DNA of 54,047 nt from Prochlorococcus sp. AG-424-A03 (GTDB lineage Bacteria > Cyanobacteriota > Cyanobacteriia > PCC-6307 > Cyanobiaceae). A program made the position numbers and the translations under genes. The stretch spans positions 1 through 54,047 of the forward strand of contig QCNA01000004.1 in the NCBI GenBank assembly GCA_003213375.1, read 5' to 3'. Numbering within the stretch: the stretch's first letter is position 1; the number at the start of each line of letters is the position of its first letter. Below the pieces are notes generated by a model. That model worked only from the letters and a program-made list of their open reading frames with translations. It was not told the DNA's origin and searched no databases. Of the stretch, positions 1 to 54,047 are shown piece by piece.

Positions 1-1
1 T

Positions 2-517
2 AAAAACATACCAATATTAGATGCAGATCATTTTGCAAGAGAATTAATCAAACCAAATACATATGGATATAAGAAAATTTTAGATTATTTTGGAAATAAA
101 ATTATTGATAATAAAAGCAATTCAGCAAGGGAAATAAACAGAAAACTTTTAAGGAACATTATTTTTAAACATTCAGCAAGCAAGGAATGGATTGAAAAAC
201 TTCTTCACCCCTTAATTAAAGAAAGAATGATAAAAGAATGCAGTCAATACAGAAATAATCAAACTATAGTATTGGTTATTCCATTATTATTTGAAGCAAA
301 ATTTGAAGATATTTGCACTGAAATATGGTTAGTTAAATGTCCTAAAGAACTGCAAATAAAACGACTTATCACAAGAGATAAAATTAGCGAAAAAGAGGCA
401 TATAACTTGATAAATTTTCAATTAAGTTTTGAAGAAAAAAGAAAATTCTCAGATATTATTTTAGAGAATTCGGATGATCAAAATAAATGGATCAATACGA
501 TAAAAGAGATTCTTTAA
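2..517 (+). CDS. coaE: Dephospho-CoA kinase, 3' part (5' end outside window)
   Basis: CoaE phosphorylates dephospho-CoA, the last step of coenzyme A synthesis, in the cytoplasm. The frame is open from base 2, so the gene begins before the window and the N-terminal P-loop is not visible. What remains reads like the rest of the family: an ILDADHFARELI segment, the lid-like LHPLIKERM region, a PLLFEAKFE strand-turn, and the KRLITRD nucleotide-binding region near the C-terminus. It ends 3 bases from the convergent gatB stop. The family call is fairly secure; completeness cannot be judged. Confidence 0.85.
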   Translation, partial: KNIPILDADHFARELIKPNTYGYKKILDYFGNKIIDNKSNSAREINRKLLRNIIFKHSASKEWIEKLLHPLIKERMIKECSQYRNNQTIVLVIPLLFEAKFEDICTEIWLVKCPKELQIKRLITRDKISEKEAYNLINFQLSFEEKRKFSDIILENSDDQNKWINTIKEIL

Positions 518-520
518 CCT

Positions 521-1993
521 TTAGCTATTTAATTTTTCCATAAGAAGTTTATTTGCAAGTTTAGGGTCAGCTTTACCTTTTGTTCTTTTCATAAGTTGAC
601 CAACAAAAAAACCAAGTAACTTAGTTTTACCATTTTTAAATGCTTGAACTTCATTTGGATGTTCATTTATAAGTTCATCAATTATTGGTAAAATACTTGA
701 AGAATCAGATATCATTGCCAACCCTTTTTCTTCAACTAATTTTTTCGGAGAAATATTTTTTTGAATAAGTTCAGGTAAAATTTCTTTTGCAATTTTTCCA
801 CTAATTATATTTTTTGAAATCATGTTAATCATTTCAGCAAGATTTTCAGGACTAAGCTTTAATTCACTAAAACTAAGTTTGTTTGATTTTAAATAGCCCA
901 CAATATCGCTTGTTACCCAATTTGAAGCTAGTTTGGCCTCGGCACCATTTGCTACTGTTTCTTCAAAAAAGTTTGCCATGCTTATTTCATCAGAAATTAC
1001 CCTTGCATCATATGCAGACAACCCAAATTGATTTACATATTTATTTCTTTTCTTTGAAGGTAATTCTGGTAGTTCTTTAAACCATATTTCTTTTTGGGCT
1101 TTTGATATTTCAATTGGACCTAAATCAGGATCAGGAAAATATCTATAGTCACTGCTACCTTCTTTTAATCTCATACTTTTCGTTAATTGCTTAGCTTCAT
1201 CCCATAACCTTGTTTCTTGAAATATTTTTCCTCCATTTTCATAAACATCTATTTGTCTGGATATCTCATAGTCACAAGCCTTTTGAATTGCAGAAAATGA
1301 ATTCATATTTTTTATTTCCACTTTGGTACCAAAGGGAGCATTGGGGCCTTTTCTAACTGAAATATTGACATCACAGCGTAATGAACCCTCTTGCATATTT
1401 CCGTCTGATACACCTAGATATCTAACTGTTCTTCTAATCTCTGAAGCATATTCAGATGCCTCTTTCCCTGATCTAATATCTGGTTTACTTACAATCTCAC
1501 AAAGTGCTATTCCAGCACGATTGTAATCAACTAAAGAATACTTAGAGCCAGCTAATCTATCACTACCTGAATGGACTAGTTTTCCTGCATCTTCTTCCAT
1601 ATGTAGCCTTTCTATCCCAATTTTTTTGATGTAAGGTTCTTTATCCTTTTCAATTATTTCAACTTCTAACCAGCCATTTTCAGCTAGTGGCTCATCAAAT
1701 TGTGAAATTTGATAATTTTTAGGCAGATCAGGATAAAAATATTGTTTTCTATCAAATTTACAATGTTCTGCAACATCTAAATTTAATGCTAAGGAAGTTT
1801 TTACAGCATACTCAAGAACAGTCTCATTCAAAACAGGGAGAGTTCCTGGCAACCCACACACTACAGGATCTATATGTGTATTAGGTGCATCACCAAAAGC
1901 TGTTGACGCAGATGTAAATATTTTACTTTTCGTATTAAGCTGTACATGAGTTTCCAAACCAATCACAGCTTCCCAAGATTCCAAATTGTTCAT
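521..1993 (-). CDS. gatB: Asp-tRNA(Asn)/Glu-tRNA(Gln) amidotransferase subunit B
   Basis: GatB is the kinase/amidotransfer subunit of GatCAB, which converts Glu-tRNA(Gln) and Asp-tRNA(Asn) to the amidated forms. The protein carries GLETHVQL (residues 12-19), the YFYPDLPKNYQISQ block (about 85-98), LHMEEDAGKL, and a C-terminal YqeY-like helical domain ending in VGQLMKRTKGKADP. The frame is open up to 2050, but I start at the ATG at 1993 (490 aa): the 19 extra residues are not GatB-like, and MNNLESWEAVIGLE is the usual N-terminus. It is divergent from thiO with an 80-base gap. gatA and gatC are not in the window. Confidence 0.95.
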   Translation of the reverse strand: MNNLESWEAVIGLETHVQLNTKSKIFTSASTAFGDAPNTHIDPVVCGLPGTLPVLNETVLEYAVKTSLALNLDVAEHCKFDRKQYFYPDLPKNYQISQFDEPLAENGWLEVEIIEKDKEPYIKKIGIERLHMEEDAGKLVHSGSDRLAGSKYSLVDYNRAGIALCEIVSKPDIRSGKEASEYASEIRRTVRYLGVSDGNMQEGSLRCDVNISVRKGPNAPFGTKVEIKNMNSFSAIQKACDYEISRQIDVYENGGKIFQETRLWDEAKQLTKSMRLKEGSSDYRYFPDPDLGPIEISKAQKEIWFKELPELPSKKRNKYVNQFGLSAYDARVISDEISMANFFEETVANGAEAKLASNWVTSDIVGYLKSNKLSFSELKLSPENLAEMINMISKNIISGKIAKEILPELIQKNISPKKLVEEKGLAMISDSSSILPIIDELINEHPNEVQAFKNGKTKLLGFFVGQLMKRTKGKADPKLANKLLMEKLNS

Positions 1994-2072
1994 TATAAAA
2001 AGTCTCTTTATTAATATTATTGGATATAAAGGAAAAGAGGACCAAAACACAAATAAAAATATGAATTATTAA

Positions 2073-3182
2073 ATGGCACAAGAAACCAAAAATTCAATAT
2101 TAATCATTGGCGGTGGACTTTTAGGCTTATCTATTGCTTATGAATTTTCTAGAAATAACTTTAAAGTTTTAGTTTTAAGCAAAAACAGAAATGAATCAGC
2201 TGGATTTGTTGCTGCAGGAATGTTAGCTACTCACGCCGAAGGACTCGAAAACGAACTACTAAAATTTGGTCAAGAAAGTCAAAATCTAATTCCAAAGTGG
2301 ATAAAAAGTATTGAACAAGATAGTAATATTAAATGCGGTTTAAAAAAATGTGGCATAGTAGTTCCCTTTAAAAACATAGAAGATCTTGAAAAGTTTCCCA
2401 CTTATGAATATGGAAAATATTTAAATCACAAAGATCTTCAAACAGAAATTAATGGGATGAATTCTATTTGGAAACATGGTTTACTTTTTGAACAAGATGG
2501 TCAAATAGATAACCGAAGAAGACTGATGCGTGCTCTTGAGAGAGCATGCTCCTTGCATGGAGTCGAATTTCAAGAAGGATCAGAGGTAGAGGATTTGACA
2601 TTCGAAAAAAATAAAATTACAGGTGCAACAGTTTTATGTGCCACTGGTGAACTAAAAAAAATTAACTGCGAAAAAGCAATTATATGCAGCGGTGCTTGGA
2701 GTAAAAAAATTTTTAAGAAGATTCCAGTCTTTCCTGTAAAGGGACAAATGCTATCAATACAAGGTCCAACAAATTTTTTGAAAAGAGTTATTTTTGGTCC
2801 AAAAACTTATCTAGTTCCCCGAAATGATGGACTTATTATAGTTGGAGCGACAGTTGAAAAAGATTCAAAATTTAATCAGGGTAATACTCCTAATGGAATA
2901 AAACAACTGCAAGAAGGCATTCGCTCCCTATTGCCAGAAGCTATTAATTGGCCACAAATGGAACATTGGTGGGGATTTAGACCATGCACACCAGATCTTA
3001 AACCAATAATTGGAAAATCAAAAATTGAAAATCTTTTTATAGCTACAGGACATTACAGAAATGGAGTTTTATTTTCTGCAATAACAAGTGATCTTCTTTT
3101 GAAAATAGTTCAAAATAAAAATCTCAAAGAAATAGAAAAAAGCTTTTTAGAAAAATTTAGTTTAGATAGATTTGCGATTTAA
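2073..3182 (+). CDS. thiO: FAD-dependent glycine oxidase / thiazole synthesis oxidase (DAO family)
   Basis: The protein belongs to the D-amino acid oxidase family. In most cyanobacteria this member is ThiO, which oxidises glycine to the imine used for the thiamine thiazole ring. The N-terminal Rossmann motif IIGGGLLGLS lies at residues 11-20. A PVKGQML strand and the C-terminal WWGFRPCTPDLKPIIG and ATGHYRNG segments are characteristic FAD- and substrate-domain motifs. At 369 aa it has the normal family length. thiL lies in the same window at 26.4 kb. Substrate specificity is inferred from the family; a general amino-acid oxidase is the alternative. Confidence 0.85.
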   Translation: MAQETKNSILIIGGGLLGLSIAYEFSRNNFKVLVLSKNRNESAGFVAAGMLATHAEGLENELLKFGQESQNLIPKWIKSIEQDSNIKCGLKKCGIVVPFKNIEDLEKFPTYEYGKYLNHKDLQTEINGMNSIWKHGLLFEQDGQIDNRRRLMRALERACSLHGVEFQEGSEVEDLTFEKNKITGATVLCATGELKKINCEKAIICSGAWSKKIFKKIPVFPVKGQMLSIQGPTNFLKRVIFGPKTYLVPRNDGLIIVGATVEKDSKFNQGNTPNGIKQLQEGIRSLLPEAINWPQMEHWWGFRPCTPDLKPIIGKSKIENLFIATGHYRNGVLFSAITSDLLLKIVQNKNLKEIEKSFLEKFSLDRFAI

Positions 3183-3185
3183 ATT

Positions 3186-3644
3186 TTAATTTTCAGATCG
3201 CCATTTCGAATCAGAAGTTTCCCACTCACATAATTCCTCTTCGTTAAACCATAGATCAATTTCAAATTTTGCTGTATCTTCTCCATCAGAACCATGAATA
3301 ATATTCCTCCCAATATCAATAGCTAAATCACCTCTAATTGTTCCGGGCTCTGCTTCCAGAGGTTTTGTTGCACCTATTAGTTTTCTAGCACTCAAAATAA
3401 CTCCTTCGCCTTCCCACACCATTGCTACAACAGGCCCACTTGAAATAAAGTCTACTAAATCACCAAAAAAGGGTCTTTCTCTATGTACTCCATAATGATT
3501 TTGAGCAAGTTCTTTTGAAGGAATTAATTGCTTTAATCCAACCAATTTAAATCCTTTTTTTTCAAATCTGCCAATAATATCAGCAACATATCCTCTTTGA
3601 ACTCCATCTGGTTTTATTGCGATAAAGGTTCTCTCTTTGGTCAT
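3186..3644 (-). CDS. ndk: Nucleoside diphosphate kinase
   Basis: Ndk transfers the gamma phosphate of ATP to NDPs through a phospho-histidine. The N-terminus [13 protein letters not shown] (6-18) and the active-site NIIHGSDG with His117 are diagnostic. The 152-aa length is standard. The stop lies 3 bases from the convergent thiO stop, and the start faces speA across a 122-base divergent gap. That gap contains an 11-base near-palindrome, ACTTGGCAAGT (3688-3698), of unknown meaning. Confidence 0.97.
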
Positions 3645-3766
3645 TTAGTTAATAATCACTCTATGTATATTCAACTTTTGGGTGGTAACTTGGCAAGTAA
3701 TCATTAAAATAAAAGATATTGTTTTGAGTTATTTTCAAAAACATTTATTAATCACTAAGACATAAA

Positions 3767-5713
3767 TTGACCAATTTTGAGCCGAAAAAATTAAAGAATA
3801 TTTGGACTATTGAAGATAGTATTTCGACTTATAACATAGACAAATGGGGAGATAAATATTTTTCTATAAATTCCAAAGGAAATATATCAGTAACTAAAGA
3901 TATAAAATCTGAAAATAAAATTGATCTTTTTAAGCTTGTCAAAGAACTTAAGAGTAGAGAAATAAATCCTCCATTAATCATAAGATTTAATGATATCTTG
4001 AAAGATCGCATAAATGCATTACATGACTCTTTTTTAAAAGCAATAAAAACCTATAAATATAAGAACATTTATCAAGGCGTTTTTCCTGTCAAATGTAATC
4101 AACAGAAAAATGTCCTAGAAAAGATAATAGAGTTTGGTAGCCAATGGAATTTTGGTTTAGAAGTAGGAAGTAAATCAGAACTATTAATTGGTCTTGCACT
4201 TCTTGAAAACCAAAATTCATTATTAATATGCAACGGATATAAAGATAAAAAATATATTGAGATTGCCACTTTGGCCAGAAAGCTCGGCAAAAATCCAATA
4301 ATAGTTATTGAACAACGAGATGAGGTAAAAAGAATTATTCAAGCAGTTCAAGAACTTAATGCGACTCCATTGATAGGAATTAGAGCAAAGTTATCAAGTA
4401 AAAGTAGTGGTAGGTGGGGTAAATCTATTGGAGATAATTCCAAATTTGGATTATCAATCCCAGAAATTGTGTTGACAATAAAAGAACTAAAAGAAGCAAA
4501 TCTTATCAACGAAATGAAATTGCTCCATTTTCATATAGGCAGTCAAATAAGTGATATTGCTGTAATCAAAGACGCATTACAAGAAGCGAGTCAAATATAT
4601 GTTGAACTATGCAAACTAGGAGCCCCAATGCAATATATCGACGTTGGGGGAGGATTAGGAATAGATTTTGATGGAACTAAAACCTCCTCCAACACATCTA
4701 CTAATTATTCTCTTCAAAATTATGCTAACGATGTAATTGCAACTATTAAGGATTCATGTGAATTAAATAATATCAAGCATCCAACCATAATCTCAGAAAG
4801 TGGAAGAGCAATAATTAGTCATTGTTCAGTTTTAATTTTTAATGTCTTAGGAACAAGCCATGTTAGTTCCAAACTACAAATTTTTGATAAAAAAAATCAA
4901 CAATTAATAGTTTCAAATTTACTTGAAACTTTCTATGAATTAAAAAAACTTAAAAATAAAAAAATAAATTTATCTCAAATAATTGAACTATGGAATGATG
5001 CAAAAAAGTTTAAAGAAGATTGCTTAGTCGCTTTTAGATTAGGATTTTTAAGTTTGTCAGAAAGAGCTTATGCCGAGGAACTTACTTGGGCTTGCGCAAA
5101 AGAAATTTCTAATAACCTGAATAATGATGAAATCAATCATCCGGATTTATCTGAAATTACAGAAACTCTTGCATCAACTTATTATGCAAATTTATCTATC
5201 TTTAAATCTATTCCCGATAGCTGGGCAATAAATCAAATTTTCCCAATAGTACCAATTCATAGGCACTTAGAGGAGCCGTTCTGCAAAGGCAACTTTGCAG
5301 ATTTAACTTGTGATTCAGATGGGAAACTAAATAATTTTATTGATGATGGAAAAATTAAATCGTTACTAAATTTACATAAGCCAGAGGTAGATAAAGATTA
5401 TCTAATTGGAATTTTTATGACTGGAGCCTATCAAGAAGCATTAGGAAACTTGCACAATTTATTTGGCAATACAAACGTTGTTCATATAGACATAAATCAA
5501 GATAATTCATATAAGGTCAAAAATATAATTAAAGAGGACAGTAAATCTGAAATTTTGCAATTATTAGATTACAGTTCAGCTTCTTTGGTTGAATCTATAA
5601 GAATTAATACTGAATCAGCAATTGATCAAAAACAATTAACTATTGAAGAAGCAAGGAAATTAATGGATCAAATCGAAATTAGTCTCAGAAAAAGTAGTTA
5701 TTTATCAGAATGA
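3767..5713 (+). CDS. speA: Biosynthetic arginine decarboxylase
   Basis: SpeA is a PLP enzyme that decarboxylates arginine to agmatine for polyamine synthesis. At 648 aa it has the length of the bacterial/plant biosynthetic family (fold III alanine-racemase barrel). The PLP lysine is K109 in VFPVKCNQQ. HFHIGSQISD, YIDVGGGLGIDFDG and ISESGRAI complete the cofactor site, and FMTGAYQEALGNLHNLFG is the C-terminal active-site segment. The start is TTG; the frame is closed by TAA just upstream (3749-3751) and has no ATG before TTG. The stop abuts the alaS stop with no spacer. Confidence 0.95.
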   Translation: MTNFEPKKLKNIWTIEDSISTYNIDKWGDKYFSINSKGNISVTKDIKSENKIDLFKLVKELKSREINPPLIIRFNDILKDRINALHDSFLKAIKTYKYKNIYQGVFPVKCNQQKNVLEKIIEFGSQWNFGLEVGSKSELLIGLALLENQNSLLICNGYKDKKYIEIATLARKLGKNPIIVIEQRDEVKRIIQAVQELNATPLIGIRAKLSSKSSGRWGKSIGDNSKFGLSIPEIVLTIKELKEANLINEMKLLHFHIGSQISDIAVIKDALQEASQIYVELCKLGAPMQYIDVGGGLGIDFDGTKTSSNTSTNYSLQNYANDVIATIKDSCELNNIKHPTIISESGRAIISHCSVLIFNVLGTSHVSSKLQIFDKKNQQLIVSNLLETFYELKKLKNKKINLSQIIELWNDAKKFKEDCLVAFRLGFLSLSERAYAEELTWACAKEISNNLNNDEINHPDLSEITETLASTYYANLSIFKSIPDSWAINQIFPIVPIHRHLEEPFCKGNFADLTCDSDGKLNNFIDDGKIKSLLNLHKPEVDKDYLIGIFMTGAYQEALGNLHNLFGNTNVVHIDINQDNSYKVKNIIKEDSKSEILQLLDYSSASLVESIRINTESAIDQKQLTIEEARKLMDQIEISLRKSSYLSE

Positions 5714-8359
5714 CTATGCTAGTGTTTTTTGCAAATAATTTTTAGCATAATCTAGAGCATCACTTAACTTATCAGGATCTTTAGCACCTGCTTGAGCAAA
5801 GTTAGGCTTTCCTCCTCCTCCTCCCGAACAAATTCTTGCAATCTCATTAATTAATTTACCTGCATGCAGTCCTATTTTTACTGCATCATCTCCTAAAGAA
5901 ACTACAAATAACAACTTTCTATTTTCTGGATTTGGTATTCCACCAAGAATCACTATTGCTTTATTCCCCAAATGAGAAGTTAAATTAAGTGCTGCAGATT
6001 GCAAAGAATTCCCATCTAAGCCATCAATCTGATTTACTAAAATTGAAAAAGAATTTACTATTTCTGCGGATGATTTTATAGAAGAGTATTTAAAATATGC
6101 AATTTCTTCTTTCATTTTTTGTATCTCTTTATTCTTACTAATAAGTTCTGCTTGCAAATTATTAACCCTTTCAAAAAGTTGATTAGGATTTGCTTTTAAC
6201 AAATCACTTAGTTGGTTTACTAAAGCATTTCTATCACTGAAATAGTCTAATGCTGATTGGCCTGATAATGCTTCGATTCTTCTTACTCCGGCTGAGATTC
6301 CTTCCTCACTAATTATTTTGAAAGAACCTAATTCGGATGTAGTTTTAACATGTGTGCCACCACAAAGTTCCATTGAAACTCCTGGTACATTAACAACGCG
6401 CACCTCATCATCATATTTTTCTCCAAACATGGCGATTGCGCCCTTTTCAAGAGCCTCACTCTTAGACATATTTTTTATTTCTAAGGCATGATTTTCCATA
6501 ATCCAAGATTTAACTAAAGTCTCAATCTTAGAAATTTGATCTTTGGAAATAGGATTTGAGGAATTAAAGTCAAATCTTAATTTATTAAAAGCTACTAATG
6601 AACCTTTTTGTCCAACACTTTCATCAACAACTGATTTAAGTGCAGATTGTAATAAATGAGTAGCTGTATGATTTGCAGCAGCCTTAGCTCTATTAGAGGA
6701 GCTAACACTAGTATTAACTTTTTGTCCAATAGTTAATATTCCTTTTTTTATCGTTCCAAAATGTAAAAAAACATTTTTCTTTCGTATAACATTATCAACC
6801 AAGACCTCTACATCTTTTGAAAATATCGTTCCAATATCGCCAACTTGCCCGCCAGATTCTCCATAAAAAGTAGTCTGATCAAGAACTATTAAAACTTTCT
6901 GACCTTCACTTGCTTGGTTAACTGATGTTGAATCCAAGAATATACCCTTTATTTCAGCTTCGGAAAGAAGTGAATCATAACCATTAAAAACAGTTTTGTT
7001 AAAAAGATCTATTTCTCGCTCTAATGATCCCTCTAATGTTAAATCAATATTATTTGAAGCAGCTTTAGCTCTCTCTTTTTGTGCATTCATTTCTTCTTCA
7101 AAACCCTTTACATCTACACTGATACTATTTTCTTCTGCAATTTCTACAGTAAGTTCCAGAGGGAATCCATAAGTATCATAAAGTTCAAAAGCTTTAAAAC
7201 CAGAAATTAATTTCTGCCCTGAAGAAATTATCTCATCTAGCAATTTCTCTCCTCTTTCAAGAGTTTCCCTAAATCTTATTTCTTCAATTTTTATCTCATT
7301 CAAAATTAAATCATTATTATTTTTTAAATCAGGATAATTATTTTGCATTAAATTGATCCCGACTGTAGCAATATGAGGTAAAAATTCATTTGTTATACCT
7401 AATAATCTCCCATGTCTGACCATTCTTCTAATAAGCCTTCTTAATATATATCCCCTGCCGAGATTACTTGCTGCTACTCCATCAGAAATTAAATGAATGA
7501 CAGCTCTTGTATGATCACCAATGATTTTTAAAGAGATTTTGTTTTTTTCATCTGAAGAAAAATAATCAATATTTGCAATCTCACAAATTTTTTGAATGAT
7601 AGGAAAAATTAAATCTGTCTCATAATTATTTTGCTTTTTTTGTAGTATTTGAGCCATCCTTTCAAGACCCATTCCTGTATCAATATTTTTAAATTTTAAA
7701 TCTGTCAATTTTCCATTAGGGTCACGATTATATTGCATAAAAACAAGATTATAAAATTCAATAAACCGATCTCCATCTTCTAAATCAATATTCTGCAAAC
7801 CCTTTTCAGGATGAAAATCATAATAAAGTTCTGAACAAGGTCCACATGGACCTGTTTTTCCAGATGACCAAAAATTATCTTCTTCACCTAGTTTCACTAT
7901 CCTATCTGGATGAATACCAATTTCCTCTCTCCAAATTTTTGCAGACTCTTCGTCTTCGTGAAAAACACTCACAATTATATTTTCAACAGAAAGTTGATAA
8001 ATATTAGTAACTAATTCCCAAGCCCATTGAATAGCCTCTCTTTTAAAATAATCTCCAAAAGAAAAATTACCAAGCATTTCAAAAAAAGTGTGGTGTCTAG
8101 CTGTAACTCCAACGTTTTCTATATCGTTTGTTCTGATGCACTTTTGGCTAGATGTAGCCCTTTTTGATGGTCTTTCTTTTAAACCTAAAAAAACTGGTTT
8201 AAAAGGTAGCATTCCAGCAATTGTGAGCATAACCGTAGGGTCATCTGGAATCAAAGATGCACTTGGAATGATTTTATGTAATTTTTCACTATAAAATTTT
8301 AAAAAAGCAGTTCTTATCTCATCTCCAGTAACTATTTTTTTTATTAGTTGAGCTGTCAT
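5714..8359 (-). CDS. alaS: Alanyl-tRNA synthetase
   Basis: AlaS charges tRNA(Ala) and edits mischarged Ser/Gly. The full domain order is present in 881 aa: class II catalytic domain with [18 protein letters not shown] (from residue 89) and [12 protein letters not shown] (about 170-181), tRNA-recognition domain, editing domain with the zinc motifs HTATHLL and CGGTHV, and C-Ala domain with the [17 protein letters not shown] signature. It reads toward speA and the two stop codons touch. The flv3-like gene diverges from it across a 119-base gap. Confidence 0.98.
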
Positions 8360-8410
8360 TTACCCAGAATAGGAAGATTAAAAATAAAAGAAAAGCGTAA
8401 TTTCGGTTAT

Positions 8411-8440
8411 TTCGCAAAAATAATCACGCGAATTTATATT
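8411..8440 (+). promoter_or_regulatory. Candidate sigma70-type promoter of the flavodiiron operon
   Basis: TTCGCA (8411-8416, 4/6 to TTGACA), an 18-base spacer and TATATT (8435-8440, 5/6 to TATAAT) lie 38 bases before the ATG of the first flavodiiron gene. It was found by eye only; AT-rich DNA gives many chance -10 matches. Confidence 0.35.
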
Positions 8441-8478
8441 CTATATAACTAAAGTTAATTTATAAAGCTAATTATTCT

Positions 8479-10254
8479 ATGATAGCCTCTGCCCAGACAA
8501 GTAATTCTAAATTGGCACAAACTAATAACAAGTTGACGGTTCAATCTCAAAACTTTGCTGATGATTCTTGTGCCATAAGATCTTTGGATTGGGATCGCAG
8601 TAGATTTGATATTGAATTTGGTTTAAGAAATGGAACTACTTACAATAGCTTTATTGTTAAAGGCGAGAAACTAGCAATTATTGATACTAGTCACGCAAAG
8701 TTCGAAGAATTGTGGTTTGAAGAATTACTGAAAAAGTTAAATCCGCAAGAAGTTGATTATCTAATTACTAGCCATACAGAACCTGATCATTCTGGATTAA
8801 TAGGTAATCTTTTAGAATTAAATCAAAATATCACAGTAGTTGGATCAAAATTAGCACTTAAATTTATTGAAGATCAAATACATATTCCCTTTAAACGTCT
8901 AGAGGTTAAGAGTGGAGAGTTTTTAAATCTCGGAACTAATCCTAATAGTGGTTTAGAACATAATATTGAATTTATAAGTGCACCAAATTTACATTGGCCA
9001 GATACCATATTTTCATATGATCACAGCACAAATGTTCTCTATACATGTGATGCATTTGGACTCCATTATTGTTCTGACGAATTTTTTGACACCGATCAAA
9101 AAGAAATATACGATGATTTCCGTTTTTATTACGATTGCCTTATGGGTCCAAACGCTAGAAGCGTTATGCAAGCAATTAAAAGAATAGATAAGCTACCTGA
9201 ATTAAAAACAATAGCTGTTGGTCATGGGCCTTTGCTCCATAATCAGGTCAATTTTTGGAAAGGAAAATATCTAGAATGGAGTAGTAATAAAAGCAAAGGC
9301 AATGATTTTGTATCAGTATGCTACATAAGCGACTATGGTTATTGTGATCGACTAAGTCAAGCGATATCGCATGGAATAAGCAAAGCAGATGCTCAGGTTC
9401 AGTTAATTGATTTAAGATCTTCTGACCCGCAAGAATTAACAAGTTTAATTTCCGAATCAAAAGCAGTAGTCATTCCCACATGGCCAGTAGACTCAGATAA
9501 TGAATTAAAAGAATCTCTCGGTACTTTATTTGCAGCACTAAAACCAAAACAATTTACTGCTGTTTATGATGCATTTGGTGGAAATGATGAACCTATAGAT
9601 TCCTTAGCAAATAAATTAAGAGAACTCGGTCAAAAAGAAGCTTTCTCCCCCTTAAGAGTTAAAAATATTCCACATCCCATTGTTTATCAACAATTCGAAG
9701 AAGCTGGAACTGACTTGGGTCAATTGATCAATAAAAAGAAGAATATTGCCTCTATGAAGAGCCTTGATTCAAATTTAGATAAAGCGTTAGGTAGATTAAG
9801 TGGTGGATTATATGTAGTTACAGCTAGCCAAGGCGAAGGTTCTACATTTAGACAAAGTGCAATGGTCGCAAGTTGGGTTAGTCAGGCAAGCTTTTCTCCA
9901 CCAGGTATTACAGTTGCAGTAGCAAAAGATAGAGCTATTGAATCATATATGCAAGTTGGGAAAGGTTTCGTTGTAAATATTCTGAGAGAAGATAACTATC
10001 AAAAAATGTTCAGACATTTTTTAAAAAGATTTGCCCCTGGAGCTGATAGATTTGCAGATGTAGATGTAATTAGCAACATCGCTGAAGGAGGACCAGTTCT
10101 TTCAGATTCACTCGCCTTTTTAGATTGTAAAGTTAGTTCTAGGCTAGAGACTCCAGACCATTGGATAATTTACGGAATTGTTGAAAATGGTAACGTTTCT
10201 GACTTATCATGCAAGACAGCAGTTCATCACAGAAAAGTTGCTAATCACTATTAA
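8479..10254 (+). CDS. flv3: Flavodiiron protein, class with complete diiron site (Flv3-like)
   Basis: Cyanobacterial flavodiiron proteins reduce O2 to water with electrons from photosystem I (Mehler-like reaction). Three domains are visible: a metallo-beta-lactamase-like diiron domain, a flavodoxin-like domain (from about 280, VCYISDYGYCDRL), and a C-terminal flavin-reductase domain (from about 430, LDSNLDKALGRLSGGLYVV) specific to photosynthetic organisms. The canonical metal ligands are all present: H99, E101, D103, H104, H172, D191 and H249. That pattern fits the Flv3/Flv4 class. The next flavodiiron gene lacks most of them. The two are 16 bases apart and probably form a hetero-oligomer. 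Confidence 0.88.
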   Translation: MIASAQTSNSKLAQTNNKLTVQSQNFADDSCAIRSLDWDRSRFDIEFGLRNGTTYNSFIVKGEKLAIIDTSHAKFEELWFEELLKKLNPQEVDYLITSHTEPDHSGLIGNLLELNQNITVVGSKLALKFIEDQIHIPFKRLEVKSGEFLNLGTNPNSGLEHNIEFISAPNLHWPDTIFSYDHSTNVLYTCDAFGLHYCSDEFFDTDQKEIYDDFRFYYDCLMGPNARSVMQAIKRIDKLPELKTIAVGHGPLLHNQVNFWKGKYLEWSSNKSKGNDFVSVCYISDYGYCDRLSQAISHGISKADAQVQLIDLRSSDPQELTSLISESKAVVIPTWPVDSDNELKESLGTLFAALKPKQFTAVYDAFGGNDEPIDSLANKLRELGQKEAFSPLRVKNIPHPIVYQQFEEAGTDLGQLINKKKNIASMKSLDSNLDKALGRLSGGLYVVTASQGEGSTFRQSAMVASWVSQASFSPPGITVAVAKDRAIESYMQVGKGFVVNILREDNYQKMFRHFLKRFAPGADRFADVDVISNIAEGGPVLSDSLAFLDCKVSSRLETPDHWIIYGIVENGNVSDLSCKTAVHHRKVANHY

Positions 10255-10270
10255 AAAATAAGTCTTTAAA

Positions 10271-12073
10271 ATGTCAGATATTAATATAGGCTTACTTGCA
10301 GAAAATCAAAACTTATCAGAATTTGAAATTACCGAAAATTTTTCTTGTGTAAGATTCTTAGACAAAAATAAAGAAAGATTTGAACTTGAATTTAACCTTG
10401 AAAAAGGAACCTCTTTTAATACTTTTTTGATTAGAAGTCATGAAGAACTTTTTATTATTCATCCACCTGAGAAACAATATTTAAATTCATTTAATAAAGT
10501 AATTTCTAGGTTTTGCCATCAATTTACATTAAATAAAATCAACTTCATTTCTGGTCACATTAATCCCCAAATTATTGAAACCATAAAAAATATAAGTACC
10601 CAATTTCAAAACACAACTATTACTTGCTCTAATCCAGGTTATAAACTTATTAGCGAACTTTGGAATCAAAGAAATCCTACCCTAAAAAACTTTATTGAAA
10701 TTCAATTACCTGAAGTAAAGATAATCAAAAAAGAACTTAATTTAGAATTAGATAACATTTCACTTGAGTTAATTCCTATTCCAACAGCACGTTGGCCTGG
10801 TGGACTGATAATTTATGAACGTAATCAAGAAATACTTCTTAGTGAAAAAATTTTCTCTGCACATATTGCATCTAAATATTGGTCTGAAACAAATCGAGTT
10901 AGTACTGAAATTGATAGGAAACATTTTTATGATTGCTTGATGGCACCAATGTCTAATCAAGTAGTATCAATAACTGAAAAAATTGTAGATTATGACATTA
11001 AAACCATCGCACCATTACATGGTCCCGCGATCGAATATAGCTTAAAAAGCTTTTTAAATGACTATATTAGATGGGGTGAGAATCTCTCAACAAATAATGC
11101 TAAGATCGCTCTGATATATGCAAGTGCTTATGGAAATACAGCCTCAATAGGTGATGCATTGGCTAAAGGGATTAATAGAACTTCTGTAGAAGTTGAAAGT
11201 ATTAATTGTGAATTTACACCTAATGATGTACTTGTGAAATCTATCCAAAATGCTGATGGGTACTTAATTGGCTCACCCACATTAGGTGGTCACGCCCCAA
11301 CTCCGATAGTTAGTGCATTAGGAACATTGTTAGCAGAGGGTAATAGAGATAAGCCAGTCGGAATTTTTGGCAGTTTTGGCTGGAGCGGCGAAGCTATAGA
11401 TTTACTTGAAACAAAATTAAAAGACGGTGGTTTTAAGTTTAGTTTTGACCCTATAAGGATTAAATTTAGTCCAAATAAGCCAAAGATTAAAGAGTTAGAA
11501 GAAATAGGAACACACTTTGGAAGAAAAATCATAAAAAAAGCAAAGAAAAAACCCAGAAAATCAGATACTGGAATGATTACAAGCAAAACGGATCCAAAGT
11601 TACAAGCTCTTGGAAGAGTAATTGGTTCACTTTGTGTCCTGACAGCTTCTAAAGGCAAAGATGAGAATAATATTAAAGGAGCTATGCTTGCATCTTGGGT
11701 TAGTCAAGCAAGTTTTTCTCCGCCCGGGTTAAGTATTGCAGTAGCAAAAGATAGATCGGTAGAGTCTCTTCTGCAAATAGGAGATTCATTCGCTTTAAAT
11801 ATTCTTAGTGAAAAAGATTTTAAAGAACCTTTGAAAAGATTCACAAAGCCCTTTGCACCTGGAGAAGATAGATTTGAGGGAATAAAGATTGAATTAACTC
11901 CTAATGAACAGATAATCATCCCTGAATCGCTCGCATGGTTAGATGCTTCTGTAAAAGAGAGAATGGAATGTGGAGATCATTGGGTAATTTACGCCGAAGT
12001 ACTACACGGTAATATACTAAGATCCGATAGTCTAACGGCAGTTCATCACCGCAAAACAGGGGCTAACTATTAA
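10271..12073 (+). CDS. flv1: Flavodiiron protein with degenerate diiron site (Flv1-like)
   Basis: This is the partner flavodiiron protein, 600 aa, with the same three-domain order as the gene before it. At the diiron site the HxExDH motif reads HINPQI. The third His region reads ARWPGG instead of LHWPD, and the bridging Asp region reads LLSEKIFS instead of YTCDAFG. Only the first and last His (in SGHINP and PLHGP) are kept. Loss of these ligands is the known mark of the Flv1/Flv2 class. The flavodoxin domain (IYASAYGNTASIGDALAKG) and flavin-reductase domain look intact. It is co-directional with the FMN reductase 17 bases downstream. Confidence 0.85.
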   Translation: MSDINIGLLAENQNLSEFEITENFSCVRFLDKNKERFELEFNLEKGTSFNTFLIRSHEELFIIHPPEKQYLNSFNKVISRFCHQFTLNKINFISGHINPQIIETIKNISTQFQNTTITCSNPGYKLISELWNQRNPTLKNFIEIQLPEVKIIKKELNLELDNISLELIPIPTARWPGGLIIYERNQEILLSEKIFSAHIASKYWSETNRVSTEIDRKHFYDCLMAPMSNQVVSITEKIVDYDIKTIAPLHGPAIEYSLKSFLNDYIRWGENLSTNNAKIALIYASAYGNTASIGDALAKGINRTSVEVESINCEFTPNDVLVKSIQNADGYLIGSPTLGGHAPTPIVSALGTLLAEGNRDKPVGIFGSFGWSGEAIDLLETKLKDGGFKFSFDPIRIKFSPNKPKIKELEEIGTHFGRKIIKKAKKKPRKSDTGMITSKTDPKLQALGRVIGSLCVLTASKGKDENNIKGAMLASWVSQASFSPPGLSIAVAKDRSVESLLQIGDSFALNILSEKDFKEPLKRFTKPFAPGEDRFEGIKIELTPNEQIIIPESLAWLDASVKERMECGDHWVIYAEVLHGNILRSDSLTAVHHRKTGANY

Positions 12074-12090
12074 ATTTATTTATCTAATTT

Positions 12091-12615
12091 ATGACTGAAA
12101 CAAAAGATCTAATAATCATTACGGCTAGTTGTGGTAAAAATCTAGAACTTTCTGAAAAATTTCTTGAAAAAAGTAATGAACTTAAAATAAATTCTGAAAT
12201 TTTAGATCTTACCACTCTTGATATTCCATTATTTAATCCAAGAATTCACAGCAAAGAAAATATTCCAAATGAAATAAAAAAATTAAAAAAAAAGCTTTTC
12301 AAAATTGAAAGATGGGTAATTTGTGCGCCTGAATATAATGGATCCATACCTCCCATTCTCTCCAACTTCATAGCATGGCTTTCTATTTCAGGAGATGACT
12401 TTAGGAATTTATTTAATGGTCAACCGATTGCAATTGCAACATTTTCTGGTGGCATAGGGTTAGAACTGCTGACCTCATTACGCATTCAATTAGTGCATTT
12501 AGGAAGTCAAGTATTAGGGAGACAACTTTTGTCCTCATATAGTAAACCTATAGATACAAAAACTATTGAAGATATTATTCAAAGACTTTTACAAATGAAC
12601 AAATTAAAAACATAA
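12091..12615 (+). CDS. NADPH-dependent FMN reductase family protein
   Basis: This is a 174-aa flavodoxin-fold reductase. The N-terminus IIITASCGKNLELSEKFLEK resembles the phosphate-binding loop of the NADPH:FMN reductase family, and ICAPEYNGSIPPILSNFIAWLS is the family's diagnostic PEYNGS segment. FSGGIGLELL follows near residue 125. Lying third in the operon after two flavodiiron genes, it may supply reduced flavin or electrons to them; that is inference from position. A general quinone or FMN reductase is equally possible. Confidence 0.8.
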   Translation: MTETKDLIIITASCGKNLELSEKFLEKSNELKINSEILDLTTLDIPLFNPRIHSKENIPNEIKKLKKKLFKIERWVICAPEYNGSIPPILSNFIAWLSISGDDFRNLFNGQPIAIATFSGGIGLELLTSLRIQLVHLGSQVLGRQLLSSYSKPIDTKTIEDIIQRLLQMNKLKT

Positions 12616-12637
12616 ACATTTAAAACCTAATTAAATA

Positions 12638-14428
12638 TTATCCTTTTTCATTCCAAACTTTCAAAATTTCTCTAGCCATAGGCAATGCATGAACAGACCC
12701 CCCACCGGGCGTATTTTGTGCAAAAGCAACTACAAGTAATTCGCTTTTTTCAGAAGGAGTAAAGCAAACGAACCAAGCATGATCTAATCCACCTTCGCCA
12801 TCTTCAGCAGTTCCAGTTTTGCCTGAAACTGGAGGTAAATTTGAAACCCCATAATTAATTGATACTCCTGTGCCAGACTCTACGACTTTCCTGAGACCAC
12901 TTTTTATCAACTGGATATTATTTGAGTCAATATCGATTTTTATAGGTTTTTTATCTGAAAGATTTTCTTCATCATTTTTAACCAAATAGGGAGTAACTAG
13001 ATAACCTCCATTTGAAATTGCAGCATATGCTCTGGCAATTTGAATAGGGGTAACTTGTACAACAAATTGTCCAATAGACATACTCGCAATATCTTCTGGA
13101 ACCCAGGGGGTTCTTCCTGGTTGCCCCCAACCTCTGCCTTCTTTAGCCCATTCACTACTCGCTACTAATCCTATATTTTCTTGTTCAGAAATTTCAATTC
13201 CAGATAAGGAATTAAAACCTAGCTTTCGTGAGATCTTATGAATTTCATCTACTCCAACTCCATAACCTACTTGATAAAAAAAAGTATTACTAGAAACTCT
13301 TAAGGCATCTTCATAACCTATTACCCCAAAGCCTAAGTCATTATGCTCTCTAAAACATTGGCTCCCATAAGTTATACATGGTTTCGTATCTAACATGGTT
13401 TCTCTGGGGAATTTTCCACTTTCCAAGCCAGCTAAAGCCGTTACAATTTTCCAAACGCTCCCTGGATCGTAAGCATTTAATGCTCTATTAAATAATGGTT
13501 TTTCAGGAGAATTAAAAAGCTTATTATATTCTTCCTCAGGTTTAAAATCCTTTGAGAAAAAATTTAAATCAAATGTAGGTTTACTTGTCATTGCTCTTAT
13601 AGCACCATCTCTTGGATCCATTACTATTATGGCTCCAGCTTTTTTATCTTTAAGAACTTCCTCAGCGACTAATTGCAGATTAAGGTCGATTGTTAGTTCA
13701 ATATCATTACCTTGTACTGGAGGTTTTACACCTAATGATCTTTGAAATTTTCCTAATGAATTCACTTCAACCATTTCTCCACCCCATTCACCTCTTATAT
13801 AATCTTCGTAAACATATTCAATTCCAGTTCTACCGATTAAATCATTTAATTTATAACCATTCTTAGATAAGGTTTTATATTCTAATTCAGTAATTGGCTG
13901 AGTATACCCAATTACATGGGCAGCAAGGGATTTATAAGGATAATTTCTAATTAATTTGGTAGCTATTTCAAAACTAGTTAAATTACCTTCATTCTCCTTA
14001 AATTTTATTAATTGATCTACATTTAAGTCCTCAAGAATAATTACTGAAAGTTTCTGATTTTTAAGACCATCAGAGTATTTTTTATGAATTACTTTACTAT
14101 CAATATTTAACAATTTAGAAATAGTCGATTTATGTTTTTCCCAATTGCTTTTTTTAATAGACTGAGGCTTTATTATTAAAGAATATTTAACTCTACTATC
14201 TGCTAAAACATAACCGTTTTTATCAAGTATTCTTCCGCGTATTGGCTGTGAAGCAATAAGTCTGATCCTATTCTCATCTGACATCTTCTTAAAAGATTCA
14301 TAATTTAAAAGTTGTAAAAAAATTAACCTTAATAGTATTAATAAAAAGGAAACAGAAGAAAAAATAAGTAAGACTAGAGGTTGTCTTTTTAATGAAAAAA
14401 CGTTTTTATGAGGATTTGTTTTTATCAA
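12638..14428 (-). CDS. mrdA: Penicillin-binding protein 2, peptidoglycan D,D-transpeptidase
   Basis: This class B PBP crosslinks peptidoglycan, probably during cell elongation. It has one N-terminal membrane anchor (about 17-41), a dimerisation domain (IRGRILDKNGYVLADS, about 63-78; GRTGIEYVYEDYIRGEWG) and a transpeptidase domain. The catalytic motifs are S324-V-W-K, S379-S-N and K537-T-G. The 596-aa length fits PBP2. The start is TTG at 14428; no ATG is suitably placed. A 47-codon ORF ends 11 bases upstream on the same strand, so the two may be co-transcribed. PBP3/FtsI is the alternative, but the dimerisation-domain motifs favour PBP2. Confidence 0.9.
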   Translation of the reverse strand: MIKTNPHKNVFSLKRQPLVLLIFSSVSFLLILLRLIFLQLLNYESFKKMSDENRIRLIASQPIRGRILDKNGYVLADSRVKYSLIIKPQSIKKSNWEKHKSTISKLLNIDSKVIHKKYSDGLKNQKLSVIILEDLNVDQLIKFKENEGNLTSFEIATKLIRNYPYKSLAAHVIGYTQPITELEYKTLSKNGYKLNDLIGRTGIEYVYEDYIRGEWGGEMVEVNSLGKFQRSLGVKPPVQGNDIELTIDLNLQLVAEEVLKDKKAGAIIVMDPRDGAIRAMTSKPTFDLNFFSKDFKPEEEYNKLFNSPEKPLFNRALNAYDPGSVWKIVTALAGLESGKFPRETMLDTKPCITYGSQCFREHNDLGFGVIGYEDALRVSSNTFFYQVGYGVGVDEIHKISRKLGFNSLSGIEISEQENIGLVASSEWAKEGRGWGQPGRTPWVPEDIASMSIGQFVVQVTPIQIARAYAAISNGGYLVTPYLVKNDEENLSDKKPIKIDIDSNNIQLIKSGLRKVVESGTGVSINYGVSNLPPVSGKTGTAEDGEGGLDHAWFVCFTPSEKSELLVVAFAQNTPGGGSVHALPMAREILKVWNEKG

Positions 14429-14439
14429 AAATATAAAAT

Positions 14440-14583
14440 TTATTTAAATATTGTTTTTTCCAATAAAGCAATAGTTGATTTTATTTCTTTAAGTTTTACA
14501 ATTAAATCTTTATAATTACTCTCTTCAGAGTTCACATTAAAACCATCCTTTTCAATATTATTTGAATTCAAATTTCCACTCAT
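14440..14583 (-). CDS. Small hypothetical protein (47 aa) preceding the PBP2 gene
   Basis: The frame runs from an ATG with a clear Shine-Dalgarno-like AAGGA 9-10 bases upstream to a TAA 11 bases before the mrdA start. The peptide begins MSGNLNSNNIEKDGFN and ends in an amphipathic, lysine-rich stretch (KLKEIKSTIALLEKTIFK) that could form a short coiled coil. It has no signal peptide or Cys. I do not recognise a family. The ribosome-binding site is better than for most genes here and supports translation. It could be a real small protein tied to cell-wall growth or a leader ORF for mrdA; function is unknown. Confidence 0.5.
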   Translation of the reverse strand: MSGNLNSNNIEKDGFNVNSEESNYKDLIVKLKEIKSTIALLEKTIFK

Positions 14584-14694
14584 AAACTTTTTCCTTATTT
14601 TAAGCAATTATTCCAATTAATATAATTTTAAATAAAAAATTTATTTTTTAAAAATTAAATTAACTTAGATATTTAAAAAATTATCAAAAACAAA

Positions 14695-15303
14695 TTAATT
14701 CAATTGATCTAAATTTTGTTCAAAGTAAGGATTACAACTATTCTTTGATATCCCTAAAGACCATCCAACAAATGAAGAAATAAATATTGTGACGATTAAC
14801 GGCATAATTGCTTGTTGAGTATTTACAAGGCCAAACCATTCTCTCCAACTACTAAAAAATCTTTCTCTTTGAAATTTTCTTTTTTCATTTTCCAATAATC
14901 TGGCTTTTTTGGCGAAAGATTTTGTTACCCACTTTTCGAAAGGAATCTTTTTTATTATCGCCATTTTTCTCTCCACTTCCAATAATTGACCGGAACTGAG
15001 ATGAGGATGAAATGTACTTATCAATTCAAGAGTTTTTAAAAACATCTCAACAGTTGCATCTTTTATTAGCTTTTGCTCATGAGTTAAATCAGCCCATTCT
15101 ATTTCTGGATAAAAACGATTTCTATTTGGTGAAATTTGATCCTCTGACATTTGACCAGGTTCTCTGAGCCATCTATTAGTATTTTCATCAAATCTCCGCC
15201 AATATAGAAAAGGATTAATAAAAATTGTTTTACCAGATACTTTGACTACATCTTGTTGAAGATGATTAGTTATCTTTCTTTCAGAATTTTTCGATTTTAT
15301 CAA
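14695..15303 (-). CDS. Conserved-looking membrane protein of unknown function (202 aa)
   Basis: I do not recognise this protein. It has a soluble, basic, charged N-terminal part with a Trp/Arg-rich segment (about 35-47), then an amphipathic helix region rich in Lys/Arg (110-150). One hydrophobic segment follows at about 165-185 (MPLIVTIFISSFVGWSLGI), with a short C-terminal tail. That suggests a single-pass, C-terminally anchored protein with its bulk in the cytoplasm. The only plausible start is TTG at 15303; the first internal Met is residue 52. It may be a cyanobacteria-specific protein, but that was not checked. Confidence 0.7.
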   Translation of the reverse strand: MIKSKNSERKITNHLQQDVVKVSGKTIFINPFLYWRRFDENTNRWLREPGQMSEDQISPNRNRFYPEIEWADLTHEQKLIKDATVEMFLKTLELISTFHPHLSSGQLLEVERKMAIIKKIPFEKWVTKSFAKKARLLENEKRKFQRERFFSSWREWFGLVNTQQAIMPLIVTIFISSFVGWSLGISKNSCNPYFEQNLDQLN

Positions 15304-15383
15304 AAGTCTAAATTAATAATCTAATTAAAGATTATCTTTTATTGACTATTTTTCCAGAAATATAAAAAATTATCCCATGAATA

Positions 15384-16097
15384 TTAAGTTATTGATAACT
15401 GCCAGCGCTTCTTTAAATAATTACAGTATTCGCAATTTAAGGAAGGTTTTGGAAAAACATCCGAACGTAATAAATTAACCGTATCAATTATCTTATTTTC
15501 TACCCATGAAGTAGAACAATCTAATTTAATTAGATGTACTTCAAAATTTAATTGGTTATTAAATAACTTTTCATTTTTCTTTCCATTGAAATATAAAAGA
15601 TAAGCTTCTTTAGCTACTTGAAAACCGTTTTTTTTAAATAACCACTGATACATTTCTAATTGTCTCTTATAAGATTTTGCATAATCGTATTTATTAAACG
15701 TCTCAGACCAATCAAAATTATTTCTAGATGTTGCTTTTACATCAACGATAATAAGATCACCATTTTTTTTCTCCCAAATATCATCCACAGCTCCACCAAA
15801 ATCATAGTTATGTTCAATTGACTTATATCTTATCCCTTGAAAATTACTTCTCCAACGTTCTATATCTTTGTGTTTAAAAGGAACAGCATCAATACCATAT
15901 TCAATAAATAAAGGATGCGGCTTCTGAATTTTTCTGTAATAATCAAATTCATTTTTACACAAATTATCTACAGCTATATTTAAAGTGAAAGGTAATGAGG
16001 GTGGTTTTATTTTATATTTTTTATCAAGTACACAACATCTTGGACAACTAAGATATTTCTCAACGGTAGACCTACTTAATTTAAGAATCTCGTTCAT
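15384..16097 (-). CDS. PD-(D/E)XK nuclease family protein, Cas4/RecB-like
   Basis: This 237-aa protein has the core of a PD-(D/E)XK nuclease: D105 (GGAVDD), then D119-x-K121 in IIVDVKATS, and the QLEMY motif (Q146, Y150) that follows the catalytic core in RecB and Cas4. Cysteines flank the fold: C18, C21, C22 near the N-terminus (SCPRCC) and C222, C225 (CEYC) near the C-terminus. That placement suggests an Fe-S cluster as in Cas4 and AddB. No CRISPR array or other cas gene is in the window, so a DNA-repair role is more likely than adaptation. The exact activity is unknown. Confidence 0.75.
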   Translation of the reverse strand: MNEILKLSRSTVEKYLSCPRCCVLDKKYKIKPPSLPFTLNIAVDNLCKNEFDYYRKIQKPHPLFIEYGIDAVPFKHKDIERWRSNFQGIRYKSIEHNYDFGGAVDDIWEKKNGDLIIVDVKATSRNNFDWSETFNKYDYAKSYKRQLEMYQWLFKKNGFQVAKEAYLLYFNGKKNEKLFNNQLNFEVHLIKLDCSTSWVENKIIDTVNLLRSDVFPKPSLNCEYCNYLKKRWQLSIT

Positions 16098-16168
16098 TAG
16101 AATATATATTTTATTAAAAAAAATTTCTTACATGAATGAATATTAAATTTATTAGAAAATTTATTAAC

Positions 16169-17755
16169 TTACTCCCACTCAATAGTTCCAGGAGGTTTGC
16201 TTGTTATATCATAAACCACTCTATTCACTGAATCCACTTCGTTTACGATTCTATTTGAAATCCTCTCCAAAATCTTAAAAGGAATTTTTGACCAATCCGC
16301 TGTCATACCGTCCTCACTTGATACACAACGTAAAACTATTGGCCATGAATAAGTCCTTTTATCTCCCATCACTCCCACAGTTTTAACAGGTAACAATACT
16401 GCAAAAGCTTGCCAAATATCATTGTAAAGACCTGCTTTTTTAATTTCATCTCTCACTATCCAGTCTGCATCTCTTAAACAATCAAGTTTTTCATTATTTA
16501 CCTCTCCCAAAATTCTTATAGCTAGTCCAGGGCCTGGGAATGGATGCCTTTTTATAATTTCATCAGGCAAACCTAAAGCAGCGCCAACTTTTCGGACTTC
16601 ATCTTTAAAAAGTTTTCTTAATGGCTCGACTAATTTAAATTGCAAATCTTTTGGTAATCCACCAACATTATGATGACTCTTTATTTTTACAGCTATTCTT
16701 TCACCAGTCTTAGGATCAATATTAGTACCAGCACTTTCAATAACATCAGGATAAAGAGTACCTTGAGCTAAATACTGAAAAGGTCCCAATCTATTGCTTT
16801 CTTCCTCAAATACTCTAATAAATTCTTCGCCTATAATTTTTCTTTTTTGCTCTGGATCAGTAATACCTGTTAATTTGGCAATAAACCTTTCCCTTGCATT
16901 AATATATTCAACTTTTATATGAAATTTCTTATCAAAAAAATTCATTAAAAATTCTGGTTCACCTTTTCTCATGAAACCTTGGTCTATAAACATGCATGTA
17001 AGCTGATTTCCAATTGCTTTATTGAGAAGAAAAGCAAGAGTTGAGGAATCAACTCCTCCAGACAGCGCAAGCAAAACTTTTTTATTGCCGACTTGCTCTA
17101 TTATCCTGGGAATAGTTTCCTCTATGTAGGTTTCTGTTGTCCAATCAGCCGCACAACAAGAAATTTTATAAACAAAATTTTTAATTACCGTCATCCCAAA
17201 CTCTGAATGAATAACTTCAGGATGAAATTGTACTCCAAATAATTTCTTTACATCATTTGAAATTGCTGCATGGAGTGTATTCTCGGTATGAGCAATTTTA
17301 TTAAATCCATCAGGCAAACAATTAATAGAATCGCCATGACTCATCCACATAATAGATTTATCTTCTACATCAAAAAAGAGGTCAGATTCTTGGTCTATAT
17401 TTATTGGTGCTCTACCATATTCAGCTCTTTTAGTTGCGGAAATAACAGAGCCTCCAAGTTCTTTGACCATTAATTGCATTCCGTAGCATATGCCAAGAAT
17501 AGGAATTCCTAAATGAAAAATTTTTTCATCACATCTAGGAGCATTTTGTTCATATACAGAATTTGGGCCTCCACTCAAAATAATCCCTTTAGGGTTAATA
17601 TTTTTAATTTCCTCAATTGAAATGTAATTACTTACTACAAGAGAAAAAACATTAGTTTCTCTAACTCTTCTTGCAATCAATTCAGAATATTGAGATCCGA
17701 AATCCAAAATTAATATTGAAGGATCTCGTTCTTTTTTAAAAGTTATTTGACTCAT
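16169..17755 (-). CDS. guaA: GMP synthase (glutamine-hydrolysing)
   Basis: GuaA aminates XMP to GMP. The class I glutamine amidotransferase domain comes first: [19 protein letters not shown], nucleophile C90 in GICYGMQ, and FHPEVIHSE for the His/Glu pair. The ATP-pyrophosphatase domain follows with the SGGVDSS P-loop, and then the C-terminal dimerisation domain ending in GTIEWE. The 528-aa length is normal. It lies 54 bases downstream of cbiD on the same strand; the pairing has no obvious biochemical logic. Confidence 0.98.
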
Positions 17756-17809
17756 GTATAAAAGTTAACTCAATTTATTTACAAAAGCATAATGAATCAC
17801 AAATTAATC

Positions 17810-18922
17810 TTACTGAAAATAAGAAATATACTTATTACCGTTAATTCCAGCCCACCTTATTTTCCTTTTTCTATCAAAAATGATAGATGCGATTTCCATA
17901 TCGGTTTTTACATACCTATTTACATAAATAAAAGAACGTTTTTCGATAGTATTTGATAAATTCTTGAATAATTTATCAGCTAAAGATTTATTAAATCTTT
18001 CAAGAAGTTGTAATGCATTTTCAAGATTATCTAACTGAGATAATTCAACTATTATTTTGAGTGGTAACTTTTCTTGAACGGCTAAATAAACAAGAATCTC
18101 AATTCTTGCGTCAGCTAAATGATTATGTGTATGAAAAATACCTCCTGCTAATTTAATTAATTTCCCGTGATAACCGAAAAGGATTACAGTTTTGACTTTT
18201 TTTATTGCAGCATCAACTAATAATGGTCCTATCCAATTTCCAATTTTGATAATTGGCAAATTATGATTATAAGTTTTTGCCAAATTTAACCCATTTTCAC
18301 CAATAACAAATACAACTTCCCCATTAAAATCATTTTGAATTAACTTTGCTAAATTATTTTTAGCCTCTTCTAATTGATCAGGTGAAGCACTCGAATAAGT
18401 CTCAGCAGAAGTACCAATAATAGATAATCCATCAACAATGCCAAATGACCTATTACTAGTTCTTTCAGCTAAAAACGCTCCATTTGGGAAAATAATTTCT
18501 AATTTCAAATTAAAGCCTGCAGGAATAATATCTATTAAATTTTTATATAAAACTTCTTTGGCAAAATTAGAAATGCATATCTCTGATGTATCTTCTTTTA
18601 TGCCTACACCAGATCCTGCAATAATATTTATTGGAATTGTTTGAACAGGATTTTTAAAAGAAATTTTTTCTAAAGAGGCTATTGCCCATATCTCTAAGTT
18701 TTGTGTAATGTCAAGCTCTAAGCCGGATTTTGCAAAGGTAATTCCTAATGCATGCGAGCCATCTTTAAGTAAACCAGCAGAATGAATCTCGATTTTTATT
18801 TCTTTTTTTTTATTAGGAATTTTTATTAGTTCATAATTTTTAAATGGTAATCCTACTAGTTTTTTTAATGCTGACTTAGCAGCTCCAGCAACCCACAAAG
18901 GTAAAGAAAATCCTTTTTTCAA
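17810..18922 (-). CDS. cbiD: Cobalt-precorrin-5B C1-methyltransferase (anaerobic-type)
   Basis: CbiD methylates C1 of cobalt-precorrin-5B in the early-cobalt-insertion route to the corrin ring, the route used by cyanobacteria. The sequence shows LPLWVAGAAKSALKKL at the N-terminus in place of the usual TTGTCAAAA-type motif. It also has the ITFAKSGLELDITQ and GSGVGI regions, FGIVDGLSIIGTSAETYS (the family's GISIIGTTG-like block) and a HTHNHLADARIEIL segment near residue 270. At 370 aa the length is right. The altered N-terminal motif is the one oddity; I believe related forms occur in other marine cyanobacteria. Confidence 0.85.
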   Translation of the reverse strand: MKKGFSLPLWVAGAAKSALKKLVGLPFKNYELIKIPNKKKEIKIEIHSAGLLKDGSHALGITFAKSGLELDITQNLEIWAIASLEKISFKNPVQTIPINIIAGSGVGIKEDTSEICISNFAKEVLYKNLIDIIPAGFNLKLEIIFPNGAFLAERTSNRSFGIVDGLSIIGTSAETYSSASPDQLEEAKNNLAKLIQNDFNGEVVFVIGENGLNLAKTYNHNLPIIKIGNWIGPLLVDAAIKKVKTVILFGYHGKLIKLAGGIFHTHNHLADARIEILVYLAVQEKLPLKIIVELSQLDNLENALQLLERFNKSLADKLFKNLSNTIEKRSFIYVNRYVKTDMEIASIIFDRKRKIRWAGINGNKYISYFQ

Positions 18923-18982
18923 ATCAAGTAATTGAAAAATATATAATGAGAACTAATCTAAGAATGACCTATTTAATAAAAA

Positions 18983-20146
18983 GTGGCCATACAACAAAAA
19001 TTATCATTGATGATTCCTGGACCCACACCAGTTCCAGAAAAAGTTTTACAAGCATTAAGTAAGCATCCAATAGGCCATCGCAGTAAAGAATTTCAAGATC
19101 TAGTAGAGAGTACAACAAAAAATTTGCAGTGGCTTCATCAAACTAAAAATGATGTTCTAACAATCACTGGTAGTGGGACTGCCGCAATGGAGGCTGGAAT
19201 AATAAATACCTTAAGTAGAGGAGATAAAGTAATTTGTGGAGAAAATGGAAAATTTGGTGAAAGATGGGTAAAAGTTGCTAAAGAATTTGGTTTGGAAGTA
19301 ATAAAAATTGATTCCGAATGGGGTACTCCACTTGATCCAAAAGAATTCAAAAAGATATTAGAAGAAGATAAACAAAAAGAAATAAAGGCAGTTATTTTGA
19401 CTCATTCTGAAACCTCAACAGGTGTAATTAATGATCTAGAAACTATTAGTTCATACATTCGCGCGCACAACAAAGCTTTATCAATTGTTGACTGCGTTAC
19501 TAGTCTTGGAGCTTGCAATGTACCAGTAGATGAATGGGAATTAGATATCGTTGCTTCAGGATCACAAAAGGGCTATATGATACCTCCAGGGCTTAGTTTT
19601 ATAGCTATGAGCCAAAAAGCATGGGAAGCTACAGAAAAATCTAATTTACCAAAATTTTATTTAAATTTAAAATCTTACAGAAAAAGCCTTTTAAGTAACA
19701 GTAATCCATATACTCCAGCAGTTAATTTGGTTTTTGCTTTAGATGAAGCTTTAAAAATGATGAGAGAAGAGGGCTTAGATAATATTTTTCATAGACACAA
19801 TAAACATAAATTAGCAATGAGCAATGCTGTAAAGGTTTTGAATCTGAAATTATTTGCTGACGAAAATCATTTAAGTCCCTCAGTTACTGCAATAAAAACT
19901 GAAGGAATGGATGCAGAACAATTTAGAAAAAAAATAAAGGATAAATTTGATATTTTACTTGCTGGTGGTCAGGATCATTTAAAGGGGAAAATATTCAGAG
20001 TAGGACACTTAGGCTATGTTAATGATAGAGATATTATTACTATAATTTCCGCTATAAGTAACACACTCCTCAGCCTAGGAAAAATTTCAACGCAACAAGC
20101 TGGTGAAGCATTAATTATTGCATCAAAGTATCTAGAGGGAAATTAA
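18983..20146 (+). CDS. Serine:pyruvate / alanine:glyoxylate-type aminotransferase
   Basis: This is a PLP enzyme of fold type I, class V. The N-terminus LMIPGPTPVPEKVLQALSKHPIGHRSKEF is the standard start of the family. TGSGTAAMEA binds the cofactor phosphate, D170 of SIVDCVTSLG stacks on the ring nitrogen, and K196 in SGSQKGYMIPPG forms the Schiff base. In cyanobacteria this enzyme probably handles photorespiratory glyoxylate; older annotations call it the soluble hydrogenase 42-kDa subunit, which is misleading. The start is GTG at 18983, with a 60-base divergent gap from cbiD. Confidence 0.88.
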   Translation: MAIQQKLSLMIPGPTPVPEKVLQALSKHPIGHRSKEFQDLVESTTKNLQWLHQTKNDVLTITGSGTAAMEAGIINTLSRGDKVICGENGKFGERWVKVAKEFGLEVIKIDSEWGTPLDPKEFKKILEEDKQKEIKAVILTHSETSTGVINDLETISSYIRAHNKALSIVDCVTSLGACNVPVDEWELDIVASGSQKGYMIPPGLSFIAMSQKAWEATEKSNLPKFYLNLKSYRKSLLSNSNPYTPAVNLVFALDEALKMMREEGLDNIFHRHNKHKLAMSNAVKVLNLKLFADENHLSPSVTAIKTEGMDAEQFRKKIKDKFDILLAGGQDHLKGKIFRVGHLGYVNDRDIITIISAISNTLLSLGKISTQQAGEALIIASKYLEGN

Positions 20147-20147
20147 G

Positions 20148-20345
20148 TTAGGTACCTGGCTCTTCAACATTTCCACCTAATTCAACAATCTTTTTTCTAA
20201 GAACGATTGATTTTTTTTCATCACCGTTGGTTTGAGCTATTGCAAGAGCAAACTCTAATTTTTCGAGTTGGTGGCCACCCTCAAAAAAAGATAATTTTTT
20301 CTTTATGCGGTTTTTATTATCTTTGTATGAAATTTGTGAAGACAT
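20148..20345 (-). CDS. Small hypothetical protein (65 aa)
   Basis: The frame is open up to 20435, but the ATG at 20345 (MSSQISYKDNKNRIKKKLSF) gives a compact, hydrophilic 65-aa protein, whereas the longer version would add a hydrophobic Phe/Ile-rich stretch. The protein is basic and contains a helix-forming LEKLEFALAIAQTNGDEKKS region and ends in VELGGNVEEPGT. No motif or membrane segment is seen. Its stop is 1 base from the convergent aminotransferase stop. I believe such a protein is conserved among marine picocyanobacteria, but could not check. Confidence 0.65.
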   Translation of the reverse strand: MSSQISYKDNKNRIKKKLSFFEGGHQLEKLEFALAIAQTNGDEKKSIVLRKKIVELGGNVEEPGT

Positions 20346-20478
20346 AAAAGTACATTCTTTAATTAATATTATGCCAACAAAAGGGGACACTACGGGAGTA
20401 AAACAAAAATCTAATTTGAAAATAAACCCAAGCAAAAAAATATTTTTCTAATATTATGTCCAAACATCTCTCAAATTT

Positions 20479-20991
20479 ATGCCAAACATAAACCTAATTT
20501 ATTATCTGATTGCAGGTGGGATTTTTGGAGCTTTAGCTTTAAAAACTGGAATTCCAGCGGCACCTCTTGCAGGAGCTCTTATAGGCGCAAGCATATTAAG
20601 CATCAGTGGTAAAGTCGATATAGCAGAGTGGCCAATTGGCACAAGGACAATTTTAGAAATTGGAATTGGTACAGTTATTGGTACATCTTTAACTAAAGAC
20701 TCAATGGTTGATCTTCAAAGTTTATGGAGACCCGCAATTTTAATAACTTTTACTTTAGTTATTACAGGATTAGCAATTGGATTATGGACCAGCAGATTAC
20801 TTAATATAGATGTGATAACAACAATTCTAGGGGCTGCACCAGGAGGCATTAGCGGCATGAGTCTTGTAGGGTCTGAGTACGGAGTAGGAGCTGCAGTAGC
20901 AACTCTTCACGCTGTTAGATTAATTACTGTGCTTTTAATTCTCCCTTTAATTGTGAAATGCTTGAATATATTTGGAGTAATTAAATCTTAA
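20479..20991 (+). CDS. AbrB-type (transporter-like) membrane protein, half-length
   Basis: This is a 170-aa, almost entirely hydrophobic protein with about five membrane segments. The AAPGGISGMSLVGSEYGVGAAVATLHAVRLITVL segment is the signature of the Pfam AbrB membrane family, sometimes annotated as a putative ammonia monooxygenase homologue and unrelated to the AbrB DNA-binding regulator. Full-length bacterial members are about 350 aa with two such repeats; this one has a single repeat, so it probably dimerises. Substrate unknown. Confidence 0.75.
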   Translation: MPNINLIYYLIAGGIFGALALKTGIPAAPLAGALIGASILSISGKVDIAEWPIGTRTILEIGIGTVIGTSLTKDSMVDLQSLWRPAILITFTLVITGLAIGLWTSRLLNIDVITTILGAAPGGISGMSLVGSEYGVGAAVATLHAVRLITVLLILPLIVKCLNIFGVIKS

Positions 20992-21047
20992 ATTTATATA
21001 GACATATCGACAATAAGAGATATTTTAAAATAAAAGACGTAAGCCTA

Positions 21048-21512
21048 ATGCCAAGATTAAAGAATAAAAAAATAATGATATTAGCATATGGAATTTGCAC
21101 CCCTTTAATCCTTACTACCTCAAAAGTAAATGCAAGTACATTTGGAGCAGATATTTTTTGTTCTATGAGAGATGGCGGAAATGACCATGAAAGCAGTTGG
21201 GATGCAGCTTATTCATATATAAAAAGACAAAAAGGCGGAATTTTCAAAGTTTCACCTAAAAATGCTGCAGCGCAAATTACTGAAACAGTTATCAGAGAAA
21301 AAGAAAAATATAGTTATTGCGTTGAATATTTAGATAAACTTCATCCCAATAGAAAACTAATACGAGATTTAGAAAAAGAAGCAAAAAGAAAAGAAAAAGA
21401 AGCACAAGATAGAGAAAAGAAAAGAAAAGAATTAGAAAAACAATTAGAAGAAACTAATAACGAAGTTTCTCAAGAATTTACTGATGAAACACTTGATAGA
21501 TATAGTTATTAA
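21048..21512 (+). CDS. Secreted/periplasmic protein with charged coiled-coil tail, function unknown
   Basis: The protein is 154 aa with a classical signal peptide (basic MPRLKNKK, hydrophobic core ILAYGICTPLILTT, cleavage likely after VNA at about residue 29). The mature part has two Cys (in IFCSMRDGG and YSYCVEYL) that could form a disulfide. Between them lies a Trp/Tyr-containing domain. The C-terminal half is an uninterrupted Lys/Glu-rich helix (KEAKRKEKEAQDREKKRKEL), probably a coiled coil or single alpha helix. I do not recognise the family. It sits between the AbrB-like gene and the HNH gene with its own short leader. Confidence 0.7.
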   Translation: MPRLKNKKIMILAYGICTPLILTTSKVNASTFGADIFCSMRDGGNDHESSWDAAYSYIKRQKGGIFKVSPKNAAAQITETVIREKEKYSYCVEYLDKLHPNRKLIRDLEKEAKRKEKEAQDREKKRKELEKQLEETNNEVSQEFTDETLDRYSY

Positions 21513-21628
21513 TTTAAGTTTCCAAAAGATAATAATTTTTTCTAAATTAAATAAATACTTTTTTGTATCTAAACACACTAAATCATATTTTTACTGGTAA
21601 ATTTAGGCTAAAAAGCAAAAATATAATG

Positions 21629-21657
21629 TTGACTTTTATTATATTCAAGCGATTATT
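21629..21657 (+). promoter_or_regulatory. Candidate promoter of the HNH gene
   Basis: TTGACT (21629-21634, 5/6 to consensus), a 17-base spacer and ATTATT (21652-21657) lie about 20 bases before the ATG at 21678. The -35 is good and the -10 moderate; transcription would start close to the start codon. Found by eye only. Confidence 0.35.
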
Positions 21658-21677
21658 TATTTAACTAAATATTCTGA

Positions 21678-22079
21678 ATGCATATTAATGATGCGGTGTT
21701 TTTAGAGGATTTGTGTCCTAAGTTCAGATTAAGACAATGGCGGAAATCAATTCATAAGTTTACAGGAAAAAGTTGTATATATTGCGGAAAACCATCTGAA
21801 TCTATTGACCATGTAATACCACAAAGCCAGGGAGGCTTAAGTACAACAGAAAACTGTGTCCCTGCATGTCTTTCATGTAATGGGGATAAATCAGATAAAA
21901 ATGCTTTGTATTGGTATAGAAGGCAAAAATTTTATGATCCACGAAGAGCAATGGCTATAAGAGCTTGGTTAGAAGGAGATTTAAGATTAGCTATCAGATT
22001 ACTGCAATGGGCTAATCCAAATTCTAAGGTAAAAAATAAAAATTACTTAAAAGATAAATCAGAATATAAAGCAGCTTGA
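21678..22079 (+). CDS. HNH endonuclease domain protein
   Basis: This small protein (133 aa) has a complete HNH fold: zinc-type pairs C33xxC36 (CIYCGKP) and C64xxC67 (CLSCNGDKSDKN), with the catalytic D44-H45 (SIDHVIPQSQGG) and Asn residues N59 and N68. A basic flank (FRLRQWRKSIHKFTGKS) precedes it and YWYRRQKFYDPRRA follows. Stand-alone HNH proteins of this kind are common in cyanobacteria. It is not next to an intron, intein, methylase or phage gene, so a domesticated nuclease or repair role is more likely than restriction. Its stop abuts the stop of a convergent 76-aa ORF. Confidence 0.85.
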   Translation: MHINDAVFLEDLCPKFRLRQWRKSIHKFTGKSCIYCGKPSESIDHVIPQSQGGLSTTENCVPACLSCNGDKSDKNALYWYRRQKFYDPRRAMAIRAWLEGDLRLAIRLLQWANPNSKVKNKNYLKDKSEYKAA

Positions 22080-22310
22080 CTACCAAACATTACAAATTTT
22101 TCTAGAGTTATAGTTCTCACATATATTTTCCAATTCTTTTGGCGATTCTGGGATTATTAAAATTGTCGAAAATGAAATAAGAAAGACAAATAACTTTTGG
22201 TAGAATTTAAAACTAACTAAACTTATTTCTTTCTCTACAAAAAGGGGGTAACTTTTGCAAATACAGAAAGTTTTTGATTTTAAATCGGAATCAAAAGCTG
22301 TCTTCATCAT
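22080..22310 (-). CDS. Possible small protein (76 aa), unknown
   Basis: The frame starts ATG-ATG at 22308-22310 and ends exactly at the HNH stop. The peptide has a Cys pair near the start (TFCICKSY), a hydrophobic segment at about 40-55 (LFVFLISFSTILIIP), and a polar tail SPKELENICENYNSRKICNVW with two more Cys. The hydrophobic segment followed by a Cys-containing tail could be a late signal sequence or anchor. That would suggest translation really begins further in, at a non-ATG codon. No family recognised. It fills an otherwise empty 260-base gap, which in this compact genome supports it. Confidence 0.5.
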   Translation of the reverse strand: MMKTAFDSDLKSKTFCICKSYPLFVEKEISLVSFKFYQKLFVFLISFSTILIIPESPKELENICENYNSRKICNVW

Positions 22311-22342
22311 TAATTAATACATATGTACTACTTTAACCCAGC

Positions 22343-23221
22343 ATGAAGAAACCTGCAAGTATACTCGGAAATAAAAATAAATTTTTAATCTTAGGATGTG
22401 GTTTCAGCGGTAGTTTTTTTGCAAAAACTATTAGAAAATTCGGTTGCACTGTTTTAACAAGCTCAAGATCTGCAAGCAAAGATCCAAATAGTTTTATTTT
22501 CAACAGTGAACACGAGGTAACTCCTGATAAAGAAATTTTTGATGGAGTCACGCATATTCTTAGTTGCATACCTCCCGACGAAAATGGAAATGATCCAGTA
22601 TTGAAAAGTCTTAAAAATAAACTAGAAAGTTTATCACTAGAGTGGGTTGGCTACTTATCTACAACAGGAGTTTATGGAAACACGAAGGGTGATTGGGTTT
22701 CTGAAATTAATGAACCAAACCCCTTTCAAAAACGAAGTTATAAAAGATTAAATTGTGAAAAAGAATGGATTGAATCTGGTTTACCTGTACAAATTTTTAG
22801 GTTACCCGGTATTTATGGACCTGGAAGATCCACTTTTGAAGCAATAAAAAATAAAAAAATTCGCGTCATATCAAAAGAAAAACAGGTATTTTCGAGAATT
22901 CATGTCGCTGATATTGCTAATGCAATTATCTATCTATTGCAAAACAAAGATTCCTTAAAGTTTTACCAAATCATTAATATTGCAGATGATGAACCCTGTT
23001 CTCAGATAGAAGTAATTCAGTATTGCTACGATTTACTTGGTTTAAAAATGCCAAAGCCAATATTGTTTGAGGATGCAAAAGACGAATTATCACCGATAGC
23101 TCAATCTTTTTGGATGGAAAATAGAAGAGTTTCTAATAAACTTTTATGCGAAACACTTGGATATAAACTAATTTATAAAAACTATAAAATAGGCTTAAAA
23201 AATTGCTATCTAAATAGTTAA
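22343..23221 (+). CDS. NAD(P)-dependent epimerase/dehydratase family protein (YeeZ-like SDR)
   Basis: This 292-aa extended short-chain dehydrogenase-like protein has an N-terminal Rossmann motif, FLILGCGFSGSFFAK. YLSTTGVYGNTKGDWVSE supplies the Ser/Thr and Tyr, and the Lys-containing KRSYKRLNCEKEW helix follows where the YxxxK region lies. FRLPGIYGPGRS is the conserved substrate-side loop. The YeeZ group matches this pattern best; its substrate is not established. pdxA begins 22 bases downstream, so the two are probably co-transcribed. Confidence 0.8.
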   Translation: MKKPASILGNKNKFLILGCGFSGSFFAKTIRKFGCTVLTSSRSASKDPNSFIFNSEHEVTPDKEIFDGVTHILSCIPPDENGNDPVLKSLKNKLESLSLEWVGYLSTTGVYGNTKGDWVSEINEPNPFQKRSYKRLNCEKEWIESGLPVQIFRLPGIYGPGRSTFEAIKNKKIRVISKEKQVFSRIHVADIANAIIYLLQNKDSLKFYQIINIADDEPCSQIEVIQYCYDLLGLKMPKPILFEDAKDELSPIAQSFWMENRRVSNKLLCETLGYKLIYKNYKIGLKNCYLNS

Positions 23222-23243
23222 AAAAATAAATCTGAAACTTTTT

Positions 23244-24278
23244 ATGAATTTTCAAAATACAAATAAACCATCAAAAGTCGTATTAAGCGTAGGAGATGAA
23301 TCAGGTATTGGACCCGAAATAATCTTAAAAGCACTTTATTCTAATGAGATACCAGAAAATATTGAATATATATTGGTTGGATCAAAAAAAAATCTACAAA
23401 GTACATATAAACATCTTAAATCCTTAGGATTAGAAAACCTTGCAAATCCAAAAAATTTAAATATACATGATCTCAAAATTTCTTCATCAAATAATGACAC
23501 TAAATCAAGTTACGGTGATTCAAGTTTCCAATATCTAACAAAAGCAATAGAAATTGTGAAACAATCCCCCAATTCAGCACTTGTAACTGGACCAATTTGC
23601 AAGAAATCATGGTCCCTAGCAGGTCATTACTTCTCTGGGCAAACTGAGGTATTAGCAAAATCATGTGGAGTAAAAAACGTTGGCATGTTATTCACAGCAA
23701 AATCACCAATTACAGGATGGAGATTTAATACTTTACTAGCTACAACCCATATAGCCCTTTCTGAGGTTCCCAAGAAATTAACTACAGAATTAATCCACTC
23801 TAAATTGAATCTTTTCAAAGATTTTTGTAATACCTATACTGACAAACCTAGTTTAAAAGTTGCAGGATTAAACCCTCACGCCGGTGAAGAGGGTATTTTA
23901 GGTCATGAAGAGATAGATTGGCTCAATGATGCATTAATTACTTGGAATAAAAAGAATAGAAGTATTGAATTATTAGGCCCTTTATCACCAGATAGCTGCT
24001 GGAATTCTTCGGTAAAAGCATGGAATGACAAAAATGCTGAAAAGCATGATGGCATTCTTGCTATGTATCATGATCAAGGTTTAATACCAATGAAAGTGAT
24101 AGCTCTTAATTACTCAGTAAATACCACAATCGGTTTACCTTTTATAAGAACATCTCCAGATCATGGAACAGGATTTGATATTGCTGGCAAAGGAATTGCT
24201 CAATCTCAGAGCATGATTGAGGCTATTAAGGCTGCCGTAGAAATATCTAACAATTCAAGATTGCTTAACGCGCATTAA
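23244..24278 (+). CDS. pdxA: 4-hydroxythreonine-4-phosphate dehydrogenase
   Basis: PdxA oxidises 4-phosphohydroxy-L-threonine in DXP-dependent pyridoxal phosphate synthesis. GDESGIGPEI (18-27), TGPICKKSW, TTHIAL (H169), LNPHAGEEG, MYHDQGLIPMKV and RTSPDHGTGFDIAG are all family motifs. One departure: the GHTE metal-ligand motif of E. coli PdxA reads GQTE here (Q133). The other metal histidines are kept. The 3' end overlaps the convergent accB gene by 24 bases. Confidence 0.93.
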   Translation: MNFQNTNKPSKVVLSVGDESGIGPEIILKALYSNEIPENIEYILVGSKKNLQSTYKHLKSLGLENLANPKNLNIHDLKISSSNNDTKSSYGDSSFQYLTKAIEIVKQSPNSALVTGPICKKSWSLAGHYFSGQTEVLAKSCGVKNVGMLFTAKSPITGWRFNTLLATTHIALSEVPKKLTTELIHSKLNLFKDFCNTYTDKPSLKVAGLNPHAGEEGILGHEEIDWLNDALITWNKKNRSIELLGPLSPDSCWNSSVKAWNDKNAEKHDGILAMYHDQGLIPMKVIALNYSVNTTIGLPFIRTSPDHGTGFDIAGKGIAQSQSMIEAIKAAVEISNNSRLLNAH

Positions 24279-24761
24279 AACTTGGCCGAATTCAACTGGA
24301 GTTCCATTTTCAACGAGAATCTCTACTATTTCAGCATTAAATTCAGATTCAATTTCATTCATTAACTTCATTGCTTCCAAAATACAAATGGTTTGACCGA
24401 CCTTTACGTTATTCCCTACTTCGACGAATGGTTCCTCTCCAGGCGCTGCAGCCCTATAAAAGGTACCTACCATAGGGGAAGTTATTTCAGTTAGATCAGA
24501 ACGTCCTGGGGGTGCAACCTGAGGTGCTTCAGGCTCATTAACGACAGGGAGATTATCATTAATAGTTTTTTGATTAGAAATTGTTTGCTTATCAAATGAA
24601 GTATTAGAAACTAAATTATTAACAACTTGATTCTGATCAAATACGTTCCTTTTTATTTGGAGTTTAAAATCTTCTCCCTCTAGCGAGAACTCTTGTATAT
24701 CACTTGTAGAGATTTTCTCTATTAAGCGATCTAAGTCATCATGATCTAATTTCATAGCCAT
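24255..24761 (-). CDS. accB: Biotin carboxyl carrier protein of acetyl-CoA carboxylase
   Basis: BCCP carries the biotin that shuttles CO2 to acetyl-CoA in fatty acid synthesis. The C-terminal biotinyl domain has EAMKLMNEIE with K132 as the biotinylated lysine, preceded by SPMVGTFYRA. The middle is a Gln/Asn/Pro-rich linker (about 40-90), usual for AccB. At 168 aa it is typical. The start overlaps the efp stop by one base (TAATG), so the two are translationally coupled. accC and accA/D are not in the window. Confidence 0.97.
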   Translation of the reverse strand: MAMKLDHDDLDRLIEKISTSDIQEFSLEGEDFKLQIKRNVFDQNQVVNNLVSNTSFDKQTISNQKTINDNLPVVNEPEAPQVAPPGRSDLTEITSPMVGTFYRAAAPGEEPFVEVGNNVKVGQTICILEAMKLMNEIESEFNAEIVEILVENGTPVEFGQVLMRVKQS

Positions 24762-25321
24762 TAATTTTCACGTCCAAGATAACTGTCATTACGAGTATCC
24801 ACTTTAATCATTTCTCCCACAGAAATAAACAAAGGAACCATAACTTGAGCACCTGTTTCTAGAATAGCTGGTTTCGTGCCCCCACTAGCAGTATCACCTT
24901 TAACTCCAGGATCAGTCTCTGTAACTTTCAAAGTAATAGATATTGGAAGTTCTACTTCTAAAACTTTACCATTATGAAAAATTACATTAACCTCCATTCC
25001 CTCTTTTAAATACTTTGCACCTTTACCGATTTGTTCAGAGGTGAGTCTTGTCTCTTCAAAACTTGTCATATCCATAAAAACATAATCACCAGACTCCACA
25101 TAAGTATGCTGCAGGTTAGACTTCTCAAGGATAGCCTGCTGTACTGATTCTCCGGCTCGAAAAGTTTTTTCAACCACGTTGCCGCTTTGAACTGATTTTA
25201 ATTTTGTTCGCACGAAAGCAGAACCCTTGCCAGGCTTGACATGTAGAAATTCTACAACACGCCAAACTTGTCCATCCAATTCAATGGTGGTACCTGTGCG
25301 AAAATCGTTACTGGAAATCAT
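24761..25321 (-). CDS. efp: Translation elongation factor P
   Basis: EF-P relieves ribosome stalling at polyproline. I start at the ATG at 25321, giving [18 protein letters not shown] and 186 aa, the family length; the 12 extra residues available upstream are not EF-P-like. The modification-loop region reads [17 protein letters not shown] with a Lys at the tip (KPGKG), the usual modified position. The C-terminal OB domain ends in [12 protein letters not shown]. It is coupled to accB, a pairing seen in many bacteria, and diverges from the cyclophilin gene. Confidence 0.96.
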
Positions 25322-25364
25322 TCCTGTATTACATCCCCAAGGATCATAAACCTGCAAGAGTGCT

Positions 25365-26456
25365 ATGCAAAAATTCTTATCAAATCAGAACAAACTTTTC
25401 TTAATTCTATCGATTGTAATTTTACAGGTTTTTCTCTTAAAACCTATTCAAGTATTAGCTGATTTACCTACAGGCAATGCAGTAAAAGACCCTAGTGCAA
25501 TCCTCAGAAACGCACTCCCTATCAAGCAAGTTGAGTTACAAGAACTTCAACACAAATTGGAAGACACTAGTGACCTTATAAGAGGAGGAAGATGGCCTGC
25601 TCTTACAAAAACTGTTACAAAATGTCAATCTTTACTAAAAAAATACCAAAGTAAAATTATTCAAGAATTACCAAACAATAAAAAGAAAATTGCTGAAAAA
25701 ACATTTTTAGAACTCAAAGACAATTTTGATAGTCTTCAAGATTTCACTAAATCAAAGGATAAATACTCATTTATAGAGACCCGAAGAGATGCTTTAAATA
25801 AAATAGGTGGTTTAGAAGAATATTTTCTACCAAATAAATTTCCCTACTCTATTCCCAAGGAATTTGATAACTTACCAAGATTACTTGGCAGAGCAAAAGT
25901 CAATATAAAAACCTCCAAAGGTGATATGCAAGCTATTGTGGATGGATTTAACGCGCCACTTACAGCAGGAGCATTTATAGATTTATCTTCAAAAAACTTC
26001 TATAAAGATTTACCTATCAACAGAGCAGAAGAATTTTTTGTACTACAAACAGGTGATCCAATTGGTGAAGATATTGGTTACATAGATCCTGAAACGAACG
26101 AAGAACGTCACGTTCCCTTAGAAATAAGAATTCCTGATGAAAAAGATACTTTTTATAATCAAACTTTTGAAGACTTGGGTCTTTACACAGAGACGCCAAC
26201 ATTACCTTTTGCAACACTTGGAACTCTAGGATGGTCCCATTCAAATACCGCAGTTGATGATGGCTCATCGCAATTTTTCTTCTTTTTATATGAAGCAGAA
26301 TTAAATCCAGCAGGTCGCAATTTAATTGACGGGAGAAATGCTGCCTTTGGTTACGTTGTAGATGGATTTGATGTATTAGAAGAGCTTACTAAAGATGACA
26401 CAATAATTTCGATTGATGTTTTAGAGGGAATTGAGAACCTCAAGTTAAATGCATAA
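25365..26456 (+). CDS. Thylakoid-lumen cyclophilin-type peptidyl-prolyl isomerase (TLP40/CYP38-like)
   Basis: This 363-aa protein has a signal peptide (hydrophobic [15 protein letters not shown], cleavage near VLA at about 32). A helical N-terminal domain (about 50-160, with [16 protein letters not shown]) and a C-terminal cyclophilin beta-barrel follow ([66 protein letters not shown]). This architecture matches plant CYP38/TLP40 and its cyanobacterial homologues, which assist photosystem II assembly in the lumen. Isomerase activity may be weak in this subgroup. The last 8 bases overlap the thiL start. Confidence 0.88.
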
Positions 26457-27435
26457 AGAAATATTAGAAGACATAGGCGAAAAAGAATTAATAAATAGGC
26501 TAGGAAAATTTATGCCTAAAGACCAAATTTCAGATGATTGCGCTTTAATCAAAACTAAAAATGAAAATTTACTTGTTAATACTGATTCTTTGGTAGAAAA
26601 TGTTCATTTCAATGACATTACTATTTCTCCTGGGGACCTTGGGTGGAAAGCAGTTGTTAGCAACATCTCTGACTTATTATCAAGTGGAAGCAAAAAAACT
26701 ATAGGAATTACAATAAGCCTAGTTCTACCTTCTAGAACTGAGTGGATTTGGGTTGAAGAGTTATATAGAGGAATAAATAAGGCTTTAAAAGAATATGGCG
26801 GCATAATTCTTGGAGGAGATTGCTCAAAAGGGAATCAAAAAGCCATATCAATTACTGCCTTTGGGATTCAAGGTGAAATTGAATTACGAAGAAACGCATG
26901 TAAGTCAGGAGATGTCATTTTAACGACAGGAATTCATGGTCTTAGCAAACTAGGATTTTTAATTAAAAATAAAATTTATTTAGATAATGATATTTCTCTT
27001 AATAAAAGATTAATCAGTAAATCTATTGAACATTTTTGTCGTCCTAAAGTTTACCCAAATTTTCTAAAAAATCTTATAAAAACTCGCTCAAATAAAAAAA
27101 TCAAGAGAATAGGATGTACTGATAGCAGTGATGGTCTATTTCAAGCCCTACAAGATTTAGCAATAGCTAGCAACTGTAAAGCGATCATAAATTATGAGAA
27201 AATACCTAAAGACAAGGATTGGCCTAAAGGAGATAAATGGGACGAATATTATTTTTTTGGAGGTGAAGATTATGAATTGGTTTTCTCATTGCCAAAAAAA
27301 TGGGCAAAAAATTTATCTAAACTTGATAAAGATATTAACGAGATTGGTTTTTTTGCTGATGGTGAACCATCAATAGAATTTAGTGATAATAAAAAAAACA
27401 AATTATTTAATAACACTCCTTTCAAACACTTTTAG
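26449..27435 (+). CDS. thiL: Thiamine-monophosphate kinase
   Basis: ThiL makes the active cofactor thiamine pyrophosphate from the monophosphate. The order of motifs fits the PurM/ThiL superfamily: SDDCALI (metal site), NTDSLVENVHF, DLGWKAVVSNISDL, GGDCSKGN, TDSSDGLFQAL and FGGEDYELVFS. At 328 aa the length is normal. It overlaps the upstream cyclophilin gene by 8 bases, and its stop touches the convergent gap2 stop. With ThiO at 2 kb this is the second thiamine gene in the window. Confidence 0.93.
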   Translation: MHKEILEDIGEKELINRLGKFMPKDQISDDCALIKTKNENLLVNTDSLVENVHFNDITISPGDLGWKAVVSNISDLLSSGSKKTIGITISLVLPSRTEWIWVEELYRGINKALKEYGGIILGGDCSKGNQKAISITAFGIQGEIELRRNACKSGDVILTTGIHGLSKLGFLIKNKIYLDNDISLNKRLISKSIEHFCRPKVYPNFLKNLIKTRSNKKIKRIGCTDSSDGLFQALQDLAIASNCKAIINYEKIPKDKDWPKGDKWDEYYFFGGEDYELVFSLPKKWAKNLSKLDKDINEIGFFADGEPSIEFSDNKKNKLFNNTPFKHF

Positions 27436-28458
27436 TTACTCCCAATTCTTAGCAACAATCTCTGCTAAATCTACAACTCTCTGACTATAACCCCACTCAT
27501 TGTCGTACCATGCAAGGACTTTTACAAGGTTATCTCCGATACACATAGTAAGGTCACTATCTACGATTGACGATTCATTGGTACCTGCATAATCGCTTGA
27601 CACTAATGGTTCATCGCCATACTTAATGATGCCTTTCATTGAGCTTAGAGATGCTTCCCTTAGAGCGTTATTGACTTCTTCAGCTGTGACAGATTTAGAA
27701 GATTCAAAAACAAAATCTACTGCTGAAACATTAGGCGTTGGAACTCTCATTGCAATTCCTGTTAATTTACCTTTCATTTCTGGGTATACCAGTGCCACTG
27801 CTTTTGCAGCACCTGTAGAAGTAGGAACGATGTTTGTAGCAGCAGCTCTAGCCCTTCTTAGATCTCTATGACTATTATCTAAAATTCTTTGATCCCCTGT
27901 ATAACTATGAATTGTAGTCATCAAACCTTTGTTAATCCCAAAAGTTTGATCTAAAACTTTAACTACTGGAGCTAAACAGTTCGTTGTACAACTAGCATTA
28001 CTCAAAATATCATAATCTTTGTTTTTATATGTATCAGCATTAACTCCAACTACATAAGTACCAACGCCATCGCCTTTGCCAGGAGCAGTTAAGATAACTT
28101 TTTTTGCTCCTACCTCTAAGTGCTTACTTGCACCTACGTCTGTATTAAATACTCCAGTAGATTCAATAACTAAATCTACACCCCAGTCTTTCCATGGGAG
28201 ATTCATTGGGTTTCTATCAGAGAAACATTTAATTGTCTTGTTATTAATTACAAAAGTATCATCAGTATATTGAATATCAACACCATCAAGTTGACCAAGG
28301 ACTGAGTCATATTTTAAAAGATGAGCATTAGTCTTAGGATCTGATGTGACGTTAATTCCGACCACTTCAATATTAGTGTAAGCCCCTCTACTAAGCCAAC
28401 AACGCATAAAGTTTCGACCGATTCTGCCAAAGCCGTTAATTGCAACACGCAAAGTCAT
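27436..28458 (-). CDS. gap2: Glyceraldehyde-3-phosphate dehydrogenase, photosynthetic Gap2 type
   Basis: Gap2 works in the Calvin cycle, reducing 1,3-bisphosphoglycerate with NADPH (or NADH). [14 protein letters not shown] (7-20) is the Rossmann motif and C157 in SNASCTTNC is the catalytic Cys. The loop [19 protein letters not shown] resembles the cyanobacterial/plastid GapA/B form rather than the glycolytic Gap1. [12 protein letters not shown] closes the catalytic domain. At 340 aa it is full length and lacks the CP12-like C-terminal extension of plant GapB. Confidence 0.95.
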
Positions 28459-28494
28459 AACTAATAATTTCTAAATGATTAACCTAAGTTGCTG

Positions 28495-28523
28495 ATCATA
28501 CTGAATTTTGTGCAATAACGTAA
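28495..28523 (-). promoter_or_regulatory. Candidate gap2 promoter
   Basis: On the minus strand TATGAT (28495-28500, 5/6 to TATAAT) lies 36 bases before the gap2 ATG. Seventeen bases further upstream is TTACGT (28518-28523), a poor -35. Weak -35 elements are common in this group. It was found by eye, with no transcript evidence. Confidence 0.35.
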
Positions 28524-28650
28524 GGTTTTTTTGATTTATTAAGCAAATAAGTCTAGTTTTGTATTAATTCAAGGAAAAAAAACATTTTTTTTAAGAAAAA
28601 ATAGCAAAATTTTACCCAGAAGTTATTTTGATTTAAGTAAACGATAAACA

Positions 28651-30063
28651 TTGGATAAAAAATTACTGTTGAAAAGTCATTTTCATTTTATTGGAATTGG
28701 AGGTATTGGGATGTCAGCATTAGCAATGGGTTTACTTAAAAAAGGTTGTTCAATTTCAGGATCTGATTTAGTTAAAAACAATGAAACTAATAAATTAGAG
28801 AAATTAGGTGCAGTGATCTTTACTTCTCAAGTACAACAAAATATTGAATTTATTATTTCAAAATTTACCAACAAATTGCTTAATTTTGTTGTAAGCTCCG
28901 CGATCAAGCCAGAAAATGAGGAATTTTCGTACTGCAGAGAAAAAAATTTATCAATAAAACATCGTTCAGAGATACTTGCAATGTTAATGCGCACCTATAC
29001 TGCATTGGCGGTAGCAGGGAGCCACGGCAAAACATCAACCAGTACATTTCTTTCTACGATACTTGAATTATGTACGCATAATTCTTCCTCAATAACTGGA
29101 GGGATAGTTCCTATTTACAACTCTAATTGTCATTTAGAAAATACAAAATACTTAGTAGCTGAAGTTGATGAATCTGATGGGACAATTAACAAATATATGT
29201 CTGATATTGGAATAATCAATAACATTGATTTTGATCATTGCGATCACTTTTCTAATTTAAGTGAAGTCATATCTTCTTTTAAAAGTTTCGCTAAAAATTC
29301 TAAAAAATTACTACTTAATTTTGATTGTGAAAACTCAAGAAATAATTTTTATTCTAATTGTAAGTGGTCAAACGCTACGGCTAAAAACGTAGCTTATGCA
29401 ATAATCCCGACTGAAATTAATTCAAAGTATACAGTTGGAAAATATTATGAAAATGGAAATTTTATCAGTAATTTAAATATTCCAATTCCAGGATTACACA
29501 ATCTATCTAATATCACCGCAGCAATAGCAGCTTCAAGAATGATAGGAGTAGATTTTATAGAAATTAAGAAAAACTTAAAATATTTGAAACTGCCTAAAAA
29601 AAGATTTGAATTCAGAGGCCAAATAGATGAAAGAAGTTTATATGATGATTATGCACATCACCCAAACGAAATAAAAGAGACGATTAAATTAGGAAGATTA
29701 TTTATTAAGCAAACGCATAATAATGATTATCCCAAAAGTAGATTGATTGCTTTATTTCAACCTCATAGATACTCTCGAGTAAAACAATTTAGTAAAGAAT
29801 TCGCTGAAGAATTGTCAAAAGCAGATGTTATTTATGTAACAAGTATTTATGGAGCAGGAGAAGGAAACGAAGATGAAATTACTTCGAAAATTATCACTGA
29901 TCAGATTTATAAAAAAAATAAAAATGTTAGTTATATAAAAAATTATTATGAAGTGACAAAGAATTTTTACGAATTAACTCGAAAAGGGGACTTAATTTTG
30001 AATATGGGAGCTGGTGATTGCCATAATTTCTGGTCGATTTTAAATAAAAAACAATTTAATTAA
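28651..30063 (+). CDS. murC: UDP-N-acetylmuramate--L-alanine ligase
   Basis: MurC adds L-Ala to UDP-MurNAc, the first peptide step of cell-wall synthesis. GIGGIGMSALAMGL (about 15-28) binds the UDP sugar, GSHGKTSTS is the ATP P-loop, EVDESDGTI and NNIDFDHCDHF are the central-domain motifs, and DDYAHHPNEIKET marks the C-terminal domain. At 470 aa the length fits. The start is TTG at 28651, placed 16 codons before the UDP-binding loop as in relatives. murB follows after 11 bases. Confidence 0.97.
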   Translation: MDKKLLLKSHFHFIGIGGIGMSALAMGLLKKGCSISGSDLVKNNETNKLEKLGAVIFTSQVQQNIEFIISKFTNKLLNFVVSSAIKPENEEFSYCREKNLSIKHRSEILAMLMRTYTALAVAGSHGKTSTSTFLSTILELCTHNSSSITGGIVPIYNSNCHLENTKYLVAEVDESDGTINKYMSDIGIINNIDFDHCDHFSNLSEVISSFKSFAKNSKKLLLNFDCENSRNNFYSNCKWSNATAKNVAYAIIPTEINSKYTVGKYYENGNFISNLNIPIPGLHNLSNITAAIAASRMIGVDFIEIKKNLKYLKLPKKRFEFRGQIDERSLYDDYAHHPNEIKETIKLGRLFIKQTHNNDYPKSRLIALFQPHRYSRVKQFSKEFAEELSKADVIYVTSIYGAGEGNEDEITSKIITDQIYKKNKNVSYIKNYYEVTKNFYELTRKGDLILNMGAGDCHNFWSILNKKQFN

Positions 30064-30074
30064 ACAACTAATTT

Positions 30075-30968
30075 ATGAATAAAAAGATTTTTTCTGAAAA
30101 CTGTAACTTAAGTAGTTATACAACTATAAAAGTGGGAGGAGTAGCTGAATATTTTGCTGAGCCAAGAAGTATTGAAGAATTTTCATATCTAATTAAATGG
30201 GCTAATTTAAACAAACAAAGATGTCAAATAATTGGCGCAGGTTCAAATCTTTTAATAAATAATATTTTCATAAAAGGCTTAGTTGTGTGTACAAAAAAAT
30301 TAAAATCACTAAAGATAGAGCCATACTCAGGAATTGTTGAAGCGGAAGCAGGTGTTATGCTCCCAACATTATCTAATTCTCTTGCTAAAAATGGATTACA
30401 AGGAGGAGAATGGGCTGTCGGAATTCCAGGAACATTAGGAGGAGCAATTTATATGAATGCTGGCACAGGTAATTTATCGTTAGCAAAAAATCTTATTTCC
30501 GTAAAAGTTATAGATAATAAAACTCATGAAAAGCTTGAAATTGAAAAAAAAGATATCGATTTTGAGTATAGATTTAGCTCTTTTCAAAAAAATGATTTGA
30601 CAATTATTAGTGCAAGATTACATTTTGAACCTAATGGAAATCTAGAACAATTAATTCAAACAACCAAAAATAACCTTAAATTAAAAACAGAAACACAACC
30701 ATATCATCAACCAAGTTTTGGTAGTGTATTTAAAAATCCTGAAAATAATTATGCAGCAAAATTAATTGATGAAATGGATTTAAAAGGATTTAAAATAGGC
30801 GATGCTGAAATTTCTACATTACATTCAAATTTTATAATTAACACTTCTTCAGCAAGTTCAAAAGATATTTATGAATTAATAACAGTAATTCAACAAAAAG
30901 TACTACAAAAGAAAGGAATTTTTTTGCAACCGGAAGTAAGAATGATTGGTTTTGACTATCCTAACTAA
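30075..30968 (+). CDS. murB: UDP-N-acetylenolpyruvoylglucosamine reductase
   Basis: MurB is an FAD/NADPH enzyme that reduces the enolpyruvyl group to give UDP-MurNAc, the substrate of MurC. FAD-binding motifs are TTIKVGGVAEYF, IIGAGSNLLI and GIPGTLGGAIYMNAG. The proton-donor Ser lies in PSFGSVFKNP, and the active-site Glu in LQPEVRMIG closes the C-terminal domain. The short C-terminal domain and 297-aa length fit type II MurB. It is co-transcribed with murC and probably with the YbaB gene. Confidence 0.97.
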   Translation: MNKKIFSENCNLSSYTTIKVGGVAEYFAEPRSIEEFSYLIKWANLNKQRCQIIGAGSNLLINNIFIKGLVVCTKKLKSLKIEPYSGIVEAEAGVMLPTLSNSLAKNGLQGGEWAVGIPGTLGGAIYMNAGTGNLSLAKNLISVKVIDNKTHEKLEIEKKDIDFEYRFSSFQKNDLTIISARLHFEPNGNLEQLIQTTKNNLKLKTETQPYHQPSFGSVFKNPENNYAAKLIDEMDLKGFKIGDAEISTLHSNFIINTSSASSKDIYELITVIQQKVLQKKGIFLQPEVRMIGFDYPN

Positions 30969-30986
30969 AGAAACTTTATTTAAAAA

Positions 30987-31337
30987 ATGGCGGGTTTTGG
31001 ACTTCCTAACTTTGGACAACTTACAGAAGCTTTTAAAAAAGCTAAACAAATTCAGCAAGATGCGCAAAAATTACAAGATGAACTTGAAAATATGGAGATT
31101 GAAGGAAAAAGTGATGATGAAATGATTAAAGTCTGGATAAGTGGAAACCAACTTCCTTTAAAGGTAGAAGTACAACAAAACATTCTAAACGCAGATAAAG
31201 AAAAAGTAGAGAGAAACATTTTACAAGCTATGCAAAAAGCTCATGAATTATCAACTACAACTATGAAAGAAAGGATGAATGATTTGACTGGTGGATTAAA
31301 TCTCAATCTTCCTGGTTTTGATAATGGTGACTCTTAG
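30987..31337 (+). CDS. YbaB/EbfC family nucleoid-associated protein
   Basis: This 116-aa dimeric DNA-binding protein of the YbaB family has a Gly/Phe-rich N-terminus ([21 protein letters not shown]), a long helix ([18 protein letters not shown]), a central strand pair ([15 protein letters not shown]) and a C-terminal helix ([21 protein letters not shown]). Family members bind DNA with little specificity and bridge or bend it. In many bacteria ybaB sits with dnaX-recR; here it follows murB by 18 bases. Its last 35 bases overlap the convergent rsgA gene. Confidence 0.9.
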
Positions 31338-32220
31338 AAGACTCAATCATTTCTTTATAAAAAGAATATCTTTCGAAGGATTTATTTAAATTACAGCCCT
31401 CATCGTTTAAATGTAAGCAGTTACGAAATTTACACTTAATTTTTTCATCGATTACCTGTTTATATATTTCTGAATAAAGATTTGGCAACAAGCTAACATT
31501 AACCTTTATAGGTTGCATATTAAAACCAGGAGTATCCACAATATAACTTTGATTTGATATTGAAAATAACTCAACATTTCGAGTAGTATTTTTACCCCTC
31601 TTAATTTTATTCGAGACTGGAGCAGTACTATTTTGAAGACCAGGGATTATCGTATTAAGCAAAGTGGTTTTGCCAACACCTGATGGGCCCATAAAAATTG
31701 AACACTCTTTTTGCTTTAACTCAACTAATAAATTATTAAAGTCATCAGATTTCTCTAAATTTAAAGTTATTGCCTTATAACCCCATTTCTCAAATTTATC
31801 AATTAAAAAAGATCTTTTTGTATCCGAAATTAAATCACATTTTGTCAAAACTAATGACACTTCAACACCCATAGATTCTGCTGATATCAAGAACCTATTA
31901 ACTTGAGATAAATTTAACGCTGGCTCTTCAACAGAAAAAATAATATATATGTTAGAAATGTTTGCAACTGAGGGTCTAACTAATAAATTTTTTCTTTTTT
32001 TTAGACATGTTATTACTGCGCGTTTGCTTTTTAAATCAATATTTTCAATTACTACTGCATCTCCAACATAAATTAATTGATTATTGAAATTTACAGACTT
32101 CCTCACCTTACATAAAAATTTCTTGCTATTTAAAGCGTTTTCTTGATTTTTTAAGTCAACTAAAAAAAAATCATTAAATTTTTTCGTAACTAAACCTAAA
32201 TATTTATTATTAATTTTCAT
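31303..32220 (-). CDS. rsgA: Ribosome small subunit-dependent GTPase A
   Basis: RsgA checks late 30S ribosome assembly. The GTPase motifs are circularly permuted as expected: G4 (LTKCDLI) comes before G1 ([12 protein letters not shown]) and G3 (DTPGFN). An N-terminal OB domain precedes them. The C-terminal zinc knuckle is visible as [14 protein letters not shown]. At 305 aa it is normal. The start overlaps the upstream tusA-like gene by 11 bases, indicating translational coupling, and the end overlaps the YbaB gene by 35 bases. Confidence 0.95.
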
Positions 32221-32440
32221 TCAATATTTTTATTTTTATAAATTTTTCATTTTCTTTTATTTGTTTAAACAAACATCCCATCTCTTTTAAGTTTTTCAAT
32301 ACCATTTCCTTTGGTTCACCTTTATCTAGTTCAACTATAAGATGTTCATTTTTAGATAACTTCTCCAAAGCTAATTTGATTCTGACGACATTTAAAGGAC
32401 ATGGAACAGATTTAAGATCCAAATGCTTTAAAGAAGTCAT
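32210..32440 (-). CDS. TusA/SirA-family sulfurtransferase-like protein
   Basis: This 76-aa protein has the family's hallmark CPxP-type motif as LDLKSVPCPLNVVRIKLALEKL (Cys at about residue 14), then a beta-alpha-beta fold. TusA passes persulfide sulfur to tRNA 2-thiouridine and other pathways; other SirA-like members have unclear roles. The start overlaps the dnaJ stop by one base (TAATG) and the stop overlaps the rsgA start. The three-gene chain dnaJ-tusA-rsgA is therefore tightly coupled. The exact physiological role is uncertain. Confidence 0.85.
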   Translation of the reverse strand: MTSLKHLDLKSVPCPLNVVRIKLALEKLSKNEHLIVELDKGEPKEMVLKNLKEMGCLFKQIKENEKFIKIKILNEN

Positions 32441-33564
32441 TAGGATTCTTTACCAAATAATTTACTAAAAAGTCCAGTACTGGAATTAATATTTTTATCT
32501 GAATATTGAGAAGCTAAACCCTCTAAAAGCTTTCGTTCTTCGTCAGTTATACGAGTTGGCAATTTTACCTTTACTAAAACTTCATGATTTCCTCGAGCAA
32601 CCGGGTTACCAAGTCTAGGTACACCTTTATTCTCGAGTGAAAGAGTTGTATTTGGCTGGGTACCACTTGGAATTTTTAAATTAACATTTCCATCAACTGT
32701 AGTAATTTCAACAGTGTCACCTAAAATAGCTTGTAAATAACTCACATCTATTTCTGAGTAAATAGTCACACCATCTCTTTTAAGTTTTGAATCATTCTTA
32801 ACCTTGATAAAAACATAAAGATCTCCAGGTGGACCCCCTTTCAAACCAACATTTCCCTCTCCAGAAACTCTTAATTTAGTACCAGTATCAACTCCTGCAG
32901 GAATATTAATTCTTAATTTTTTTCTGACTTGCTTTACTCCATTACCACCGCAACTTAAACATGGATCTGCAATTATCTGACCAGCCCCATTACATGAAGG
33001 ACATTCAGCTACTTGTGTGAAATTACCAAAAGGTGTTCTCGTAGCTCTTCTAACTTGTCCACTGCCCCCACAGGTTGAACAAGTTTTAGGTCCGGTTCCT
33101 GGTTTGGCACCTGTTCCTCTACAAACTTCACATGTTTCAAGATGGGGAATTTTTATTTCTCTTTGTTGACCAAATATTGCATCTTTAAATTCAACATTAA
33201 GGTCATACCTTAAATCATCACCTTGTTGAGGACCTCTTCTTTGAGTTCTTCCTCCCTGGGGATTTTGTCCACCAAAGCCATTAAAAAAAGTTTCAAATAA
33301 ATCTGCAAAGCCACCCATATCACCCATATCTGGCATTCCAGCCGCACCTCCAAGGCCAGCCTCACCAAACTGATCATATCTAGCTCTTGTTTCGGGATCA
33401 GCTAATGCTTCATAAGCCTTACCAATTTCTTTAAATTTATCCTCAGCTCCGGGTTCTTTATTAACATCAGGATGATATTGTCTTGCTAATTTTCTATAAG
33501 CCCTTTTTAAGGTATCCGCATCAGCATCTCTTGAAACTCCAAGTATTTGGTAAAAATCAGCCAT
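32440..33564 (-). CDS. dnaJ: Chaperone protein DnaJ, type I
   Basis: This DnaK co-chaperone is 374 aa. The J domain has the HPD tripeptide at 31-33. A Gly/Met-rich linker follows (about 75-110, with [14 protein letters not shown]). Four zinc-finger repeats are [24 protein letters not shown] and CLSCGGNG, and two C-terminal substrate-binding domains complete it. grpE lies 29 bases upstream on the same strand; dnaK is not in the window. I see no CIRCE element before grpE. Confidence 0.97.
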
Positions 33565-33593
33565 TAGATAATGCTCAAATAAGAATTTGGAAT

Positions 33594-34313
33594 TTATTCA
33601 TCTTCAGAAGTATTTACCTCTGAATCAATATCCCCTTCAACTGTATCCTTTTCTACTTCCTGTTGTGAATTTTGTTTACCAGGTCCCATAGAAACCTTAA
33701 CCAACGCATGTCTCAAAACCTTACCTTCTAGATGATATCCTCGCTGCAATTCTTCAATAATAAAATCCTCTTCAAACTCTTCACTAGGTTCTCTTAATAC
33801 AGCTTCATGCAAGTTTGGATCAAATTGCTGACCAACAACTCTCATAGGTGACACTCCTTGTTGTTTTAAAACTTCTACTAATTGTTTATACAATCCTTGA
33901 TAACTTCTATGAAGAGCTTGCGCTTCTTCACTTTCTGGTTTAAGTTGTTGTCTTGCTCTCTCAAAATTATCAACAATAGGGAGGATTGAAGTTAAAGTTT
34001 TCGAAACAAGTTGGATTTTTAAATCATCCTGATCTCTAGATTGCCTTTTTCTGAAATTATCAAAATCTGCTGAAATTCTTATATATTGATTTTTTAATGT
34101 TTCATGCTCTTTTTCTAATTGTTCTAATCTAGCATCATTATTTGAAATAGTATTTTTTAATTCTTCAGTATTTATTTCTTCTGTTTTTTGAGAAGATAAT
34201 TCATTAGTTTTGGTAGTTGAGTTTTGGGTAGATGAAATATCTTCAGGAACATTATCCTGGTTAGAATCATCATTTTCCTTATTATCAATATTGTCTGATT
34301 GATTTTCAATCAT
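33594..34313 (-). CDS. grpE: Nucleotide exchange factor GrpE
   Basis: GrpE releases ADP from DnaK. A long acidic, Asn/Gln-rich N-terminus (about 1-70) leads to the coiled-coil dimerisation helix ([28 protein letters not shown]) and the beta-domain signature [13 protein letters not shown] with [17 protein letters not shown]. The frame extends to 34364, but I prefer the ATG at 34313 ([15 protein letters not shown], 239 aa) because the extra 17 residues are hydrophobic and not GrpE-like. It precedes dnaJ in the same operon. Confidence 0.95.
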
Positions 34314-34364
34314 TTTTCTAAAATTTAATAAGACTATTTTCCAATAAAGTGATGCACAAAACAA

Positions 34365-34382
34365 GTTGCGGAAGGCCGCACA
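34365..34382 (-). terminator. GC-rich hairpin after msrB, probable terminator
   Basis: On the minus strand TGCGG-CCTT-CCGCA forms a perfect 5-bp stem with a 4-base loop, 8 bases past the msrB stop. It is followed by a T-rich stretch (ACTTGTTTTG). A GC stem of this kind stands out in such AT-rich DNA. It separates msrB from grpE on the same strand. The U tract is imperfect, so efficiency is uncertain. Confidence 0.5.
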
Positions 34383-34387
34383 AATAT

Positions 34388-34882
34388 TTAGTTAGGAACA
34401 AATCTTAATGCTAATCCATTATTGCAGTATCTTTTGCCAGTGGGAGGTGGCCCATCATTGAAGACATGTCCTTGATGACCTCCGCATCTAGAGCAATGAT
34501 ATTCGGTTCTAGGAACAATTAACTTGAAATCGACTTTTGTTTCTACTGATCCTTTAATTGAATCCCAAAAACTTGGCCATCCTGTACCACTATCATATTT
34601 TTTATCTGAGGAAAAAAGTGGCAAATCGCATCCTGCACAGTGAAAAATCCCTTTTCTTTTCTCATTATTTAATTGGCTACTAAAAGCTCTTTCAGTCCCT
34701 TCTTCCCTCAAAATATAATAGGATTCTGGACTAAGCCTAGATTTCCATTCGTCTTTTGAGAAATTCCACTCTTCTTTAGAAGCAAGTGAAGATGCTAATA
34801 CTTGAAAAGGATTAAAGATTATTTTAAAAATTGACATAGTAGGAATTAGAATAAAAGTTCTTCTTGAAAAAAATTGATTCAT
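34388..34882 (-). CDS. msrB: Peptide methionine-R-sulfoxide reductase, exported form
   Basis: MsrB reduces methionine-R-sulfoxide in proteins. The catalytic domain shows [13 protein letters not shown] and [13 protein letters not shown] (two CxxC pairs of a structural zinc site), [10 protein letters not shown], and the nucleophile in [13 protein letters not shown] near the C-terminus. The N-terminus [20 protein letters not shown] contains a twin-arginine-like SRRTFI motif and a hydrophobic stretch, so the enzyme may be exported by the Tat route to periplasm or lumen. The 164-aa length includes this leader of about 30 residues. Confidence 0.92.
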
Positions 34883-34904
34883 ATATTTAAATCACAAAAA
34901 AGTA

Positions 34905-35909
34905 ATGGATTTCATACAAAATAATTCTATTAAAAATATTCATAAATTAAGTATTGCTCCAATGATGGATTGTACTGATAAGCACTTCAGAATGATAATG
35001 AGAAAAATAAGCTCTGAAGCTCTTTTGTATACGGAAATGATTGTGGCCCAAAGTTTAGTGTATACGATTAAAAAAGAAAATTTTCTCGATTTTAATGATG
35101 AAGAACACCCGATATCGATTCAGTTTGGTGGGGACGATCCTAAAATCCTTAAAGAAGCAGCCCAAATGGCACAGGATTGGGGTTATGACGAAATAAACTT
35201 TAATGTTGGTTGTCCGAGTCCAAGGGTATGTTCTGGAAATTTTGGGGCTTCACTTATGAAAGAGCCTACAAAAGTAGCAAAATGCATAGAATCTTTAAAA
35301 AATAACTGCACCTTACCGGTTACGATCAAACACAGAATCGGTGTAGACAATGATGATAGTTTCTTAAACTTAAATAATTTCGTAAAAATTATCGCAAAAG
35401 CTGGTGCAGACAGATTTACAGTCCATGCAAGGAAAGCTATATTAAAAGGTCTAAATCCAAAACAAAATAGGACCATACCTCCGCTAAATTTTGATATAGT
35501 AAAAAAATTAAAAAACTCAAATCCAGAATTATTAATAGAAATCAATGGGGGTTTAACAAATATCGATGAAGCATTAAAAGCCTTAAATGATTTTGATGGA
35601 GTCATGATTGGACGATCAATTTATAAACATCCTTTGAGATGGTCTGAAATTGATCAAAAGATTTATGGGATTAATAAAAAACAAAAATCTGCTTCAAATA
35701 TTATTTTCTCCTTAATTCCATACATAGAATCACATTTAAGTAATGGAGGAAAATCTTGGGATATTTGTAAACATCTTATAAATTTAGTTGAAGGGATACC
35801 AAAAGCTAGAATTTGGAGAAATCAAGTTTCAAATAAATCTATAAAAAAAGAATTAAATATTGAATATCTATTTAAATTAACGACAGCGCTTGAAGAAATG
35901 GGTTATTAA
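34905..35909 (+). CDS. dusA: tRNA-dihydrouridine synthase (DusA-like) with Ser in place of the catalytic Cys
   Basis: Dus enzymes are FMN flavoenzymes that reduce uridines of the tRNA D-loop. The TIM-barrel motifs are clear: SIAPMMDCTDKHFR (16-29, FMN contact), YDEINFNVGCPSPRV (94-108), HRIGVD, FTVHARKA, and EINGGLTNIDEA. Phrases such as HARKAILKGLNPKQNRTIPPL match DusA specifically. At the usual catalytic Cys (GACLM in DusA) the sequence reads GASLM, Ser116, codon TCA at 35250-35252. A different Cys lies at 109. Activity therefore needs checking. The stop overlaps the convergent RNA-binding protein gene within TTAA. Confidence 0.88.
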   Translation: MDFIQNNSIKNIHKLSIAPMMDCTDKHFRMIMRKISSEALLYTEMIVAQSLVYTIKKENFLDFNDEEHPISIQFGGDDPKILKEAAQMAQDWGYDEINFNVGCPSPRVCSGNFGASLMKEPTKVAKCIESLKNNCTLPVTIKHRIGVDNDDSFLNLNNFVKIIAKAGADRFTVHARKAILKGLNPKQNRTIPPLNFDIVKKLKNSNPELLIEINGGLTNIDEALKALNDFDGVMIGRSIYKHPLRWSEIDQKIYGINKKQKSASNIIFSLIPYIESHLSNGGKSWDICKHLINLVEGIPKARIWRNQVSNKSIKKELNIEYLFKLTTALEEMGY

Positions 35910-36379
35910 TTTGTCTCGTTTGAAGCATTACTATCATTGGACACTCCTCTTTTTCTTCTGCTTCTACCATTTTCGTATTCAGAGTTATCAGAAGAATTTC
36001 CATAACTTCTGTCTTCCCAACCTTCTGCTCCAGAAGATTTATTAGCGTTAGAGCTATTAGATCCATTACCGCCGCCGTAGCCGCCACCATTGCCGCCGCC
36101 GTAGCCGCCTCTTCCTCCTCTACGAGATCCACCTGAACCTCTAGGCTCAGCTTTATTAATTCTTAACGGCCTACCCATAAGTTCCGTTCCTTGCAAACCA
36201 TCAATAGCTTTTGACTCAATCGCTTCATCTGCCATTTCAATAAATGCGAATCCTCTTTTCCTTCCAGTATCCCTCTCCAAGGGAAGAGAACAATTTAAAA
36301 CCTCACCAAATGGGGCAAACAACTGTATAACATCTTCACGCTCTGCGCGGAACGGCAAATTGCCAACAAAAATACTCAC
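35906..36379 (-). CDS. RRM-type RNA-binding protein with glycine-rich tail
   Basis: This cyanobacterial Rbp family protein has one RRM (about 1-80) with RNP2 IFVGNLPF at 3-10 and RNP1 KRGFAFIEM near 42-50. The tail (about 85-157) is Gly/Asn/Ser-rich with RRGGRGGYGGG-like repeats and an Arg-rich RSRRKRGV near the end. Related cyanobacterial proteins bind poly(U/G), are often cold-induced, and help localise thylakoid-protein mRNAs. A terminator-like hairpin lies in its leader. The Gly codons are mostly GGC, giving a local GC island. Confidence 0.93.
   Translation of the reverse strand: MSIFVGNLPFRAEREDVIQLFAPFGEVLNCSLPLERDTGRKRGFAFIEMADEAIESKAIDGLQGTELMGRPLRINKAEPRGSGGSRRGGRGGYGGGNGGGYGGGNGSNSSNANKSSGAEGWEDRSYGNSSDNSEYENGRSRRKRGVSNDSNASNETN
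36062..36109 (-). repeat. Two 24-bp tandem repeats in the glycine-rich tail
   Basis: Two adjacent 24-base units (36062-36085 and 36086-36109) differ at only a few bases and encode GGYGGGNG twice on the minus strand. They are made almost wholly of GGC codons, unlike the AT-rich codon use around them. Copy number could vary between strains by slippage. Confidence 0.8.
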
Positions 36380-36403
36380 TTTAAACTCAACAAAATTTAC
36401 CTT

Positions 36404-36430
36404 ATAAAAAAACTACAATAAGTAGTCTCA
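36404..36430 (-). terminator. Hairpin with U tract between argH and the RNA-binding protein gene
   Basis: On the minus strand ACTAC-TTATT-GTAGT is a perfect 5-bp stem, extendable to about 8 bp with A-U and G-U pairs (GAGACTAC/GTAGTTTT), followed by a run of seven T (36406-36412). It sits about 60 bases past the argH stop and about 25 bases before the next ATG. It is either the argH terminator or an attenuator in the leader of the RNA-binding protein gene. The shape is seen directly; the role is inferred. Confidence 0.5.
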
Positions 36431-36490
36431 TAACGTTGCTTGATTATTCTACTTCAAAGCATACCCTTCTTGTAGAAAAACAATTGAGAT

Positions 36491-37870
36491 TCAAAGTAAC
36501 AATCTTTTTTGCCAATTATTTACCTCTTTTTCTACTTGAATAAAACCTGTGCCACCTAAGCTATTTCTTGATTTAACGACATTAAGAGGTTTAAGATCTA
36601 CAAAAACATCCTCATCAAATTCGGGATGAAATTTTTTAAATTCTTCAATTTTAAGATTTTTAAATAACATTTTTCTCTCCAGGCAATATTTAACCATTTG
36701 GCCAACAACTTGATAAGCAGTCCTAAAAGGAACATCTTTATCAACTAAATAATCTGCCAAATCTGTGGCATTAGAAAAATCGTTTTCTACAGAATCAGAT
36801 AGATTTTCAATATTAAATTCAATGCCCTCATTAATTAAAATAGTCATTGCTTTAATACAAGAAGATATTGTTTCTGCAGTATCAAATATTGGCTCTTTAT
36901 CCTCTTGAAAATCTTTATTATAAGAGAGTGGTACCCCCTTGACCATCGTTAACAATGCTTGGAGATGTCCATACACTCTTCCTGTCTTACCTCTTATCAA
37001 TTCTGGAACGTCAGGATTTTTTTTCTGCGGCATTAAGCTACTTCCTGTGGCACATTTATCTGTTAATTTTGCAAAAGAAAATTCATCAGTTACCCATAAA
37101 ATTATTTCCTCTGAAATTTTACTTAAATGCGACATCAATATAGCAGATGCAGAAACAAACTCTATACAAAAATCTCTATCACTCACTGCATCAATACTGT
37201 TTTTATAAATCTTTTTAAAACCCAATTCTGCAGCTGTAAAATGTCTATCTATTTTTATTTTTGTTCCAGCTAATGCTGCAGCTCCTAAAGGAGAAATATT
37301 AACTCTCGAGCGTACTTCTTTATACCTTTCACGGTCTCTTTGGAGCATTTCTATATAAGCCAATAAATGATGAGCCAAAGATAATGGTTGCGCTCTTTGC
37401 ATGTGGGTATATCCAGGAATTAAGGTATAAATATTGGATTTCGCAAGATTTAAGAAGGATTTTTGCAAATCGGTTATTAAAATTTCAATATTGTCAATCT
37501 CTTTTCTTAGCCATAATCTTATATCTGTCCCAACTTGATCATTTCTACTTCTACCTGTGTGTAATTTTTTTCCAGTTTCACCAATTAAACTTATCAGCTT
37601 TTCCTCTATGCAATAGTGAATATCTTCAGAAGGTGGACTTGGAGAAAATTTACCCTCCAAATACTCAACTTTTATTAATTCTAAACCATTAATAATTTGG
37701 TAAGCCTCAGAAGAGGATAAAACTTTTGTTTTGCCAAGCATTTTCGCATGAGCAATCGAACAATCTAAATCTTCTAAAATAAGCTTTCTATCAAAAACAA
37801 TTGAGGCATTAAACTTTTCAATAAAAGGGTCAAGTGCATTTTCAAACCTTTTACTCCAAACTTTTGCCAT
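36491..37870 (-). CDS. argH: Argininosuccinate lyase
   Basis: ArgH splits argininosuccinate to arginine and fumarate, the last step of arginine synthesis. [25 protein letters not shown] is the fumarase/aspartase superfamily signature (catalytic Ser in the flexible GSS loop). [18 protein letters not shown] and [20 protein letters not shown] give the other two conserved regions. At 459 aa the length is standard. SpeA, which consumes arginine, is in the same window but far away. Confidence 0.98.
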
Positions 37871-37932
37871 ATCAATTAATAACTTTAAGTATCTCTAATA
37901 AAGCATTTTTTTATATAAGTGACAAAAAATAT

Positions 37933-39276
37933 CTATTTCAATTGAAAAATAACCATCGAAGCATCATCTTCAAGATGTCTATTTTGCCCTGTAAAATCAT
38001 CTAACTTTTTAAATATTTTATTTAAGATTTCTTGGGATGTATAAGATTGCTTGCATAATTTTGTGAGGGTTTTAATTAATCTTTCCTCATCAAATCTTTG
38101 TCCTAAAGAGTTAGAAGTATCAATTACTCCATCTGTGTAATAAAGAACTAAATCATTTTGATTAAGCTTAATTTCACCACAGTGATATTCAGCATCTTTT
38201 TGTAATCCAAGTACAAATCCTTTTGCATCTAATTTAATAACTTTCTGATCTGAATTTTTCCAAAGCAGAGGAGGATTATGTGCTGCATTAGCGAATCTCA
38301 ATTTTCTAGTTCTAGGATCATAATCTGAGTAAAATAATGTCACAAATCTATGCGATTGATCTAAATCATTTATTGCTAGTTGATTCAAATCATGCAAAAT
38401 TCTATCTGGAGGCAAGCCTGTAAGAACCTCTGCACGAAGCATCCCTCTTAACATAGTCATTAAAAGACCAGCTGGAATACCTTTACCCATGACATCACCT
38501 ATTACAAAAGCCCATCTTGATTTTTCTTTCCTTTTTTCAGAGATATTCGTCTTTAAGCACATAAAATCATAATAATCTCCACCGAGCTGAAGAGCTGGTC
38601 TACAATGTGCGGCCAGGTCTATACCATGAATAATTGGACAATAATCCGGTAGTAGCTGAGATTGAATTTCTGCGCCAGTGGAAATTTCTCTATCTACATT
38701 TTCATGCTTTTTCTTTGTTTTTATTAGGTAGTGATTTTCTAATCCAACAGCTAGACAATTTTCAATAAAATTAAAATTACTATCTTCAGTAATCGACTGT
38801 TTAGAAATAGCTTCGCTAAAAATATAAATAAATCCTCTACATTTGCCTCTAGATATTATTTTTTTTGTTTCAATTTTATATTCTTTAAATTTATTTTTTA
38901 AAGCATTTTCAAAAGTTAGAATTTCTTTTATTTTAAAATTTTTTGAGAAATTAAATTGGTCTAAAAAACTATTAATTTCTTCTTCTATCGTTAAATATTG
39001 ATAATTAACAGAAATTTTTATATTTTCATTCCATATCTCCCCCTCGTAATTTAAAGGAATAATTAAAATTATGTTCTCAGAAAAAATATGTTTAAAAATT
39101 AAGCATACATAATCCAGTAATTTATTTATGTTGGAAAAAGATTTTAAATAATATGCCAAGGAAGATGCAATTTCAGCAAATTTATATTTATTGTTTAGAG
39201 TTACTTTAGAATCATTTTCTAAAAAATTTTTGATAAATTTATTCGAAAATATTTTTTCTTTTTGATTATTTGTCAA
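37933..39276 (-). CDS. RsbU-type PP2C serine/threonine phosphatase
   Basis: This 447-aa protein has a divergent N-terminal region (about 30-185) that looks like a GAF-type sensor domain, then a PPM/SpoIIE-like phosphatase domain. Its metal-site motifs are LGGDYYDFM, VIGDVMGKGIPAGLLM, YYTDGVIDTSNS and EDDASMVIF. Such phosphatases usually act on anti-sigma antagonist (STAS) proteins in partner-switching. No STAS or anti-sigma gene is adjacent, so the target is unknown. The start is TTG at 39276; no upstream ATG fits. Confidence 0.85.
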   Translation of the reverse strand: MTNNQKEKIFSNKFIKNFLENDSKVTLNNKYKFAEIASSLAYYLKSFSNINKLLDYVCLIFKHIFSENIILIIPLNYEGEIWNENIKISVNYQYLTIEEEINSFLDQFNFSKNFKIKEILTFENALKNKFKEYKIETKKIISRGKCRGFIYIFSEAISKQSITEDSNFNFIENCLAVGLENHYLIKTKKKHENVDREISTGAEIQSQLLPDYCPIIHGIDLAAHCRPALQLGGDYYDFMCLKTNISEKRKEKSRWAFVIGDVMGKGIPAGLLMTMLRGMLRAEVLTGLPPDRILHDLNQLAINDLDQSHRFVTLFYSDYDPRTRKLRFANAAHNPPLLWKNSDQKVIKLDAKGFVLGLQKDAEYHCGEIKLNQNDLVLYYTDGVIDTSNSLGQRFDEERLIKTLTKLCKQSYTSQEILNKIFKKLDDFTGQNRHLEDDASMVIFQLK

Positions 39277-39343
39277 AGCAAATCTAATAGATAAGTATGT
39301 TTTAACATTAAATTTTCGTTTTTAAAAAAAATTAATTAAATAT

Positions 39344-40573
39344 TTATTTATCTGCAAGCATAGCCTCGACAAATTCATAACTATTAAATGGTCTCAAATC
39401 TTTTATACCTTCTCCAGCTCCAATAAACCTTATAGGCAAATTTACTTCTTCAGATACAGCTAAAGAGACACCTCCTCTAGAAGTGCCATCTAATTTAGTA
39501 ATAATTGCCCCACTTAAATCTGCTGATTTAGCGAAACTTTTTGCTTGTTTTAAGCCATTTTGTCCCTGACTTGCATCTAAAACTAATAATGATTCAACAA
39601 TTGCATCAGGGACCTTTTTATCAATAATTTTTTTTATTTTTGCTAATTCATCCATTAAATTATTTTTTGTTTGCAATCTACCCGCTGTATCAACAAGTAA
39701 TAACTCAACATTTCTCTTTTTTGCAGAATTAATTGCATCAAAAACAACAGCAGCTGGATCAGCATTTTTTGATTGATTAGATATAACGTCAACATTACTT
39801 CTATCTCCCCATACTTTAAGTTGTTCTACTGCAGCCGCTCTAAAAGTATCAGCAGCAGCAATCAAAGTTTTATAATTACTTTTTGATGACAAATATGCTA
39901 ATTTTCCCAATGTAGTAGTTTTACCAACACCATTAACTCCTACTAATAACCAAACATTAAGCTTACCCTTTTGGGGAACTAAAAGATCAGAACCCGAATT
40001 TTTTATTGGTTTATCGATAATTAATTTTAATTCCCTCTTTAAGAATTTTATTCCTGCTTCTCCACCCACAACTTCCTCGTTTAATTTTGTTCTAAGAGAA
40101 CTTATAACTTTATCGGTTGAATTAATCCCTACATCAGCTCTTATTAATAGAGTCTCTAAATCATCAAGAGATTCAGGAGTAAGAGGATCATCTCCCAATT
40201 TCTCCAATAATTCAGTAACAAATCCTTTACGGGTTTCTTCTAATCCTTTCCTTAATTTAGTTAACCAATCAATTTCATCAATGGATATTTGATTTATTTT
40301 TTTTCCTTGAGCAGCTAATACCATTGCAGACCAAGTAAAGTTATCATCAAATTCTCCTAATTCAGATTCAGCAATAGTTTTAGAATGTTCAGCAATATTT
40401 TCTTTATTAGGAATATCCATGCATTCTTGCTTTTGCTCTTCCTGTTTCTCTAATTCTTGCTTTTGCTCTTCCTGTTTCTCTAATTCTTGCTTTTGCTCTT
40501 CCTGTCGTTTTTTTAAAAGTGCATAAGCTTGTGCAGCCCATTCACGAGAATTATCAGAATCAGTGTTAGTCAT
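39344..40573 (-). CDS. ftsY: Signal recognition particle receptor FtsY
   Basis: FtsY is the membrane-associated GTPase that receives SRP-ribosome complexes. The NG domain has GVNGVGKTTTLGKL (G1), DTFRAAAVEQL (G2), DTAGRLQTK (G3), TKLDGTSRGG (G4) and GAGEGIKDLRPF near the end. The N-terminal A domain is acidic and Gln/Glu/Lys-rich and contains nearly three exact copies of a decapeptide repeat (KQELEKQEEQ-type), encoded by a 30-bp DNA repeat. The A domain is variable in all bacteria and is thought to aid membrane contact. Confidence 0.96.
   Translation of the reverse strand: MTNTDSDNSREWAAQAYALLKKRQEEQKQELEKQEEQKQELEKQEEQKQECMDIPNKENIAEHSKTIAESELGEFDDNFTWSAMVLAAQGKKINQISIDEIDWLTKLRKGLEETRKGFVTELLEKLGDDPLTPESLDDLETLLIRADVGINSTDKVISSLRTKLNEEVVGGEAGIKFLKRELKLIIDKPIKNSGSDLLVPQKGKLNVWLLVGVNGVGKTTTLGKLAYLSSKSNYKTLIAAADTFRAAAVEQLKVWGDRSNVDVISNQSKNADPAAVVFDAINSAKKRNVELLLVDTAGRLQTKNNLMDELAKIKKIIDKKVPDAIVESLLVLDASQGQNGLKQAKSFAKSADLSGAIITKLDGTSRGGVSLAVSEEVNLPIRFIGAGEGIKDLRPFNSYEFVEAMLADK
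40423..40505 (-). repeat. Exact 30-bp tandem repeat (2.8 copies) inside ftsY
   Basis: A 30-base unit starting at 40423, 40453 and 40483 is repeated without a single mismatch, the last copy ending after 23 bases at 40505. Because 30 is a multiple of 3, the frame is kept and each unit adds ten Gln/Glu/Lys/Leu residues to the A domain. Perfect identity suggests recent expansion, and copy number is likely to vary between strains. Confidence 0.95.
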
Positions 40574-40639
40574 TATTATTTATAGTTCGAAACTAAAATT
40601 TTCTAAATACTATCTATTTATATCAAATAATTATGACAA

Positions 40640-41257
40640 TTAAATTGTTTGTAATCTCCTTAAAACTCCATTAATAAATTTTCTTCCTTGCAAATCACTA
40701 TATTTATTAGCTAGATTGACAGCTTCATCACAAGCAACAGCTACAGGTGTGTTCAAAAAATTGATATCCACGTAAGCTAGACGCAGAATATCCCTATCAA
40801 TTCTTGGTAGTCTTTTTAATCTCCAGCCATCCATTACTTGATCGATATCAGAATCAATACTTTTAAGATTATTAACTATATTACAAATCCTTTGATTTAC
40901 ATCCTTTCTTATATCTGTTTGACCGCTAGAAACAATTAATTTTGGAAAGTCTAGAGTGACAGAGAGTGTATTCATTACGGTTTCAATTTTCGTCAAAGAT
41001 TTTTTTAACTCATCTCGAACGTTTGAATAAGAGGAATCAACACCTTCTTGTAATTCACTTTCTAATATTTTTTGTGAAGCAATTTCTAACTCTGACTCGC
41101 AATTATCTAATTCCTCTCTGCAATGATTTATTAGAGAATCCAAAGCAGATTCAAAAATTTCTTCTATCTGAAATTTATTTAATTTAAAATCACCTTTATC
41201 TTTTATAAGGCCGAGAGAAATTAAAGATAATTCTCTAGAAAGTGATCTATTATGCAT
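40640..41257 (-). CDS. nusB: Transcription antitermination protein NusB
   Basis: NusB with NusE (S10) binds boxA RNA to promote antitermination of rRNA operons. The N-terminus SRELSLISLGLI is the NusB SRR-like start, and the C-terminal half (LPRIDRDILRLAYVDINFLNTPVAVACDEAVNLANKYSDLQGRKFINGVLRRL) is an unmistakable NusB core. The region between (about 25-110) is a cyanobacterial insertion of charged helices, making 205 aa instead of about 140. TTG-ATG both follow the upstream stop directly; I prefer the ATG at 41257. Confidence 0.93.
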   Translation of the reverse strand: MHNRSLSRELSLISLGLIKDKGDFKLNKFQIEEIFESALDSLINHCREELDNCESELEIASQKILESELQEGVDSSYSNVRDELKKSLTKIETVMNTLSVTLDFPKLIVSSGQTDIRKDVNQRICNIVNNLKSIDSDIDQVMDGWRLKRLPRIDRDILRLAYVDINFLNTPVAVACDEAVNLANKYSDLQGRKFINGVLRRLQTI

Positions 41258-41260
41258 CAA

Positions 41261-41995
41261 TTAAGAAGAAGTATTAGTGGAAGCCCGTAATTGAGAAAAC
41301 AATTTTGAAAATGTTGGATTTGAGGCGTTATTTTTCTCATCTGGATTAACTATCCCAGCAGAAATTATTGTTCTAAAAGCATCTTCAACTGAAATATCTA
41401 AATCCTTTACAGAAGACTCAGGAACAAGTGTATACCAGCCAGTAGTTGGGTTTGGAGCTGTAGGGATGAAAACACTAAGTAACTTTTCTTCCAATTCTGG
41501 CTGTAGAGAAGGTCCGACGTCTCCAGTGACAAATCCTACGCTATATAATCCCTCACGGGGATATTCAACTAAAACAACTCGTCTAAACCTATTAGATTTA
41601 TTACTTAAGAAAGTTTCTAGCAATTGTTTAAGAGTTTTATAAACTGCTCCAGCTACAGGAATTTTTGATAAAGTACCCTCTCCAAATTCTAATAACCATC
41701 TTCCTACAAAATTTCTTGCCATTAACCCTATTAGTAAAATAGCTAATAAAGGAACAGTTAAACCTAAAGTGAGATTGATTAAATCTTGTAATAAAGGATT
41801 TAAATTAATAAAAGGATTTAGTTGCTTTGGGACTGAAGTAACTAATGTTAAAACAAATTTACTAACTAATGATGACAACCAGATTGTTGTTGCTAGAGGT
41901 ATTACAACCAACAACCCTGCAATAAGATCATTTTTGAGATCTTGTTGAAGTCTAGATCCTAAATTCGAATCTTGATTTTGATTAGATTCAACCAA
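41261..41995 (-). CDS. DUF502 family membrane protein
   Basis: This 244-aa protein has two membrane segments (about 24-53, DLIAGLLVVIPLATTIWLSSLVSK; about 72-92, TLGLTVPLLAILLIGLMARN). A soluble domain follows with GEGTLSKIPVAGAVYKTLKQLLETF, VVLVEYPREGLYSVGFVTG and VFIPTAPNPTTGWYTLVPES, all typical of DUF502. Family members occur in bacteria and, as LCV-like proteins, in plants; the molecular function is not known. The stop is directly followed by the nusB start codons, so the pair is one unit, with ftsY further downstream. Confidence 0.9.
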   Translation of the reverse strand: MVESNQNQDSNLGSRLQQDLKNDLIAGLLVVIPLATTIWLSSLVSKFVLTLVTSVPKQLNPFINLNPLLQDLINLTLGLTVPLLAILLIGLMARNFVGRWLLEFGEGTLSKIPVAGAVYKTLKQLLETFLSNKSNRFRRVVLVEYPREGLYSVGFVTGDVGPSLQPELEEKLLSVFIPTAPNPTTGWYTLVPESSVKDLDISVEDAFRTIISAGIVNPDEKNNASNPTFSKLFSQLRASTNTSS

Positions 41996-42052
41996 AATAA
42001 CGTTTTAACTATATTAACTTTACTAATAATTTAACTGTTTTTACTAAGTTAG

Positions 42053-42075
42053 GATATATTTTTCTTAAATATATC
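42053..42075. promoter_or_regulatory. Perfect dyad GATATATTT-N5-AAATATATC in a divergent promoter region
   Basis: A 9-bp perfect inverted repeat with a TTCTT centre sits in the 143-base gap between the divergent DUF502 and queG genes, 58 bases from one start and 64 from the other. It could be an operator or a transcript hairpin, but AT-rich dyads also arise by chance. Confidence 0.3.
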
Positions 42076-42138
42076 TATTTTATTTATAAGTTTATTTCCA
42101 AAAATGACTCTTAAAAGAGACGCTATAAAAAAAAAGAA

Positions 42139-43095
42139 ATGATTGATACAATTCAAGACAAAAAAGAAATAAGTAGAAAATTAAAAGAAAGAGCTATTTT
42201 TGAAGGTTTTGCAATTGCTGGAATAGCTTCAATACCAGGTAGTTCGCGCGTAAAATTACGAACTAATGCATTAGAAAGATGGTTATCAAATAACTATCAT
42301 GCTGAAATGAAATGGATGGAAGCAGAAAGAAGAAAAAATATAAAATCACTTTTAGCAGATGCCAAAAGTGTATTAAGCGTTGGGTTTACTTACAATAATT
42401 CACAAAACAACAACAATAATTTCCTCAAGGTAGCTAAATTTAGCCAAGGTGAAGATTATCATAAAGTAATTCACAAAAAATTAAAGAATATTGGTAAATG
42501 GATCAACCTAAAAATCCCTGATTGCAAATGGAAAATATGTGTTGACACCTCTCCTCTTCTTGAAAAAGCATGGGCAGAAGAGTCAGGGATTGGTTGGATA
42601 GGTAAAAATAGTAATTTAATCAACAAAAAAAATGGTTCCTGGTTTACTTTAGGTTTTATGATTCTCACAAAAGATTTAATACCAGATAAACCTCATCAAT
42701 CACTTTGTGGAAAATGTGATATTTGTATTGAACAGTGTCCCACAAAGGCAATCGTAGAACCCTTTGTAATACAATCAGATCTATGCATTGCGTATCACAC
42801 AATAGAGAGCAGAGATAAAGCTATTCCAAAGAAAATAGAAAAAAAATTAGGTGGATGGGTTGCAGGATGTGATATTTGTCAAGATGTTTGTCCATGGAAT
42901 AAATCAGTACCATACAGCAATAATTATGAAACTACACCAAAAGAATGGATTAAAAATCTTAATATTGAGTCCGTCAAATGGGACGATAAAACGTGGCGAG
43001 AAAATCTTAAAGGAACTACTTTAAAAAGAATTAAACCTTGGATGTGGAAAAGAAACATACAAGCAAATATAAAGAATAAAAAAATTAAAATATGA
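42139..43095 (+). CDS. queG: Epoxyqueuosine reductase
   Basis: QueG is a cobalamin and Fe-S enzyme that makes queuosine from epoxyqueuosine in tRNA. VDTSPLLEKAWAEESGIGWIGKN is the cobalamin-side signature, and two 4Fe-4S clusters are bound by CGKCDICIEQCP and CDICQDVCPWN. At 318 aa the length is normal. The need for cobalamin fits the presence of cbiD. The stop overlaps the TPR gene start (ATGA). Confidence 0.95.
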   Translation: MIDTIQDKKEISRKLKERAIFEGFAIAGIASIPGSSRVKLRTNALERWLSNNYHAEMKWMEAERRKNIKSLLADAKSVLSVGFTYNNSQNNNNNFLKVAKFSQGEDYHKVIHKKLKNIGKWINLKIPDCKWKICVDTSPLLEKAWAEESGIGWIGKNSNLINKKNGSWFTLGFMILTKDLIPDKPHQSLCGKCDICIEQCPTKAIVEPFVIQSDLCIAYHTIESRDKAIPKKIEKKLGGWVAGCDICQDVCPWNKSVPYSNNYETTPKEWIKNLNIESVKWDDKTWRENLKGTTLKRIKPWMWKRNIQANIKNKKIKI

Positions 43096-43955
43096 AGAAG
43101 TTTTTTAAAAAAATAATCTTGATCTCCTCTATCTGTTTTTACTTTTTTAAGATAGAAGTAGCACGAGCAATAGTTCCTTATTATTATTTCCCAACAATAA
43201 AAAATTTACAAAAGCAAAGTTTATATATTGGCAAAAATGCATATCAACTACTTTATTTTGGTCAAGATGAAGACAGCCTTAACCTAGCCAAATTAGCTGT
43301 AAAAATAAATGCAAAAGATGAAAAACTATGGTTGATTTTGGCTGAAGCGCAAATAGCTAACAAAAAATATAAAAACGCATTAAATTCTCTAAATAAAGCA
43401 GAACAGATCAATTCAAATATTAGCGAAATATATTTTGCTAAAAGTAATGTTTACTTAAAAATTTCCCAAAAAACAAAAGCAAAGAGTGCTTTAGAAAAAG
43501 GAATAAAAATTGAGCCTAATAACCACAAAGCTATTTTTCAATTAGGAAATATTTTATTAATGGAAAAAAATTATTTGGGGGCTATCAAATTGTTTGATAA
43601 ATCTATAAAAATCAAGCCTGATTTCTGGCAAGCAATAAATAATCAAGGTTTAGCTTATTTCGAAAAAAACGAAGTGAATCTCGCAATCAAACTTTTTGAA
43701 AGTGCAATCTCAATCGAGGAGAATGCTGAACCATTACTAGGCCTAGCATCATGTATAAATATCCAAGATAATAAATTAGCAATTCAGCTAGCAAAAAAAG
43801 CTTTAGATAAAAATCCCAAATATGTTAATTATGATTATAGAAAAGAACAGTTATGGGGAGAAAAATTACAAGCCTCTGCAGAAATTCTTTTACAAAATGA
43901 ACAACTAAAAAAAGATGTAATACTGGCAAAATCCAAAATAATTGAATCATCTTAA
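43092..43955 (+). CDS. TPR-repeat protein, probably exported or membrane-anchored
   Basis: This 287-aa protein has an N-terminal signal or anchor (about 7-25, IILISSICFYFFKIEVARA). About five tetratricopeptide-type repeats follow, for example LWLILAEAQIANKKYKNALNSLNKA, AIFQLGNILLMEKNYLGAIKLFDKS and AINNQGLAYFEKNEVNLAIKLFES. TPR arrays bind other proteins, so this is probably an assembly factor or scaffold in the periplasm or lumen; its partner is unknown. It overlaps queG by 4 bases. The 77 bases after it contain a small GGTAAA/TTTACC hairpin. Confidence 0.85.
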   Translation: MKKFFKKIILISSICFYFFKIEVARAIVPYYYFPTIKNLQKQSLYIGKNAYQLLYFGQDEDSLNLAKLAVKINAKDEKLWLILAEAQIANKKYKNALNSLNKAEQINSNISEIYFAKSNVYLKISQKTKAKSALEKGIKIEPNNHKAIFQLGNILLMEKNYLGAIKLFDKSIKIKPDFWQAINNQGLAYFEKNEVNLAIKLFESAISIEENAEPLLGLASCINIQDNKLAIQLAKKALDKNPKYVNYDYRKEQLWGEKLQASAEILLQNEQLKKDVILAKSKIIESS

Positions 43956-44032
43956 TATTCAATACTGGTAAATATTGTTTTACCTATTAGTCTTAATTTA
44001 GTTAATTAATAATTATTCAAGTTTGCGCTCTA

Positions 44033-46474
44033 ATGGATAAGAAAAACTTCACTTCCATCTCGCTTCAAGAAGAAATGCAACGTTCTTATTTGGAGTATGC
44101 GATGAGCGTCATAGTTGGACGTGCGTTGCCTGATGCAAGAGATGGACTTAAGCCTGTACAAAGAAGAATCATATTTGCGATGTATGAATTAGGTTTAACT
44201 CCTGATAAACCATTCAGGAAGTGCGCAAGAGTTGTCGGAGATGTACTTGGAAAATACCATCCTCATGGAGATCAAGCGGTTTACGATGCATTGGTTAAGC
44301 TGGTACAAAATTTCTCAACTAAATATCCTACTCTTGACGGCCATGGAAATTTTGGATCTGTGGATAATGATCCACCGGCAGCAATGAGGTATACTGAAAC
44401 CAGATTAGCTCCAATAGCTCATAAAGGATTTCTTGAAGAAATTTCATCAGAAACAGTAAACTTTTCAAATAACTTTGACGGTTCCCAAAAAGAACCAGAT
44501 GTTCTTCCAGCCCAACTTCCATTTCTATTATTAAATGGCTCATCAGGTATTGCTGTTGGCATGGCAACAAATATTCCGCCTCATAATCTAGGAGAAATTG
44601 TAGATGGTTTAGTTGCCTTAGTTAAAAATAAAGATATTAGTGATAAAAAACTTTCTAACATTATCAAAGGACCTGATTTTCCTACAGGCGGAGAATTAAT
44701 TTATAGTCGTGCAATAGAAGAACTTTATCAAACTGGAAAAGGATCTATAACAATAAGAGGAGTTGTAAATACGGAAGAGGTAAATTTAGGAAAAGGGAAA
44801 CATAAAAAGAATGCAATAGTCATTACTGAGCTTCCTTACCAAATTAATAAAGCAGGTTGGATTGAAAAACTCGCAGAACTTGTTAATTCAGGCAAGATTG
44901 TTGGGATTTCTGATATTAGGGATGAGAGCGACAGAGATGGAATGAGAATTGTAATAGAACTAAAGAAAGATTCTAATTCTGAACTTGTTATTTCTAATTT
45001 ATATAAAAAAACAACTCTCCAAACAAACTTTGGGGCAATATTCTTAGCTTTAATTAAAGGCAAACCTGTACAATTAAATCTGAAAAAATATCTCAACTAT
45101 TTTCTTGAATTTAGAGAAGAAACAATTAGAAAAAGAACTTTTTATTTTCTAAAAAACACTCTTGATAAACTAGAAATATCAGAAGGTTTATCTAAAGCTA
45201 CAAAAAACATAAAAAAAGTTATCGCAATTATTGAAGAATCAGAAAATTCTGTGCAAGCTAGATCAAAATTAGTAAAAAATTTTTTCTTAAGCGAAAAACA
45301 GGCAAATTCAGTTTTGGATATGCCACTAAAAAAATTAACAAATCTAGAAAAAAATCAAATTGATAACGATATAAAAGATCTAGATGAAAAAAAGAATTAT
45401 TTTCAAAAATTGTTAAATGAAAGAGAATTATTACTTGAATTACTTATAGAAGAATTATTAATATTAAAGAAAAAATACAATGTTATACGTAAAACAAAAA
45501 TAATTAAAAATATAAATCAACATGAAGAATTAGAAACACTTAATAATCAGATATTAGAAGACTTTATAAATAAAAAAACAAAATTATGCATAGACAATAG
45601 ACTTTATTTAAAAAGGATGATTTTAGGTAATTACAAGAAATCATTTGAGGTTGTAAATAAAATTATAGATAATAAAAATATTCAAAAATTTATATGTAAT
45701 ATTGAAAAAAATATAAAATTAATTGGAATCACAAATACGGGAAAAGTATTTAACATTGATTGGGAATCAAGTATTAATAAAGACTATAAATTAGATAATA
45801 AAATTCTTGGAAATATTCATCCTAACGAAATAATAAATTTTCATTCATTAAAAAAAGAAACTAGAAATTATTTATGCATATTAAATTCAGATGGAAGATT
45901 TAAAAAAGTTCTATTTGATGAAGATATGATTAAAAGCAATAGATCTTTCACTATTACAAAATTAAAAAATAATTTAAAAACAATCGATTCTTTTATTTCT
46001 AATGAAAGCAAAGATTTAATAATATTAACCTCGATAGGAAGAATTTTTAAATTTAATTTATCAAATAAATTTTTAACGCCAACTTCTAAACAATCACAAG
46101 GATTAATAATTGCAAAACTTTTACCATCTGAAAAAATCGTTTCCTGTTGTACATTTAATGATGGAGAAAATATTTTTTTAATATCTAAACAAGGAAAAAT
46201 CTTTTGCATAAATAGTAAAGAAATTTACTGCTCAAATGAATACAGTTTGGGATATTTGAATGAAAAAACCCAACTTAAAAACGATTACTTCCTCAAAATA
46301 ATGGCAAATAACCATTACCTTGATATTGAAACTAATAAAAATAAATCTGCAAGATTAGACTTAAATAAATTAAATTTTAGATCTAATAAATCAAACTTTT
46401 TAATTGATTTTTTAAAATTAGATAATGATGAATACCTCGAAAATTGTTTCCGACTTGAAAACTTTCACGACTAA
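44033..46474 (+). CDS. Type IIA topoisomerase subunit A (gyrase/topoisomerase IV A-like)
   Basis: This subunit cleaves and rejoins DNA with catalytic Y120 ([10 protein letters not shown]). The 5Y-CAP region begins [37 protein letters not shown], and the tower/coiled-coil domain spans about 340-500. The C-terminal domain has six weak beta-pinwheel blades (for example [43 protein letters not shown]). It lacks the GyrA-box QRRGG(R/K)G, which suggests a ParC-like role in decatenation or relaxation over supercoiling. At the residue equal to E. coli GyrA Ser83 it has Gln81. 813 aa. Confidence 0.93.
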
Positions 46475-47931
46475 GATTTATATTCATTTTCGACCCAATT
46501 TAAGTATTCTTGATTTACTGTTCCAGTTACATAATCACCAGTAAAACAACTCATCTCTAAACCTTTAATATGAGAATCACCAATTATAGATTTACGCAAA
46601 CTTTCAACACTTTGATAAACAAGGTTATCAATTTCAAGTTTATCAGCGATTTCACTTATTGTCCTATCATGAGCTATTAATTCATCTCTATTAGGCATAT
46701 TAATTCCATAAACGTGAGGATAACGAACAGGTGGTGCTGCTGAAGTAAAAAATACTTTATTTGCTCCTGCATCTTTAGCCATCTGAACAATTTCTTTTGA
46801 AGTAGTACCTCTTACTATCGAGTCATCAACAATTAATACATTTTTATTTTTAAACTCCGCACTCATAGCGTTTAATTTTTGCCTTACAGATTTCTTACGT
46901 TTCTGTTGACCAGGCATTATGAATGTTCTGCCAACATATCTATTTTTAAAAAAACCTTCCCTATATTCTATTCCTAACTGTCTTGCAACTTGCATTGCCG
47001 CGGGTCGAGAAGAATCAGGAATAGGCATAACTACATCAATGTCTCCAGAATTGATTGTTTCTTTTATTGTTTCTGCTAAATAATCTCCCATCTTTAAACG
47101 AGCTTTATAGACTGAAATTCCATTCATAATTGAATCTGGTCTAGCTAAGTAAACATATTCAAAAGCACAGGGAAATAACATTGGATTTTCAGAACATTGC
47201 TTAGAGAAAAACTCCCCATCAAGATTTATAAAAACAGCTTCTCCTGGATCTACATCTCTCACTACTTCATAATCATTATTCTCAAGTACTAAAGATTCGC
47301 TTGCAACCATCCATTCTTCTTTTTTTGTGGTTAATGAAAGTCTTTTGCCTATGACTAAAGGCCTAATACCAAAAGGATCTCTAAATGCTAATAAACCATG
47401 TCCTGAAATTAACGCAATTGAGGCATATGACCCCTGAATTCTTTTATGCAAAGATTTGACCGCATCAAAAATAATATCAGGTTCTAATTCTTGATTATGA
47501 ATTTGGTCTTGTAATTCTGTCGCAAATACATTTAACAACATTTCAGTATCACTTGAAGAATTTGTATGCCGCTTGTCGACATTAAATAACTGTTTTTCTA
47601 GATCTCTGGTATTAGTCAAATTTCCATTATGTATCAAAACAATTCCATAAGGAGCATTAACATAAAAAGGCTGCGCTTCTTCTACACTTTCTGCTGATCC
47701 CTTTGTTGCATACCTAACATGACCCAACCCAATTTTGCCAATTAAATTCCTCATATCTCTAGTTCTATAAGCAGTATTAACATGACCTTTAACCTTATGT
47801 ATATGAAAAACAGTGTTTTCCATTGTTGCTATACCTGTTGAATCTTGACCTCTATGCTGCAAAAGCAAAAGACTATCGTAAATTTGTTGATTTACATCAT
47901 TTGAAGAAACGATTCCAACTATACCGCACAT
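46471..47931 (-). CDS. purF: Amidophosphoribosyltransferase
   Basis: PurF makes phosphoribosylamine from PRPP and glutamine, the committed step of purine synthesis. The N-terminus is [10 protein letters not shown], so removal of Met exposes the Cys nucleophile directly, with no propeptide. [10 protein letters not shown], the glutaminase [10 protein letters not shown] region, and the PRPP loop [18 protein letters not shown] are all present; [10 protein letters not shown] follows near the C-terminus. It is 486 aa. The stop overlaps the convergent topoisomerase gene by 4 bases. It is directly downstream of purL in the same pathway. Confidence 0.97.
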
Positions 47932-47978
47932 AACTTAATATCTTAAAATGATTAATAGTTGAGAAATGTTTTTCATAT

Positions 47979-50318
47979 TTAAAAGTAATCTGAAATACTA
48001 TTATTAAATTTTTCGGTTAATTCCTCAACCCTAATATTGCAGATATTTTTTTCGTTGATTTTTATCTTCAGCGTGTCACTAGATACGTATCCTATTTTTT
48101 TTACATAAACACTTGATGGAAAATTTATTTGATTTTGCTTTAAATAATTAAACCATTCATTTTGTTTAATTTTACTAATTGAAAAAATAATTCTTGACCC
48201 CCCTTCAGCAAACAATAAATTATCAACTCTATTTAAATCTTTCTCTAATTCTATAGTTGCACCCCTTGCGGACAATATACAAGACTCTGCTAATGCTACC
48301 GCTAAACCTCCGTCGCTTATATCGTGAGAAGAAGCTACAAAACTGTTTAAAATCGCATTTCTTAAAAAACTCTGGCAAAACTTTTCATCCAACAAATCTA
48401 TTTTTGGAGGCCGACCTGTAATTTCTCCATGAAAATATTCCAAATAAGAACTGGCTGCAATTTTTGTTTCTGAGTTGGAAGAACCAATTAACCAAATTTG
48501 ATCTTCAATATTTTTCCATTCACTACTTATAGCTTTTTCGACATTATCTAATTTTCCAACCATTCCAATAACAGGAGTGGGATTGATAGGAGTAATTAAA
48601 TTATTTTTATTTTTAGATTCATTATATAAAGATACATTACCTCCTGTAACAGGAGTTTCTAAAGCTTTACAGGCTTCAGCAATTCCATTACATGAAGATG
48701 AGAGTTGCCAATATCCTATTTCATTCTCAGGGGAAGAAAAATTTAAATTATTTGTAATTGCTACTGGTTCAGCACCAACACAACTAACATTTCTAGCAGA
48801 CTCTGCAACAGCAGCGATAGATCCTCTAAAAGGATCAAGCGCAACCCATCTACTATTGCAATCAACTGAAGCAGCGACACCAGAAAATACTTTAATTTTA
48901 TTTTTTTTATTTTGTTCCCTTAGTCTTACTACGGCTGCATCTGATTTTCCAGGTTTAAAAACTGTATTTGCTTGTACTTGAGAGTCATATTGTTTATAAA
49001 TCCATCGTTTAGAAGCTATTGATGGATTAGATAGTAGTTTTAAAATGATTTCTGAAAAAGAAAAATTCTTATTTTCTTTCAATGAAAATATTTTTTGCTC
49101 ATGAATTTCTGGTAAATCATTTTCTTTCCATTCCCATTTATTTAAAAGATCATCGGGTGGGTTATTAATCACATTGTGAAAATTTACTGGAGTATCATCA
49201 GATAAGGCAGAAGTAGGTATTTGGGCCACAATTTTACCTTTATGAGAAATAATTACCTCATTAGTTCTTATCACTTCGCCAATAACACTGGCATATAATC
49301 CCCATTTATTAAATTTTTCAATAAGATCATTAATTTTTTCTTCTTTAACGACAAACAACATTCTTTCTTGCGATTCAGATAATAAATATTGGTATGAAGA
49401 CATATCATCTTCTCTAGAAGGGACCAAATCTAAATCAATAGATATCCCTAAATTTCCATTTGCAGCCATTTCTGCGCTACTACATGTTAAACCTGCAGCA
49501 CCCATATCTTGAGCTGCAATTACATCCCCTGTCTTGAAAGCATCCAAGCAAGCTTCAATAAGACTTTTCTCAACAAATGGATCCCCTACCTGAACAGCAG
49601 GTCTATCATCCAATGAAGTTGTAGTTAATTCTGAACTAGCAAAACTAGCACCACCAACACCATCTCTGCCAGTTGTATTACCAACATATAACACTGGTGA
49701 TCCTACATTTTTAGCTCCAGAACAAACTATTTCCTCAGTCTCTAAAAGTCCTAAAGCCATAACATTCACTAGTGGATTGCCAGAGTAACTATCATCGAAA
49801 TCAATTTCACCTCCAACAGTCGGCACACCTACACAATTCCCATAATGTGCAATACCGGATACAACTCCTCTTAATAAATCAACATTTGATGATTTATCAA
49901 GGTTGCCGAATCTCAATGAATTCAAGACTGCGATTGGCCTTGCACCCATTGTGAATATGTCTCTTAAAATTCCTCCTACGCCTGTTGCTGCACCTTGAAA
50001 AGGTTCAATAGCAGAAGGATGATTATGACTTTCTATTTTAAAAACAAGTTTTTGATTATTTCCAACATCAATAACGCCAGCATTTTCTCCAGGTCCAACT
50101 AAGACATTTTTACCTTTAGTGGGAAACTTAGATAGTAAAGGTTTTGAATTTCTATAACAACAATGTTCGGACCACATAACGCCAAACATGCCTAATTCCG
50201 TTCTGTTAGGTTTTCTCTTTAATCTATTGCAAATTTCTTCGTAATCATTAAGTGTTAAATTTTCAACTTGTAGTGCTTCACTAAGATCATAAAGATCATT
50301 ATTTTCTTGATTTATCAT
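47979..50318 (-). CDS. purL: Phosphoribosylformylglycinamidine synthase subunit PurL
   Basis: PurL uses ATP and ammonia (from PurQ, with PurS) to form FGAM in purine synthesis. The short, multi-subunit type is clear from the 779-aa length. Motifs include [71 protein letters not shown] and [15 protein letters not shown]. Two PurM-like halves repeat. purS and purQ are not in the window. It lies between the PRC-barrel gene (3-base gap) and purF (47 bases). Confidence 0.98.
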
Positions 50319-50321
50319 TAT

Positions 50322-51029
50322 TTATATCCAAGGGTCATCTTCTTTTTTTTCACTAGAAGGAATAGATGATCTTGCATTATTATAAAAACTTTTTTGTTTA
50401 AAATCTAAGTTTTGGCTAATATCTTCATCTTCTTCAAGCCATTCCTCTAATCTATTAGAAGCAATATTTTTCATATCATCAAATCTATCAAAAATTTTTT
50501 TCCCTTTTTGCATAAATTCATTTTTAATACTTGATTTTATTAAAGATAAATCATCTAAAGAATTACTTTCACAGAATACCAATCCCGGTTGTTGGTCATT
50601 AATATTATCAATAGTTAATTTCCATCTACTAGAACCTGGGATCTTAGGATTAGATCTAGAAACTAAATAATATTTAATTTTTCCCGTTTTCATTTCAAAT
50701 AAAAAATCTGCAATGACTCCTATTTTTGATCCATTTTTATTTATAAGATTAGCTTCTATTAAAGTTGGGAACCTATTTAAAGTTGCTAAATCCGAAATAG
50801 CCGGATCACCTTTGACATAAATTTCATTATCTATTATTTGAGTAATTTGATTTAGTCGCCAAACATTTCTTTTTAAATCAAAATTTGAAGGACGAGAGTA
50901 CCATCCAAGAATCCGGTGAACTGGAGGGTGCATCCAGACATTTTCACCATTTCCATAATTAAGGACCATATTACCCTTAACATTATAATTTAATAATTCA
51001 CTTAATAAAATCTCTTTAGGTAATTTCAA
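50322..51029 (-). CDS. PRC-barrel domain protein, cyanobacterial type
   Basis: This 235-aa soluble protein appears to hold two PRC-barrel-like units: one near 5-85 (LLNYNVKG…IYVKGDPAISDLATLNRFPTL) and one near 90-150 (EANLINKNGSKIGVIADFLFEM, IKYYLVSRSNPKIPGSSRW). A charged helical tail rich in Asp/Glu/Lys ends in DDPWI. PRC-barrels occur in photosynthetic reaction-centre H subunits and in RimM. The exact role here is unknown. The start is TTG at 51029, one base after the dnaN stop, so it is probably co-transcribed with dnaN and purL. Confidence 0.75.
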   Translation of the reverse strand: MKLPKEILLSELLNYNVKGNMVLNYGNGENVWMHPPVHRILGWYSRPSNFDLKRNVWRLNQITQIIDNEIYVKGDPAISDLATLNRFPTLIEANLINKNGSKIGVIADFLFEMKTGKIKYYLVSRSNPKIPGSSRWKLTIDNINDQQPGLVFCESNSLDDLSLIKSSIKNEFMQKGKKIFDRFDDMKNIASNRLEEWLEEDEDISQNLDFKQKSFYNNARSSIPSSEKKEDDPWI

Positions 51030-51030
51030 A

Positions 51031-52188
51031 TTAAGAACGAACCTGCACAGGCATAACTAAGTAAGTAAAAGAATTAAGATTATCTTCTGGCACAAAAACA
51101 GCTGGAGTAGTTGCAATATTACACTTTAAAAGTACATTTTCAGAAGCAATAACTTTTAAACCTTCCAACAGATATCTTACGTTAAACGCAATATCAAAAT
51201 TTTCTCCAGAATAAGAAACAGGTATTGATTCATTTGCATTTCCAATATCTTGTGCATCTGCGCTGATTGAAGCTAAATCTTTATCATCTAATTTAATCTT
51301 TACAACACTACTTTGCTGATCAGCTAAAACAGCAATTCTTTCTAATGCATCAATTAATTTTTTTGTATTAAAATTTAGAATTTTAGAAAAAGAATCAGGA
51401 ATTAATTGTGAATAATTAGGATAAGTACCTTCTAAAGTTCTTGTAGTAATTATTTGATTAGAAGATATAAATACTACTTGACCTTTGTCATAGAAAAGCT
51501 TAATTGAATTTTCTGAGCTTCTCAAAGATACTAATTTTTCAATTTCTCTTAATGATCTAGTTGGGATAGTTACCGATAATTCATCAACATTTGAAGATAA
51601 GTTTTCTTTATTTTCAATATGTTCTTCATTACCAATTAAAGCAACAGCCAATCTATGACCATCTGTAGAAGCAGACTCTAAATAATTTGTTTTGAAAGTA
51701 AAATTGACACCTGTGAGTAGTTGCTTTGAATCATCATTACTACTGGCAAAAATGGTAGATTTTAAAGCCTTTAAAAAAGAACCAGGATCAATATTCAAAG
51801 AAGTACCGCTTTCAACAAATGGTAAATTAGGATATTCATCAGATGGTATCCCTTTTAGATTAAAAGAACCTCGGTCACTTTTTATTAGTATATTATCTGA
51901 ATTCTCGTCTACTTCTAAAGAAACAGGAGTTTCATTAGGTAGTTTGTTTACTATTTCGGATAAAAGTTTTGAAGGTATAGTAATAGCTCCACTATTTTTA
52001 ACAGTTCCATCAAAAGAAGTTTGAATTCCTAAATTCAAGTCAAATCCTGTGACGCTAATTTTATTAGTTCCTTCATCAGCTGTTAAAAGTATGTTTGCAA
52101 GAATTGGATGCGTTGGCCTTGAAGCAACTGCCTTGCTTACTAGTTGTATAGCATTATTTAATTCATTTTGATTACAAATAATTTCCAT
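51031..52188 (-). CDS. dnaN: DNA polymerase III beta subunit (sliding clamp)
   Basis: DnaN is the ring clamp of the replicative polymerase. At 385 aa it has the three repeated clamp domains. Visible landmarks are MEIICNQNELNNAIQLVSKAVASRPTHPILANILL, LTGVNF, STDGHRLAVA, TIPTRSLREIEKL, LIDALERIAVLADQQSSVVKI, and the C-terminal YLVMPVQVRS that forms the hydrophobic cleft. A good promoter lies 27-55 bases upstream, inside the putative origin. It heads a run dnaN-PRC-purL-purF on the same strand. Confidence 0.98.
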   Translation of the reverse strand: MEIICNQNELNNAIQLVSKAVASRPTHPILANILLTADEGTNKISVTGFDLNLGIQTSFDGTVKNSGAITIPSKLLSEIVNKLPNETPVSLEVDENSDNILIKSDRGSFNLKGIPSDEYPNLPFVESGTSLNIDPGSFLKALKSTIFASSNDDSKQLLTGVNFTFKTNYLESASTDGHRLAVALIGNEEHIENKENLSSNVDELSVTIPTRSLREIEKLVSLRSSENSIKLFYDKGQVVFISSNQIITTRTLEGTYPNYSQLIPDSFSKILNFNTKKLIDALERIAVLADQQSSVVKIKLDDKDLASISADAQDIGNANESIPVSYSGENFDIAFNVRYLLEGLKVIASENVLLKCNIATTPAVFVPEDNLNSFTYLVMPVQVRS

Positions 52189-52214
52189 CAGAATTTGGAA
52201 CTTTTTACAAATAC

Positions 52215-52243
52215 AATATACTTTTTTCGTAAATTAAATTCAA
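52215..52243 (-). promoter_or_regulatory. Probable dnaN promoter
   Basis: On the minus strand TTGAAT (52238-52243, 4/6 with the important TTGA) and TATATT (52215-52220, 5/6) are separated by 17 bases. The -10 ends 26 bases before the dnaN ATG, giving a short leader. This is among the best promoter matches in the window. Confidence 0.5.
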
Positions 52244-52299
52244 TAAATTTATTTTTTACTCTATTTCTAATTTAAAAATAAATAATAAAATAAAAAATT

Positions 52300-52311
52300 T
52301 AGTAGTAGTAG
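52300..52311. promoter_or_regulatory. Four TAG triplets, DnaA-trio-like element
   Basis: Read on the minus strand this is CTACTACTACTA, directly after two DnaA-box-like sites and before a run of A/T only. The complementary strand read 3' to 5' is GAT repeated, the form of the DnaA-trio element described in Bacillus subtilis and many other bacteria, where DnaA filaments grip single-stranded DNA. Confidence 0.55.
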
Positions 52312-52394
52312 TTATTGTGGGAACTGTGGAATTCTTAAGTTAAACAGCTTGTCTATTAAGTTTACAAAGAAAAGAGTATGTGTAAAAAAAATTT

Positions 52395-52449
52395 TATTTG
52401 TTGAATATTTTTTTCTTTTTTCGAAAATTTTAAACTTATTCAACAAATA
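52395..52449. repeat. 13-bp perfect inverted repeat in the putative origin
   Basis: TATTTGTTGAATA (52395-52407) and TATTCAACAAATA (52437-52449) are exact reverse complements, 29 bases apart. A further TCAACAAAT copy occurs at 52471-52479. Each arm contains TTCAACA, one base from the TTCCACA core of the DnaA boxes, so the arms may be weak DnaA sites in opposed orientation. Confidence 0.8.
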
Positions 52450-52526
52450 GAATTTCTTGTTATGTACTTTTCAACAAATTAGGTTTGTTTTTAATTGATT
52501 TCCACAGACACTATTTTTTTTGGACT

Positions 52527-53630
52527 TTAATATCCTAAGATTTTAGTTATATTTTTTAATGATGGTTCAACATTTTTTCTGAAAACAGCATCGTTGTTTT
52601 TTATGGCGCAATCAGGATCTTTCAATCCATTTCCAGTAAGAACACAAACAATTTTGGATTCTTTCTGAATTCTATTTTTATTTTTAATTAGTCCAGCAAC
52701 TGATGCTGCACTAGCAGGTTCACAAAATACTCCTTCTTTGGCAAGAATTTTATAAGCATTGATTATTTCTTCATCTGTAACTGACTGAAAGTCTCCTTTA
52801 CTCTCCTTCCTTACTTTTTTTGCTTTTTCTCTATTTACAGGATTTCCAATTCTTATTGCGGTTGCAATTGTTTCTGGATCCTTAACTATTATATTTTTTA
52901 CTAATGGCGCAGAGCCTTCGGATTGAAAACCCATCATTATTGGTAATTGCAAATTTCTTTTTATTTTTGAATATTCTTTAAATCCCATCCAATAAGCAGT
53001 TATGTTTCCTGCATTACCCATTGGAATACAAAGCCAATCAGGAGCATAACCTAAGTCATCAACTATTTCAAAAGCAGCCGTCTTTTGACCTTGTATTCGA
53101 TATGGATTAACAGAATTAACAAGTTCTATAGGATGTTCTGAGGATAAATCTCTAACAATTTCAAGAGCCTTATCAAAGTTTCCATTAATAGATATTATTT
53201 CAGCGCCATACATTAAAGCTTGCGCAAGCTTTCCTTGTGCAACAAATCCTTCTGGGATTAAAACATAAGGTTTTAATCCTCCTCTCGAAGCATATGCAGC
53301 AGCAGCAGCAGAGGTATTTCCAGTACTTGCACAAATTACTGCTTCACGGCCTTCTTCTTTTGCTTTGCTAATTGCCATAGTCATACCACGATCTTTAAAA
53401 GATCCAGTTGGATTAAGGCCATCATATTTTAAAAAAACTTTTGTTCCATTTCCAATTAAGTTACTAATTGACTCGCTAAAAATTAGTGGTGTATTTCCTT
53501 CATTTAGCGAAATAATAGGAGTTTTCTTTGTGACTGGGAGATATTGCTTATAAGCTTCTATTAGACCTGGCCATCTTTTTTTTCTGTAATTAATACGCAG
53601 TTTATTTTTTATTTTATTTAATAACACCAT
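52527..53630 (-). CDS. thrC: Threonine synthase
   Basis: ThrC converts O-phosphohomoserine to threonine with PLP (fold type II). K79 in [14 protein letters not shown] binds [13 protein letters not shown] precedes it, [18 protein letters not shown] forms the substrate loop, and [15 protein letters not shown] binds the phosphate. [12 protein letters not shown] and [11 protein letters not shown] lie near the end. At 367 aa it is the short bacterial type. It starts 6 bases after the stop of the DUF1400 gene and transcription runs toward the origin gap. Confidence 0.96.
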
Positions 53631-53636
53631 GGTTGT

Positions 53637-54047
53637 TTAATTTGTTTTGATTTTTTCTAGAGGGGAATTGGTGAAAAAAGTTAATAATTCTGAAATAGAT
53701 TCTACTTTATTCATAACTTTGCTCAAAGCGCTGACATCTAAAATTACAGTTTTAGTTGGATATCCTTCAAAAAAATTTATTAGATTTATTTTTCCATTTC
53801 CAATGTTAATTCCTTGAATTACGCTTGCTCTAAGGGCCAGCATGCCTGTTCTTTCATCAGTTGCTCTGGGTGGGTGAATAATAGATGAAAGTCTTGTTAA
53901 AAAAACATTACCTATTTCAGAATATACTAGCTTGCTTGCAATCGTAATAGGAACTTCAAATTCTTTGTTCAAAAATGTTCTAATTTCTTTATCAGGAGAC
54001 CCGGTTGCTCTCAAAATTCTTTTTAATTGTCTTGTAGATTTACCTTC
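53637..54047 (-). CDS. DUF1400 (alpha/beta hydrolase-associated) protein, 3' part only
   Basis: The frame is open to the right edge, so the 5' end is outside the window. The visible part (about 136 aa) begins EGKSTRQLKRILRATGS and continues with REIRTFL-like and VLDVSALSKVM segments. RLSSIIHPPRATDERTGMLALRASVIQG and FEGYPTKTVILDVS resemble the DUF1400 domain found in cyanobacteria, often attached to an alpha/beta hydrolase. Here the protein ends soon after DUF1400, so no C-terminal hydrolase domain follows. The signal peptide and upstream part cannot be seen. Function unknown. Confidence 0.7.
   Translation of the reverse strand, partial: EGKSTRQLKRILRATGSPDKEIRTFLNKEFEVPITIASKLVYSEIGNVFLTRLSSIIHPPRATDERTGMLALRASVIQGINIGNGKINLINFFEGYPTKTVILDVSALSKVMNKVESISELLTFFTNSPLEKIKTN

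Follow-up and report, generated by a model that had tools for sequence, protein, structure and literature searches.

A putative basal unwinding system beside dnaN in Prochlorococcus and the bases at the centre of picocyanobacterial DnaA-trios

Known basal unwinding systems and the dnaN-thrC gap

Among 2070 predicted origins, 1755 contain a basal unwinding system (BUS), which is therefore an established kind of origin element (PMC8287927), and the DnaA of S. elongatus opened its cognate boxes and trios in vitro (PMC8287927). The published rules call for a better box with at most two mismatches to the species' own box, a second box with at most four, a spacer of at most 16 bases, and at least three consecutive 3'-NAN-5' trios, among which GAT is the commonest (PMC8287927). 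In the DnaA pocket of B. subtilis, Arg202 and Glu228 bind the G of the trio, Asn187 binds the amino group of the central A, and the third base is flanked by Ile190 and Ile193 (PMC10721633); the central A can be replaced by C, not by G or T (PMC10721633). "Deviant" trios lacking the central A have been suspected (PMC8287927), and recognition of other sequences by DnaA homologs has been raised as a possibility only (PMC10721633). No report of natural C-centred trios was found in the open-licence literature, although that literature was partly covered and absence is not proven, and within the same partial scope no BUS description for Prochlorococcus was found. When metagenome reads of Prochlorococcus are mapped with the terminus fixed, coverage falls linearly on both sides, as it would from a single origin, the position of which is left unspecified (PMC9589681). 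An earlier note on this DNA had described Prochlorococcus origins as poorly defined, which is half right, as origins beside dnaN have been predicted for most cyanobacteria (PMC4674748, PMC6323995).

The window, meaning the whole stretch of 54,047 nucleotides analysed here, comes from a draft assembly of 1.10 Mb in 57 contigs (G000, 64% complete) whose closest named kin in a dnaN-based fetch is Prochlorococcus. Between dnaN and thrC lies a gap of 338 bases (80% A+T), adjoining dnaN as most cyanobacterial origins do (PMC4674748), while dnaA is located on a separate contig. On the minus strand of this gap, AATTCCACA, GTTCCCACA, the spacer ATAA and CTACTACTACTA, which is (CTA)x4, are followed by 50 bases of 94% A+T toward dnaN; this order of boxes, trio and AT-rich tract had been claimed in the earlier note, and both its coordinates and its sequence were confirmed. 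The features are listed below, where percentages of identity are means over 79 relatives from the best 80 of 195 loci.

51031 to 52188, minus strand: dnaN, DNA polymerase III beta clamp (385 aa; TIGR00663, 329 bits, cut-off 138)
52189 to 52249, minus strand: end of the gap next to dnaN, presumed to hold the promoter and leader of that gene, strongly conserved over 52189-52234
52250 to 52299, no strand: AT-rich stretch, presumed melting region (94% A+T)
52300 to 52311, minus strand: DnaA-trio array CTACTACTACTA (plus strand TAGTAGTAGTAG, the strand DnaA would bind, 3'-GATGATGATGAT-5'); 98.7% identity
52312 to 52315, minus strand: four-base spacer from box to trios (plus strand TTAT), free in its letters (70% identity) and fixed in length
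52316 to 52324, minus strand: trio-proximal DnaA box GTTCCCACA (7/9; plus strand TGTGGGAAC); 94.2% identity
52325 to 52333, minus strand: second DnaA box AATTCCACA (7/9; plus strand TGTGGAATT), abutting the trio-proximal box; 99.0% identity
52379 to 52387, minus strand: accessory DnaA-box-like site TTTTACACA (8/9); 93.4% identity
52468 to 52476, plus strand, opposite orientation: accessory site TTTTCAACA (8/9); 97.7% identity
52498 to 52506, plus strand, opposite orientation: accessory site ATTTCCACA (8/9); 97.0% identity
52527 to 53630, minus strand: thrC, threonine synthase (367 aa; TIGR00260, 321 bits, cut-off 167)

When the cyanobacterial box TTTTCCACA is used, the order and spacing agree with the published BUS rules, which supports the DnaA-trio-like basal unwinding element proposed in the earlier note. 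Each tandem box matches TTTTCCACA at 7 of 9 positions (two mismatches) and the E. coli box TTATCCACA at 6 of 9 (three mismatches), the spacer measures four bases, and four consecutive 3'-GAT-5' trios stand beside the AT-rich tract, whose A+T content of 94% over 50 bases is reached by only 0.13% of the window's 50-mers. The earlier note had regarded the imperfect boxes as its weak point, and both are indeed 7/9; the weakness is mild, however, because better boxes stand at the corresponding positions in relatives (TTTTCCACA GTTTCCACA in G119). While CTACTACTACTA alone is expected 0.02 times in the window and occurs once, the composite of two boxes and trios, with three or fewer mismatches, was found at one place in the window and in none of 100 shuffles, indicating that the module is not due to chance. 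The core CCACA-N4-CTACTACTA occurs at one place in the draft genome with no mismatches, and the reversed control of this pattern at two places with at most one mismatch. Single 8/9 boxes are as frequent in the window as expected (32 versus 31.5) and are thus uninformative singly, but all three 8/9 sites of the gap are conserved (93-98% identity in the best 80 of 195 loci); two of them (52468-52476 and 52498-52506) had been named in the earlier note and are real, and the third (minus strand, 52379-52387) had been missed. As judged from sequence, the window element is an ordinary and canonical example of an established class, and it is well conserved.

Conservation of the module and of dnaA

Close relatives were represented by the best 80 of 195 Prochlorococcus loci fetched by dnaN (two of them labelled Synechococcaceae), 79 of which reach far enough upstream (L041 was too short and was excluded). 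The module occupies the same position in all 79 readable relatives of this best-80 set, with CTACTACTACTA exact in 67 and changed by one base in the other 12, and identity in the flank just upstream is 78%. Since the spacer has kept its length and not its letters, it behaves as a geometric spacer, as expected. Among the 77 pattern-matched relatives of the best 80 of 195 loci, the second box is AATTCCACA in 71 and the first is GTTCCCACA in 51, and two loci outside the pattern set (L014 and L070) both carry the module with one changed base. In addition, the 46 bases immediately upstream of dnaN (52189-52234) are conserved like the origin boxes (96.7% identity in 79 relatives from the best 80 of 195 loci), and are probably the dnaN promoter and leader.

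At the family level, the dnaN-upstream regions of 146 relatives were compared (142/146 with a dnaN match and four more), leaving out the genomes G002, G012, G090 and G105 (no dnaN match) and G088, G103, G137 and G139 (partial match). Two abutting boxes, four bases and a four-triplet array, oriented like dnaN, were found in 145 of the 146, representing 37 genera, so that the conservation of triplets and boxes that the earlier note had proposed as a check was observed both here and in the close relatives. Among GC-rich members the boxes are worn (for example, TTTTCCCC), and cyanobacterial boxes are reported to drift to G or C in GC-rich species such as Cyanobium (PMC6323995); a few modules are weak by profile score (G042, 3.2; G063, 6.0). 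In the 98 GC-rich relatives, presumably marine Synechococcus and Cyanobium, mean A+T content is 69% over the 40 bases that follow the trios, compared to 35% farther on. One genus of family f1 (g38, including G100 and G125) shows joint drift of the two boxes to forms such as TTAACCACA and GAAACCACA with mostly canonical trios, which suggests an altered box preference in one lineage.

Outside the family, 39 genomes from 38 families were searched with a profile that ignores the trios (score of at least 15 beside dnaN). Twenty-five of the 39 pass this box profile, 24 of them with a CTA tract (of only two triplets in G161) and one (G374) with boxes only; an alternative rule demanding T at the centre was matched by 25 of the 39. 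The distance from module to dnaN ranges from 107 to 638 bases in these genomes. The module adjoins dnaA, away from dnaN, in G166, whereas that of G231 is part of a group of eight TTWTCCACA boxes away from both genes; in G177 a strict match is located away from dnaN. Across 44 genomes the strict pattern was matched at 26 places, compared to seven for its reversed control, so that some strict matches are chance. The module was not found despite the presence of dnaA in G234, G208, G196, G374, G290, G392, G319 and G170 among the outside-family genomes searched, and the strict pattern is missing in 16 of 40 dnaA-bearing genomes, some of which also lack a module beside dnaN; dnaA therefore does not force a BUS there.

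A separate NAG-rich element (for example, TAGAAGAAG) was observed downstream of the trios in genomes such as G014, G092, G026 and G011, where it is trio-like on the other strand and inverted, at a median of 31-35 bases past the array, where the AT tract ends; such a second, inverted array may mark the far limit of the melting region. It is present in 25 of 34 low-GC genomes outside genus g1 (shuffles: mean 7.8, largest 13), in 38 of 98 GC-rich genomes (shuffles: 10.6 and 19; the opposite orientation also in 33 of 98), in 2 of 13 genomes of the window's genus, and in 9 of 24 outside the family (shuffles: 6.0 and 12).

DnaA-independent replication arose several times in cyanobacteria (PMC7198777). 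In a search covering 61 family genomes, G000 included, dnaA was found in all except G018 (L135; 1.9 Mb). Among the 146 family relatives, the module likewise was not found in G018 alone, which was thus omitted from the trio count. The end of thrC and the start of dnaN are still neighbours in G018, approximately 150 bases apart, and the stretch before dnaN is present in the assembly. With the genome rated 95% complete, the missing dnaA could be an assembly gap; G018 is a candidate for DnaA-independent replication among picocyanobacteria. Outside the family, neither a full dnaA nor the strict pattern was found in G389, G278 and G272; the last is a single contig, 99% complete, without a dnaN match (TIGR00663) or full dnaA. 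A class-wide tie between loss of dnaA and loss of the strict pattern (0 of 4 genomes without full dnaA versus 24 of 40 with it) was not adopted, the numbers being too few, and three of those 24 (L266, L267 and L280), having no TTWTCCACA box nearby, were taken as chance.

Base-specific constraint on the trios and the DnaA pocket

Trio bases were counted in 145 arrays (580 triplets), read on the strand DnaA would bind; L089, L285, L290 and L351, whose contigs start inside the second box, were anchored by hand. The first base is G in 569 of the 580 triplets. The centre is A in 409, C in 162, G in 4 and T in 5, that is, A or C in 571, and the third base is T in 417, C in 151, A in 10 and G in 2. 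The triplet directly after the array has no such constraint (first base A 58, C 37, G 3, T 47), which sets the length of the array at four trios. The anchoring profile contained trio 1, so that counts for trio 1 lean to CTA, but not trios 2-4, the centres of which are A in 269, C in 157, G in 4 and T in 5. All four centres are A or C in 136 of the 145 arrays, and 54 arrays from 15 genera have two or three C centres; each of the nine exceptions has one deviating centre, either G (G023, G064, G094 and G112) or T (G030, G081, G097, G145 and G147). In this register, only 60 of the 145 arrays have three consecutive A centres, and GC-rich relatives thus fall outside the published rule of three consecutive NAN trios.

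Changes were counted by parsimony on a dnaN protein tree of 83 family members and five outgroups, from which two truncated outgroup proteins were excluded; the counts are approximate because a single-gene tree resolves deep branches poorly. Centres changed from A to C 22 times, from C to A 16 times, from C to G three times and from C to T twice, with no change from A to G or A to T. Over 100 bootstrap trees, the changes from A numbered 18-26 to C and 0-1 to G, and those from C numbered 2-3 to G and 2 to T. At the third base of the same trios the changes were T to C (19), C to T (9), T to A (5) and C to G (2). Transitions therefore dominate at base 3, whereas base 2 shows almost none (Fisher 1e-13, trios 2-4).

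The DnaA of G000 aligns without gaps to chain 8btg of B. subtilis in the pocket, and all five residues are identical, with N187, I190, I193, R202 and E228 corresponding to N201, I204, I207, R216 and E242. Across 89 cyanobacterial DnaAs (G000 included), Asn is kept in 88, Arg in 88, Ile190 in 88, Ile193 in 89 and Glu in 89. The DnaA of G119 (L247) is the only one of the 89 with Asn187 replaced by Ser and Arg202 by Lys, and its trios are canonical. The constraint on each trio base (G at base 1, A or C at base 2) matches, at the level of sequence comparison, the pocket seen by cryo-EM, and contact with an amino group predicts what was observed, a fixed pocket with a centre alternating between A and C. 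A reader of T or G on the other strand may leave the same pattern and is indistinguishable from it by sequence alone. It is probable that the centre of a natural trio must be A or C, the two bases with the amino group contacted by Asn187 (an amino rule), that the motif is better written 3'-G(A/C)(T/C)-5' than 3'-GAT-5', and that picocyanobacteria have exchanged A for C approximately 20 times under an unchanged pocket, leaving working C-centred trios that NAN searches miss. The new part is the relatives, as the trio centres of GC-rich genomes appear to have moved repeatedly from A to C while the DnaA pocket stayed the same.

Origin identity, alternatives and comparison with known systems

The gap is very likely the chromosome origin (oriC), with 52300-52333 as its basal unwinding system. 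By analogy with work on B. subtilis, H. pylori and S. elongatus, it would be the site of DnaA binding, strand opening, helicase loading and origin firing. Two DnaA molecules would bind the abutting boxes on the minus strand, and their AAA+ domains would build a filament toward dnaN along the plus strand that takes up the four trios 3'-GATGATGATGAT-5', flipping out the G and A of each; the AT-rich stretch at 52250-52299 would then open for helicase loading, with the sites at 52379, 52468 and 52498 as putative accessory boxes.

Nucleotide skew, calculated from 20 sampled stretches of 12 kb in each of two genomes, provides moderate evidence for origin activity. The contig of G106 has its start away from dnaN, and both its GC skew and its AT skew switch between the samples at 897 and 975 kb, with dnaN at 930 kb (permutations fitting equally: 2 of 300 for GC and 25 of 300 for AT), and an alternative switch at 1131-1209 kb fits GC nearly equally. 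In G070, GC skew gave no signal (268 of 300 permutations as good), while AT skew, the sign of which was chosen after the data had been seen, switches across dnaN (14 of 300 permutations). For the GC-skew check suggested in the earlier note, the switch brackets dnaN in G106, while in G070 AT skew alone points to dnaN. Strand bias of open reading frames in both genomes points elsewhere and is not significant. Many complete records start approximately 170 bases before dnaN, but this was set aside as a convention of depositors rather than evidence (PMC7198777 on putative origins).

There are several potential alternatives to this interpretation. It is unlikely that the A-to-C changes reflect GC pressure, or a reader of double-stranded DNA, rather than the DnaA pocket. 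Where upstream GC is below 0.40, trios 1-3 have A at every centre and C is confined to trio 4 (8 of 47 genomes), all other C centres occurring in GC-rich genomes, as such pressure would have it. However, G at the centre would raise GC equally, yet C outnumbers G by 154:4 over the four centres of the 98 GC-rich genomes, while the same ratio is 9:12 at one step beyond the array and 121:224 for the bases of the spacer. Fourfold sites of dnaN favour the base that would give G (coding strand of 53 GC-rich genomes: C 5780, G 4252; the dnaN of G035 was a 250-aa fragment); GC pressure alone would therefore yield G at the centre at least as often as C, and a count of 20 out of 25 changes, set against this fourfold expectation, gives a binomial probability of 5e-5.

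A different role for the tract, as a control region of dnaN at which DnaA or another protein acts as operator-binder while replication starts elsewhere, is quite improbable. While the tract does lie just upstream of dnaN, in a gap whose dnaN-proximal part is strongly conserved as well, such a role does not account for modules that adjoin dnaA (G166) or sit in a box cluster away from both genes (G231), for the variable distance to dnaN outside the family, for a constraint that acts triplet by triplet on a single strand and stops abruptly beyond the fourth trio, or for the skew switch at dnaN in G106. An even smaller probability attaches to the boxes and trios being an inherited relic in cells whose replication is now DnaA-independent, as in Synechocystis 6803 and Nostoc 7120, although the repeated emergence of DnaA-independent replication in cyanobacteria (PMC7198777) and the weak skew in G070 would agree with it; a relic would decay, yet in nearly all arrays each of the four centres is still A or C, and the sole family member in which dnaA was not found is also the one in which the module was not found. 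Finally, a chance CTA repeat beside chance box-like sites has a negligible probability. Single 8/9 boxes are about as common in the window as chance would give, but the rarity of CTACTACTACTA, the absence of the composite from all shuffles and the conservation in relatives speak against chance, and this reading was rejected as refuted by conservation.

If the gap is the origin and the module its unwinding system, 34 testable bases would replace a predicted gap as the origin of Prochlorococcus, a dominant phototroph of the ocean. The picocyanobacterial series amounts to a natural mutagenesis of the trios that indicates which base of the triplet is read, and it supports the base-capture model of B. 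subtilis in a distant phylum. It also suggests an improved search rule for origins of GC-rich bacteria, perhaps covering part of the 15% of origins without a trio (PMC8287927).

Compared to the BUS of B. subtilis oriC (boxes 6 and 7 with DnaA-trios), the module has the same two co-oriented boxes, short spacer and 3'-GAT-5' repeats on one strand, and the pocket residues of DnaA are identical. The B. subtilis BUS also has an AT-rich tract, as here. The differences are that the boxes here abut without a gap and are both imperfect, that dnaA is on another contig, and that there are exactly four trios, all GAT. The change allowed in the B. subtilis series of central-base substitutions, in which C and not G or T replaces the central A (PMC10721633), is the one seen here in nature; unlike the natural series of the relatives, those substitutions were made by mutation and in one species (PMC10721633). 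The module belongs to the same class as the oriC and BUS of S. elongatus, which also lies near dnaN (PMC8287927, PMC7198777). Two genomes of family f11, presumed to represent S. elongatus, read TTTTCCACA TTTTCCACA GCCC followed by CTACTACTACTG or CTATTACTACTG, and therefore have perfect boxes compared to the 7/9 boxes here. The location and box also resemble those of the cyanobacterial oriCs predicted by DoriC and Ori-Finder, which dnaN flanks in 55 of 68 species and which have TTTTCCACA as the box; these are predictions of place, and the accessible text of their sources contains no trio analysis of picocyanobacteria (PMC4674748, PMC6323995, PMC10225481).
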